From Tetradesmus obliquus (taxonomy: Eukaryota; Chlorophyta; Chlorophyceae; Sphaeropleales; Scenedesmaceae), in the NCBI GenBank assembly GCA_030272155.1, contig CP126207.1:992001-1056000 (forward strand): a stretch of 64,000 bases of DNA. The letters are read 5' to 3'. Positions 1-64,000 of this stretch are shown in pieces. The notes beneath the pieces are model-generated. The model was not told the origin of the DNA and did no database searches. It saw only the letters and a list, made by a program, of their open reading frames with translations. The translations under genes were made by a program, and so were the position numbers. Positions within the stretch are counted from its first letter, which is position 1; each line of letters opens with the position of its first letter.

Positions 1-1062
1 ACATCTTGGAGGTTTGGTTGGCTGCGGGTGTGGACCTGGCGTGCTTTACATCACATGCAAAACAGCAGGAGGCTGCTGCGCAGCAGTTCTTGATTGCGTT
101 TGTGTGTGTTATGCATGACACACGGTAGCAGCAGCGGCGTGCATGCATACTAGGCTTCAGCAGCACATGGTGTGGTATGATCTTCCGTGTACCTGCCTCG
201 TGTACCTGCCTCTTTAATGGGTGTGTTATATACTACATGTTTGACTGGAGGTTTGACCGTGTGTGGTGTTGCGATTGCTTCTGGTTATGACTGGGTGATG
301 ACGATGTGTTAAAGTTTCTTCCAGCACTGAAGGTCAGTGCAGCTGGTGTAACTGTACACCGAAGTGACGTCGTACTCGCTGCATGCATGCTGTTTCTGCC
401 AGAAACAGGCTGTGGTCTAAGGTCACCACAGAGCTGCATATGGTATCAGTCACACAAGCAGATGCATGCTGGGTATGCCCGCAGGCAGGTTTCTGTGCCG
501 TGGCCGCTTTGGTCATGTTTGCCTTTCGGGCGTTCCACTTTGAGTGACACTCATCGGGTGTGAAGCGGCTGATGGTGTGTGGTGCTGCGCTTCCAGGCAG
601 CTGCCGCACGGCGACCTCAGCTGCGCATCTGAGCATGCTTCTGCGGTTATCGCGGTGGAAGCACGGCTGTGGGCCGAAAGGCCCATGCATCACAATCGGC
701 GCTGCAGGTGGTTGCATGCATGGAACATATGGTGATGTGATGCTGCATGTAAAGCCTGATAGTGTCTACTGGAACTTCTTGAAGCTTTGTCTCCACTGCA
801 CGATACAGTACGCAAGTCTTACTACAATGCCTGGTAGTTTGATGCACATGTCATGCCCAGTTCACGCCGTGACGGTGCCGCAGACCTGCACACAGCCGAT
901 CCCCCCTCAGGGCCTGCCACATTGTGAACATTCAGCAAACATGCTGGGCATAGAGAAGCGCTTGAAACTCAATAAGGGACAAATCAAGTTTTCAACTACA
1001 AAAAGCACGCTGAACCACTAGAAATCCGTGCCTCGGCGCAAACACACTGAAGTGACCCCACA
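1..1062. other. left flank, no supportable gene
   Basis: No reading frame here has a recognisable domain or convincing splice structure. The longest frames (560-1021 plus, 334-717 minus) look like chance ORFs. A TGTAA at 748-752, the usual chlorophyte poly(A) signal, would fit a 3' UTR of a plus-strand gene lying to the left, but this is weak. Several TGCATGCA-like palindromes occur. The flank stops abruptly at 1062, where the tandem array begins. Confidence 0.4.
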
Positions 1063-1083
1063 CAGCTGGGCATGGTACAAACG

Positions 1084-1764
1084 TAGCGAACAAGTGGCCT
1101 ACATATAAATGTCAAGCTTTCAACGACGAATCTAAATCAATTTGAGCTGTTAGCAGTGGCACAGTGTACTGCAAGAAAAGAGCTAAAAACACGTTGCCCT
1201 GAAGTGCCCCGACTCGACTGTTACATATGTTAACTTGCGCTGTAGAGTGTTGCTGTGGGTGCTGCTGCCTGCAACATGTTTTGATGTGTAATGTAATACT
1301 TCTGGGCTTCCCTTGCTGGCTGATCAGGCACTGCAGTTCTGGTGTGCCAAGTGCCCTGCCGCTGCTGTTGCGCTCTGCTGCTTGGCGCTGTGCGCTGCAC
1401 ATACAGTTTCAACTGTCATATCTGTTACATAGTGCGCAACACCGCTTCAGGCCCACCGGCAGCTGCTGCGCGCGTGCAGCTAGTGTGGCTGCACAGAGTT
1501 TGTTGAGGACTAGTATTCTACACAGTTTCCTGCAAACATCCTTCTTGTGTGATCAAGGCGAATTCTGGAGCTCAAAATTACTAGCAGTTTGAAGCTGCTG
1601 CTGCTGGCAGGTGGGGGCCCTGCTGTGCAGTTGGGATGCAAGCAAACCAAAGCAGCAGCACTGGCAGCTGTGCCTTACTGTGCCTGCCACATACAGCAGG
1701 TTTTTATGCCAGCATGGCTGTCTGCTTGCAAGCTGTGTTGATTTGTTGCAAAATGCAGATGCTA
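1084..1764. repeat. 681-bp inter-element spacer, first of eleven
   Basis: Spacer between consecutive transposon ends, including the flanking TA on each side. It recurs at 5366, 9648, 13930, 18212, 22494, 26776, 31058, 35340, 39622 and 43904. I see no coding frame with recognisable content. It contains a TATAAA at 1103-1108 and two close TGTAA motifs on the plus strand near 1286-1295, so promoter or poly(A) activity is possible but unproven. It may be original host DNA trapped between elements and co-amplified, or part of a larger element. Confidence 0.7.
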
Positions 1765-1789
1765 CGTTTGTACCATGCCCAGCTGAGAC
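1765..1789 (+). repeat. left terminal inverted repeat of element copy 1
   Basis: Twenty-five bases starting CGTTTGTACC and ending CAGCTGAGAC, perfectly inverted at 5341-5365. A TA precedes it at 1763-1764. The pair recurs in all ten elements at +4,282-bp steps. Confidence 0.85.
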
Positions 1790-2027
1790 TGTGATTGCAT
1801 GCCAGCCTTTGCTGCAGCAGTTCTTAGCCTGCACTGCATCCCTTCTGTTGCTGTTCCTGGACTTGGTGCCTGAAGTGCACACCTACCTTTTTATGCTATG
1901 GCTGATGTGCTCCTGCTGCTGCTGGGTATGCAGCTGATTTTACTGCGGCAGTAGCACTGTTTGCAATCTATGATATCTGCCTGGGCAGGAGCAGCAGCAG
2001 CAGCAGACGACAGGAAACGTTACAGCT

Positions 2028-2923
2028 ATGTGTGCTTTGAATCACGGTGGCATGTGCTTTTCAACTGCAGTTGTTGGTGGGCGTGACAGCAGCAGCATGT
2101 GCCAGCAGGTGCCTCACTGCTGCTACCTAATTTTTTTGCGAAGGCTTTCAGTACAGCGCTGTGTTCAACGTCGTTTAATGTTCATTCCAAATTGTTTACA
2201 GGTGCTGCAGCAACGCGATCGAGCTGCAGTGCTCTGGACATCCGTGTTGACCCGTCAGGCTCACCTGCAACGTGGGCTTGCGAGGGCCCTTCAGGATTGG
2301 TTTTCTGCCTCAACCAAAGGTACGTTGCATAATGTGTCGACGATGATGAGTTGGCAGCGTGGCAGCTGTGTGGCTCGGAGCAGGCTTGTTTCAGGGCACC
2401 TTTCCGTCTTGAAGTTCTTCACCATACCGCAGTTTATTTCGGCTCGAGCCATGCTTAAATCAATCATCAAATATAAAAGTTAATTTACCGCAAGGTTTCT
2501 TGCAGGCTCCGTGCATAAAGCTTGGCAGGCCAACAGTCGTCACAACTCACGCGAGTGACAGCAGCAGGAGCCATGTTCAAGAGCTACGAGCGTAGTTGAA
2601 TTATGCCAGGAATTTTTCCGTTACATTCGGCAATTCAGCATGACTGCAAATGCCTGTATGTGAAATGGCCACCAAGTGCCTTGCTGCCTTGCAGCAGTTG
2701 TTTGAAGCAGGAACCACTCCTGACAAGTCTGAGCACCAAAGCACAACATCCACATGTAGTTTACTCATACCATAAGCTTCTGAACATGCCATTTTGTTCC
2801 CACACTCGCTCTCAGGTGAACACCAGGAAGTAACCACCCTACAGCAGCATGGTGCCAGCACCTCCCAAGCCCCGGGCGGTGCGAACATGCAGGACGGCGA
2901 CAAGCGCAGGTGCCCTCAAACAG
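2028..2923 (+). CDS. candidate 5' exons of the nuclease gene (or a separate small gene), copy 1
   Basis: Three segments have matching splice phases: 2028-2108 (ATG at 2028), 2202-2319 after TTTACAG, and 2816-2923 after CTCTCAG, ending in the strong donor CAG|GTGAGC. Spliced to the acceptor after 3600 they keep the nuclease frame and would give about 342 aa in total. Alternatives exist: exon 2 could join GCTCCG at 2506 and end at TGA 2556-2558, making an 85-aa orphan protein; or the nuclease could start at ATG 2849 and splice at 2923/3558 in phase 0. Motifs such as RDRAAVLWTSVLTRQAHLQ look coding but match nothing I know. The same arrangement recurs in all ten units. Confidence 0.3.
2621..2625 (-). 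terminator. possible poly(A) signal for the transposase, copy 1
   Basis: TTACA on the plus strand reads TGTAA on the minus strand, the usual chlorophyte poly(A) signal, about 410 nt beyond the transposase stop. It is the first such motif I found downstream. Recurs in each unit. Confidence 0.3.
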
Positions 2924-3032
2924 GTGAGCTCAAGGGCTCTCTGAGTGACACCCTGTGCACTGCTGGCCAGCCATCTTGCATGCAGCTGACAGCCACAATC
3001 CCTACATGCCATGCAGCAGCACAACAGCAGAC

Positions 3033-5236
3033 TCAGCGCTGGTCTTTCCTGGGGTAGTCGCCAGCAGTGCCGCGGCGCTGCTTCCCGTCTCGGCACACAC
3101 AAAGACTCCTCTTGCGGCTGCGCACCATGTTCCACAAATCTGGCAGCTTCAATACATCAGCCATGACAGATGCAGCTGTGATCTTCATAAAGGTGTTGTA
3201 CAGGCCGTGCTGCAGGTCTCGCGGCTTCACATCAGCACCACCCAGCTGGCAGCTGTTATACAAGTAGTTGCGGAAGGCTGCTTTGAGGCTGCCAAATGCA
3301 TGTTCAATGGGCTTGTTGAAATCTGGGGAGTAGGGTGCAATGTGCAGCAGTTGATCTTCATTGATGCCACCTGCAACCAACATCTGTAGGCCATCCTTCC
3401 CCAGGTGAACACTTGGGTTGTCAAAGATGTACAGCGGCGTAGTGCCGCGCTGCGCCTGCTGTTGGTTGGCTATGTCTTTGATCTCCATCATGCAGTGAAC
3501 AAACTCCAGCTGAGTCATGCTCTTGGCCTGCTGGGTTGGTTTGTCCTTCAACTGCAGGTGCAAGAATTGCCGGATTGGCAGCGCGCAGCCTTGTTAGCAG
3601 CGCAGGAGCGCAACGCAGCGGTGTGGATGGATGCGATGGGACGCTTCTACATCAGGCTCAGTGCAGACAAGGTCAGATACATCACCAAGTCTATGAGGGG
3701 GCAGAGATTGTTCTGGGGCTTGACTGGCTGCTTGCCAGGTGTGCAGCACTTCAAGTTCTGCGCGCCGCGTGCAGTCGCCACAGCAGCAGCGCTTCAGTGC
3801 AAGATGTGTGCATGTGTGCTGGCTGATATGGTTGGCACATGCATGGGCTACATGCACACAAGCGAGGAGCAGCTGGTGTGCATGCTGTATTGGTTAGGCA
3901 TCAGCAGCAGTATGTGTGCTCAGGTAGCAGTGGACTGGTGGGATGGGCGGATTGATTTCCTCCATGCACAGCACAACATGCTGATTCAAGCTGATGGCTC
4001 ATGTCATGACAAGGGTTATTACAGCAGCAGCAGGCAGCAGGTGCTGGAGCGCGACTTTGAGTTCTGCGCTGCAGCATATGACAACTGGCTGCAGCCAGGG
4101 GGCAGTGTGCTGCGCGTGAGCACGCGCGGATGTGACATGCACCAATCCTTGCACATTGGTTTCCAGCTTGCTGCTGCAGGTGGTGTCATTGTACTGTCAC
4201 CAAGTTACTCTGCTGTTATGTTCACAGCAGAGGACGGGCAGCGCTGCAGCTTCACTACAGCACTAAAAAAAGCACTGCGGGACTGTTACTACACAGTACA
4301 GCAGGGCTGGCATGTCTTTTGATGGCAGGCGCCTGCGCAGTAGCAGCGCACACTCACCATGTACGGTACATTGAGGTTGCCAGCATGGTCCTTGTTGTCT
4401 GTTGTGCCGGTGACAAACTTGCAGTAGACGGGCCCGTGCACAGCGTTGACGGCGCAGACAAAGTGCAACTTGACCGGCTCTGCGTCCTTGCCCTTGCGCA
4501 TCCATTTGCATGGCAGCACAGCATGCACGTTTTCATCGTGTGCATCACAATAGACCTTGACGGAGCCGCCTGCCAGGTCTGACATCCAGAATTTGCACTC
4601 ATCAATGAAATATATGCGCTGCAGCATGTCGGGGTCACTTTGGTACTTCTGCCACAGCGCCGCAGCTGCTGCCTTTCGCCTTTGTTTCTGTATCTTTGTC
4701 AAGTCCAGCTTCACATCTATTCTCCTGCGCACCAGGTCGGGGTCAGCCCATTTCATGTACTTCAGCAGTCTCTTGGGTGTGATGTTGTAGTCAGTGCACA
4801 GCTGGCGCAGTGTGTCATTTTCCTGACATGCGACTTCGATTGAAGTCCACCACACGTGCACATCAACCTTTCTCTTTGAATCTGCCGATGGGTAGGCCTT
4901 TACCACCTTGCCAGCCTTGAATATTGTGCTGGCATGGAAGGCGACAGCATGTGGGACATTTGAGGGCCTGCCGCCATGCTTGGGTGTAGCCACTGTGCCG
5001 TTTGCTGTGAAGTTCTTGTGATGAAGTTTGCAGAACCGGTTCAGGTCCCCGTGTACCTCCTTGGCGTAGTCAGGGTACTGCTCTCTGTAATAATATGCGG
5101 GCGTAAACTTTTCGTCAGCTGTGGTCAAAGCCATTATCACACACACCACCGCCGCCACCCTCATGGCCGTGGTGCTGCGGTTGCTCTTCCATCCTGAAGG
5201 GTGCTTGCGCACCATGGACAGCCCCCCTGCAGGCAT
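3033..5236 (-). CDS. DDE transposase of the Tc1/mariner/IS630 superfamily, copy 1 (two exons)
   Basis: Exon 1 is complement 4358-5236 (ATG at 5236) and exon 2 is complement 3033-3551. The 806-nt intron starts GTGAGT after ATG and ends CTGCAG; both junctions are phase 0, giving 465 aa. The transposase cuts and rejoins the element ends in the nucleus. Visible motifs: a GRPS basic turn near residue 89; a helix-turn-helix-like stretch around 142-161 (LRQLCTDYNITPKRLLKYMK); first catalytic Asp in FIDE (D212); second in FDNPSVH (D337); and the hallmark PYSPDFNKPIEHAF with catalytic Glu E376. That makes a DD38E spacing, against 34-39 in known groups. The catalytic residues are all present and no stop interrupts, so it may be active. 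Residues 25-40 are oddly hydrophobic, so the true start may be downstream or on another exon. Confidence 0.85.
3558..4322 (+). CDS. putative Vsr/DUF559-type restriction-endonuclease-like protein, last exon, copy 1
   Basis: Open frame of 254 codons to TGA at 4320-4322. It follows a good acceptor (pyrimidine-rich, CTGCAG at 3552-3557); another acceptor after 3600 keeps the same frame. The C-terminal half follows the Vsr/DUF559 layout: helix SEEQLVCMLYWLGI, then GRIDFL, then LIQADGSCH, then LERDFEFC, then GGSVLRV. In those families the Glu, Asp, (E/Q)xDG and His build a nuclease site; here the usual Glu is Gln. The upstream part has clustered cysteines (FCAP, CKMCAC) that could bind zinc. Function is inferred from motif order only; a catalytically dead DNA-binding fold is possible. 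The exon lies wholly inside the transposase intron on the other strand. Upstream exons are uncertain. Confidence 0.55.
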   Translation: MQELPDWQRAALLAAQERNAAVWMDAMGRFYIRLSADKVRYITKSMRGQRLFWGLTGCLPGVQHFKFCAPRAVATAAALQCKMCACVLADMVGTCMGYMHTSEEQLVCMLYWLGISSSMCAQVAVDWWDGRIDFLHAQHNMLIQADGSCHDKGYYSSSRQQVLERDFEFCAAAYDNWLQPGGSVLRVSTRGCDMHQSLHIGFQLAAAGGVIVLSPSYSAVMFTAEDGQRCSFTTALKKALRDCYYTVQQGWHVF

Positions 5237-5340
5237 GAATCCAAAACGTATGGATATGTTAGCTGTGCTTCTAGCAGCAGTGTGAACAGAAGTAACTGGT
5301 CAGGTCAAACAACAGCCTGCGGCATCATGGAGTTTGACCC

Positions 5341-5365
5341 GTCTCAGCTGGGCATGGTACAAACG
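5341..5365 (-). repeat. right terminal inverted repeat of element copy 1
   Basis: Reverse complement of 1765-1789 without mismatch, followed by TA at 5366-5367. The palindrome CAGCTG sits 4 bp inside the inner edge of each repeat. At the outer ends of the whole array only the outer 21 bp of this repeat survive (1063-1083 and 44585-44605). Confidence 0.85.
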
Positions 5366-7314
5366 TAGCGAACAAGTGGCCTACATATAAATGTCAAGCT
5401 TTCAACGACGAATCTAAATCAATTTGAGCTGTTAGCAGTGGCACAGTGTACTGCAAGAAAAGAGCTAAAAACACGTTGCCCTGAAGTGCCCCGACTCGAC
5501 TGTTACATATGTTAACTTGCGCTGTAGAGTGTTGCTGTGGGTGCTGCTGCCTGCAACATGTTTTGATGTGTAATGTAATACTTCTGGGCTTCCCTTGCTG
5601 GCTGATCAGGCACTGCAGTTCTGGTGTGCCAAGTGCCCTGCCGCTGCTGTTGCGCTCTGCTGCTTGGCGCTGTGCGCTGCACATACAGTTTCAACTGTCA
5701 TATCTGTTACATAGTGCGCAACACCGCTTCAGGCCCACCGGCAGCTGCTGCGCGCGTGCAGCTAGTGTGGCTGCACAGAGTTTGTTGAGGACTAGTATTC
5801 TACACAGTTTCCTGCAAACATCCTTCTTGTGTGATCAAGGCGAATTCTGGAGCTCAAAATTACTAGCAGTTTGAAGCTGCTGCTGCTGGCAGGTGGGGGC
5901 CCTGCTGTGCAGTTGGGATGCAAGCAAACCAAAGCAGCAGCACTGGCAGCTGTGCCTTACTGTGCCTGCCACATACAGCAGGTTTTTATGCCAGCATGGC
6001 TGTCTGCTTGCAAGCTGTGTTGATTTGTTGCAAAATGCAGATGCTACGTTTGTACCATGCCCAGCTGAGACTGTGATTGCATGCCAGCCTTTGCTGCAGC
6101 AGTTCTTAGCCTGCACTGCATCCCTTCTGTTGCTGTTCCTGGACTTGGTGCCTGAAGTGCACACCTACCTTTTTATGCTATGGCTGATGTGCTCCTGCTG
6201 CTGCTGGGTATGCAGCTGATTTTACTGCGGCAGTAGCACTGTTTGCAATCTATGATATCTGCCTGGGCAGGAGCAGCAGCAGCAGCAGACGACAGGAAAC
6301 GTTACAGCTATGTGTGCTTTGAATCACGGTGGCATGTGCTTTTCAACTGCAGTTGTTGGTGGGCGTGACAGCAGCAGCATGTGCCAGCAGGTGCCTCACT
6401 GCTGCTACCTAATTTTTTTGCGAAGGCTTTCAGTACAGCGCTGTGTTCAACGTCGTTTAATGTTCATTCCAAATTGTTTACAGGTGCTGCAGCAACGCGA
6501 TCGAGCTGCAGTGCTCTGGACATCCGTGTTGACCCGTCAGGCTCACCTGCAACGTGGGCTTGCGAGGGCCCTTCAGGATTGGTTTTCTGCCTCAACCAAA
6601 GGTACGTTGCATAATGTGTCGACGATGATGAGTTGGCAGCGTGGCAGCTGTGTGGCTCGGAGCAGGCTTGTTTCAGGGCACCTTTCCGTCTTGAAGTTCT
6701 TCACCATACCGCAGTTTATTTCGGCTCGAGCCATGCTTAAATCAATCATCAAATATAAAAGTTAATTTACCGCAAGGTTTCTTGCAGGCTCCGTGCATAA
6801 AGCTTGGCAGGCCAACAGTCGTCACAACTCACGCGAGTGACAGCAGCAGGAGCCATGTTCAAGAGCTACGAGCGTAGTTGAATTATGCCAGGAATTTTTC
6901 CGTTACATTCGGCAATTCAGCATGACTGCAAATGCCTGTATGTGAAATGGCCACCAAGTGCCTTGCTGCCTTGCAGCAGTTGTTTGAAGCAGGAACCACT
7001 CCTGACAAGTCTGAGCACCAAAGCACAACATCCACATGTAGTTTACTCATACCATAAGCTTCTGAACATGCCATTTTGTTCCCACACTCGCTCTCAGGTG
7101 AACACCAGGAAGTAACCACCCTACAGCAGCATGGTGCCAGCACCTCCCAAGCCCCGGGCGGTGCGAACATGCAGGACGGCGACAAGCGCAGGTGCCCTCA
7201 AACAGGTGAGCTCAAGGGCTCTCTGAGTGACACCCTGTGCACTGCTGGCCAGCCATCTTGCATGCAGCTGACAGCCACAATCCCTACATGCCATGCAGCA
7301 GCACAACAGCAGAC

Positions 7315-9518
7315 TCAGCGCTGGTCTTTCCTGGGGTAGTCGCCAGCAGTGCCGCGGCGCTGCTTCCCGTCTCGGCACACACAAAGACTCCTCTTGCGGC
7401 TGCGCACCATGTTCCACAAATCTGGCAGCTTCAATACATCAGCCATGACAGATGCAGCTGTGATCTTCATAAAGGTGTTGTACAGGCCGTGCTGCAGGTC
7501 TCGCGGCTTCACATCAGCACCACCCAGCTGGCAGCTGTTATACAAGTAGTTGCGGAAGGCTGCTTTGAGGCTGCCAAATGCATGTTCAATGGGCTTGTTG
7601 AAATCTGGGGAGTAGGGTGCAATGTGCAGCAGTTGATCTTCATTGATGCCACCTGCAACCAACATCTGTAGGCCATCCTTCCCCAGGTGAACACTTGGGT
7701 TGTCAAAGATGTACAGCGGCGTAGTGCCGCGCTGCGCCTGCTGTTGGTTGGCTATGTCTTTGATCTCCATCATGCAGTGAACAAACTCCAGCTGAGTCAT
7801 GCTCTTGGCCTGCTGGGTTGGTTTGTCCTTCAACTGCAGGTGCAAGAATTGCCGGATTGGCAGCGCGCAGCCTTGTTAGCAGCGCAGGAGCGCAACGCAG
7901 CGGTGTGGATGGATGCGATGGGACGCTTCTACATCAGGCTCAGTGCAGACAAGGTCAGATACATCACCAAGTCTATGAGGGGGCAGAGATTGTTCTGGGG
8001 CTTGACTGGCTGCTTGCCAGGTGTGCAGCACTTCAAGTTCTGCGCGCCGCGTGCAGTCGCCACAGCAGCAGCGCTTCAGTGCAAGATGTGTGCATGTGTG
8101 CTGGCTGATATGGTTGGCACATGCATGGGCTACATGCACACAAGCGAGGAGCAGCTGGTGTGCATGCTGTATTGGTTAGGCATCAGCAGCAGTATGTGTG
8201 CTCAGGTAGCAGTGGACTGGTGGGATGGGCGGATTGATTTCCTCCATGCACAGCACAACATGCTGATTCAAGCTGATGGCTCATGTCATGACAAGGGTTA
8301 TTACAGCAGCAGCAGGCAGCAGGTGCTGGAGCGCGACTTTGAGTTCTGCGCTGCAGCATATGACAACTGGCTGCAGCCAGGGGGCAGTGTGCTGCGCGTG
8401 AGCACGCGCGGATGTGACATGCACCAATCCTTGCACATTGGTTTCCAGCTTGCTGCTGCAGGTGGTGTCATTGTACTGTCACCAAGTTACTCTGCTGTTA
8501 TGTTCACAGCAGAGGACGGGCAGCGCTGCAGCTTCACTACAGCACTAAAAAAAGCACTGCGGGACTGTTACTACACAGTACAGCAGGGCTGGCATGTCTT
8601 TTGATGGCAGGCGCCTGCGCAGTAGCAGCGCACACTCACCATGTACGGTACATTGAGGTTGCCAGCATGGTCCTTGTTGTCTGTTGTGCCGGTGACAAAC
8701 TTGCAGTAGACGGGCCCGTGCACAGCGTTGACGGCGCAGACAAAGTGCAACTTGACCGGCTCTGCGTCCTTGCCCTTGCGCATCCATTTGCATGGCAGCA
8801 CAGCATGCACGTTTTCATCGTGTGCATCACAATAGACCTTGACGGAGCCGCCTGCCAGGTCTGACATCCAGAATTTGCACTCATCAATGAAATATATGCG
8901 CTGCAGCATGTCGGGGTCACTTTGGTACTTCTGCCACAGCGCCGCAGCTGCTGCCTTTCGCCTTTGTTTCTGTATCTTTGTCAAGTCCAGCTTCACATCT
9001 ATTCTCCTGCGCACCAGGTCGGGGTCAGCCCATTTCATGTACTTCAGCAGTCTCTTGGGTGTGATGTTGTAGTCAGTGCACAGCTGGCGCAGTGTGTCAT
9101 TTTCCTGACATGCGACTTCGATTGAAGTCCACCACACGTGCACATCAACCTTTCTCTTTGAATCTGCCGATGGGTAGGCCTTTACCACCTTGCCAGCCTT
9201 GAATATTGTGCTGGCATGGAAGGCGACAGCATGTGGGACATTTGAGGGCCTGCCGCCATGCTTGGGTGTAGCCACTGTGCCGTTTGCTGTGAAGTTCTTG
9301 TGATGAAGTTTGCAGAACCGGTTCAGGTCCCCGTGTACCTCCTTGGCGTAGTCAGGGTACTGCTCTCTGTAATAATATGCGGGCGTAAACTTTTCGTCAG
9401 CTGTGGTCAAAGCCATTATCACACACACCACCGCCGCCACCCTCATGGCCGTGGTGCTGCGGTTGCTCTTCCATCCTGAAGGGTGCTTGCGCACCATGGA
9501 CAGCCCCCCTGCAGGCAT
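7315..9518 (-). CDS. DDE transposase, copy 2
   Basis: Exons complement 8640-9518 and 7315-7833. Translation identical to copy 1. Confidence 0.85.
7840..8604 (+). CDS. putative Vsr/DUF559-like nuclease exon, copy 2
   Basis: Translation identical to copy 1; candidate upstream exons fall at 6310-7205. Confidence 0.55.
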   Translation: MQELPDWQRAALLAAQERNAAVWMDAMGRFYIRLSADKVRYITKSMRGQRLFWGLTGCLPGVQHFKFCAPRAVATAAALQCKMCACVLADMVGTCMGYMHTSEEQLVCMLYWLGISSSMCAQVAVDWWDGRIDFLHAQHNMLIQADGSCHDKGYYSSSRQQVLERDFEFCAAAYDNWLQPGGSVLRVSTRGCDMHQSLHIGFQLAAAGGVIVLSPSYSAVMFTAEDGQRCSFTTALKKALRDCYYTVQQGWHVF

Positions 9519-11596
9519 GAATCCAAAACGTATGGATATGTTAGCTGTGCTTCTAGCAGCAGTGTGAACAGAAGTAACTGGTCAGGTCAAACAACAGCCT
9601 GCGGCATCATGGAGTTTGACCCGTCTCAGCTGGGCATGGTACAAACGTAGCGAACAAGTGGCCTACATATAAATGTCAAGCTTTCAACGACGAATCTAAA
9701 TCAATTTGAGCTGTTAGCAGTGGCACAGTGTACTGCAAGAAAAGAGCTAAAAACACGTTGCCCTGAAGTGCCCCGACTCGACTGTTACATATGTTAACTT
9801 GCGCTGTAGAGTGTTGCTGTGGGTGCTGCTGCCTGCAACATGTTTTGATGTGTAATGTAATACTTCTGGGCTTCCCTTGCTGGCTGATCAGGCACTGCAG
9901 TTCTGGTGTGCCAAGTGCCCTGCCGCTGCTGTTGCGCTCTGCTGCTTGGCGCTGTGCGCTGCACATACAGTTTCAACTGTCATATCTGTTACATAGTGCG
10001 CAACACCGCTTCAGGCCCACCGGCAGCTGCTGCGCGCGTGCAGCTAGTGTGGCTGCACAGAGTTTGTTGAGGACTAGTATTCTACACAGTTTCCTGCAAA
10101 CATCCTTCTTGTGTGATCAAGGCGAATTCTGGAGCTCAAAATTACTAGCAGTTTGAAGCTGCTGCTGCTGGCAGGTGGGGGCCCTGCTGTGCAGTTGGGA
10201 TGCAAGCAAACCAAAGCAGCAGCACTGGCAGCTGTGCCTTACTGTGCCTGCCACATACAGCAGGTTTTTATGCCAGCATGGCTGTCTGCTTGCAAGCTGT
10301 GTTGATTTGTTGCAAAATGCAGATGCTACGTTTGTACCATGCCCAGCTGAGACTGTGATTGCATGCCAGCCTTTGCTGCAGCAGTTCTTAGCCTGCACTG
10401 CATCCCTTCTGTTGCTGTTCCTGGACTTGGTGCCTGAAGTGCACACCTACCTTTTTATGCTATGGCTGATGTGCTCCTGCTGCTGCTGGGTATGCAGCTG
10501 ATTTTACTGCGGCAGTAGCACTGTTTGCAATCTATGATATCTGCCTGGGCAGGAGCAGCAGCAGCAGCAGACGACAGGAAACGTTACAGCTATGTGTGCT
10601 TTGAATCACGGTGGCATGTGCTTTTCAACTGCAGTTGTTGGTGGGCGTGACAGCAGCAGCATGTGCCAGCAGGTGCCTCACTGCTGCTACCTAATTTTTT
10701 TGCGAAGGCTTTCAGTACAGCGCTGTGTTCAACGTCGTTTAATGTTCATTCCAAATTGTTTACAGGTGCTGCAGCAACGCGATCGAGCTGCAGTGCTCTG
10801 GACATCCGTGTTGACCCGTCAGGCTCACCTGCAACGTGGGCTTGCGAGGGCCCTTCAGGATTGGTTTTCTGCCTCAACCAAAGGTACGTTGCATAATGTG
10901 TCGACGATGATGAGTTGGCAGCGTGGCAGCTGTGTGGCTCGGAGCAGGCTTGTTTCAGGGCACCTTTCCGTCTTGAAGTTCTTCACCATACCGCAGTTTA
11001 TTTCGGCTCGAGCCATGCTTAAATCAATCATCAAATATAAAAGTTAATTTACCGCAAGGTTTCTTGCAGGCTCCGTGCATAAAGCTTGGCAGGCCAACAG
11101 TCGTCACAACTCACGCGAGTGACAGCAGCAGGAGCCATGTTCAAGAGCTACGAGCGTAGTTGAATTATGCCAGGAATTTTTCCGTTACATTCGGCAATTC
11201 AGCATGACTGCAAATGCCTGTATGTGAAATGGCCACCAAGTGCCTTGCTGCCTTGCAGCAGTTGTTTGAAGCAGGAACCACTCCTGACAAGTCTGAGCAC
11301 CAAAGCACAACATCCACATGTAGTTTACTCATACCATAAGCTTCTGAACATGCCATTTTGTTCCCACACTCGCTCTCAGGTGAACACCAGGAAGTAACCA
11401 CCCTACAGCAGCATGGTGCCAGCACCTCCCAAGCCCCGGGCGGTGCGAACATGCAGGACGGCGACAAGCGCAGGTGCCCTCAAACAGGTGAGCTCAAGGG
11501 CTCTCTGAGTGACACCCTGTGCACTGCTGGCCAGCCATCTTGCATGCAGCTGACAGCCACAATCCCTACATGCCATGCAGCAGCACAACAGCAGAC

Positions 11597-13800
11597 TCAG
11601 CGCTGGTCTTTCCTGGGGTAGTCGCCAGCAGTGCCGCGGCGCTGCTTCCCGTCTCGGCACACACAAAGACTCCTCTTGCGGCTGCGCACCATGTTCCACA
11701 AATCTGGCAGCTTCAATACATCAGCCATGACAGATGCAGCTGTGATCTTCATAAAGGTGTTGTACAGGCCGTGCTGCAGGTCTCGCGGCTTCACATCAGC
11801 ACCACCCAGCTGGCAGCTGTTATACAAGTAGTTGCGGAAGGCTGCTTTGAGGCTGCCAAATGCATGTTCAATGGGCTTGTTGAAATCTGGGGAGTAGGGT
11901 GCAATGTGCAGCAGTTGATCTTCATTGATGCCACCTGCAACCAACATCTGTAGGCCATCCTTCCCCAGGTGAACACTTGGGTTGTCAAAGATGTACAGCG
12001 GCGTAGTGCCGCGCTGCGCCTGCTGTTGGTTGGCTATGTCTTTGATCTCCATCATGCAGTGAACAAACTCCAGCTGAGTCATGCTCTTGGCCTGCTGGGT
12101 TGGTTTGTCCTTCAACTGCAGGTGCAAGAATTGCCGGATTGGCAGCGCGCAGCCTTGTTAGCAGCGCAGGAGCGCAACGCAGCGGTGTGGATGGATGCGA
12201 TGGGACGCTTCTACATCAGGCTCAGTGCAGACAAGGTCAGATACATCACCAAGTCTATGAGGGGGCAGAGATTGTTCTGGGGCTTGACTGGCTGCTTGCC
12301 AGGTGTGCAGCACTTCAAGTTCTGCGCGCCGCGTGCAGTCGCCACAGCAGCAGCGCTTCAGTGCAAGATGTGTGCATGTGTGCTGGCTGATATGGTTGGC
12401 ACATGCATGGGCTACATGCACACAAGCGAGGAGCAGCTGGTGTGCATGCTGTATTGGTTAGGCATCAGCAGCAGTATGTGTGCTCAGGTAGCAGTGGACT
12501 GGTGGGATGGGCGGATTGATTTCCTCCATGCACAGCACAACATGCTGATTCAAGCTGATGGCTCATGTCATGACAAGGGTTATTACAGCAGCAGCAGGCA
12601 GCAGGTGCTGGAGCGCGACTTTGAGTTCTGCGCTGCAGCATATGACAACTGGCTGCAGCCAGGGGGCAGTGTGCTGCGCGTGAGCACGCGCGGATGTGAC
12701 ATGCACCAATCCTTGCACATTGGTTTCCAGCTTGCTGCTGCAGGTGGTGTCATTGTACTGTCACCAAGTTACTCTGCTGTTATGTTCACAGCAGAGGACG
12801 GGCAGCGCTGCAGCTTCACTACAGCACTAAAAAAAGCACTGCGGGACTGTTACTACACAGTACAGCAGGGCTGGCATGTCTTTTGATGGCAGGCGCCTGC
12901 GCAGTAGCAGCGCACACTCACCATGTACGGTACATTGAGGTTGCCAGCATGGTCCTTGTTGTCTGTTGTGCCGGTGACAAACTTGCAGTAGACGGGCCCG
13001 TGCACAGCGTTGACGGCGCAGACAAAGTGCAACTTGACCGGCTCTGCGTCCTTGCCCTTGCGCATCCATTTGCATGGCAGCACAGCATGCACGTTTTCAT
13101 CGTGTGCATCACAATAGACCTTGACGGAGCCGCCTGCCAGGTCTGACATCCAGAATTTGCACTCATCAATGAAATATATGCGCTGCAGCATGTCGGGGTC
13201 ACTTTGGTACTTCTGCCACAGCGCCGCAGCTGCTGCCTTTCGCCTTTGTTTCTGTATCTTTGTCAAGTCCAGCTTCACATCTATTCTCCTGCGCACCAGG
13301 TCGGGGTCAGCCCATTTCATGTACTTCAGCAGTCTCTTGGGTGTGATGTTGTAGTCAGTGCACAGCTGGCGCAGTGTGTCATTTTCCTGACATGCGACTT
13401 CGATTGAAGTCCACCACACGTGCACATCAACCTTTCTCTTTGAATCTGCCGATGGGTAGGCCTTTACCACCTTGCCAGCCTTGAATATTGTGCTGGCATG
13501 GAAGGCGACAGCATGTGGGACATTTGAGGGCCTGCCGCCATGCTTGGGTGTAGCCACTGTGCCGTTTGCTGTGAAGTTCTTGTGATGAAGTTTGCAGAAC
13601 CGGTTCAGGTCCCCGTGTACCTCCTTGGCGTAGTCAGGGTACTGCTCTCTGTAATAATATGCGGGCGTAAACTTTTCGTCAGCTGTGGTCAAAGCCATTA
13701 TCACACACACCACCGCCGCCACCCTCATGGCCGTGGTGCTGCGGTTGCTCTTCCATCCTGAAGGGTGCTTGCGCACCATGGACAGCCCCCCTGCAGGCAT
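11597..13800 (-). CDS. DDE transposase, copy 3
   Basis: Exons complement 12922-13800 and 11597-12115, identical translation. Confidence 0.85.
12122..12886 (+). CDS. putative Vsr/DUF559-like nuclease exon, copy 3
   Basis: Identical translation; candidate upstream exons at 10592-11487. Confidence 0.55.
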   Translation: MQELPDWQRAALLAAQERNAAVWMDAMGRFYIRLSADKVRYITKSMRGQRLFWGLTGCLPGVQHFKFCAPRAVATAAALQCKMCACVLADMVGTCMGYMHTSEEQLVCMLYWLGISSSMCAQVAVDWWDGRIDFLHAQHNMLIQADGSCHDKGYYSSSRQQVLERDFEFCAAAYDNWLQPGGSVLRVSTRGCDMHQSLHIGFQLAAAGGVIVLSPSYSAVMFTAEDGQRCSFTTALKKALRDCYYTVQQGWHVF

Positions 13801-15878
13801 GAATCCAAAACGTATGGATATGTTAGCTGTGCTTCTAGCAGCAGTGTGAACAGAAGTAACTGGTCAGGTCAAACAACAGCCTGCGGCATCATGGAGTTTG
13901 ACCCGTCTCAGCTGGGCATGGTACAAACGTAGCGAACAAGTGGCCTACATATAAATGTCAAGCTTTCAACGACGAATCTAAATCAATTTGAGCTGTTAGC
14001 AGTGGCACAGTGTACTGCAAGAAAAGAGCTAAAAACACGTTGCCCTGAAGTGCCCCGACTCGACTGTTACATATGTTAACTTGCGCTGTAGAGTGTTGCT
14101 GTGGGTGCTGCTGCCTGCAACATGTTTTGATGTGTAATGTAATACTTCTGGGCTTCCCTTGCTGGCTGATCAGGCACTGCAGTTCTGGTGTGCCAAGTGC
14201 CCTGCCGCTGCTGTTGCGCTCTGCTGCTTGGCGCTGTGCGCTGCACATACAGTTTCAACTGTCATATCTGTTACATAGTGCGCAACACCGCTTCAGGCCC
14301 ACCGGCAGCTGCTGCGCGCGTGCAGCTAGTGTGGCTGCACAGAGTTTGTTGAGGACTAGTATTCTACACAGTTTCCTGCAAACATCCTTCTTGTGTGATC
14401 AAGGCGAATTCTGGAGCTCAAAATTACTAGCAGTTTGAAGCTGCTGCTGCTGGCAGGTGGGGGCCCTGCTGTGCAGTTGGGATGCAAGCAAACCAAAGCA
14501 GCAGCACTGGCAGCTGTGCCTTACTGTGCCTGCCACATACAGCAGGTTTTTATGCCAGCATGGCTGTCTGCTTGCAAGCTGTGTTGATTTGTTGCAAAAT
14601 GCAGATGCTACGTTTGTACCATGCCCAGCTGAGACTGTGATTGCATGCCAGCCTTTGCTGCAGCAGTTCTTAGCCTGCACTGCATCCCTTCTGTTGCTGT
14701 TCCTGGACTTGGTGCCTGAAGTGCACACCTACCTTTTTATGCTATGGCTGATGTGCTCCTGCTGCTGCTGGGTATGCAGCTGATTTTACTGCGGCAGTAG
14801 CACTGTTTGCAATCTATGATATCTGCCTGGGCAGGAGCAGCAGCAGCAGCAGACGACAGGAAACGTTACAGCTATGTGTGCTTTGAATCACGGTGGCATG
14901 TGCTTTTCAACTGCAGTTGTTGGTGGGCGTGACAGCAGCAGCATGTGCCAGCAGGTGCCTCACTGCTGCTACCTAATTTTTTTGCGAAGGCTTTCAGTAC
15001 AGCGCTGTGTTCAACGTCGTTTAATGTTCATTCCAAATTGTTTACAGGTGCTGCAGCAACGCGATCGAGCTGCAGTGCTCTGGACATCCGTGTTGACCCG
15101 TCAGGCTCACCTGCAACGTGGGCTTGCGAGGGCCCTTCAGGATTGGTTTTCTGCCTCAACCAAAGGTACGTTGCATAATGTGTCGACGATGATGAGTTGG
15201 CAGCGTGGCAGCTGTGTGGCTCGGAGCAGGCTTGTTTCAGGGCACCTTTCCGTCTTGAAGTTCTTCACCATACCGCAGTTTATTTCGGCTCGAGCCATGC
15301 TTAAATCAATCATCAAATATAAAAGTTAATTTACCGCAAGGTTTCTTGCAGGCTCCGTGCATAAAGCTTGGCAGGCCAACAGTCGTCACAACTCACGCGA
15401 GTGACAGCAGCAGGAGCCATGTTCAAGAGCTACGAGCGTAGTTGAATTATGCCAGGAATTTTTCCGTTACATTCGGCAATTCAGCATGACTGCAAATGCC
15501 TGTATGTGAAATGGCCACCAAGTGCCTTGCTGCCTTGCAGCAGTTGTTTGAAGCAGGAACCACTCCTGACAAGTCTGAGCACCAAAGCACAACATCCACA
15601 TGTAGTTTACTCATACCATAAGCTTCTGAACATGCCATTTTGTTCCCACACTCGCTCTCAGGTGAACACCAGGAAGTAACCACCCTACAGCAGCATGGTG
15701 CCAGCACCTCCCAAGCCCCGGGCGGTGCGAACATGCAGGACGGCGACAAGCGCAGGTGCCCTCAAACAGGTGAGCTCAAGGGCTCTCTGAGTGACACCCT
15801 GTGCACTGCTGGCCAGCCATCTTGCATGCAGCTGACAGCCACAATCCCTACATGCCATGCAGCAGCACAACAGCAGAC

Positions 15879-18082
15879 TCAGCGCTGGTCTTTCCTGGGG
15901 TAGTCGCCAGCAGTGCCGCGGCGCTGCTTCCCGTCTCGGCACACACAAAGACTCCTCTTGCGGCTGCGCACCATGTTCCACAAATCTGGCAGCTTCAATA
16001 CATCAGCCATGACAGATGCAGCTGTGATCTTCATAAAGGTGTTGTACAGGCCGTGCTGCAGGTCTCGCGGCTTCACATCAGCACCACCCAGCTGGCAGCT
16101 GTTATACAAGTAGTTGCGGAAGGCTGCTTTGAGGCTGCCAAATGCATGTTCAATGGGCTTGTTGAAATCTGGGGAGTAGGGTGCAATGTGCAGCAGTTGA
16201 TCTTCATTGATGCCACCTGCAACCAACATCTGTAGGCCATCCTTCCCCAGGTGAACACTTGGGTTGTCAAAGATGTACAGCGGCGTAGTGCCGCGCTGCG
16301 CCTGCTGTTGGTTGGCTATGTCTTTGATCTCCATCATGCAGTGAACAAACTCCAGCTGAGTCATGCTCTTGGCCTGCTGGGTTGGTTTGTCCTTCAACTG
16401 CAGGTGCAAGAATTGCCGGATTGGCAGCGCGCAGCCTTGTTAGCAGCGCAGGAGCGCAACGCAGCGGTGTGGATGGATGCGATGGGACGCTTCTACATCA
16501 GGCTCAGTGCAGACAAGGTCAGATACATCACCAAGTCTATGAGGGGGCAGAGATTGTTCTGGGGCTTGACTGGCTGCTTGCCAGGTGTGCAGCACTTCAA
16601 GTTCTGCGCGCCGCGTGCAGTCGCCACAGCAGCAGCGCTTCAGTGCAAGATGTGTGCATGTGTGCTGGCTGATATGGTTGGCACATGCATGGGCTACATG
16701 CACACAAGCGAGGAGCAGCTGGTGTGCATGCTGTATTGGTTAGGCATCAGCAGCAGTATGTGTGCTCAGGTAGCAGTGGACTGGTGGGATGGGCGGATTG
16801 ATTTCCTCCATGCACAGCACAACATGCTGATTCAAGCTGATGGCTCATGTCATGACAAGGGTTATTACAGCAGCAGCAGGCAGCAGGTGCTGGAGCGCGA
16901 CTTTGAGTTCTGCGCTGCAGCATATGACAACTGGCTGCAGCCAGGGGGCAGTGTGCTGCGCGTGAGCACGCGCGGATGTGACATGCACCAATCCTTGCAC
17001 ATTGGTTTCCAGCTTGCTGCTGCAGGTGGTGTCATTGTACTGTCACCAAGTTACTCTGCTGTTATGTTCACAGCAGAGGACGGGCAGCGCTGCAGCTTCA
17101 CTACAGCACTAAAAAAAGCACTGCGGGACTGTTACTACACAGTACAGCAGGGCTGGCATGTCTTTTGATGGCAGGCGCCTGCGCAGTAGCAGCGCACACT
17201 CACCATGTACGGTACATTGAGGTTGCCAGCATGGTCCTTGTTGTCTGTTGTGCCGGTGACAAACTTGCAGTAGACGGGCCCGTGCACAGCGTTGACGGCG
17301 CAGACAAAGTGCAACTTGACCGGCTCTGCGTCCTTGCCCTTGCGCATCCATTTGCATGGCAGCACAGCATGCACGTTTTCATCGTGTGCATCACAATAGA
17401 CCTTGACGGAGCCGCCTGCCAGGTCTGACATCCAGAATTTGCACTCATCAATGAAATATATGCGCTGCAGCATGTCGGGGTCACTTTGGTACTTCTGCCA
17501 CAGCGCCGCAGCTGCTGCCTTTCGCCTTTGTTTCTGTATCTTTGTCAAGTCCAGCTTCACATCTATTCTCCTGCGCACCAGGTCGGGGTCAGCCCATTTC
17601 ATGTACTTCAGCAGTCTCTTGGGTGTGATGTTGTAGTCAGTGCACAGCTGGCGCAGTGTGTCATTTTCCTGACATGCGACTTCGATTGAAGTCCACCACA
17701 CGTGCACATCAACCTTTCTCTTTGAATCTGCCGATGGGTAGGCCTTTACCACCTTGCCAGCCTTGAATATTGTGCTGGCATGGAAGGCGACAGCATGTGG
17801 GACATTTGAGGGCCTGCCGCCATGCTTGGGTGTAGCCACTGTGCCGTTTGCTGTGAAGTTCTTGTGATGAAGTTTGCAGAACCGGTTCAGGTCCCCGTGT
17901 ACCTCCTTGGCGTAGTCAGGGTACTGCTCTCTGTAATAATATGCGGGCGTAAACTTTTCGTCAGCTGTGGTCAAAGCCATTATCACACACACCACCGCCG
18001 CCACCCTCATGGCCGTGGTGCTGCGGTTGCTCTTCCATCCTGAAGGGTGCTTGCGCACCATGGACAGCCCCCCTGCAGGCAT
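15879..18082 (-). CDS. DDE transposase, copy 4
   Basis: Exons complement 17204-18082 and 15879-16397, identical translation. Confidence 0.85.
16404..17168 (+). CDS. putative Vsr/DUF559-like nuclease exon, copy 4
   Basis: Identical translation; candidate upstream exons at 14874-15769. Confidence 0.55.
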   Translation: MQELPDWQRAALLAAQERNAAVWMDAMGRFYIRLSADKVRYITKSMRGQRLFWGLTGCLPGVQHFKFCAPRAVATAAALQCKMCACVLADMVGTCMGYMHTSEEQLVCMLYWLGISSSMCAQVAVDWWDGRIDFLHAQHNMLIQADGSCHDKGYYSSSRQQVLERDFEFCAAAYDNWLQPGGSVLRVSTRGCDMHQSLHIGFQLAAAGGVIVLSPSYSAVMFTAEDGQRCSFTTALKKALRDCYYTVQQGWHVF

Positions 18083-20160
18083 GAATCCAAAACGTATGGA
18101 TATGTTAGCTGTGCTTCTAGCAGCAGTGTGAACAGAAGTAACTGGTCAGGTCAAACAACAGCCTGCGGCATCATGGAGTTTGACCCGTCTCAGCTGGGCA
18201 TGGTACAAACGTAGCGAACAAGTGGCCTACATATAAATGTCAAGCTTTCAACGACGAATCTAAATCAATTTGAGCTGTTAGCAGTGGCACAGTGTACTGC
18301 AAGAAAAGAGCTAAAAACACGTTGCCCTGAAGTGCCCCGACTCGACTGTTACATATGTTAACTTGCGCTGTAGAGTGTTGCTGTGGGTGCTGCTGCCTGC
18401 AACATGTTTTGATGTGTAATGTAATACTTCTGGGCTTCCCTTGCTGGCTGATCAGGCACTGCAGTTCTGGTGTGCCAAGTGCCCTGCCGCTGCTGTTGCG
18501 CTCTGCTGCTTGGCGCTGTGCGCTGCACATACAGTTTCAACTGTCATATCTGTTACATAGTGCGCAACACCGCTTCAGGCCCACCGGCAGCTGCTGCGCG
18601 CGTGCAGCTAGTGTGGCTGCACAGAGTTTGTTGAGGACTAGTATTCTACACAGTTTCCTGCAAACATCCTTCTTGTGTGATCAAGGCGAATTCTGGAGCT
18701 CAAAATTACTAGCAGTTTGAAGCTGCTGCTGCTGGCAGGTGGGGGCCCTGCTGTGCAGTTGGGATGCAAGCAAACCAAAGCAGCAGCACTGGCAGCTGTG
18801 CCTTACTGTGCCTGCCACATACAGCAGGTTTTTATGCCAGCATGGCTGTCTGCTTGCAAGCTGTGTTGATTTGTTGCAAAATGCAGATGCTACGTTTGTA
18901 CCATGCCCAGCTGAGACTGTGATTGCATGCCAGCCTTTGCTGCAGCAGTTCTTAGCCTGCACTGCATCCCTTCTGTTGCTGTTCCTGGACTTGGTGCCTG
19001 AAGTGCACACCTACCTTTTTATGCTATGGCTGATGTGCTCCTGCTGCTGCTGGGTATGCAGCTGATTTTACTGCGGCAGTAGCACTGTTTGCAATCTATG
19101 ATATCTGCCTGGGCAGGAGCAGCAGCAGCAGCAGACGACAGGAAACGTTACAGCTATGTGTGCTTTGAATCACGGTGGCATGTGCTTTTCAACTGCAGTT
19201 GTTGGTGGGCGTGACAGCAGCAGCATGTGCCAGCAGGTGCCTCACTGCTGCTACCTAATTTTTTTGCGAAGGCTTTCAGTACAGCGCTGTGTTCAACGTC
19301 GTTTAATGTTCATTCCAAATTGTTTACAGGTGCTGCAGCAACGCGATCGAGCTGCAGTGCTCTGGACATCCGTGTTGACCCGTCAGGCTCACCTGCAACG
19401 TGGGCTTGCGAGGGCCCTTCAGGATTGGTTTTCTGCCTCAACCAAAGGTACGTTGCATAATGTGTCGACGATGATGAGTTGGCAGCGTGGCAGCTGTGTG
19501 GCTCGGAGCAGGCTTGTTTCAGGGCACCTTTCCGTCTTGAAGTTCTTCACCATACCGCAGTTTATTTCGGCTCGAGCCATGCTTAAATCAATCATCAAAT
19601 ATAAAAGTTAATTTACCGCAAGGTTTCTTGCAGGCTCCGTGCATAAAGCTTGGCAGGCCAACAGTCGTCACAACTCACGCGAGTGACAGCAGCAGGAGCC
19701 ATGTTCAAGAGCTACGAGCGTAGTTGAATTATGCCAGGAATTTTTCCGTTACATTCGGCAATTCAGCATGACTGCAAATGCCTGTATGTGAAATGGCCAC
19801 CAAGTGCCTTGCTGCCTTGCAGCAGTTGTTTGAAGCAGGAACCACTCCTGACAAGTCTGAGCACCAAAGCACAACATCCACATGTAGTTTACTCATACCA
19901 TAAGCTTCTGAACATGCCATTTTGTTCCCACACTCGCTCTCAGGTGAACACCAGGAAGTAACCACCCTACAGCAGCATGGTGCCAGCACCTCCCAAGCCC
20001 CGGGCGGTGCGAACATGCAGGACGGCGACAAGCGCAGGTGCCCTCAAACAGGTGAGCTCAAGGGCTCTCTGAGTGACACCCTGTGCACTGCTGGCCAGCC
20101 ATCTTGCATGCAGCTGACAGCCACAATCCCTACATGCCATGCAGCAGCACAACAGCAGAC

Positions 20161-22364
20161 TCAGCGCTGGTCTTTCCTGGGGTAGTCGCCAGCAGTGCCG
20201 CGGCGCTGCTTCCCGTCTCGGCACACACAAAGACTCCTCTTGCGGCTGCGCACCATGTTCCACAAATCTGGCAGCTTCAATACATCAGCCATGACAGATG
20301 CAGCTGTGATCTTCATAAAGGTGTTGTACAGGCCGTGCTGCAGGTCTCGCGGCTTCACATCAGCACCACCCAGCTGGCAGCTGTTATACAAGTAGTTGCG
20401 GAAGGCTGCTTTGAGGCTGCCAAATGCATGTTCAATGGGCTTGTTGAAATCTGGGGAGTAGGGTGCAATGTGCAGCAGTTGATCTTCATTGATGCCACCT
20501 GCAACCAACATCTGTAGGCCATCCTTCCCCAGGTGAACACTTGGGTTGTCAAAGATGTACAGCGGCGTAGTGCCGCGCTGCGCCTGCTGTTGGTTGGCTA
20601 TGTCTTTGATCTCCATCATGCAGTGAACAAACTCCAGCTGAGTCATGCTCTTGGCCTGCTGGGTTGGTTTGTCCTTCAACTGCAGGTGCAAGAATTGCCG
20701 GATTGGCAGCGCGCAGCCTTGTTAGCAGCGCAGGAGCGCAACGCAGCGGTGTGGATGGATGCGATGGGACGCTTCTACATCAGGCTCAGTGCAGACAAGG
20801 TCAGATACATCACCAAGTCTATGAGGGGGCAGAGATTGTTCTGGGGCTTGACTGGCTGCTTGCCAGGTGTGCAGCACTTCAAGTTCTGCGCGCCGCGTGC
20901 AGTCGCCACAGCAGCAGCGCTTCAGTGCAAGATGTGTGCATGTGTGCTGGCTGATATGGTTGGCACATGCATGGGCTACATGCACACAAGCGAGGAGCAG
21001 CTGGTGTGCATGCTGTATTGGTTAGGCATCAGCAGCAGTATGTGTGCTCAGGTAGCAGTGGACTGGTGGGATGGGCGGATTGATTTCCTCCATGCACAGC
21101 ACAACATGCTGATTCAAGCTGATGGCTCATGTCATGACAAGGGTTATTACAGCAGCAGCAGGCAGCAGGTGCTGGAGCGCGACTTTGAGTTCTGCGCTGC
21201 AGCATATGACAACTGGCTGCAGCCAGGGGGCAGTGTGCTGCGCGTGAGCACGCGCGGATGTGACATGCACCAATCCTTGCACATTGGTTTCCAGCTTGCT
21301 GCTGCAGGTGGTGTCATTGTACTGTCACCAAGTTACTCTGCTGTTATGTTCACAGCAGAGGACGGGCAGCGCTGCAGCTTCACTACAGCACTAAAAAAAG
21401 CACTGCGGGACTGTTACTACACAGTACAGCAGGGCTGGCATGTCTTTTGATGGCAGGCGCCTGCGCAGTAGCAGCGCACACTCACCATGTACGGTACATT
21501 GAGGTTGCCAGCATGGTCCTTGTTGTCTGTTGTGCCGGTGACAAACTTGCAGTAGACGGGCCCGTGCACAGCGTTGACGGCGCAGACAAAGTGCAACTTG
21601 ACCGGCTCTGCGTCCTTGCCCTTGCGCATCCATTTGCATGGCAGCACAGCATGCACGTTTTCATCGTGTGCATCACAATAGACCTTGACGGAGCCGCCTG
21701 CCAGGTCTGACATCCAGAATTTGCACTCATCAATGAAATATATGCGCTGCAGCATGTCGGGGTCACTTTGGTACTTCTGCCACAGCGCCGCAGCTGCTGC
21801 CTTTCGCCTTTGTTTCTGTATCTTTGTCAAGTCCAGCTTCACATCTATTCTCCTGCGCACCAGGTCGGGGTCAGCCCATTTCATGTACTTCAGCAGTCTC
21901 TTGGGTGTGATGTTGTAGTCAGTGCACAGCTGGCGCAGTGTGTCATTTTCCTGACATGCGACTTCGATTGAAGTCCACCACACGTGCACATCAACCTTTC
22001 TCTTTGAATCTGCCGATGGGTAGGCCTTTACCACCTTGCCAGCCTTGAATATTGTGCTGGCATGGAAGGCGACAGCATGTGGGACATTTGAGGGCCTGCC
22101 GCCATGCTTGGGTGTAGCCACTGTGCCGTTTGCTGTGAAGTTCTTGTGATGAAGTTTGCAGAACCGGTTCAGGTCCCCGTGTACCTCCTTGGCGTAGTCA
22201 GGGTACTGCTCTCTGTAATAATATGCGGGCGTAAACTTTTCGTCAGCTGTGGTCAAAGCCATTATCACACACACCACCGCCGCCACCCTCATGGCCGTGG
22301 TGCTGCGGTTGCTCTTCCATCCTGAAGGGTGCTTGCGCACCATGGACAGCCCCCCTGCAGGCAT
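20161..22364 (-). CDS. DDE transposase, copy 5
   Basis: Exons complement 21486-22364 and 20161-20679, identical translation. Confidence 0.85.
20686..21450 (+). CDS. putative Vsr/DUF559-like nuclease exon, copy 5
   Basis: Identical translation; candidate upstream exons at 19156-20051. Confidence 0.55.
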   Translation: MQELPDWQRAALLAAQERNAAVWMDAMGRFYIRLSADKVRYITKSMRGQRLFWGLTGCLPGVQHFKFCAPRAVATAAALQCKMCACVLADMVGTCMGYMHTSEEQLVCMLYWLGISSSMCAQVAVDWWDGRIDFLHAQHNMLIQADGSCHDKGYYSSSRQQVLERDFEFCAAAYDNWLQPGGSVLRVSTRGCDMHQSLHIGFQLAAAGGVIVLSPSYSAVMFTAEDGQRCSFTTALKKALRDCYYTVQQGWHVF

Positions 22365-24442
22365 GAATCCAAAACGTATGGATATGTTAGCTGTGCTTCT
22401 AGCAGCAGTGTGAACAGAAGTAACTGGTCAGGTCAAACAACAGCCTGCGGCATCATGGAGTTTGACCCGTCTCAGCTGGGCATGGTACAAACGTAGCGAA
22501 CAAGTGGCCTACATATAAATGTCAAGCTTTCAACGACGAATCTAAATCAATTTGAGCTGTTAGCAGTGGCACAGTGTACTGCAAGAAAAGAGCTAAAAAC
22601 ACGTTGCCCTGAAGTGCCCCGACTCGACTGTTACATATGTTAACTTGCGCTGTAGAGTGTTGCTGTGGGTGCTGCTGCCTGCAACATGTTTTGATGTGTA
22701 ATGTAATACTTCTGGGCTTCCCTTGCTGGCTGATCAGGCACTGCAGTTCTGGTGTGCCAAGTGCCCTGCCGCTGCTGTTGCGCTCTGCTGCTTGGCGCTG
22801 TGCGCTGCACATACAGTTTCAACTGTCATATCTGTTACATAGTGCGCAACACCGCTTCAGGCCCACCGGCAGCTGCTGCGCGCGTGCAGCTAGTGTGGCT
22901 GCACAGAGTTTGTTGAGGACTAGTATTCTACACAGTTTCCTGCAAACATCCTTCTTGTGTGATCAAGGCGAATTCTGGAGCTCAAAATTACTAGCAGTTT
23001 GAAGCTGCTGCTGCTGGCAGGTGGGGGCCCTGCTGTGCAGTTGGGATGCAAGCAAACCAAAGCAGCAGCACTGGCAGCTGTGCCTTACTGTGCCTGCCAC
23101 ATACAGCAGGTTTTTATGCCAGCATGGCTGTCTGCTTGCAAGCTGTGTTGATTTGTTGCAAAATGCAGATGCTACGTTTGTACCATGCCCAGCTGAGACT
23201 GTGATTGCATGCCAGCCTTTGCTGCAGCAGTTCTTAGCCTGCACTGCATCCCTTCTGTTGCTGTTCCTGGACTTGGTGCCTGAAGTGCACACCTACCTTT
23301 TTATGCTATGGCTGATGTGCTCCTGCTGCTGCTGGGTATGCAGCTGATTTTACTGCGGCAGTAGCACTGTTTGCAATCTATGATATCTGCCTGGGCAGGA
23401 GCAGCAGCAGCAGCAGACGACAGGAAACGTTACAGCTATGTGTGCTTTGAATCACGGTGGCATGTGCTTTTCAACTGCAGTTGTTGGTGGGCGTGACAGC
23501 AGCAGCATGTGCCAGCAGGTGCCTCACTGCTGCTACCTAATTTTTTTGCGAAGGCTTTCAGTACAGCGCTGTGTTCAACGTCGTTTAATGTTCATTCCAA
23601 ATTGTTTACAGGTGCTGCAGCAACGCGATCGAGCTGCAGTGCTCTGGACATCCGTGTTGACCCGTCAGGCTCACCTGCAACGTGGGCTTGCGAGGGCCCT
23701 TCAGGATTGGTTTTCTGCCTCAACCAAAGGTACGTTGCATAATGTGTCGACGATGATGAGTTGGCAGCGTGGCAGCTGTGTGGCTCGGAGCAGGCTTGTT
23801 TCAGGGCACCTTTCCGTCTTGAAGTTCTTCACCATACCGCAGTTTATTTCGGCTCGAGCCATGCTTAAATCAATCATCAAATATAAAAGTTAATTTACCG
23901 CAAGGTTTCTTGCAGGCTCCGTGCATAAAGCTTGGCAGGCCAACAGTCGTCACAACTCACGCGAGTGACAGCAGCAGGAGCCATGTTCAAGAGCTACGAG
24001 CGTAGTTGAATTATGCCAGGAATTTTTCCGTTACATTCGGCAATTCAGCATGACTGCAAATGCCTGTATGTGAAATGGCCACCAAGTGCCTTGCTGCCTT
24101 GCAGCAGTTGTTTGAAGCAGGAACCACTCCTGACAAGTCTGAGCACCAAAGCACAACATCCACATGTAGTTTACTCATACCATAAGCTTCTGAACATGCC
24201 ATTTTGTTCCCACACTCGCTCTCAGGTGAACACCAGGAAGTAACCACCCTACAGCAGCATGGTGCCAGCACCTCCCAAGCCCCGGGCGGTGCGAACATGC
24301 AGGACGGCGACAAGCGCAGGTGCCCTCAAACAGGTGAGCTCAAGGGCTCTCTGAGTGACACCCTGTGCACTGCTGGCCAGCCATCTTGCATGCAGCTGAC
24401 AGCCACAATCCCTACATGCCATGCAGCAGCACAACAGCAGAC

Positions 24443-26646
24443 TCAGCGCTGGTCTTTCCTGGGGTAGTCGCCAGCAGTGCCGCGGCGCTGCTTCCCGTCT
24501 CGGCACACACAAAGACTCCTCTTGCGGCTGCGCACCATGTTCCACAAATCTGGCAGCTTCAATACATCAGCCATGACAGATGCAGCTGTGATCTTCATAA
24601 AGGTGTTGTACAGGCCGTGCTGCAGGTCTCGCGGCTTCACATCAGCACCACCCAGCTGGCAGCTGTTATACAAGTAGTTGCGGAAGGCTGCTTTGAGGCT
24701 GCCAAATGCATGTTCAATGGGCTTGTTGAAATCTGGGGAGTAGGGTGCAATGTGCAGCAGTTGATCTTCATTGATGCCACCTGCAACCAACATCTGTAGG
24801 CCATCCTTCCCCAGGTGAACACTTGGGTTGTCAAAGATGTACAGCGGCGTAGTGCCGCGCTGCGCCTGCTGTTGGTTGGCTATGTCTTTGATCTCCATCA
24901 TGCAGTGAACAAACTCCAGCTGAGTCATGCTCTTGGCCTGCTGGGTTGGTTTGTCCTTCAACTGCAGGTGCAAGAATTGCCGGATTGGCAGCGCGCAGCC
25001 TTGTTAGCAGCGCAGGAGCGCAACGCAGCGGTGTGGATGGATGCGATGGGACGCTTCTACATCAGGCTCAGTGCAGACAAGGTCAGATACATCACCAAGT
25101 CTATGAGGGGGCAGAGATTGTTCTGGGGCTTGACTGGCTGCTTGCCAGGTGTGCAGCACTTCAAGTTCTGCGCGCCGCGTGCAGTCGCCACAGCAGCAGC
25201 GCTTCAGTGCAAGATGTGTGCATGTGTGCTGGCTGATATGGTTGGCACATGCATGGGCTACATGCACACAAGCGAGGAGCAGCTGGTGTGCATGCTGTAT
25301 TGGTTAGGCATCAGCAGCAGTATGTGTGCTCAGGTAGCAGTGGACTGGTGGGATGGGCGGATTGATTTCCTCCATGCACAGCACAACATGCTGATTCAAG
25401 CTGATGGCTCATGTCATGACAAGGGTTATTACAGCAGCAGCAGGCAGCAGGTGCTGGAGCGCGACTTTGAGTTCTGCGCTGCAGCATATGACAACTGGCT
25501 GCAGCCAGGGGGCAGTGTGCTGCGCGTGAGCACGCGCGGATGTGACATGCACCAATCCTTGCACATTGGTTTCCAGCTTGCTGCTGCAGGTGGTGTCATT
25601 GTACTGTCACCAAGTTACTCTGCTGTTATGTTCACAGCAGAGGACGGGCAGCGCTGCAGCTTCACTACAGCACTAAAAAAAGCACTGCGGGACTGTTACT
25701 ACACAGTACAGCAGGGCTGGCATGTCTTTTGATGGCAGGCGCCTGCGCAGTAGCAGCGCACACTCACCATGTACGGTACATTGAGGTTGCCAGCATGGTC
25801 CTTGTTGTCTGTTGTGCCGGTGACAAACTTGCAGTAGACGGGCCCGTGCACAGCGTTGACGGCGCAGACAAAGTGCAACTTGACCGGCTCTGCGTCCTTG
25901 CCCTTGCGCATCCATTTGCATGGCAGCACAGCATGCACGTTTTCATCGTGTGCATCACAATAGACCTTGACGGAGCCGCCTGCCAGGTCTGACATCCAGA
26001 ATTTGCACTCATCAATGAAATATATGCGCTGCAGCATGTCGGGGTCACTTTGGTACTTCTGCCACAGCGCCGCAGCTGCTGCCTTTCGCCTTTGTTTCTG
26101 TATCTTTGTCAAGTCCAGCTTCACATCTATTCTCCTGCGCACCAGGTCGGGGTCAGCCCATTTCATGTACTTCAGCAGTCTCTTGGGTGTGATGTTGTAG
26201 TCAGTGCACAGCTGGCGCAGTGTGTCATTTTCCTGACATGCGACTTCGATTGAAGTCCACCACACGTGCACATCAACCTTTCTCTTTGAATCTGCCGATG
26301 GGTAGGCCTTTACCACCTTGCCAGCCTTGAATATTGTGCTGGCATGGAAGGCGACAGCATGTGGGACATTTGAGGGCCTGCCGCCATGCTTGGGTGTAGC
26401 CACTGTGCCGTTTGCTGTGAAGTTCTTGTGATGAAGTTTGCAGAACCGGTTCAGGTCCCCGTGTACCTCCTTGGCGTAGTCAGGGTACTGCTCTCTGTAA
26501 TAATATGCGGGCGTAAACTTTTCGTCAGCTGTGGTCAAAGCCATTATCACACACACCACCGCCGCCACCCTCATGGCCGTGGTGCTGCGGTTGCTCTTCC
26601 ATCCTGAAGGGTGCTTGCGCACCATGGACAGCCCCCCTGCAGGCAT
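24443..26646 (-). CDS. DDE transposase, copy 6
   Basis: Exons complement 25768-26646 and 24443-24961, identical translation. Confidence 0.85.
24968..25732 (+). CDS. putative Vsr/DUF559-like nuclease exon, copy 6
   Basis: Identical translation; candidate upstream exons at 23438-24333. Confidence 0.55.
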   Translation: MQELPDWQRAALLAAQERNAAVWMDAMGRFYIRLSADKVRYITKSMRGQRLFWGLTGCLPGVQHFKFCAPRAVATAAALQCKMCACVLADMVGTCMGYMHTSEEQLVCMLYWLGISSSMCAQVAVDWWDGRIDFLHAQHNMLIQADGSCHDKGYYSSSRQQVLERDFEFCAAAYDNWLQPGGSVLRVSTRGCDMHQSLHIGFQLAAAGGVIVLSPSYSAVMFTAEDGQRCSFTTALKKALRDCYYTVQQGWHVF

Positions 26647-28724
26647 GAATCCAAAACGTATGGATATGTTAGCTGTGCTTCTAGCAGCAGTGTGAACAGA
26701 AGTAACTGGTCAGGTCAAACAACAGCCTGCGGCATCATGGAGTTTGACCCGTCTCAGCTGGGCATGGTACAAACGTAGCGAACAAGTGGCCTACATATAA
26801 ATGTCAAGCTTTCAACGACGAATCTAAATCAATTTGAGCTGTTAGCAGTGGCACAGTGTACTGCAAGAAAAGAGCTAAAAACACGTTGCCCTGAAGTGCC
26901 CCGACTCGACTGTTACATATGTTAACTTGCGCTGTAGAGTGTTGCTGTGGGTGCTGCTGCCTGCAACATGTTTTGATGTGTAATGTAATACTTCTGGGCT
27001 TCCCTTGCTGGCTGATCAGGCACTGCAGTTCTGGTGTGCCAAGTGCCCTGCCGCTGCTGTTGCGCTCTGCTGCTTGGCGCTGTGCGCTGCACATACAGTT
27101 TCAACTGTCATATCTGTTACATAGTGCGCAACACCGCTTCAGGCCCACCGGCAGCTGCTGCGCGCGTGCAGCTAGTGTGGCTGCACAGAGTTTGTTGAGG
27201 ACTAGTATTCTACACAGTTTCCTGCAAACATCCTTCTTGTGTGATCAAGGCGAATTCTGGAGCTCAAAATTACTAGCAGTTTGAAGCTGCTGCTGCTGGC
27301 AGGTGGGGGCCCTGCTGTGCAGTTGGGATGCAAGCAAACCAAAGCAGCAGCACTGGCAGCTGTGCCTTACTGTGCCTGCCACATACAGCAGGTTTTTATG
27401 CCAGCATGGCTGTCTGCTTGCAAGCTGTGTTGATTTGTTGCAAAATGCAGATGCTACGTTTGTACCATGCCCAGCTGAGACTGTGATTGCATGCCAGCCT
27501 TTGCTGCAGCAGTTCTTAGCCTGCACTGCATCCCTTCTGTTGCTGTTCCTGGACTTGGTGCCTGAAGTGCACACCTACCTTTTTATGCTATGGCTGATGT
27601 GCTCCTGCTGCTGCTGGGTATGCAGCTGATTTTACTGCGGCAGTAGCACTGTTTGCAATCTATGATATCTGCCTGGGCAGGAGCAGCAGCAGCAGCAGAC
27701 GACAGGAAACGTTACAGCTATGTGTGCTTTGAATCACGGTGGCATGTGCTTTTCAACTGCAGTTGTTGGTGGGCGTGACAGCAGCAGCATGTGCCAGCAG
27801 GTGCCTCACTGCTGCTACCTAATTTTTTTGCGAAGGCTTTCAGTACAGCGCTGTGTTCAACGTCGTTTAATGTTCATTCCAAATTGTTTACAGGTGCTGC
27901 AGCAACGCGATCGAGCTGCAGTGCTCTGGACATCCGTGTTGACCCGTCAGGCTCACCTGCAACGTGGGCTTGCGAGGGCCCTTCAGGATTGGTTTTCTGC
28001 CTCAACCAAAGGTACGTTGCATAATGTGTCGACGATGATGAGTTGGCAGCGTGGCAGCTGTGTGGCTCGGAGCAGGCTTGTTTCAGGGCACCTTTCCGTC
28101 TTGAAGTTCTTCACCATACCGCAGTTTATTTCGGCTCGAGCCATGCTTAAATCAATCATCAAATATAAAAGTTAATTTACCGCAAGGTTTCTTGCAGGCT
28201 CCGTGCATAAAGCTTGGCAGGCCAACAGTCGTCACAACTCACGCGAGTGACAGCAGCAGGAGCCATGTTCAAGAGCTACGAGCGTAGTTGAATTATGCCA
28301 GGAATTTTTCCGTTACATTCGGCAATTCAGCATGACTGCAAATGCCTGTATGTGAAATGGCCACCAAGTGCCTTGCTGCCTTGCAGCAGTTGTTTGAAGC
28401 AGGAACCACTCCTGACAAGTCTGAGCACCAAAGCACAACATCCACATGTAGTTTACTCATACCATAAGCTTCTGAACATGCCATTTTGTTCCCACACTCG
28501 CTCTCAGGTGAACACCAGGAAGTAACCACCCTACAGCAGCATGGTGCCAGCACCTCCCAAGCCCCGGGCGGTGCGAACATGCAGGACGGCGACAAGCGCA
28601 GGTGCCCTCAAACAGGTGAGCTCAAGGGCTCTCTGAGTGACACCCTGTGCACTGCTGGCCAGCCATCTTGCATGCAGCTGACAGCCACAATCCCTACATG
28701 CCATGCAGCAGCACAACAGCAGAC

Positions 28725-30928
28725 TCAGCGCTGGTCTTTCCTGGGGTAGTCGCCAGCAGTGCCGCGGCGCTGCTTCCCGTCTCGGCACACACAAAGACTC
28801 CTCTTGCGGCTGCGCACCATGTTCCACAAATCTGGCAGCTTCAATACATCAGCCATGACAGATGCAGCTGTGATCTTCATAAAGGTGTTGTACAGGCCGT
28901 GCTGCAGGTCTCGCGGCTTCACATCAGCACCACCCAGCTGGCAGCTGTTATACAAGTAGTTGCGGAAGGCTGCTTTGAGGCTGCCAAATGCATGTTCAAT
29001 GGGCTTGTTGAAATCTGGGGAGTAGGGTGCAATGTGCAGCAGTTGATCTTCATTGATGCCACCTGCAACCAACATCTGTAGGCCATCCTTCCCCAGGTGA
29101 ACACTTGGGTTGTCAAAGATGTACAGCGGCGTAGTGCCGCGCTGCGCCTGCTGTTGGTTGGCTATGTCTTTGATCTCCATCATGCAGTGAACAAACTCCA
29201 GCTGAGTCATGCTCTTGGCCTGCTGGGTTGGTTTGTCCTTCAACTGCAGGTGCAAGAATTGCCGGATTGGCAGCGCGCAGCCTTGTTAGCAGCGCAGGAG
29301 CGCAACGCAGCGGTGTGGATGGATGCGATGGGACGCTTCTACATCAGGCTCAGTGCAGACAAGGTCAGATACATCACCAAGTCTATGAGGGGGCAGAGAT
29401 TGTTCTGGGGCTTGACTGGCTGCTTGCCAGGTGTGCAGCACTTCAAGTTCTGCGCGCCGCGTGCAGTCGCCACAGCAGCAGCGCTTCAGTGCAAGATGTG
29501 TGCATGTGTGCTGGCTGATATGGTTGGCACATGCATGGGCTACATGCACACAAGCGAGGAGCAGCTGGTGTGCATGCTGTATTGGTTAGGCATCAGCAGC
29601 AGTATGTGTGCTCAGGTAGCAGTGGACTGGTGGGATGGGCGGATTGATTTCCTCCATGCACAGCACAACATGCTGATTCAAGCTGATGGCTCATGTCATG
29701 ACAAGGGTTATTACAGCAGCAGCAGGCAGCAGGTGCTGGAGCGCGACTTTGAGTTCTGCGCTGCAGCATATGACAACTGGCTGCAGCCAGGGGGCAGTGT
29801 GCTGCGCGTGAGCACGCGCGGATGTGACATGCACCAATCCTTGCACATTGGTTTCCAGCTTGCTGCTGCAGGTGGTGTCATTGTACTGTCACCAAGTTAC
29901 TCTGCTGTTATGTTCACAGCAGAGGACGGGCAGCGCTGCAGCTTCACTACAGCACTAAAAAAAGCACTGCGGGACTGTTACTACACAGTACAGCAGGGCT
30001 GGCATGTCTTTTGATGGCAGGCGCCTGCGCAGTAGCAGCGCACACTCACCATGTACGGTACATTGAGGTTGCCAGCATGGTCCTTGTTGTCTGTTGTGCC
30101 GGTGACAAACTTGCAGTAGACGGGCCCGTGCACAGCGTTGACGGCGCAGACAAAGTGCAACTTGACCGGCTCTGCGTCCTTGCCCTTGCGCATCCATTTG
30201 CATGGCAGCACAGCATGCACGTTTTCATCGTGTGCATCACAATAGACCTTGACGGAGCCGCCTGCCAGGTCTGACATCCAGAATTTGCACTCATCAATGA
30301 AATATATGCGCTGCAGCATGTCGGGGTCACTTTGGTACTTCTGCCACAGCGCCGCAGCTGCTGCCTTTCGCCTTTGTTTCTGTATCTTTGTCAAGTCCAG
30401 CTTCACATCTATTCTCCTGCGCACCAGGTCGGGGTCAGCCCATTTCATGTACTTCAGCAGTCTCTTGGGTGTGATGTTGTAGTCAGTGCACAGCTGGCGC
30501 AGTGTGTCATTTTCCTGACATGCGACTTCGATTGAAGTCCACCACACGTGCACATCAACCTTTCTCTTTGAATCTGCCGATGGGTAGGCCTTTACCACCT
30601 TGCCAGCCTTGAATATTGTGCTGGCATGGAAGGCGACAGCATGTGGGACATTTGAGGGCCTGCCGCCATGCTTGGGTGTAGCCACTGTGCCGTTTGCTGT
30701 GAAGTTCTTGTGATGAAGTTTGCAGAACCGGTTCAGGTCCCCGTGTACCTCCTTGGCGTAGTCAGGGTACTGCTCTCTGTAATAATATGCGGGCGTAAAC
30801 TTTTCGTCAGCTGTGGTCAAAGCCATTATCACACACACCACCGCCGCCACCCTCATGGCCGTGGTGCTGCGGTTGCTCTTCCATCCTGAAGGGTGCTTGC
30901 GCACCATGGACAGCCCCCCTGCAGGCAT
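28725..30928 (-). CDS. DDE transposase, copy 7
   Basis: Exons complement 30050-30928 and 28725-29243, identical translation. Confidence 0.85.
29250..30014 (+). CDS. putative Vsr/DUF559-like nuclease exon, copy 7
   Basis: Identical translation; candidate upstream exons at 27720-28615. Confidence 0.55.
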   Translation: MQELPDWQRAALLAAQERNAAVWMDAMGRFYIRLSADKVRYITKSMRGQRLFWGLTGCLPGVQHFKFCAPRAVATAAALQCKMCACVLADMVGTCMGYMHTSEEQLVCMLYWLGISSSMCAQVAVDWWDGRIDFLHAQHNMLIQADGSCHDKGYYSSSRQQVLERDFEFCAAAYDNWLQPGGSVLRVSTRGCDMHQSLHIGFQLAAAGGVIVLSPSYSAVMFTAEDGQRCSFTTALKKALRDCYYTVQQGWHVF

Positions 30929-33006
30929 GAATCCAAAACGTATGGATATGTTAGCTGTGCTTCTAGCAGCAGTGTGAACAGAAGTAACTGGTCAGGTCAA
31001 ACAACAGCCTGCGGCATCATGGAGTTTGACCCGTCTCAGCTGGGCATGGTACAAACGTAGCGAACAAGTGGCCTACATATAAATGTCAAGCTTTCAACGA
31101 CGAATCTAAATCAATTTGAGCTGTTAGCAGTGGCACAGTGTACTGCAAGAAAAGAGCTAAAAACACGTTGCCCTGAAGTGCCCCGACTCGACTGTTACAT
31201 ATGTTAACTTGCGCTGTAGAGTGTTGCTGTGGGTGCTGCTGCCTGCAACATGTTTTGATGTGTAATGTAATACTTCTGGGCTTCCCTTGCTGGCTGATCA
31301 GGCACTGCAGTTCTGGTGTGCCAAGTGCCCTGCCGCTGCTGTTGCGCTCTGCTGCTTGGCGCTGTGCGCTGCACATACAGTTTCAACTGTCATATCTGTT
31401 ACATAGTGCGCAACACCGCTTCAGGCCCACCGGCAGCTGCTGCGCGCGTGCAGCTAGTGTGGCTGCACAGAGTTTGTTGAGGACTAGTATTCTACACAGT
31501 TTCCTGCAAACATCCTTCTTGTGTGATCAAGGCGAATTCTGGAGCTCAAAATTACTAGCAGTTTGAAGCTGCTGCTGCTGGCAGGTGGGGGCCCTGCTGT
31601 GCAGTTGGGATGCAAGCAAACCAAAGCAGCAGCACTGGCAGCTGTGCCTTACTGTGCCTGCCACATACAGCAGGTTTTTATGCCAGCATGGCTGTCTGCT
31701 TGCAAGCTGTGTTGATTTGTTGCAAAATGCAGATGCTACGTTTGTACCATGCCCAGCTGAGACTGTGATTGCATGCCAGCCTTTGCTGCAGCAGTTCTTA
31801 GCCTGCACTGCATCCCTTCTGTTGCTGTTCCTGGACTTGGTGCCTGAAGTGCACACCTACCTTTTTATGCTATGGCTGATGTGCTCCTGCTGCTGCTGGG
31901 TATGCAGCTGATTTTACTGCGGCAGTAGCACTGTTTGCAATCTATGATATCTGCCTGGGCAGGAGCAGCAGCAGCAGCAGACGACAGGAAACGTTACAGC
32001 TATGTGTGCTTTGAATCACGGTGGCATGTGCTTTTCAACTGCAGTTGTTGGTGGGCGTGACAGCAGCAGCATGTGCCAGCAGGTGCCTCACTGCTGCTAC
32101 CTAATTTTTTTGCGAAGGCTTTCAGTACAGCGCTGTGTTCAACGTCGTTTAATGTTCATTCCAAATTGTTTACAGGTGCTGCAGCAACGCGATCGAGCTG
32201 CAGTGCTCTGGACATCCGTGTTGACCCGTCAGGCTCACCTGCAACGTGGGCTTGCGAGGGCCCTTCAGGATTGGTTTTCTGCCTCAACCAAAGGTACGTT
32301 GCATAATGTGTCGACGATGATGAGTTGGCAGCGTGGCAGCTGTGTGGCTCGGAGCAGGCTTGTTTCAGGGCACCTTTCCGTCTTGAAGTTCTTCACCATA
32401 CCGCAGTTTATTTCGGCTCGAGCCATGCTTAAATCAATCATCAAATATAAAAGTTAATTTACCGCAAGGTTTCTTGCAGGCTCCGTGCATAAAGCTTGGC
32501 AGGCCAACAGTCGTCACAACTCACGCGAGTGACAGCAGCAGGAGCCATGTTCAAGAGCTACGAGCGTAGTTGAATTATGCCAGGAATTTTTCCGTTACAT
32601 TCGGCAATTCAGCATGACTGCAAATGCCTGTATGTGAAATGGCCACCAAGTGCCTTGCTGCCTTGCAGCAGTTGTTTGAAGCAGGAACCACTCCTGACAA
32701 GTCTGAGCACCAAAGCACAACATCCACATGTAGTTTACTCATACCATAAGCTTCTGAACATGCCATTTTGTTCCCACACTCGCTCTCAGGTGAACACCAG
32801 GAAGTAACCACCCTACAGCAGCATGGTGCCAGCACCTCCCAAGCCCCGGGCGGTGCGAACATGCAGGACGGCGACAAGCGCAGGTGCCCTCAAACAGGTG
32901 AGCTCAAGGGCTCTCTGAGTGACACCCTGTGCACTGCTGGCCAGCCATCTTGCATGCAGCTGACAGCCACAATCCCTACATGCCATGCAGCAGCACAACA
33001 GCAGAC

Positions 33007-35210
33007 TCAGCGCTGGTCTTTCCTGGGGTAGTCGCCAGCAGTGCCGCGGCGCTGCTTCCCGTCTCGGCACACACAAAGACTCCTCTTGCGGCTGCGCACC
33101 ATGTTCCACAAATCTGGCAGCTTCAATACATCAGCCATGACAGATGCAGCTGTGATCTTCATAAAGGTGTTGTACAGGCCGTGCTGCAGGTCTCGCGGCT
33201 TCACATCAGCACCACCCAGCTGGCAGCTGTTATACAAGTAGTTGCGGAAGGCTGCTTTGAGGCTGCCAAATGCATGTTCAATGGGCTTGTTGAAATCTGG
33301 GGAGTAGGGTGCAATGTGCAGCAGTTGATCTTCATTGATGCCACCTGCAACCAACATCTGTAGGCCATCCTTCCCCAGGTGAACACTTGGGTTGTCAAAG
33401 ATGTACAGCGGCGTAGTGCCGCGCTGCGCCTGCTGTTGGTTGGCTATGTCTTTGATCTCCATCATGCAGTGAACAAACTCCAGCTGAGTCATGCTCTTGG
33501 CCTGCTGGGTTGGTTTGTCCTTCAACTGCAGGTGCAAGAATTGCCGGATTGGCAGCGCGCAGCCTTGTTAGCAGCGCAGGAGCGCAACGCAGCGGTGTGG
33601 ATGGATGCGATGGGACGCTTCTACATCAGGCTCAGTGCAGACAAGGTCAGATACATCACCAAGTCTATGAGGGGGCAGAGATTGTTCTGGGGCTTGACTG
33701 GCTGCTTGCCAGGTGTGCAGCACTTCAAGTTCTGCGCGCCGCGTGCAGTCGCCACAGCAGCAGCGCTTCAGTGCAAGATGTGTGCATGTGTGCTGGCTGA
33801 TATGGTTGGCACATGCATGGGCTACATGCACACAAGCGAGGAGCAGCTGGTGTGCATGCTGTATTGGTTAGGCATCAGCAGCAGTATGTGTGCTCAGGTA
33901 GCAGTGGACTGGTGGGATGGGCGGATTGATTTCCTCCATGCACAGCACAACATGCTGATTCAAGCTGATGGCTCATGTCATGACAAGGGTTATTACAGCA
34001 GCAGCAGGCAGCAGGTGCTGGAGCGCGACTTTGAGTTCTGCGCTGCAGCATATGACAACTGGCTGCAGCCAGGGGGCAGTGTGCTGCGCGTGAGCACGCG
34101 CGGATGTGACATGCACCAATCCTTGCACATTGGTTTCCAGCTTGCTGCTGCAGGTGGTGTCATTGTACTGTCACCAAGTTACTCTGCTGTTATGTTCACA
34201 GCAGAGGACGGGCAGCGCTGCAGCTTCACTACAGCACTAAAAAAAGCACTGCGGGACTGTTACTACACAGTACAGCAGGGCTGGCATGTCTTTTGATGGC
34301 AGGCGCCTGCGCAGTAGCAGCGCACACTCACCATGTACGGTACATTGAGGTTGCCAGCATGGTCCTTGTTGTCTGTTGTGCCGGTGACAAACTTGCAGTA
34401 GACGGGCCCGTGCACAGCGTTGACGGCGCAGACAAAGTGCAACTTGACCGGCTCTGCGTCCTTGCCCTTGCGCATCCATTTGCATGGCAGCACAGCATGC
34501 ACGTTTTCATCGTGTGCATCACAATAGACCTTGACGGAGCCGCCTGCCAGGTCTGACATCCAGAATTTGCACTCATCAATGAAATATATGCGCTGCAGCA
34601 TGTCGGGGTCACTTTGGTACTTCTGCCACAGCGCCGCAGCTGCTGCCTTTCGCCTTTGTTTCTGTATCTTTGTCAAGTCCAGCTTCACATCTATTCTCCT
34701 GCGCACCAGGTCGGGGTCAGCCCATTTCATGTACTTCAGCAGTCTCTTGGGTGTGATGTTGTAGTCAGTGCACAGCTGGCGCAGTGTGTCATTTTCCTGA
34801 CATGCGACTTCGATTGAAGTCCACCACACGTGCACATCAACCTTTCTCTTTGAATCTGCCGATGGGTAGGCCTTTACCACCTTGCCAGCCTTGAATATTG
34901 TGCTGGCATGGAAGGCGACAGCATGTGGGACATTTGAGGGCCTGCCGCCATGCTTGGGTGTAGCCACTGTGCCGTTTGCTGTGAAGTTCTTGTGATGAAG
35001 TTTGCAGAACCGGTTCAGGTCCCCGTGTACCTCCTTGGCGTAGTCAGGGTACTGCTCTCTGTAATAATATGCGGGCGTAAACTTTTCGTCAGCTGTGGTC
35101 AAAGCCATTATCACACACACCACCGCCGCCACCCTCATGGCCGTGGTGCTGCGGTTGCTCTTCCATCCTGAAGGGTGCTTGCGCACCATGGACAGCCCCC
35201 CTGCAGGCAT
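33007..35210 (-). CDS. DDE transposase, copy 8
   Basis: Exons complement 34332-35210 and 33007-33525, identical translation. Confidence 0.85.
33532..34296 (+). CDS. putative Vsr/DUF559-like nuclease exon, copy 8
   Basis: Identical translation; candidate upstream exons at 32002-32897. Confidence 0.55.
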   Translation: MQELPDWQRAALLAAQERNAAVWMDAMGRFYIRLSADKVRYITKSMRGQRLFWGLTGCLPGVQHFKFCAPRAVATAAALQCKMCACVLADMVGTCMGYMHTSEEQLVCMLYWLGISSSMCAQVAVDWWDGRIDFLHAQHNMLIQADGSCHDKGYYSSSRQQVLERDFEFCAAAYDNWLQPGGSVLRVSTRGCDMHQSLHIGFQLAAAGGVIVLSPSYSAVMFTAEDGQRCSFTTALKKALRDCYYTVQQGWHVF

Positions 35211-37288
35211 GAATCCAAAACGTATGGATATGTTAGCTGTGCTTCTAGCAGCAGTGTGAACAGAAGTAACTGGTCAGGTCAAACAACAGCCTGCGGCATC
35301 ATGGAGTTTGACCCGTCTCAGCTGGGCATGGTACAAACGTAGCGAACAAGTGGCCTACATATAAATGTCAAGCTTTCAACGACGAATCTAAATCAATTTG
35401 AGCTGTTAGCAGTGGCACAGTGTACTGCAAGAAAAGAGCTAAAAACACGTTGCCCTGAAGTGCCCCGACTCGACTGTTACATATGTTAACTTGCGCTGTA
35501 GAGTGTTGCTGTGGGTGCTGCTGCCTGCAACATGTTTTGATGTGTAATGTAATACTTCTGGGCTTCCCTTGCTGGCTGATCAGGCACTGCAGTTCTGGTG
35601 TGCCAAGTGCCCTGCCGCTGCTGTTGCGCTCTGCTGCTTGGCGCTGTGCGCTGCACATACAGTTTCAACTGTCATATCTGTTACATAGTGCGCAACACCG
35701 CTTCAGGCCCACCGGCAGCTGCTGCGCGCGTGCAGCTAGTGTGGCTGCACAGAGTTTGTTGAGGACTAGTATTCTACACAGTTTCCTGCAAACATCCTTC
35801 TTGTGTGATCAAGGCGAATTCTGGAGCTCAAAATTACTAGCAGTTTGAAGCTGCTGCTGCTGGCAGGTGGGGGCCCTGCTGTGCAGTTGGGATGCAAGCA
35901 AACCAAAGCAGCAGCACTGGCAGCTGTGCCTTACTGTGCCTGCCACATACAGCAGGTTTTTATGCCAGCATGGCTGTCTGCTTGCAAGCTGTGTTGATTT
36001 GTTGCAAAATGCAGATGCTACGTTTGTACCATGCCCAGCTGAGACTGTGATTGCATGCCAGCCTTTGCTGCAGCAGTTCTTAGCCTGCACTGCATCCCTT
36101 CTGTTGCTGTTCCTGGACTTGGTGCCTGAAGTGCACACCTACCTTTTTATGCTATGGCTGATGTGCTCCTGCTGCTGCTGGGTATGCAGCTGATTTTACT
36201 GCGGCAGTAGCACTGTTTGCAATCTATGATATCTGCCTGGGCAGGAGCAGCAGCAGCAGCAGACGACAGGAAACGTTACAGCTATGTGTGCTTTGAATCA
36301 CGGTGGCATGTGCTTTTCAACTGCAGTTGTTGGTGGGCGTGACAGCAGCAGCATGTGCCAGCAGGTGCCTCACTGCTGCTACCTAATTTTTTTGCGAAGG
36401 CTTTCAGTACAGCGCTGTGTTCAACGTCGTTTAATGTTCATTCCAAATTGTTTACAGGTGCTGCAGCAACGCGATCGAGCTGCAGTGCTCTGGACATCCG
36501 TGTTGACCCGTCAGGCTCACCTGCAACGTGGGCTTGCGAGGGCCCTTCAGGATTGGTTTTCTGCCTCAACCAAAGGTACGTTGCATAATGTGTCGACGAT
36601 GATGAGTTGGCAGCGTGGCAGCTGTGTGGCTCGGAGCAGGCTTGTTTCAGGGCACCTTTCCGTCTTGAAGTTCTTCACCATACCGCAGTTTATTTCGGCT
36701 CGAGCCATGCTTAAATCAATCATCAAATATAAAAGTTAATTTACCGCAAGGTTTCTTGCAGGCTCCGTGCATAAAGCTTGGCAGGCCAACAGTCGTCACA
36801 ACTCACGCGAGTGACAGCAGCAGGAGCCATGTTCAAGAGCTACGAGCGTAGTTGAATTATGCCAGGAATTTTTCCGTTACATTCGGCAATTCAGCATGAC
36901 TGCAAATGCCTGTATGTGAAATGGCCACCAAGTGCCTTGCTGCCTTGCAGCAGTTGTTTGAAGCAGGAACCACTCCTGACAAGTCTGAGCACCAAAGCAC
37001 AACATCCACATGTAGTTTACTCATACCATAAGCTTCTGAACATGCCATTTTGTTCCCACACTCGCTCTCAGGTGAACACCAGGAAGTAACCACCCTACAG
37101 CAGCATGGTGCCAGCACCTCCCAAGCCCCGGGCGGTGCGAACATGCAGGACGGCGACAAGCGCAGGTGCCCTCAAACAGGTGAGCTCAAGGGCTCTCTGA
37201 GTGACACCCTGTGCACTGCTGGCCAGCCATCTTGCATGCAGCTGACAGCCACAATCCCTACATGCCATGCAGCAGCACAACAGCAGAC

Positions 37289-39492
37289 TCAGCGCTGGTC
37301 TTTCCTGGGGTAGTCGCCAGCAGTGCCGCGGCGCTGCTTCCCGTCTCGGCACACACAAAGACTCCTCTTGCGGCTGCGCACCATGTTCCACAAATCTGGC
37401 AGCTTCAATACATCAGCCATGACAGATGCAGCTGTGATCTTCATAAAGGTGTTGTACAGGCCGTGCTGCAGGTCTCGCGGCTTCACATCAGCACCACCCA
37501 GCTGGCAGCTGTTATACAAGTAGTTGCGGAAGGCTGCTTTGAGGCTGCCAAATGCATGTTCAATGGGCTTGTTGAAATCTGGGGAGTAGGGTGCAATGTG
37601 CAGCAGTTGATCTTCATTGATGCCACCTGCAACCAACATCTGTAGGCCATCCTTCCCCAGGTGAACACTTGGGTTGTCAAAGATGTACAGCGGCGTAGTG
37701 CCGCGCTGCGCCTGCTGTTGGTTGGCTATGTCTTTGATCTCCATCATGCAGTGAACAAACTCCAGCTGAGTCATGCTCTTGGCCTGCTGGGTTGGTTTGT
37801 CCTTCAACTGCAGGTGCAAGAATTGCCGGATTGGCAGCGCGCAGCCTTGTTAGCAGCGCAGGAGCGCAACGCAGCGGTGTGGATGGATGCGATGGGACGC
37901 TTCTACATCAGGCTCAGTGCAGACAAGGTCAGATACATCACCAAGTCTATGAGGGGGCAGAGATTGTTCTGGGGCTTGACTGGCTGCTTGCCAGGTGTGC
38001 AGCACTTCAAGTTCTGCGCGCCGCGTGCAGTCGCCACAGCAGCAGCGCTTCAGTGCAAGATGTGTGCATGTGTGCTGGCTGATATGGTTGGCACATGCAT
38101 GGGCTACATGCACACAAGCGAGGAGCAGCTGGTGTGCATGCTGTATTGGTTAGGCATCAGCAGCAGTATGTGTGCTCAGGTAGCAGTGGACTGGTGGGAT
38201 GGGCGGATTGATTTCCTCCATGCACAGCACAACATGCTGATTCAAGCTGATGGCTCATGTCATGACAAGGGTTATTACAGCAGCAGCAGGCAGCAGGTGC
38301 TGGAGCGCGACTTTGAGTTCTGCGCTGCAGCATATGACAACTGGCTGCAGCCAGGGGGCAGTGTGCTGCGCGTGAGCACGCGCGGATGTGACATGCACCA
38401 ATCCTTGCACATTGGTTTCCAGCTTGCTGCTGCAGGTGGTGTCATTGTACTGTCACCAAGTTACTCTGCTGTTATGTTCACAGCAGAGGACGGGCAGCGC
38501 TGCAGCTTCACTACAGCACTAAAAAAAGCACTGCGGGACTGTTACTACACAGTACAGCAGGGCTGGCATGTCTTTTGATGGCAGGCGCCTGCGCAGTAGC
38601 AGCGCACACTCACCATGTACGGTACATTGAGGTTGCCAGCATGGTCCTTGTTGTCTGTTGTGCCGGTGACAAACTTGCAGTAGACGGGCCCGTGCACAGC
38701 GTTGACGGCGCAGACAAAGTGCAACTTGACCGGCTCTGCGTCCTTGCCCTTGCGCATCCATTTGCATGGCAGCACAGCATGCACGTTTTCATCGTGTGCA
38801 TCACAATAGACCTTGACGGAGCCGCCTGCCAGGTCTGACATCCAGAATTTGCACTCATCAATGAAATATATGCGCTGCAGCATGTCGGGGTCACTTTGGT
38901 ACTTCTGCCACAGCGCCGCAGCTGCTGCCTTTCGCCTTTGTTTCTGTATCTTTGTCAAGTCCAGCTTCACATCTATTCTCCTGCGCACCAGGTCGGGGTC
39001 AGCCCATTTCATGTACTTCAGCAGTCTCTTGGGTGTGATGTTGTAGTCAGTGCACAGCTGGCGCAGTGTGTCATTTTCCTGACATGCGACTTCGATTGAA
39101 GTCCACCACACGTGCACATCAACCTTTCTCTTTGAATCTGCCGATGGGTAGGCCTTTACCACCTTGCCAGCCTTGAATATTGTGCTGGCATGGAAGGCGA
39201 CAGCATGTGGGACATTTGAGGGCCTGCCGCCATGCTTGGGTGTAGCCACTGTGCCGTTTGCTGTGAAGTTCTTGTGATGAAGTTTGCAGAACCGGTTCAG
39301 GTCCCCGTGTACCTCCTTGGCGTAGTCAGGGTACTGCTCTCTGTAATAATATGCGGGCGTAAACTTTTCGTCAGCTGTGGTCAAAGCCATTATCACACAC
39401 ACCACCGCCGCCACCCTCATGGCCGTGGTGCTGCGGTTGCTCTTCCATCCTGAAGGGTGCTTGCGCACCATGGACAGCCCCCCTGCAGGCAT
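37289..39492 (-). CDS. DDE transposase, copy 9
   Basis: Exons complement 38614-39492 and 37289-37807, identical translation. Confidence 0.85.
37814..38578 (+). CDS. putative Vsr/DUF559-like nuclease exon, copy 9
   Basis: Identical translation; candidate upstream exons at 36284-37179. Confidence 0.55.
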   Translation: MQELPDWQRAALLAAQERNAAVWMDAMGRFYIRLSADKVRYITKSMRGQRLFWGLTGCLPGVQHFKFCAPRAVATAAALQCKMCACVLADMVGTCMGYMHTSEEQLVCMLYWLGISSSMCAQVAVDWWDGRIDFLHAQHNMLIQADGSCHDKGYYSSSRQQVLERDFEFCAAAYDNWLQPGGSVLRVSTRGCDMHQSLHIGFQLAAAGGVIVLSPSYSAVMFTAEDGQRCSFTTALKKALRDCYYTVQQGWHVF

Positions 39493-41570
39493 GAATCCAA
39501 AACGTATGGATATGTTAGCTGTGCTTCTAGCAGCAGTGTGAACAGAAGTAACTGGTCAGGTCAAACAACAGCCTGCGGCATCATGGAGTTTGACCCGTCT
39601 CAGCTGGGCATGGTACAAACGTAGCGAACAAGTGGCCTACATATAAATGTCAAGCTTTCAACGACGAATCTAAATCAATTTGAGCTGTTAGCAGTGGCAC
39701 AGTGTACTGCAAGAAAAGAGCTAAAAACACGTTGCCCTGAAGTGCCCCGACTCGACTGTTACATATGTTAACTTGCGCTGTAGAGTGTTGCTGTGGGTGC
39801 TGCTGCCTGCAACATGTTTTGATGTGTAATGTAATACTTCTGGGCTTCCCTTGCTGGCTGATCAGGCACTGCAGTTCTGGTGTGCCAAGTGCCCTGCCGC
39901 TGCTGTTGCGCTCTGCTGCTTGGCGCTGTGCGCTGCACATACAGTTTCAACTGTCATATCTGTTACATAGTGCGCAACACCGCTTCAGGCCCACCGGCAG
40001 CTGCTGCGCGCGTGCAGCTAGTGTGGCTGCACAGAGTTTGTTGAGGACTAGTATTCTACACAGTTTCCTGCAAACATCCTTCTTGTGTGATCAAGGCGAA
40101 TTCTGGAGCTCAAAATTACTAGCAGTTTGAAGCTGCTGCTGCTGGCAGGTGGGGGCCCTGCTGTGCAGTTGGGATGCAAGCAAACCAAAGCAGCAGCACT
40201 GGCAGCTGTGCCTTACTGTGCCTGCCACATACAGCAGGTTTTTATGCCAGCATGGCTGTCTGCTTGCAAGCTGTGTTGATTTGTTGCAAAATGCAGATGC
40301 TACGTTTGTACCATGCCCAGCTGAGACTGTGATTGCATGCCAGCCTTTGCTGCAGCAGTTCTTAGCCTGCACTGCATCCCTTCTGTTGCTGTTCCTGGAC
40401 TTGGTGCCTGAAGTGCACACCTACCTTTTTATGCTATGGCTGATGTGCTCCTGCTGCTGCTGGGTATGCAGCTGATTTTACTGCGGCAGTAGCACTGTTT
40501 GCAATCTATGATATCTGCCTGGGCAGGAGCAGCAGCAGCAGCAGACGACAGGAAACGTTACAGCTATGTGTGCTTTGAATCACGGTGGCATGTGCTTTTC
40601 AACTGCAGTTGTTGGTGGGCGTGACAGCAGCAGCATGTGCCAGCAGGTGCCTCACTGCTGCTACCTAATTTTTTTGCGAAGGCTTTCAGTACAGCGCTGT
40701 GTTCAACGTCGTTTAATGTTCATTCCAAATTGTTTACAGGTGCTGCAGCAACGCGATCGAGCTGCAGTGCTCTGGACATCCGTGTTGACCCGTCAGGCTC
40801 ACCTGCAACGTGGGCTTGCGAGGGCCCTTCAGGATTGGTTTTCTGCCTCAACCAAAGGTACGTTGCATAATGTGTCGACGATGATGAGTTGGCAGCGTGG
40901 CAGCTGTGTGGCTCGGAGCAGGCTTGTTTCAGGGCACCTTTCCGTCTTGAAGTTCTTCACCATACCGCAGTTTATTTCGGCTCGAGCCATGCTTAAATCA
41001 ATCATCAAATATAAAAGTTAATTTACCGCAAGGTTTCTTGCAGGCTCCGTGCATAAAGCTTGGCAGGCCAACAGTCGTCACAACTCACGCGAGTGACAGC
41101 AGCAGGAGCCATGTTCAAGAGCTACGAGCGTAGTTGAATTATGCCAGGAATTTTTCCGTTACATTCGGCAATTCAGCATGACTGCAAATGCCTGTATGTG
41201 AAATGGCCACCAAGTGCCTTGCTGCCTTGCAGCAGTTGTTTGAAGCAGGAACCACTCCTGACAAGTCTGAGCACCAAAGCACAACATCCACATGTAGTTT
41301 ACTCATACCATAAGCTTCTGAACATGCCATTTTGTTCCCACACTCGCTCTCAGGTGAACACCAGGAAGTAACCACCCTACAGCAGCATGGTGCCAGCACC
41401 TCCCAAGCCCCGGGCGGTGCGAACATGCAGGACGGCGACAAGCGCAGGTGCCCTCAAACAGGTGAGCTCAAGGGCTCTCTGAGTGACACCCTGTGCACTG
41501 CTGGCCAGCCATCTTGCATGCAGCTGACAGCCACAATCCCTACATGCCATGCAGCAGCACAACAGCAGAC

Positions 41571-43774
41571 TCAGCGCTGGTCTTTCCTGGGGTAGTCGCC
41601 AGCAGTGCCGCGGCGCTGCTTCCCGTCTCGGCACACACAAAGACTCCTCTTGCGGCTGCGCACCATGTTCCACAAATCTGGCAGCTTCAATACATCAGCC
41701 ATGACAGATGCAGCTGTGATCTTCATAAAGGTGTTGTACAGGCCGTGCTGCAGGTCTCGCGGCTTCACATCAGCACCACCCAGCTGGCAGCTGTTATACA
41801 AGTAGTTGCGGAAGGCTGCTTTGAGGCTGCCAAATGCATGTTCAATGGGCTTGTTGAAATCTGGGGAGTAGGGTGCAATGTGCAGCAGTTGATCTTCATT
41901 GATGCCACCTGCAACCAACATCTGTAGGCCATCCTTCCCCAGGTGAACACTTGGGTTGTCAAAGATGTACAGCGGCGTAGTGCCGCGCTGCGCCTGCTGT
42001 TGGTTGGCTATGTCTTTGATCTCCATCATGCAGTGAACAAACTCCAGCTGAGTCATGCTCTTGGCCTGCTGGGTTGGTTTGTCCTTCAACTGCAGGTGCA
42101 AGAATTGCCGGATTGGCAGCGCGCAGCCTTGTTAGCAGCGCAGGAGCGCAACGCAGCGGTGTGGATGGATGCGATGGGACGCTTCTACATCAGGCTCAGT
42201 GCAGACAAGGTCAGATACATCACCAAGTCTATGAGGGGGCAGAGATTGTTCTGGGGCTTGACTGGCTGCTTGCCAGGTGTGCAGCACTTCAAGTTCTGCG
42301 CGCCGCGTGCAGTCGCCACAGCAGCAGCGCTTCAGTGCAAGATGTGTGCATGTGTGCTGGCTGATATGGTTGGCACATGCATGGGCTACATGCACACAAG
42401 CGAGGAGCAGCTGGTGTGCATGCTGTATTGGTTAGGCATCAGCAGCAGTATGTGTGCTCAGGTAGCAGTGGACTGGTGGGATGGGCGGATTGATTTCCTC
42501 CATGCACAGCACAACATGCTGATTCAAGCTGATGGCTCATGTCATGACAAGGGTTATTACAGCAGCAGCAGGCAGCAGGTGCTGGAGCGCGACTTTGAGT
42601 TCTGCGCTGCAGCATATGACAACTGGCTGCAGCCAGGGGGCAGTGTGCTGCGCGTGAGCACGCGCGGATGTGACATGCACCAATCCTTGCACATTGGTTT
42701 CCAGCTTGCTGCTGCAGGTGGTGTCATTGTACTGTCACCAAGTTACTCTGCTGTTATGTTCACAGCAGAGGACGGGCAGCGCTGCAGCTTCACTACAGCA
42801 CTAAAAAAAGCACTGCGGGACTGTTACTACACAGTACAGCAGGGCTGGCATGTCTTTTGATGGCAGGCGCCTGCGCAGTAGCAGCGCACACTCACCATGT
42901 ACGGTACATTGAGGTTGCCAGCATGGTCCTTGTTGTCTGTTGTGCCGGTGACAAACTTGCAGTAGACGGGCCCGTGCACAGCGTTGACGGCGCAGACAAA
43001 GTGCAACTTGACCGGCTCTGCGTCCTTGCCCTTGCGCATCCATTTGCATGGCAGCACAGCATGCACGTTTTCATCGTGTGCATCACAATAGACCTTGACG
43101 GAGCCGCCTGCCAGGTCTGACATCCAGAATTTGCACTCATCAATGAAATATATGCGCTGCAGCATGTCGGGGTCACTTTGGTACTTCTGCCACAGCGCCG
43201 CAGCTGCTGCCTTTCGCCTTTGTTTCTGTATCTTTGTCAAGTCCAGCTTCACATCTATTCTCCTGCGCACCAGGTCGGGGTCAGCCCATTTCATGTACTT
43301 CAGCAGTCTCTTGGGTGTGATGTTGTAGTCAGTGCACAGCTGGCGCAGTGTGTCATTTTCCTGACATGCGACTTCGATTGAAGTCCACCACACGTGCACA
43401 TCAACCTTTCTCTTTGAATCTGCCGATGGGTAGGCCTTTACCACCTTGCCAGCCTTGAATATTGTGCTGGCATGGAAGGCGACAGCATGTGGGACATTTG
43501 AGGGCCTGCCGCCATGCTTGGGTGTAGCCACTGTGCCGTTTGCTGTGAAGTTCTTGTGATGAAGTTTGCAGAACCGGTTCAGGTCCCCGTGTACCTCCTT
43601 GGCGTAGTCAGGGTACTGCTCTCTGTAATAATATGCGGGCGTAAACGTTTCGTCAGCTGTGGTCAAAGCCATTATCACACACACCACCGCCGCCACCCTC
43701 ATGGCCGTGGTGCTGCGGTTGCTCTTCCATCCTGAAGGGTGCTTGCGCACCATGGACAGCCCCCCTGCAGGCAT
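41571..43774 (-). CDS. DDE transposase, copy 10 (K43T)
   Basis: Exons complement 42896-43774 and 41571-42089. The substitution at 43647 changes Lys43 to Thr, ahead of the DNA-binding and catalytic regions; the DDE residues are unchanged. Confidence 0.85.
42096..42860 (+). CDS. putative Vsr/DUF559-like nuclease exon, copy 10
   Basis: Identical translation; candidate upstream exons at 40566-41461. Confidence 0.55.
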   Translation: MQELPDWQRAALLAAQERNAAVWMDAMGRFYIRLSADKVRYITKSMRGQRLFWGLTGCLPGVQHFKFCAPRAVATAAALQCKMCACVLADMVGTCMGYMHTSEEQLVCMLYWLGISSSMCAQVAVDWWDGRIDFLHAQHNMLIQADGSCHDKGYYSSSRQQVLERDFEFCAAAYDNWLQPGGSVLRVSTRGCDMHQSLHIGFQLAAAGGVIVLSPSYSAVMFTAEDGQRCSFTTALKKALRDCYYTVQQGWHVF

Positions 43775-43903
43775 GAATCCAAAACGTATGGATATGTTAG
43801 CTGTGCTTCTAGCAGCAGTGTGAACAGAAGTAACTGGTCAGGTCAAACAACAGCCTGCGGCATCATGGAGTTTGACCGGTCTCAGCTGGGCATGGTACAA
43901 ACG

Positions 43904-44605
43904 TAGCGAACAAGTGGCCTACATATAAATGTCAAGCTTTCAACGACGAATCTAAATCAATTTGAGCTGTTAGCAGTGGCACAGTGTACTGCAAGAAAAG
44001 AGCTAAAAACACGTTGCCCTGAAGTGCCCCGACTCGACTGTTACATATGTTAACTTGCGCTGTAGAGTGTTGCTGTGGGTGCTGCTGCCTGCAACATGTT
44101 TTGATGTGTAATGTAATACTTCTGGGCTTCCCTTGCTGGCTGATCAGGCACTGCAGTTCTGGTGTGCCAAGTGCCCTGCCGCTGCTGTTGCGCTCTGCTG
44201 CTTGGCGCTGTGCGCTGCACATACAGTTTCAACTGTCATATCTGTTACATAGTGCGCAACACCGCTTCAGGCCCACCGGCAGCTGCTGCGCGCGTGCAGC
44301 TAGTGTGGCTGCACAGAGTTTGTTGAGGACTAGTATTCTACACAGTTTCCTGCAAACATCCTTCTTGTGTGATCAAGGCGAATTCTGGAGCTCAAAATTA
44401 CTAGCAGTTTGAAGCTGCTGCTGCTGGCAGGTGGGGGCCCTGCTGTGCAGTTGGGATGCAAGCAAACCAAAGCAGCAGCACTGGCAGCTGTGCCTTACTG
44501 TGCCTGCCACATACAGCAGGTTTTTATGCCAGCATGGCTGTCTGCTTGCAAGCTGTGTTGATTTGTTGCAAAATGCAGATGCTACGTTTGTACCATGCCC
44601 AGCTG
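43904..44605. repeat. terminal spacer plus truncated transposon end
   Basis: The eleventh spacer (43904-44584) is complete and followed by the outer 21 bp of a left transposon repeat (44585-44605), after which similarity stops. The left edge of the array mirrors this: 1063-1083 is the outer 21 bp of a right repeat. ACA lies immediately outside both edges (1060-1062 and 44606-44608), a possible 3-bp target duplication. Confidence 0.8.
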
Positions 44606-44952
44606 ACAACGAAAACAGCACGTCAGAACCCTCGCGTGGGCGCAGCTCGAAGACAGTCGATAGGCTTCACCGAAACACATTGGTTTCAAGCATGAAACAT
44701 GTTATGCTATCGCGTGGCACGTGCAGCCTCAGACTGAAAGCAGTACAGTTTCAGTCGGTTTGAGTGCTTGACCAGAATCGAAGAAAGTGCGCTGACACCA
44801 CTGAACAAGTTTAAAAAATATATAGGTCTTTTGATCCGCGATTGGCGATAGTTTGACCAGCTGTTGGAAGCACAGCGGGCTGGGAGTGCTAATCAGGTCG
44901 TTAGGGCCCATCGGGCAAAAAATAGCCCATGGGAGCCCGTGAAAGTGCAGCA
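44606..44952 (+). promoter_or_regulatory. promoter and 5' UTR of the large secreted-protein gene
   Basis: This is the only sequence between the array and the start codon at 44953. A TATATA at 44819-44824 sits in an A/T-rich patch and is the likely TATA box. Two short perfect hairpins lie upstream: GTTTCA/TGAAAC at 44683-44698 with a 4-nt loop, and GACTGAAA/TTTCAGTC at 44732-44756. The array therefore ends about 215 bp from the presumed TATA box and could affect expression. Confidence 0.45.
44904..44938 (+). other. 5' UTR hairpin covering an upstream in-frame AUG
   Basis: GGGCCCATCGGGC, an A-rich loop, then AGCCCATGGGAGCCC form an imperfect stem with small bulges. The stem contains ATG at 44929-44931, 24 nt upstream of and in frame with ATG 44953. 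Starting there would add MGARESAA before the signal peptide. Confidence 0.4.
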
Positions 44953-45199
44953 ATGAAAATTCTGGTGGTTTTAGGCCTTGTTTTGTGTGTATCAGGTGCG
45001 TAGTGTGGCCTGGAGCCAGTGCTGCGTTGTTGCCTGAGCAAGTGTCCCGGCAGTGGAAACAGCCATGCTTTGGAAAGCAGCTGCGCATTATGCCTTGAAA
45101 ACGTTACCCAAAAGCTAGTAAGTGTTATTGCGGCAATGTAATTATTGCTGCTGCTGTGCTGGGCTGCTGCTGTACTGCGCTGCTGCTGCCACACTTGGC

Positions 45200-45239
<40 letters not shown>

Positions 45240-45507
45240 AACCTGCTGCTGCTCAGGCGCCTTAGGCTTTCAAGATGTTATAGAAGTTGACCGTCTGCTG
45301 CTGGATTCAGCTCCTGAGTCAGCAGCAGCCCCATCAGCCTGCTCTGTTGAAGGCTTTGGCACATATGGCGTGCCTGTTTACAGCATGGTGGAAGAGCCAC
45401 TTGCAAGACAGCCCAGCAGCAGCAGCAGCAGCAGCAGCAACATGCGGCTGGCTGCTCCTGCTGATGCCACAACACCAGGCGCTTATGCGCTGGCCTCACC
45501 ATCATCG

Positions 45508-45563
<56 letters not shown>

Positions 45564-48099
45564 AGATCCAGCTGACTCAGACACAGCATCTAGCAGCAGG
45601 GCTGCACAGGAGCGCATCATGCTGCAGGACATTCCAAGGTCCTTGCAGGAAAGTGGCTTGCAGGAAGCTGCGGTGCGGCAGCTGACGTCCTGCACGCCGC
45701 TGCTGACGTCTGGGCGGCTGCTGGGCATTGGTGGGCTGGCCAACTGCACGGTGAGCACCGTGATCATTGGGTTACTCGTAGATTTTCCTCTTTTTCCCTG
45801 TTGCAAGCAGTCTGTTTTGGGTTCAGAGTGGGGTGTTCAGCAGCTTGTTGCATCTTGTTTTCAACTGCTGGGCATTGGTGCGGCAGCTGGCGTCCTGTGC
45901 GCCGCTGCTGACATCTCGACGGCTGCTGGGCATTGGAGGGCTGGCCAACTGCACGGTGAGCATCATTGATCAACCAACTGGTTTCCCAGGGAGAGATCAT
46001 CCCACTGGCACCGCAACTGGCAGCGCTGCTGGACGCTTCCCATAACACCGCCACAGGCAGAGCATGCGAACTGTTCTTCTAGTTTCTGTCCAAGCAACCA
46101 ACTCGTTATCTGCCGTCTGCGTGTTCCCTTCTGTTACTCAGGGCGAGTTCATTCCCCTGGCACCTCAGCTGGCAGCATTGCCGAACTCCACCTACAACAC
46201 CACCACAGGCACAGCCGCCGCTTCCAAAACTCACACTGCCGCATGTGTTTCCAAACTGCGTGTACGTGGATAATGGTTGCAGGGCGAGTTTGTCCCACTG
46301 GCACCGCAGCTGGCAGCGCTTCCAGACTCAACCTACAACACCACCACAGGAACAGCCGGCCGCTTCCAGAACCGCCGCAGCACGCTGGGCCGTTACATTT
46401 ACAAGGCCAGTGACAGCTGCGTCGACAAAGTGACAAATGCAGCGCTGCTGTACAATTGGGAACTGATTGCGCCAGCGTATGAGCGTCTGATGATCACCGA
46501 CGTGTCGCTGCTGACGCTGCCGGCATCGAAGAGCATTGAGCCTGGGAACCTTGGCAGCCCGGCTGCGTGGGAGCCGATTTGGGCCGGCATTCATCAGAGC
46601 TTCGGCGTGAGGCCGGATGAACTCAAGGTGTGAACTTCATCTTGTCACTTCTGGATGCCTGATTCATCTGAATGTTATTGCTTTCGATTTCTGACAAGCT
46701 TGCAAGCACATATTCATTGACGGACTTGGCGGTGAGCCGGGGAACCTTGGCAGCCCGGCTGCGTGGGAGCCGATCTGGGCCGGCATTCACCAGAGCTTTG
46801 GGGTCAGGCCGGATGAATTGAAGGTGAGGTTCTGGCCGGCTGGTGTGAATATGGGCAGTTGGTCAGGCATTTGATATGAGGCGTTGCCAGGTGAAATTAT
46901 GAGGTGTGATTCACAACTGCTTGTGCTGGCTGGCATGGTGGTTTTTATTTGGGGTGGCCTTGCTAACGCTGCCGGCGTCAGAAATCATCGAGCCTGGGAA
47001 CCTTGGATCACCTGAAGCTTGGGAGCCGATCTGGGCGGGTATTCACCAGAGCTTCAGAGTCCGACCTGATGAGCTCAAGGTGGGATACTTGTGTTCAATT
47101 TGTGCTACTTACCTTGTCTGTGTAAAACTTCACTGTTGTGTGTTAGAAGCTGGTGAGCATGCTTCAAACTGACTTGATTTGGCTGTGAATGATAACACTT
47201 TGGAAGCCTTCGGCTGGGAGCCGAATTGGGCCGGCGTTCACCAGAGTATGGAGTGCGGCCAGATGAACTCAAGGTTAGAACTTCACCTTTCTGCGCTGTT
47301 TGTATTGGTTGTCCCTGGTTTGTTCACAATATGTCTTCCTTCTTGTTTAAAACAAAATCTGAAATCCTGGCTGACATGTTTTGGTTTGGATTTGGCTGTG
47401 AGCTGCGCACCCGGGCCTGTGTGGCCAGACCTTGTCACATGCTGCTGCTGAGAATGTGCGTGGTAACACCGCCAGCAGGTTGACGTTGTGTCATACGAAC
47501 ACATCACCAGCTTTTGTCTGGCCTGCTCTAAAGCGCTTCAACACACAGCTGGCTTCAAGCTCCGGCTCAGCGTCAATGGTGCTGCTGCTGCCACTGCTGC
47601 TGCGTGTTTTGTCGAATCTCTCATTGCCTGCAGGTTGACGTTGTGTCATACGAAAACATCACCAGCGATTCCCCTGTCTGGCCAGCCCTGATGGGCATCA
47701 ACGCACAGCTGGCTTCAATCGTCTGCTCAGTGTTACTAGTGCTGGGAACCTTGTTGCTCACTGGATCTTTTGCCTCTTGCCTTTTGTGGACTGCAGGTTG
47801 ATGTTGCCTCCTGTGAACACCATCAACCTGATGTGCATTGCCTCTGACATACTTCCTCCTTGTTTTGAATGCAGGTGGATGTTGTGTCATACGAGAACAT
47901 AACCAGCGATTCTCCTGTCTGGCCAGCTCTGATGGGCATCAACGCACAGCTTGCCTCCATCTCTCGCTCAGTGTCTCTGGTGCTGGGCACACTGAAGAGC
48001 GGCGCAGCCCAGCAGCAGCAGCAGTCTGTGCGCGCGGCGCGGGAGATCCTGCCAACACCTGGCACGTCACTTGGAGGCTCCCTAGCAAGGCTGCCTCAG
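44953..48099 (+). CDS. large secreted glycoprotein of unknown family, exons 1-4
   Basis: Exons: 44953-44995, 45257-45750, 46283-46627, 47875-48099. Exon 1 encodes MKILVVLGLVLCVSG, a clear signal peptide, and ends CAG|GTGCGT in phase 1, matching the phase of exon 2; later junctions are phase 0. Exon 2 begins near ALGFQDVIEVDRLL, contains Ser runs (one coded by TCA repeats at 45500-45553) and ends in sequon NCT. Exon 3 has YNTTTG and the block AAWEPIWAGIHQSFG. Exon 4 opens VDVVSYENITS and has a CAG-coded Gln run. The protein enters the secretory pathway; whether it is released, in the wall or membrane-bound is unknown. I recognise no catalytic motif or domain family. The model rests on agreement of all splice phases. 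Confidence 0.8.
44996..45256 (+). other. intron 1, no exon echo
   Basis: Separates the signal peptide exon from exon 2. Its 3' half is a CTG tract (45202-45238). Another usable acceptor (TTAG at 45265) keeps the same phase and drops three residues. Confidence 0.65.
45202..45238 (+). repeat. (CTG)n microsatellite
   Basis: About twelve CTG units just upstream of the exon 2 acceptor, in the place of the polypyrimidine tract. Confidence 0.9.
45500..45553 (+). repeat. (TCA)n microsatellite encoding poly-serine
   Basis: Eighteen consecutive Ser codons, all TCA except one TCG near the start, inside exon 2. Neighbouring Ser runs use AGC, so this tract arose independently by TCA expansion. Confidence 0.9.
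45751..46282 (+). repeat. intron 2 with echoes of exons 2 and 3
   Basis: 45878-45955 repeats the last part of exon 2 with its GTGAGC donor. 45990-46050 and 46142-46222 repeat the start of exon 3 (GEIIPLAPQ/GEFIPLAPQ), each after a CAG acceptor. Confidence 0.8.
46628..47874 (+). repeat. intron 3 with three echoes from each side
   Basis: 46733-46823, 46961-47079 and about 47205-47273 repeat the 3' end of exon 3 (EPIWAGIHQSF), each followed by a GT donor. 47479-47515, 47634-47730 and 47797-47835 repeat the start of exon 4 (VDVVSYENITS), each preceded by CAG. The copies nearest each exon are not always the closest in sequence. Confidence 0.85.
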
Positions 48100-49091
48100 G
48101 TACGTATCATTTCCCGACTGCATGATGTAAGGCCTGCTGTTGTGCTGTCATCAGCTTGCACCACACTGCACATGTCACTGAAAGAGATCCTGCCCACGCC
48201 TGGCACGTCACTTGGAGGCTCTCTGGCAAAGCTGCCGCAGGTAGGCACATTGCAATCATTGGCAGGCGGACTGCTGCTGTGCCACTACAGCTTTGGTGCA
48301 TTCTTGGCTTGGATTTTATGGTAGGGGTTTTGCTTTTGATATTAGGGTGTCACTGGTGCTGGGCACACTGAAGAGCGGCGCAGCGCAGCAGCAGCAGCAG
48401 TCTGTGCGCGCGGCGCGGGAGATCCTGCCCACACCTGGCACGTCACTTGGAGGCTCCCTAGCAAAGCTGCCACAGGTAGGCACATTGCAATCATTGGCAG
48501 GTGGATTGCTGCTGTGCCGCTGCAGATGTGGTTCAGACTATTCTTGGCTTGGATTGTATGGTGAAGGCGCGGGAGATCCTGCCAACACCTGGCACGTCAC
48601 TTGGAGGCTCTCTAGCCAAGCTCCCTCAGGTAAGTGTACTCTATGTGTTTATTTGCTGATGATCATGTTCCCGTGCTGTGGTTTTTTGTGCCTTGGCACA
48701 CTGAAGAGCGGCGCGGTGCAGCAGCAGCAGCAGCAGCAGTCTGTGCGTGCCGCGCGGGAGATCCTGCCCACACCTGGCACGTCACTTGGAGGCTCCCTAG
48801 TGAAGCTCCCTCAGGTGACTATAGGGATATTTGTACTTTCCTGTGGATTGTGATTGTTTGCCGTGCTGTGGTTGCTCGTGCCTGGGCACCCTGAAGAGCG
48901 GCGCAGCGCAGCAGCAGCAGCAGTCTGTGCGCGTAGCGCGCGAGATCCTGCCAACACCTGGCACGTCACTTGGAGGCTCCCTAGCAAAGCTGCCGCAGGT
49001 GATTGTAGTTCTATTTGAGTGTTTTTTGGTGGTTGTGTTGTTTGCTGTGCCGTGGTTGCTTGTGCCTGGGCACCCTGAAGAGCGGCGTGAC

Positions 49092-49126
<35 letters not shown>

Positions 49127-49835
49127 CTGTGCGCGCGGCGCGGGAGATCCTGCCCACGCCTGGCACGTCACTTGGAGGCTCCCTAGCAAAGCTGCCTCAG
49201 GTATGCATGATTTCCCGCATGCATTATGTGAGGGCTGATGTGCTGTCATCAGCTTGCACCACACTGCACATGTCACTGAAAGAGACCATGCCCACGCCTG
49301 GCACGTCACTTGGAGGCTCTCTGGCAAAGCTGCCGCAGGTAGGCAGGCGGACTGCTGCTGTGCCGCTACAGCTTTGGTGCAGACTATTCTTGGCTTGGAT
49401 TTTAGGGTTGGGTTTCGGATTTGGTTTGGGATCAGGGTGTCACTAGTACTGGGCACCCTGAAGAGTGGCGCGGCCCAGCAGCAACAGCAGTCTGTGCGGG
49501 CGGCGCGGGAGATCCTGCCGACACCTGGCATGTCACTTGGAGGTTCACTGGCCAAGCTGCCTCAGGTACGCATCATTACTGGCATGCATACTGCGGCTGC
49601 TGCTGTGCTCTTCACAGCTTGCACCAGCAGCAACTGGCGGCATCCAGGACGCCATCTACAAGGTGCTGTGCAGGGCCGCCAATGCTGCTAAGCCTTGCAA
49701 ACATGTTGCAACCATGTGTTGTTCAGGCTGCTGGCAGCGTTTCTTGCACCCAGGATGCAATGTACAAGGTGCTGTCCCACGCACGCATTTTACACAGCTG
49801 ACATATCATCGTCCCGTGATGCCCCTCTTTTGCAG
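48100..49835 (+). repeat. intron 4 with eight echoes of exon 4 and two of exon 5
   Basis: The segment LVLGTLKSGAAQQQ to SLGGSLAKLPQ with its GT donor recurs eight times, donors at 48241, 48476, 48630, 48815, 48999, 49201, 49339 and 49566. Two copies (donors 48241, 49339) share another derived upstream segment, so they were duplicated as a pair. The embedded CAG tract varies from about 5 to 12 units (longest near 49092-49126). Exon 5 starts are echoed at 49618 and 49727. Confidence 0.85.
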
Positions 49836-50524
49836 GCTGCCGGAAGCATTTCCGGCATCCAGGACGCAATCTACAAGGTGCTCTCCACGCAAGCTCTGTA
49901 CAATGGCACCGAGCTTGTCACAAGCCGGCGGCTGGTGCGCTCCGTGATCCATCAGGTGGCAACAAGCAACGGCCTGCTGCCAAAAGCTGCGGAGGCAACA
50001 GTCAACGGCACTGCTGCTGCTGCTTTTGATGGTGGCCGGCTGTCTGGCTTGAACGAGACAGATGTGAAGATCCTGCTGGACATCGTGGCCACGGTGAGTG
50101 TGATGGTTTGGCTTTTGTGTTGTTGGCAGTTCATTCAAGAATGTATGTGTCTATTTAACGTCTGTCCGGGCCAGGGCTGGCCGCAGTCAGCTGTGCCTGA
50201 ACGTCATAGGAACATGCAAATTTGGCCACATCTGCTGTGTTTGCGCCTTCCTGCTGCTGCTGCTGCCGCCGCCGCCGCTGCTGCTGCTGCTGCTGCTGCA
50301 GACTGTCTCCGAGTCTAACCGCGAGCAGCTGCAGCCCCTGATCGACCTGGCTCTGCACTGCGCATACAACAGCAGCATCCAAAGCGAAGCTAGGTGCAGG
50401 CCTACCACTATGTCCATTGCCATTGCTGCAGTGGCCACAGTGCAGCAGTTCAACATGACAGATGACTTCATGCGGCTGACTCATGCTGTGCTGGCATCTG
50501 GAAAGCTTCCGGATGCCCAGAGGG

Positions 50525-50560
<36 letters not shown>

Positions 50561-52835
50561 CTGATGTGGCTGTTGAGGAGGTACTGCCGGCTGAAGATGC
50601 TGATGCTGATGCAGCAGACATTATTGTGGATGCTCCAGCAGACCCCGCAGCAGCAGCAGAGGGAGTACAGGAGGTTGTCACCAATGCTACAACAGCAGCA
50701 GCAGATGGCAATGCAACTGACGCAGGCAGCAGCAGCAACAGCAGCAGCAGCGCTGTGGGTACTGCGGCTGTCGGAGCAGCGCCCAGGCTGATACCAGCAA
50801 GGGCAGCAGCAGCAGCAGCATGCAAAGACGGCAGCGGTGCATGCGCAAGCCCAGCAGGACGCAGCCAGCAGCAGCAGCAGCAGCAGACAAGGCGTTCCAG
50901 GCCAGCCGCCGCCGGCCGCGGCAGCAGCAGCAGGGTCTCTGCTGCTGCTGCTTCATGCTCAACGTGTGCTGCTTGCGACTACAGCTCATATGCTCCTGGG
51001 GAGTATCCTGACAGCTGCCCTCCTTACTTTGTGAGTATCAGTTTTCAGCTGGATGCATTGTATTATTGGATGCTATCAGTGCTTGCACTACATTCAAACT
51101 TTCATTAGCACGGTTGTATCACCCTGGGGGGAGGACCCCGGCAGCTGCCCTCCATACTTTGTGAGTAGCAAAAACCAGCAGCCTTATGCAGCACCTCTAC
51201 CCAATTGTTGTCCTGTAACTTGCATGCTGCAAGTTGGATGGATGTGCACGTAGATTTTCCCTATTTCTGCGAGCATGTGTCATCTGGCTCTATTCGCTGG
51301 TTTGCCCAGTCTTTTCCACCCACTTCATCACAAGACTGTGCCTTTGACTTGACCTGCTACAACCTTGCTTGTGTGTTGCTTGTAGGACTATGGCAAGAGG
51401 AAGCTGGCTGACTATGCCCGCAAGTACAGGTGAGCAGCAGCTGCTGCAGCAGCGTTGACAAGATGTCTTGTTGCGCAACGTTTGGTGTGCCAGTGATGCT
51501 GTTTCCGAGTGTTTCGCATTGGCAATGAAAGGTTATGCCAGCACAAGAGCAGCAGCTGCAGCACACATGCTTTTTGGCAGTCCTCACATGCAGTTTTCAG
51601 CTGCAACAGAAGGCGCCTGTTTCTGGCTACAGACAACATCATCTGCTTTCAGCTGGTGTTTTGGCGTGACATCCGCCTGTGATGCATCGGCTGCAAGTTG
51701 CTGTGTCCAGCTGATATGTTGATGTGACAACGTCACATGTTTCTTACTTCTCTGTTATTTTCTGTTACTAACAGGTACGATGACGACTCCTGGGGTCAGA
51801 TGGAGCCAAATGGCAATGAGGTGCAGGTGCCGCGGCGCAAAAAGGGCCTGCTTGGTCTGCTTGGCCTGCTGGGTTTGCTGGGCCTCATTGGAGTCTTCCC
51901 TGCAGGTGAGTTAGTGAAGGTTAAACTTCACAGAGTGCATATTCACGTTTAGCATGTTTTGATGGTTGTACGGCAGCAAATTCATGCTTGAGCAAGCAGG
52001 GACTGCTGGGGCTTCTGGGTTTGCTGGGCCTGATTGGAGTCTTCCCTGCAGGTGAGGGGCGAAAACATGTTACTTTGTTTGAATGCACGGAAATTTGAAA
52101 GCAGCTGTGACACGAATGGTCATGCAGCATGTGTCGACATACTGAGGCTGTGCTGCATGGCGATCACAGGTCTGCTATTCAAAAGCTGCTATCCCTGATC
52201 CCGCATGTACGATGAAGGCCACAGTTAATTATGCAACCTGCTGCACTGCTGCCCTGCTGCTTTCCAACCACTGCTGCGCCTGCAGGTGGCCTGCTGATCA
52301 ACCTGCTGGCACCTCTGCCACTTTACGTCCTGCCGGGCCTCTCTTGTAACACACCACTTGATTTGTGACGTTATTGTTCTGCTGCTGCCTCACTTGCTGC
52401 TGTCTGCAGGTGGCCTACTCATCAATCTGCTGGCACCTCTGCCCCTTGGTACGATCGTCATCCTGCCAGGCCTCGTACTGTCTCCCTTTTTGGCGCCACT
52501 CACGATGCATCAGTCAAACGGCGTCATGCCTTGGTCTTTCGGCGGCAACTGCAACCTGCTCGGGCGGCCCGTCGACAGCGTCCTCGGCAATACGCCCGCC
52601 GACATTCTCGCTCTTATTCCATCGAAGACGTGCCTGCCGCCGGGCTGGCTGTACAACATCGGAAACTTGACCGCCGGCGGGTTCCCGGACTTGACTGCGA
52701 GCCTGCCGCACGGAACAGTCATTTTGAATAATGACACGTTATACGTGCCTCCTGGGACGTCTGAGAAGCATGCAGAGGCGTTTGAGGGCCTGCCAGGGTT
52801 CAACCAGACCATCTGGACCGGCACTAATGACACAG
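49836..52835 (+). CDS. same gene, exons 5-9
   Basis: Exons: 49836-50093, 50302-51030, 51386-51429, 51775-51905, 52410-52835 (phases out 0, 0, 2, 1, 1). Exon 5 has sequons YNGT, VNGT and LNET. Exon 6 (243 codons) starts TVSESNREQLQPLIDLALHC and turns into Ser, Ala, Asp and Gln-rich low complexity with basic patches, ending CSTCAACDYSSY...CPPYF. Exon 8 encodes RRKKGLLGLLGLLGLLGLIG, a hydrophobic Leu/Gly run that continues through exon 9 (GGLLINLLAPLPLG); this could be a membrane segment or hairpin. Exon 9 is the least repetitive, with Cys-containing stretches (GGNCNLLG, SKTCLPPGW) and sequons NLT, NDT and NQT, and reads like a folded extracellular domain I cannot name. Confidence 0.8.
50094..50301 (+). 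other. intron 5, no echo
   Basis: No copy of a neighbouring exon seen. Ends in a CTG/CCG tract (50251-50300) directly abutting the CAG acceptor. Confidence 0.6.
51031..51385 (+). repeat. intron 6 with one short echo
   Basis: About 51123-51160 repeats the exon 6 end (GSCPPYF) with its GTGAGT donor. Confidence 0.75.
51430..51774 (+). other. intron 7, no echo
   Basis: Ordinary-looking intron from GTGAGC to TTACTAACAG; TACTAAC matches a classical branch-point motif placed very near the acceptor. Nothing else seen. Confidence 0.6.
51906..52409 (+). repeat. intron 8 with echoes of exons 8 and 9
   Basis: About 51998-52051 repeats the GLLGLLGLIGVFPAG end of exon 8 with a donor. 52286-52350 repeats the exon 9 start (GLLINLLAPLPL) after a CTGCAG acceptor. 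Confidence 0.8.
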
Positions 52836-53136
52836 GTAGGTGCTTTGCCTGTAGCTAAATCAGGCATGACATATGCTCTGCTGCACTGTTATTTCATGTA
52901 GTACTTGCATCTTTCGAGCCAAAGGACGCAGTGTTGCGGCTCTGCTTCTGCTGTTTTTGCACCTAGCCATACATGTCAGTTCAACAAGTCCAGCTGCATC
53001 ATGCAGCTCCCACCATTTATCATTCTGTCACTTGCTGCTGCTGCTGCAGTGCTCTCCGCCGACATGCAGCACATGATGGAGCTGGTGGAAAGCGAATAAG
53101 GAGGCCCCACAGCAGACTTGACTGATCTGATTCTTG

Positions 53137-53167
<31 letters not shown>

Positions 53168-53679
53168 AGTGCTCTCCGCTGACATGCAGCACATGATGGA
53201 GCTGGTGGGAAGCGACCAAGGAGGCCCCACAGCAGACTCGACTGATCTGAATCTTGCTGCTGCTGCTGCTGCTGCTGCAGTGCTGTCCGCCGACATGCAG
53301 CACATGATGGAGCTGATGAGATGTGACCATGACGGCCCCACGGCAGACTTGACTTGATCTAACTCCTGATGTGCTGCTGCTGCTGCTGCTGCAGTGCTGT
53401 CTGCCGACATGCAGCACATGATGGAGCTAGTAGGATCTGACCAGGGGGGGCCTACAGCACAATTGACTCGATCCAACTCTTGATGTGCTGTAGCTGCTGT
53501 TGCTGCTGCTGCTGCTGCTGCCACAGTGCTGTCGGCCGACATGCAGCACATGATGGAGCTGGTGGGAAGAGACCAGGGAGGCCCCACAGCAGACTCGACT
53601 CGTCTGAATCTTGCTGCTGCTGCTGCCGGCCGACATGCAGCACATGATGCAGGTAGTTGGATCTGGCCACACTGACACT

Positions 53680-53712
<33 letters not shown>

Positions 53713-53930
53713 AGTGCTCTCCGCTGACATGCAGCACATGATGGAGCTGGTAGGAAGCGACCAAGGAGGCCCCACAGCAGACTTGACTGATCTGACTGCT
53801 GCTGCTGCTGCTGCAGTGCTCTGCGCCGACATGTAGCACATGATGAATGTAGTAGGAAGTGACCAAGGAGGCCCGACAGCAGACTTGACTGATCTGACTC
53901 TTGCTGCTGCTGCTGCTGCTGCTGCTGCAG
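52836..53930 (+). repeat. intron 9: eight echoes of the exon 10 start
   Basis: A unit of (CTG)n-CAG, the exon 10 start (VLSADMQHMMELV) and a TTGACTGATCTGA tail repeats with a period near 110 bp. Echo starts are near 53050, 53170, 53281, 53395, 53527, 53627, 53715 and 53817, before the real exon at 53931. Nearly all keep the AG acceptor; none has the second half of exon 10. Confidence 0.85.
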
Positions 53931-54749
53931 TGCTGTCCGCCGACATGCAGCACATGATGGAGCTGGTGGGAAGCGACCAAGGTGGTCCCACAGCAGATGC
54001 AGCAGTGGTCATCAACCCCTCACCTGATGTGGGCCCGTCTGATCGAAACACGGCTTTCAACTTCCATGGCAGCAGCATGTGCATCGCAGCAGGGCCGCCT
54101 CCAGGTGAGATGAGAGCAAATGAGCTGTACTTATTTGATGCACTTCTACTTTAGCATGCACAATGAGTGCGCAGATCATCAAGAGCGATGCACTTCCACG
54201 GCAGCAGCATGTGCATTGCAGCAGGGCGGTGTAAGCAACAGCCTCCTGTCCCGCCCAGCAGCTGTCGCCCATCAAGCCCCTGCCAGGACCAGCACCCATA
54301 ACTGACATCGCTGCTGCTGCTGCTGCTGCTGCTGCCGCTGCTCTGCACAAACAGCCTCCCGTCCCGCTCAACAGCTGTCGCCCATCAAGCCCCTGCCAGA
54401 CACCAGCACCCATAACTGACATCCCTGCTGCTGCTGCTGCTCTGCACAAACAGCCTCCTGCCCCCCTCAGCAGCTGTCACCCATCAATCCCCTGCCAGAC
54501 ACCAAAGCATATGCATGACGCTTTTGCTGCTGCTGCTGCTGCTGCTGCTGCTCTGCACAAACAGCCTCCTGCCCCGCCCAGCAGCTGTCGCCCATCACGC
54601 CCCTGCCAGACACCAGCACCCATGTCTGACATCACTGGTGCTGCTACTGCTGCTACTGCTGCAGCTGCTGCTGCACAAACAGCGTCCTGCCCCGCTCAGC
54701 AGCTGTCACCAATCAAGCCCCTGCCAGACACCAGCACCAGTAACTGACA

Positions 54750-54798
<49 letters not shown>

Positions 54799-54875
54799 GC
54801 ACAAACAGCCTCCTGTCCTGCTCAGCAGCTGTCACCGATCAAGCCTCTGCCAGACACCATCACCCATAACTGACA

Positions 54876-54913
<38 letters not shown>

Positions 54914-55009
54914 GCTGCTGCCGCTGCTCTGCACAAACAGCCTCCCGTCCCGCTCAACAGCTGTCGCCCGTCAAGCCTCTGCCAGACACCAGCACCCATG
55001 TCTGACATC

Positions 55010-55062
<53 letters not shown>

Positions 55063-57588
55063 GCGCAAACAGCGTCCTGTCCCGCTCAGCAGCTGTCACC
55101 AATCAAGCCCCTGCCAGACACCAAGGCAAACTCAAAGGAGCCAAGGCAGCTCTTTGGCACCTTCATGGGCATCGGTTACATCAGGTCATGCTCGGTGAGT
55201 AATCCGCCACATGCTGACTCAGCAGATTACGCCATGTGCTGTTGGACACCTTAATGGGTGTTGGTTACATCAGGTCATGCTCGGTGAGTAATCCGCCACA
55301 TGCTGACTCACTAGATTATGACAGCCAACACCCACCCACAAATCACAAGGTGAATAATGTGGTGAAACAAAAGTGGCTCCATGTAAGGTGCAGCACTGCT
55401 CAAGCTTGTGCTGGTTCTGATCAAGATGTGTCACAGCTCAGCACTGACCAGCCCAATATAAATAGATCATAGTCTTTCATTGCTCATTGACCTTGCCATT
55501 GCCTTTGCATGTGCATCTGCATCTGCAGGGTGACTACTACTCCTACTCCAACCTCAATGGATCGGTGGAGGATGTGTCCCTGCTCAACGTCGACCGGCCA
55601 TTCAAGCTCATCTACAAGGATTTCACAACCGGCCCAGGGCAGGCCGAAGACACAACCTCTGGCGCTTTTGGTGTTGACCATGCCACTGGCGCAGGCCACG
55701 TGAGTGCTGATGTGTGGGATTTTGGATGTCTTTGAGGTCTAGGGTTTGAACCTCGACCGGCCATTCAAGCTCATCTACAAGGACTTCACAACCGGCCCGG
55801 GACAGGCAGAAGACACAACGTCTGGCACCTTTGGCGTTGACCACGCCACAGGAGCCGGCCACGTGAGTGCAGATGTGTGGGTTTTAGGGTGTCCTTGCTG
55901 TCAAGGGTTTTGGCTTTCCAATGGGCAAAGTGAGCACAGTATATCGCTGCCTATGTTTCAGTTGATGGATGAATTTGTGACCGGCCATTCATCTACAAGG
56001 ACTTTAGAACCGGCCCGGGACAGGCCGAAGACATGACTTCCGGCGCGTTTGGTGTTGATCACGCCACAGGAGCCGGCCACGTGAGTACTTTGTTTACATT
56101 TAGGCAGTACTGGGTTTAGCGTAACTATTGTTTGAGGTGAATGGGCAAAGCGTGCAGAGTGAACTGCTGCCATTGTATAAGTTGCTGCATGGCTTTGTAA
56201 CCGGCCCGGGGCAGGCAGAAGACACAACCTCTGGCGCGTTTGGCGTCGACCACGCCACTGGAGCCGACCATGTGAGAGCATATGTGTGGGTTTTAGGGTG
56301 TCTTTGCAGTGTAGGGTTTTGCATTTTAATTTTGAATGGGCAAAGTGTGCAGAGTAGACCCCTGCCATTGCATGAGTTGCTGCATGGACTTTTGACCGTC
56401 CCTGCTGCTGCAAGTGTCTTGCAGGCTGTGCTAACAAACGCGTGGGCTTGTGCAGCGGAGAGGCCTCTGGTGGATCGCTGCATTGACAGCTGGACAGATG
56501 TGCCATCTAAACTCTGCTGTTGCTGCTGCTGCTGATGCCGCTGCTCTTGTTTTGCAGGCTGTGCTGACAAATGCATGGGCCTGTGCAGCTGAGAAGCCTC
56601 TGGTGGATCGCTGCGTCGACAGCTGGACAGATGTGCCCCTGAAAGTGCCAGTGGCAGGCCTTATGCCCTACCCGGCAGAGGGCGCGGAGGACCCGGACAG
56701 TAACATGTTTGTAACAGTTACGCCCGTGGCAATGACAACGCTGGGAGACACGTCGAGTGCGAGCATCAGGAGCAAGTATGCCACAGCTTTTACAAAGCTG
56801 GCGGTGCAGATGCCAAGCACAGCCAACCCAGTGCATGCAGGTGCGTAGGTCAACTCCTTGCTTCTGTTGTGATATTTGCACTTGATGATGTTGGCATGGT
56901 GCTAACAAGCTGGCTGTGCAAATGCCTGCAGCCAACACCGTGCATGCAGGCGCGAACGAAATTGCTGATGATGGTGAAAGTAGGTAAGTATGGCTGGTGT
57001 TGGCCATGCTGTTTGTGTGCTTGACCTGAGCCACACGCACACTATTGCTTCATTCACCTATTGCATGCTTGCAACAAATCAGCTAATCGCTGCTGCTGCT
57101 GCTGCTGCTGGGACCTGCAGACCCGCTGCGCCTGCTGCGCACGAAGGAAGAGCGCGACGTCAAGGCTGCAATCGGCATGCTTGTCAACAACGCCAAGATC
57201 CTGTCACACTCACTGCTGCTGCTGGTGCTGATGCTGCTGCCGTAAACTGCAGATCCCCTGAGACTGCTTCGCACGAAGGAAGTGCGCGATGTCAAGGCCG
57301 CAATCGGCATGCTTGTCAACAACGCCAAGATCCTGTCACACTCACTGCTGCTGCTGCTGCTGCTGCTGCCACAAACTGCAGACCCGCTGCGCCTGCTGCG
57401 CACCAAGGAGGTGCGCGACGTGAAGGCAGCAATCGGCATGCTTGTCAACAACGCCAAGATCCTGTCGACGTTGACGGCTGCGCGCGCGCTGTACGAGTGT
57501 GCCAATGGCGCGGATGCGCGCCTGAGCAATGAGCTTTTTACGCAGTGGGCTCAAAGCCTGGTGGACTCTACCACCATGCACAGCGCAG
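53931..57588 (+). CDS. same gene, exons 10-14
   Basis: Exons: 53931-54104, 55073-55194, 55529-55699, 56558-56840, 57382-57588. Exon 10 starts VLSADMQHMMELVGSDQGG; exon 11 uses the acceptor AAACAG after a long CTG tract and reads ASCPAQQLSPIKPLPD; exon 12 reads GDYYSYSNLNGSVEDVSLLN and carries KDFTTGPGQAED; exon 13 has AVLTNAWACAAEKPLVDRC and VDSWTDVPLKVP; exon 14 has DPLRLLRTKEVRDVKAAIGM. Exons 13 and 14 join directly in phase 1. An optional 30- or 34-nt exon at 56950 is possible; only the shorter form (donor GTAGGT at 56980) keeps frame. No family assigned. Confidence 0.8.
54105..55072 (+). repeat. intron 10: seven echoes of the exon 11 start between CTG arrays
   Basis: The block CACAAACAG plus exon 11 start (QLSPIKPLPDT) recurs near 54239, 54353, 54452, 54562, 54682, 54807 and 54940, each separated by (CTG)n of varying length, the longest at about 54751-54796 and 55011-55060. 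About 54190-54227 echoes the end of exon 10. Confidence 0.85.
55195..55528 (+). repeat. intron 11 with one long echo
   Basis: About 55240-55315 repeats the exon 11 end (GYIRSCS), its GTGAGT donor and some 25 nt of the intron nearly base for base, which shows that the duplication spanned the junction. Confidence 0.85.
55700..56557 (+). repeat. intron 12 with three exon 12 echoes and one exon 13 echo
   Basis: 55749-55862, about 55976-56080 and 56198-56271 repeat the KDFTTGPGQAED to HATGAGH segment with donors; 56425-56510 repeats the exon 13 start after GCAG. Confidence 0.85.
56841..57381 (+). repeat. intron 13 with one exon 13 echo and two exon 14 echoes
   Basis: About 56905-56949 repeats LAVQMPxANxVHA; 57121-57210 and 57253-57341 repeat the exon 14 start (DPLRLLRTKE to NNAKILS), separated by CTG runs. 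Confidence 0.85.
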
Positions 57589-58733
57589 GTGGGATACGCG
57601 GGAGGGGGCACTGATGTGACCAGACTGAATTCATGCTAAGCCATTTGCGCAGTGAGCACGTTTGTGATCTGGCTGTGCGAGTGTGCCAATAGCGCGGATG
57701 CGCACCCAAGCAATATGCTGTTCACGCAGTGGGCTGAAAGCCTGGTTGATTCAACAACAATGCACAGCGCAGGTGCGTGTTTGTGGTGCTTTCCCCATGT
57801 TGTACCATGATTTATTGCCATCAGCAATAAGCTGTTCACACAGTGGGCTCAAAGCCTGGTTGGCTAAGCCATGCACAGCGCAGGTGCGTGTTTGTGGATT
57901 CCCCTCCTGTTTTGCACTGTGGAGTGCTGCCCTGAGCAAAGGGCTGATCATGCAGTGGGTGGCGAGGGGACATACAGCATACCTGTCTCATGTGGCAATG
58001 TTGCAATCTTGTTCCTTGCTGCCGTGAACTTCACACCTGAAGTGATCTTGAACTTCAAGCTGGAGGGGCTGTGCCTGAAGGGCAGCTGCACATAGCACGC
58101 ATAACGCATGTGACAGTGTGTCGAACTTCTCACTCTATGCTTGTTGAACTTTGCACCTGCAGTGATCATACACTTCAAGCAGGAGGGGCTGTGTCTGAAG
58201 GGCATCTGCATACAGCACACTGACATCTAGCAACAAAAGTTTACACTCTTTGCTGCCGTGAACCTCACACCTGCAGTGATTATAAACTTCAAGCTGGGGG
58301 GCTGTGCCTCAAGGGCAGCTGCACACAGCACAGTCACATCTAACAACAAAAGTTCACACACTTTGCTGCCGTGAACTTCACACCTGCAGTGATCATGAAC
58401 TTCAAGCTGGAGGGGCTGTGCCTCAAGGGCAGCTGCACACAGCACACTCACATCTAATAACAAAAGTTCACACTCTTTGCTGCCGTGAACTTCACGCCTG
58501 CAGTGATCATGAACTTCAAGCTGGAGGGGCTGTGCCTCAAGGGCAGCTGCACACAGCATGATCACTTGACACAAAGAAATGTTCACACTCTTTGCTGCCA
58601 TGAACTTCACGCCTGCAGTGATCATGAACTTCAAGCTGGAGGGGCTGTGCCTCAAGGGCAGCTGCACACAGCATGATCACTTGACACAAAGAAATGTTCA
58701 CACTCTTTGCTGCCATGAACTTCACGCCTGCAG
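57589..58733 (+). repeat. intron 14: exon 14 echoes, then a ~115-bp array of exon 15 starts
   Basis: 57673-57772 and about 57822-57883 repeat the exon 14 end (FTQWAxSLV to MHSA) with donors. Then a segment reading VNFTPAVIMNFKLEGLCLKGSC repeats about every 115 bp, starting near 58018, 58138, 58251, 58365, 58479 and 58596, with the used exon last. The later copies are almost identical, so the array is youngest at its 3' end. Confidence 0.85.
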
Positions 58734-59282
58734 TGATCATGAACTTCAAGCTGGAGGGGCTGTGCCTGAAGGGCAGCTGCAGTGAGGCTGCCACGTCAGC
58801 TCTGATGGCGGTTTCAAAGGAGCTGGCCGCAATCAAGGTGGGTGCTGTTTCTGGCTATTTGCAGCTGCATTTTGCACAGTAGATCAGCATGCGACTTGTG
58901 CAGTGAAGCCGCCACGTCAGCGCTGACGGCGGTGTCCAAGGAGCTCGCTGCCATCAAGGTGTGCACTACGTCGATTCGCTTTGTTGTTTTCATGTAGATG
59001 TGCACATGTTCTCAGCTGCCCAAACACCCTATTCTTCGACAGCTTTCACAACTGTTCACAACCCCAAATGCACGTCCCCTGGCTCCCTTTCGCCTCCAGT
59101 ATCATCTCCAAGAGCTCCAGCACCTCACCTTCACCGCTGCTGCTGCTGCTGCTGCTGCCGGTGTGTGTCTGCGGTTGTGTTACTTGCAGACGCGTTATGA
59201 CGCGCTTGACAAGGGCAGCGTGCCGCCCCTGTACAATGGCACGGTGTACATAATCCTTCTAGCAGTCTTGCCTACATTCTCG

Positions 59283-59322
<40 letters not shown>

Positions 59323-62300
59323 GTATCTTTAATTACAGACGCGTTATGACGCGCTTGACAAGGGCAGCGTGCCGCCGCTGTCGCTCTATGACGACGTTGT
59401 GCGCATCACAAAGTTGGCACGTGTGGGACAGGAGGATCTTTACAGTGCCATCCGCCAAGTAAGCTGTTACACGGAGTAGCAGTTGTAATGGTGCTTGTGG
59501 TATCGACAATGCTATGTGCTGTCTGTGTACGATGGCGTGGTGCGCATCACCAAGCTTGCTCGTGCGGGGCAGGAGGATCTCTACAATGTCATCCGCCAGG
59601 TAGACTGTTACAAAGGGTGACAGCTGTTATAACGGTAAAACACACTTGTCAGCAAAATGGTGCGCGTGAATCAGGCAGGCGTCATCTGTGCGGGGCACCT
59701 GCCGTGGTTGTAAGATTCATGCTGTTGCCAGCGCTGCCTCATTTTTTGTTGCCTTCCCCCTGCTGCTGCTGACAGCGCTGTCGCCGTGTTCCTGCTGCCA
59801 TGCACTTGGTGCGCTTGCTGTGGTGCTGACATGCATTGCTGTCGCAAGTGCTGCCTTACAGCTCTGGCCGCCAGCTGCTGCGTGCAGCGCTGCCGCTGTG
59901 TTGCCCTTTGTCTCTGCACCGGCACTTGTAACCTTACCCCCATGTACACTGCCACCTCCTCGCAGTGCTGCGGCCTGGGCACACCCAACACAGCAGCCGC
60001 AGCGGTTCCCTCCACCACTGCCTTCACCCTGCTGCTGCTGACAGCGCTGCCGTTGACCTGTCTCTGTCCTACAACAGCACTGCTAACCTTTTCAATTGTT
60101 CTTCTGCCTGCTCGCAGTGCTGCGGCCTGAGCGCTCCCGACACAGCAGCAGCAGCAGTTCCCGTCACCACTGGTGCAGCAGCAGCTGACCTGTCTACAGT
60201 TGCAACACCATCTTCAGAAGATGATGCCAGCGCAGCAACAGCAGCGTCCCAGCCTCCAGCTGATGCTGCTGCTGCTGCCCAGCCGCCGGCGGCTGCTGCT
60301 GACAGCGAAGCGCTTGGCAGTTTTGTGCGGCGGTTGAATGACATGGTCATTGCAGCACCCGTGAGGCTGTCAGAAATCCAGGCAACACTGCAGGTGAATT
60401 GATTGGCTGCTTGGCATCAAGTTCAACTGGCTGTTTTGAAGCATGTGGTGTATTTTGTGCGGCGGTTGAATGACATGGTCATTGCGGCCCCTGTGCGGCT
60501 GTCAGAGATCCAGGCAACACTGCAGGTGCGCTATTTACAACAGTAAATGCTGATTACTGTTGTGCACTGCTTCATGTTGTGTTGTGTGGCGGCTGAATGA
60601 CATGGTCATTACGACACCTGTGAGGCTTTCGCAGATTCAGGCAACACTGCAGGTGCGCTGTTTCAATCAATCAACGAAGCAGCAGCGCTATCATTCAAGA
60701 CGCAGCACTCTTGTCTGTTTGTAAACGTGGGTCCCAATGCACAACGGTTCCTTTGACTTGTTTTCAGCGCATCCAAAGATGTATAGAAAAATGCTGTTTG
60801 TGTGGGTTGAGTTTGATTGAATCTAATGCCTTCTTTGGCTTTCGCTCTGCTGCCTGCAGGTTGATGGAGCAGCAGCTGTGAGCGGCACGGGCGCCCTGGC
60901 TTCCTTTGAGGCAGGAGGCCTGCGCATGGTCGGAACGCTGCTCAACAGTGGAGGCATCACACAATGCAGGGTGGGTGCATCCGGCTTATGGGTCATTTTG
61001 AACTGAGGTTGATGCGGCCAACAATCAACAGCGGCAACACTGTCACCCCTTGCAGGGCCAGCCCTCAGCTTTTGAGCAACAGCAGCGGCAGGATTGTTGG
61101 GCTTGTGTTTGTGTATTGTGTGTTACATGCGCGCTGGCACCCTTTGAAGCAAGAGGTCTGCGCATGGTCGGCACACTACTGAACAGCGGAGGCATCACGC
61201 AGTGCAGGGTTTGTTGCGGCATCAGGAATTGATGGTTGAATGTGAGCTGTCAGTATGAAACAAGTCTAGCATGGCTAGGTGCACATGGTTGGGACGCTGC
61301 TCAACAGCGGAGGCATCACGCAGTGCAGGGTGAGTTGTTATGTCAGGCACCAGCAAACCAACAAGCCTGGTATGTCTAGATGCGCATGGCCGGCACACTA
61401 CTGAACCACTGAGGCATCACGCAGTGCAGTGTGAGTTGTTATGTCAGGAATCACCCTTGCTGCTGCTGCTGCTGCTGCCGCAGGGTGAGATGCTGCCGCT
61501 GCTTTCAGGTGGCTTGCAGCAGCTGCTGACAGATGGTACCGGCCAGTTCGTGGTTGAGGGCCCCACTGCTGCCCGCTTCAAGTTCAGCACTGCTTACAAA
61601 GCCAGTCGGCATTCTTAAAGCTGCTGTGATGTTTGCCACTGCTGCTGCTGTCGCAGGGTGAAATGCTGCCGCTGCTGTCTGGCGGCTCTCAGCAGCTGCT
61701 GACAGATGGTACAGGCCAATTTGTTGTTGAGGGCCCTACCGCTGCCCGCTTCAAGTTCAGCACTGGGTATGAGGCCAGCCGCTGCGTGGATTCTGTCACT
61801 GGCGTAACCATCAACTTCCCCATGATCCAGGTGCGTGACTGCGTCAGCATTGCTACATTTCTGTCACAAGTTGCATCAATGTTTTCTGTAACAGTTTAAA
61901 ACATGTAGTTCGGTGGCGGCAGCTGTGTGAATTCCGTCACTGGTGTCACCATCAACTTTCCAATGATCCAGGTGGGTGGCTGCATGGCTGTGTGCTGTCG
62001 CACATGCACAAAAGCTCAGCATGATTAGCTGCAGCGATGAGGCCAGCAGCTGTGTGAATTCCGCCACTGGCGTAACCATCAGCTTCCCAATGATCCAGGT
62101 GAGTGATTACGGTGCAAGTGTTGCTTGTTGCGAGCTAACAGCCTTGTTTACAACTGTCAAAAACCTGTGCAGAGCCTGCTGCTGGTGGGTTGAATCTCAG
62201 CATTGCCTACGTGGCCAGCTACTGCGTGGACTCGCTTATTGGCATCATCGCTTGTGTCCTATGCTGCTGCTGCTGCTGCTGCTGCTTGCAGGATGTGCCC

Positions 62301-63985
62301 GCCACTGATGCCACCACCATCACAGCCATCTCCTTGATGGTGGGAGCGGCAAAGACAGACCCCGAGGTAAGCCGATGACAATTGCAGCCCCACCAGCGAA
62401 GGTGTTGCCAGCTCTACTATCACCTCGCGCTTGATTAGCGATTCAGTTTGTGCTGTGGAAACCTCACCTTGACTTGCGCCTGCTGCTGCTGCTTCCCCAG
62501 CTGGCGCAGCGCCTATTGGTTAATGCGGCTTCAAGGTGGTCCTTGGTGTTTCCATGGCAGTACTTGTGGTGTTGTTCACTTCCCGTGTCGGTGCTGCTTC
62601 TGCCGCTGCAGGTGATGAAGCGCATGCCAAATGCCCAAGCCGAGTCGCTCGTCCCTGCGTACCTCTGGCAGCACGTGTACGGGCTGTATGGCTTTGATTC
62701 TGAGGCGCTGGGTGTGGACTTCATGACCTTCAGCGGCGACGCTTTGAGGTTCAGCAGCCCGCGCTCTGCACAGGTGAGGAGCCAATTGCTGATGCGGTGG
62801 GCTGTACAACATGTTATGCAACAATGCTGTGAAGTGCGCTTGGCGTTGACTTCATGACGTTCAGCGGCGACGCTTTGAGGTTCAGCAGCCCGCGCTCCGC
62901 ACAGATGATGAACTGATTGCTGCTGCAATGGGCTGTATAACATGTTATGCAACAATGCTGTGAGGTGCGCATGGTGTGGACTTCTTGACTAGCGATGCTT
63001 TGAGGTACAGCTGCCCCCGCTCTGCACAAGCGCACACACAGTTGTGATGTAAGTGCATTGCCGCGCACTGGAATGCTGCAGCAAGCTGGATTGACCTATT
63101 TGACGTGTCTACCCATGTTCCTGCAGGTGCTAGGCAACGTGGCTCAGACGATGAGCACGTACATGTCGGCCTTCAGCCTGCTTGGTGGCCTCTTTGGCGG
63201 CGACAAGGTGGGTTGCAGTGCTAGCCATTGCTGTGCTAGCCAAGTTTCAAGGTTTTTCTGTTTGCAATTGTTTGGCTCCAACAGCAAGCAGTCATGGGGT
63301 GTCTGCCTTCAGCCTGCTGGGTGGCCTCTTTGGTGGCGACAAGGTGGGTTTAGTGCTGGCTTGGTTTAGCGGTACTACGATTTATGACTGTTCTGCTCAA
63401 GCAACAAGCAGCCGCAGCTTAGCTTGCATTCAGGCAGTGGTGTATGTTATTGTAGCAGCTATATATTAAAAATCACAACAGATGACGGCTTGATGTTGCA
63501 TAACACTGCTGCTGCCGCTGCTGCTGCTGCTGCAGGTGTCCAAAGACCTGCTGGCCGGCTGCATTGTGACGGCCACGTACAACACCATCTCAGCAGCAGC
63601 AAAGGGCGGCCGCAACGCCATGGCCACACTCACTGACAGGTGCGGCCAGCTTGCGCGCACCAGGGGATCCTAAACTGCCAGCATTATTTTTACATGGTTA
63701 TAAGAATGTTATATGTATCATAAATTAGATTAGGCCGCATATGACGCCTGGCGGCCGCAGTGGATCCGAAACTGCCAGAACTGTGGCGTTATACATTGTT
63801 ATAACATTGTTGTTTCTTGGTCATATGCTCCTTGCAGGGCCGCCATTGTGAAAATCTATGAGGCTGCATACGACGCCTGCGCCCCTCAGGCGCGCAGGAG
63901 GAGCCTGCAGCAGGCGGGCTTCTTCGCGCGTATGACCGACGACCAACAAGCAGCTCGGCAGGCGCTGTTCAACGCCACTGCAGGG
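58734..63985 (+). CDS. same gene, exons 15-24, continuing past the window
   Basis: Exons: 58734-58837, 59339-59458, 60118-60393, 60860-60970, 61657-61830, 62292-62366, 62612-62773, 63127-63207, 63536-63639, 63838-63985. All phases agree. Landmarks: VIMNFKLEGLCLKGSC (15), TRYDALDKGSVPP (16), CCGLSAPD then an Ala-rich linker and FVRRLNDMVIAAPVRLSEIQ (17), GGLRMVGTLLNSGGITQC (18), GEMLPLLSGG and GVTINFPMIQ (19), GVDFMTFSGDALRFSS (21), FSLLGGLFGGDK (22), VSKDLLAGCIVTATYN (23), AAIVKIYEAAYDACAP and FNAT (24). The last donor GTGAGT at 63986 shows that the gene continues. Total in window is 5,007 coding nt, 1,669 codons, no stop. Confidence 0.8.
58838..59338 (+). repeat. intron 15 with one echo from each side
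   Basis: About 58900-58958 repeats the exon 15 end (SALTAVSKELAAIK) with donor; 59190-59240 repeats the exon 16 start (TRYDALDKGSVPPL) after TTGCAG. CTG tracts precede both acceptors. Confidence 0.8.
59459..60117 (+). repeat. intron 16 with echoes of exons 16 and 17
   Basis: 59527-59599 repeats the exon 16 end (VVRITKLARAGQEDLY) with donor; 59966-60025 repeats the exon 17 start (TGCTGCGGCCTG) after TCGCAG, shifted in frame. Confidence 0.75.
60394..60859 (+). repeat. intron 17 with two echoes of the exon 17 end
   Basis: About 60454-60525 and 60584-60652 repeat the segment for VRRLNDMVIAAPVRLSEIQ, both with GTGCGC donors. Confidence 0.85.
60971..61656 (+). repeat. intron 18 with three exon 18 echoes and one exon 19 echo
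   Basis: About 61136-61208, 61281-61329 and 61379-61428 repeat the RMVGTLLNSGGITQC segment; the third has lost its donor and gained a stop. 61484-61615 is a long copy of exon 19 after CCGCAG. Confidence 0.85.
61831..62291 (+). repeat. intron 19 with two clear echoes of the exon 19 end
   Basis: About 61912-61971 and 62038-62098 repeat CVNSVTGVTINFPMIQ with donors; 62192-62245 is a weaker third copy. A CTG tract (62261-62287) precedes the exon 20 acceptor. Confidence 0.8.
62367..62611 (+). other. intron 20, no clear echo
   Basis: Nothing convincing beyond a CTG-rich stretch and the CTGCAG acceptor. Confidence 0.5.
62774..63126 (+). repeat. intron 21 with two decaying echoes of the exon 21 end
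   Basis: 62839-62904 repeats GVDFMTFSGDALRFSS but its donor is AT instead of GT; about 62967-63028 is a shorter, more diverged copy with a deletion. Confidence 0.8.
63208..63535 (+). repeat. intron 22 with one echo of exon 22
   Basis: 63302-63343 repeats the exon 22 end (AFSLLGGLFGGDK) with the same GTGGGT donor. Confidence 0.8.
63640..63837 (+). repeat. intron 23 with a weak exon 24 echo and an internal duplication
   Basis: About 63732-63770 resembles the EAAYDA part of exon 24. A GGATCC-AAACTGCCAG segment occurs at 63664 and again at 63756, about 92 bp apart. Confidence 0.5.
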
Positions 63986-64000
63986 GTGAGTGGATGCAGG

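Follow-up and report, generated by a model that had tools for sequence, protein, structure and literature searches.

In genes of the Dscam type, tandem duplication of exons goes together with mutually exclusive splicing, and in silent-cassette systems gene conversion takes place into an expressed copy. Tandem duplication inside genes is also a known route of intron gain (PMC3443670, PMC4974935). In the AGGT model, the intron has on either side a copy of an exon segment that contains AGGT (PMC3443670, PMC4974935). Internal gene duplication across exon-intron borders is the subject of Gao and Lynch (2009), as cited in the two papers above (PMC3443670, PMC4974935). Among the papers listed in literature searches, at the level of titles and the first lines of abstracts, no pattern such as the one described below was found, which does not prove its absence.

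The genome of Tetradesmus obliquus is given in a published table as 108 Mb with 57% G+C and a mean intron of 462 bp (PMC5966456). The assembly used here amounts to 104.66 Mb in 17 contigs, with a mean G+C of 57% (17 loci). The window, that is, the whole stretch of 64,000 nucleotides that was analysed (C17:992001-1056000), carries on its plus strand, at 44953-63985, the first 24 of a gene's 26 exons. In our hand-built model, these exons join into a stop-free frame of 5007 nt and all introns are GT-AG; exons 25 and 26 lie beyond the window and complete the gene, the end of which would fall at window position 65945. This model was used instead of the seed model of an ab initio gene finder, which had 22 of the 26 exons exact and 85 predicted. 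The full protein has 2123 aa. As judged by eye, it shows a signal-like start and one hydrophobic TM-like segment in exon 26, outside the window, and the product is membrane-protein-like. Pfam gave no family in the 487 N-terminal residues or in exons 6, 9, 13 and 26, and no homologue of residues 150-1700 appeared at E<=0.001 among 7999 scored candidates. Exons 3 and 26, searched in the genome, had no match outside their own gene.

Ahead of this gene, from ~1000 to 44600 of the window, a 4282-bp unit is repeated head to tail about ten times, and this array stops some hundreds of bases short of the gene. Eight comparisons of neighbouring units, over 4000 bases each, gave an identity of 1.0000; at least one residue sets the last copy apart. 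Minus-strand frames of the unit resemble a DDE transposase (DDE_3, E 4e-5, below the cut-off).

When the 25 introns were compared with the 26 exons by BLASTN (simple repeats masked, E<=1e-3), 71 exon-edge matches were obtained, all on the plus strand, 38 of them to the upstream exon and 33 to the downstream exon. We call the intronic copies echoes, upstream or downstream according to the exon copied. At the same threshold there was no match in the 600 non-adjacent intron-exon pairs, none on the minus strand, and none to adjacent exons when the introns were resampled 20 times by a Markov-1 procedure. Non-adjacent pairs gave 584 matches at E<=10 (262 plus, 322 minus), so that weak matches are uninformative. 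The exon border is reached within 2 nt by 64 of the 71 matches, which cover 4667 of 14621 intron bases and represent about 69 copies, because a masked CAG run splits two copies in intron 4. No whole exon is copied, the largest fraction among the 71 matches being 0.72. Among the echoes ending at most 2 nt from the border, GT is kept in 31/34 upstream ones and AG in 30/30 downstream ones. In all ten introns with both types, the copies of the upstream exon come ahead of those of the downstream exon. Adjacency, direction, anchoring on the border and order must all follow from any duplication that is local, direct and crosses the border, and such a duplication also leaves the outermost splice site with the full exon. 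The pattern is thus that of short local direct duplications across exon-intron borders, which leave an exon edge and its splice site in the intron.

A first-pass annotation of this DNA had described copies in 19 of 23 introns. Its pattern is confirmed, with a corrected count: by BLASTN, matches occur in 18/23 introns of the window and in 19/25 of the whole gene. Its statements that upstream copies come first and downstream copies last, that the copies are local, direct, border-anchored and lengthen the introns, and that a donor or acceptor is mostly attached agree with the geometry above. It had also suggested that the intermediates of a known path to new introns, the tandem duplication of an exon segment with AGGT in it, may be preserved here. 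AG/GT is indeed found at 16/25 junctions. However, we deduce from the AGGT model that downstream-exon sequence should stand at the beginning of the intron and upstream-exon sequence at its end, and the order is the opposite in each of the ten introns that can be judged; likewise, GT follows the upstream copies and AG precedes the downstream copies, not the reverse. This proposal is scarcely credible, and the echoes look like additions to existing introns. An assembly artefact may also be envisaged, the region being repeat-rich and adjoining the array of 4282-bp units. It would have to account for 71 diverged pieces spread over 19 introns and for the same type of pattern at loci on several contigs, and is highly improbable.

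The echoes of the window are all on the plus strand and are distributed as follows. Intron 2 (45751-46282) holds one upstream and two downstream echoes, and intron 3 (46628-47874) three and two; the first upstream echo of intron 3 has 8 DNA changes, with a protein 100% identical over 30 residues. Ten upstream matches, representing eight copies of the end of exon 4, are found with two downstream echoes in intron 4 (48100-49835). Intron 6 (51031-51385) has one upstream echo. One echo of each type is present in intron 8 (51906-52409), both with differences 0/0/5 by codon position. Intron 9 (52836-53930) contains eight downstream echoes of the start of exon 10, one of them partial, at steps of 102-132 nt plus one of 188, and intron 10 (54105-55072) has seven downstream echoes of the start of exon 11 after one upstream echo that ends 9 nt short of the border. 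The single upstream echo of intron 11 (55195-55528) has a homologous intron flank. Three upstream and one downstream echoes lie in intron 12 (55700-56557), and one upstream echo, its GT lost, and two downstream echoes in intron 13 (56841-57381). Intron 14 (57589-58733) carries two upstream and six downstream echoes, with a tandem array at steps of 113-120 nt. One upstream and one downstream echo are seen in intron 15 (58838-59338), one upstream echo in intron 16 (59459-60117) and two in intron 17 (60394-60859). Intron 18 (60971-61656) has three upstream echoes and one downstream echo (differences 1/2/15); intron 19 (61831-62291) has three upstream echoes, one stopping 37 nt before the border. 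Finally, intron 21 (62774-63126) holds two upstream echoes, both with GT lost, and intron 22 (63208-63535) one. Introns 1, 5, 7, 20 and 23 show no echo at E<=1e-3.

The differences between echoes and exons are strongly structured by codon. They number 72, 61 and 370 at codon positions 1, 2 and 3, which is not the even spread over codon positions of neutral debris, and 246 of the changed codons in gap-free alignments are silent against 95 that are not. Third-position divergence is about 0.24, with the protein conserved. A neutral echo next to an exon under constraint is expected to give about 1:1:2 at most. Neutral decay was simulated in 400 runs with echoes matched to each observed divergence: the third-position share, 0.736 as observed, had a simulated mean of 0.454 and a maximum of 0.515. 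For the closest echo of each of 29 edges the share is 0.787 (simulated maximum 0.578) and for the farthest 0.679 (maximum 0.540), the simulated means for all echoes and for the closest per edge being 0.45-0.46. A net length change is found in 10/71 echoes, with a simulated mean of 29.4 and minimum of 19; in-frame stops, in 4/71, are within the simulated range (mean 8.7, minimum 1). The third-position excess also exists outside the exon's lineage, since the changes found in the closest echo alone are distributed 6/5/16 and nine pairs of sister echoes differ 3/7/14. The bias is present both with and without an alignable flank (10/11/65 and 27/28/140 for upstream echoes, 12/5/73 and 16/11/76 for downstream echoes). 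The copies in the window gene have evolved like coding sequence, not by plain decay, and the earlier term 'decayed' does not suit them.

Other sources of this excess were considered. Base-context mutation bias, with mutability estimated from repeat pairs in other loci, is rejected, the predicted mutabilities of the three positions being near equal (0.130, 0.134, 0.128). Conservation of the echo at the nucleotide level is disfavoured, as the echo's own branch is codon-structured. Gene conversion alone would, by our reasoning, be unable to push the third-to-first ratio past about 2. A paralogue as the source of the echoes is set aside for exons 3 and 26, the two exons searched, which are without a match outside their own gene.

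In the simplest scheme, that of the first-pass annotation, border-spanning tandem duplications would have occurred repeatedly and the copies would then have decayed without function or exchange. It accounts for adjacency, direction, anchoring and order, and it fits the echoes of three other genes (see below). However, none of the 400 simulations reaches the observed third-position share, so that this scheme is already disfavoured for the window gene, and the comparison of flanks adds to the difficulty. Taking flanks of different introns as a null, 24/34 upstream echoes are alike in their exon part, yet their intron flank is not alignable above the 95% null (for example, 0.74 against 0.72 in the second 10-nt bin), and the flank is likewise not above it in 11/30 downstream echoes; a homologous flank is present in 10/34 and 19/30, respectively, the flanks in introns 9, 10 and 13 being rich in CTG runs that blur the comparison. 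In 21/34 array members, the best flank partner differs from the neighbour by exon part, although in some of these incongruences the distances compared are very nearly equal. In three of four arrays, the similarity of the flanks does not correlate with the distance between exon parts (r = -0.15, +0.15, +0.13). The fourth array, that of intron 14, shows congruence (r = -0.71, p 0.02), the outcome expected of plain tandem duplication. Duplication followed by nothing but decay is, on balance, rather unlikely for the window gene.

The arrays show, in addition, some signs that may point to exchange between copies. Four-gamete site pairs, which recurrent mutation can also produce, make up 12/29 in four arrays, and the nearest copy is the least diverged one in 7/15 arrays. 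Incompatible site pairs are not clearly farther apart than the others (27.0 v 22.5, 20.2 v 20.2 and 17.8 v 12.8 nt). Exchange itself is something we infer. As to the composition of these introns, CTG-type runs (at least 4 units, sense strand) number 32 against 4 CAG-type runs, the exons having 3 and 12; CTG repeated three times or more occurs within 45 nt upstream of 11/25 acceptors of the window gene.

The splice sites kept in the echoes are often different but good ones: 29/34 echo donors have scores inside the span of 3.5-9.3 given by the 25 real donors, on a matrix trained on the gene's own real sites. From the sequence it is plausible, as had been supposed, that the splice machinery chooses among near-identical sites. 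The step lengths of upstream echoes are multiples of three in 6/34 cases, with 18 and 10 in the other two classes; splicing at a wrong donor would in most cases change the reading frame, because the steps are seldom multiples of three. Could the echoes be translated at present, as alternative exon edges or mini-exons, through an unrecognised splicing scheme? The protein-level constraint and the kept splice sites would favour this. However, an in-frame acceptor scoring at least 2.5 is found in 10/34 upstream echoes and an in-frame donor scoring at least 3 in 2/30 downstream echoes, two counts that have no random control; the best second acceptor is spread over the frame classes as 13/11/10; read-through is open and in frame in 5/64 steps; and no match copies a whole exon. 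Present-day translation by such a scheme is judged unlikely. Simple cassette exons were rejected, most echoes being without an in-frame second splice site, and so was plain read-through, with 59/64 steps closed. The echoes are one-sided: each has an exon edge and one splice site, and most are without a usable second site.

Another possibility would be that the copies come from strongly diverged alleles or from a diverged lineage (a hybrid, a sex-linked or a long-balanced locus) and were deposited recently, so that their divergence would be an old coding divergence. The third-position divergence beside a conserved protein is consistent with this, as is the fact that upstream flanks, where alignable, are diverged too. 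But very deep alleles would be needed here and not at the other genes studied (GSH1-like, LHC, EFTUD2-like), and exons 3 and 26 are again without a match elsewhere. This origin seems quite improbable.

The explanation that we prefer, tentatively and with a little less than even confidence, is that the arrays left by border-spanning duplication consist of interchangeable exon edges, rotated by unequal exchange. Persistent arrays of copies would act as a pool of such edges. Unequal crossing-over would involve an exon edge and a copy located on either the sister or the homologous chromosome, and would have two outcomes. In the deletion, the stretch between the two would be lost and what had been an intronic copy would become the exon edge, bringing its own donor or acceptor; in the gain, a stretch would be added and the former exon edge pushed into the intron. 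A copy would be under protein-level and splice-site selection whenever in exon position. Intronic copies would be mainly silent-diverged and mostly frame- and site-keeping because they were selected while exon edges; in the same way, they would bear marks of coding selection without present translation because they were exon edges in the past. Rotated copies would often carry differing intron flanks and would need no second splice site, and young copies that never rotated would simply decay. The near absence of inverted local repeats (see below) is in keeping with this explanation. Against it weigh the small numbers, the spacing of incompatible sites, the congruence of the intron 14 array, the CTG-rich flanks of some arrays, the neutral-looking echoes of three other genes and the rarity of period-3 mismatch outside the window gene. 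It may further be imagined, with some doubt, that exon ends are drawn from an intronic reservoir and that recombination continually changes which copy is the exon. Borders would then be rebuilt by DNA exchange with the protein unchanged, intron growth and shrinkage being a by-product.

Local duplication is not peculiar to this gene. In 25 systematically placed 10-kb loci (simple repeats masked), 231 direct and 2 inverted repeat pairs were found within at most 4 kb, the pairs being non-independent and one locus being a satellite; local direct repeats make up a median of 12% of each locus. The satellite (L024, 1-3959) has a step of ~279 bp, and its shifted self-matches are 93-98% alike. A period-3 mismatch pattern is seen in 11/32 local repeat pairs of the window gene and in 11/89 elsewhere. 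Splice-like sites are shared at 26/109 repeat ends, 72/360 interior points and 8/545 random positions; the repeat ends have no special enrichment in splice sites, because interior points of the same alignments are similar.

Echoes were then sought in five gene models. In the scan of long frames, 11/20 had a Pfam match at E<=0.01, and four models were picked by Pfam matches: Hsp70, a GSH1-like ligase gene (label resting on GCS2), an LHC gene (Chloroa_b-bind), and a GTPase gene we take to be EFTUD2-like from the look of the protein, Pfam giving GTP_EFTU. The fifth, OYE-like, was picked because it showed the pattern, its Pfam match to Oxidored_FMN being below the cut-off. Together they have 15 echoes in 12/28 introns: 6/9 in the OYE-like gene so chosen, 2/5 in the EFTUD2-like, 3/3 in the GSH1-like, 1/7 in the LHC and 0/4 in the Hsp70 model. 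The differences of the GSH1-like, LHC and EFTUD2-like echoes together are 11/8/18, as neutral decay predicts; those of the OYE-like echoes are 9/7/29, with unsure codon labels in the first two echoes (5/45 differences). Two cases are nearly or fully identical. The exon end of a uracil phosphoribosyltransferase (UPRT) gene on the minus strand (L033, 6093-6273) and its intronic copy agree at 49/50 positions (98% identity), with the same CAG/GT and with both surroundings unrelated. In the EFTUD2-like gene, also on the minus strand, a 137-bp unit in 2.4 copies (L026, 2627-2959) comprises the acceptor and the exon start; the copies have no differences and extend 54 nt into the exon. Profile coordinates point the same way. 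Profile steps that overlap their neighbour by at least 60% number 5/49 in chaperonins (4/12 gene clusters), 4/100 in kinesins (2/35) and 4/56 in Hsp70 (2/9). The starts agree within 2 residues in 8 of these 13 steps, as those of downstream-type echoes should; the other five are less clear, and the C4 chaperonin step may be a plain overlap of two exons. These coordinates alone suggest echoes in chaperonins, kinesins and Hsp70s. The restriction to one gene in the first-pass annotation has to be given up, both by sequence and by profile coordinates, such copies being present in ordinary housekeeping genes too.

If introns grow by border-spanning duplication, there would be a simple and testable cause for intron length and for redundancy of splice sites. 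Should the copies take turns with the exon edge, what lies in the introns would be a selected reserve rather than junk, and there would be an explanation for a class of local repeats that may be taken for exons by gene finders. Graded cases exist in this genome, from copies without a difference to arrays of eight, so that stepwise dating could be possible.

How does the window gene compare with the systems mentioned at the outset? The arrays next to its exons, whose copies are diverged and for the most part keep the frame, recall the Dscam type, but here the copies are one-sided, with a single splice site and no whole exon. Mutually exclusive exons would combine an acceptor and a donor in compatible frame over a copied whole exon; since no match is a whole exon with two sites, this is not mutually exclusive exon duplication. 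As in silent-cassette systems, the echoes would work as a reserve of spare sequence, but their differences are mostly silent, there is no protein diversification, and exchange is here conjectural. Introners and other mobile introns place similar sequence at many unrelated loci; here exon 3, as DNA and as protein, matches its own gene only, and the echoes match adjacent exons only. With intron gain by tandem duplication, as in the potato RdRp case (PMC4974935), the locus shares a duplication that supplies splice signals, but the window gene is without sign of a new intron and the order is reversed. Internal gene duplication (Gao and Lynch, 2009, as cited in PMC3443670 and PMC4974935) is closest in that the duplications are local, direct and within the gene. 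The window gene differs in the number of copies, up to eight per exon edge, in the share of introns concerned (19/25), and in a divergence that is coding-like and accompanied by some signs of exchange among the copies. The echoes, being local, direct, adjacent and inclusive of the border, are best filed as internal border-spanning duplication, and what is new is the presence of arrays with coding-like divergence.
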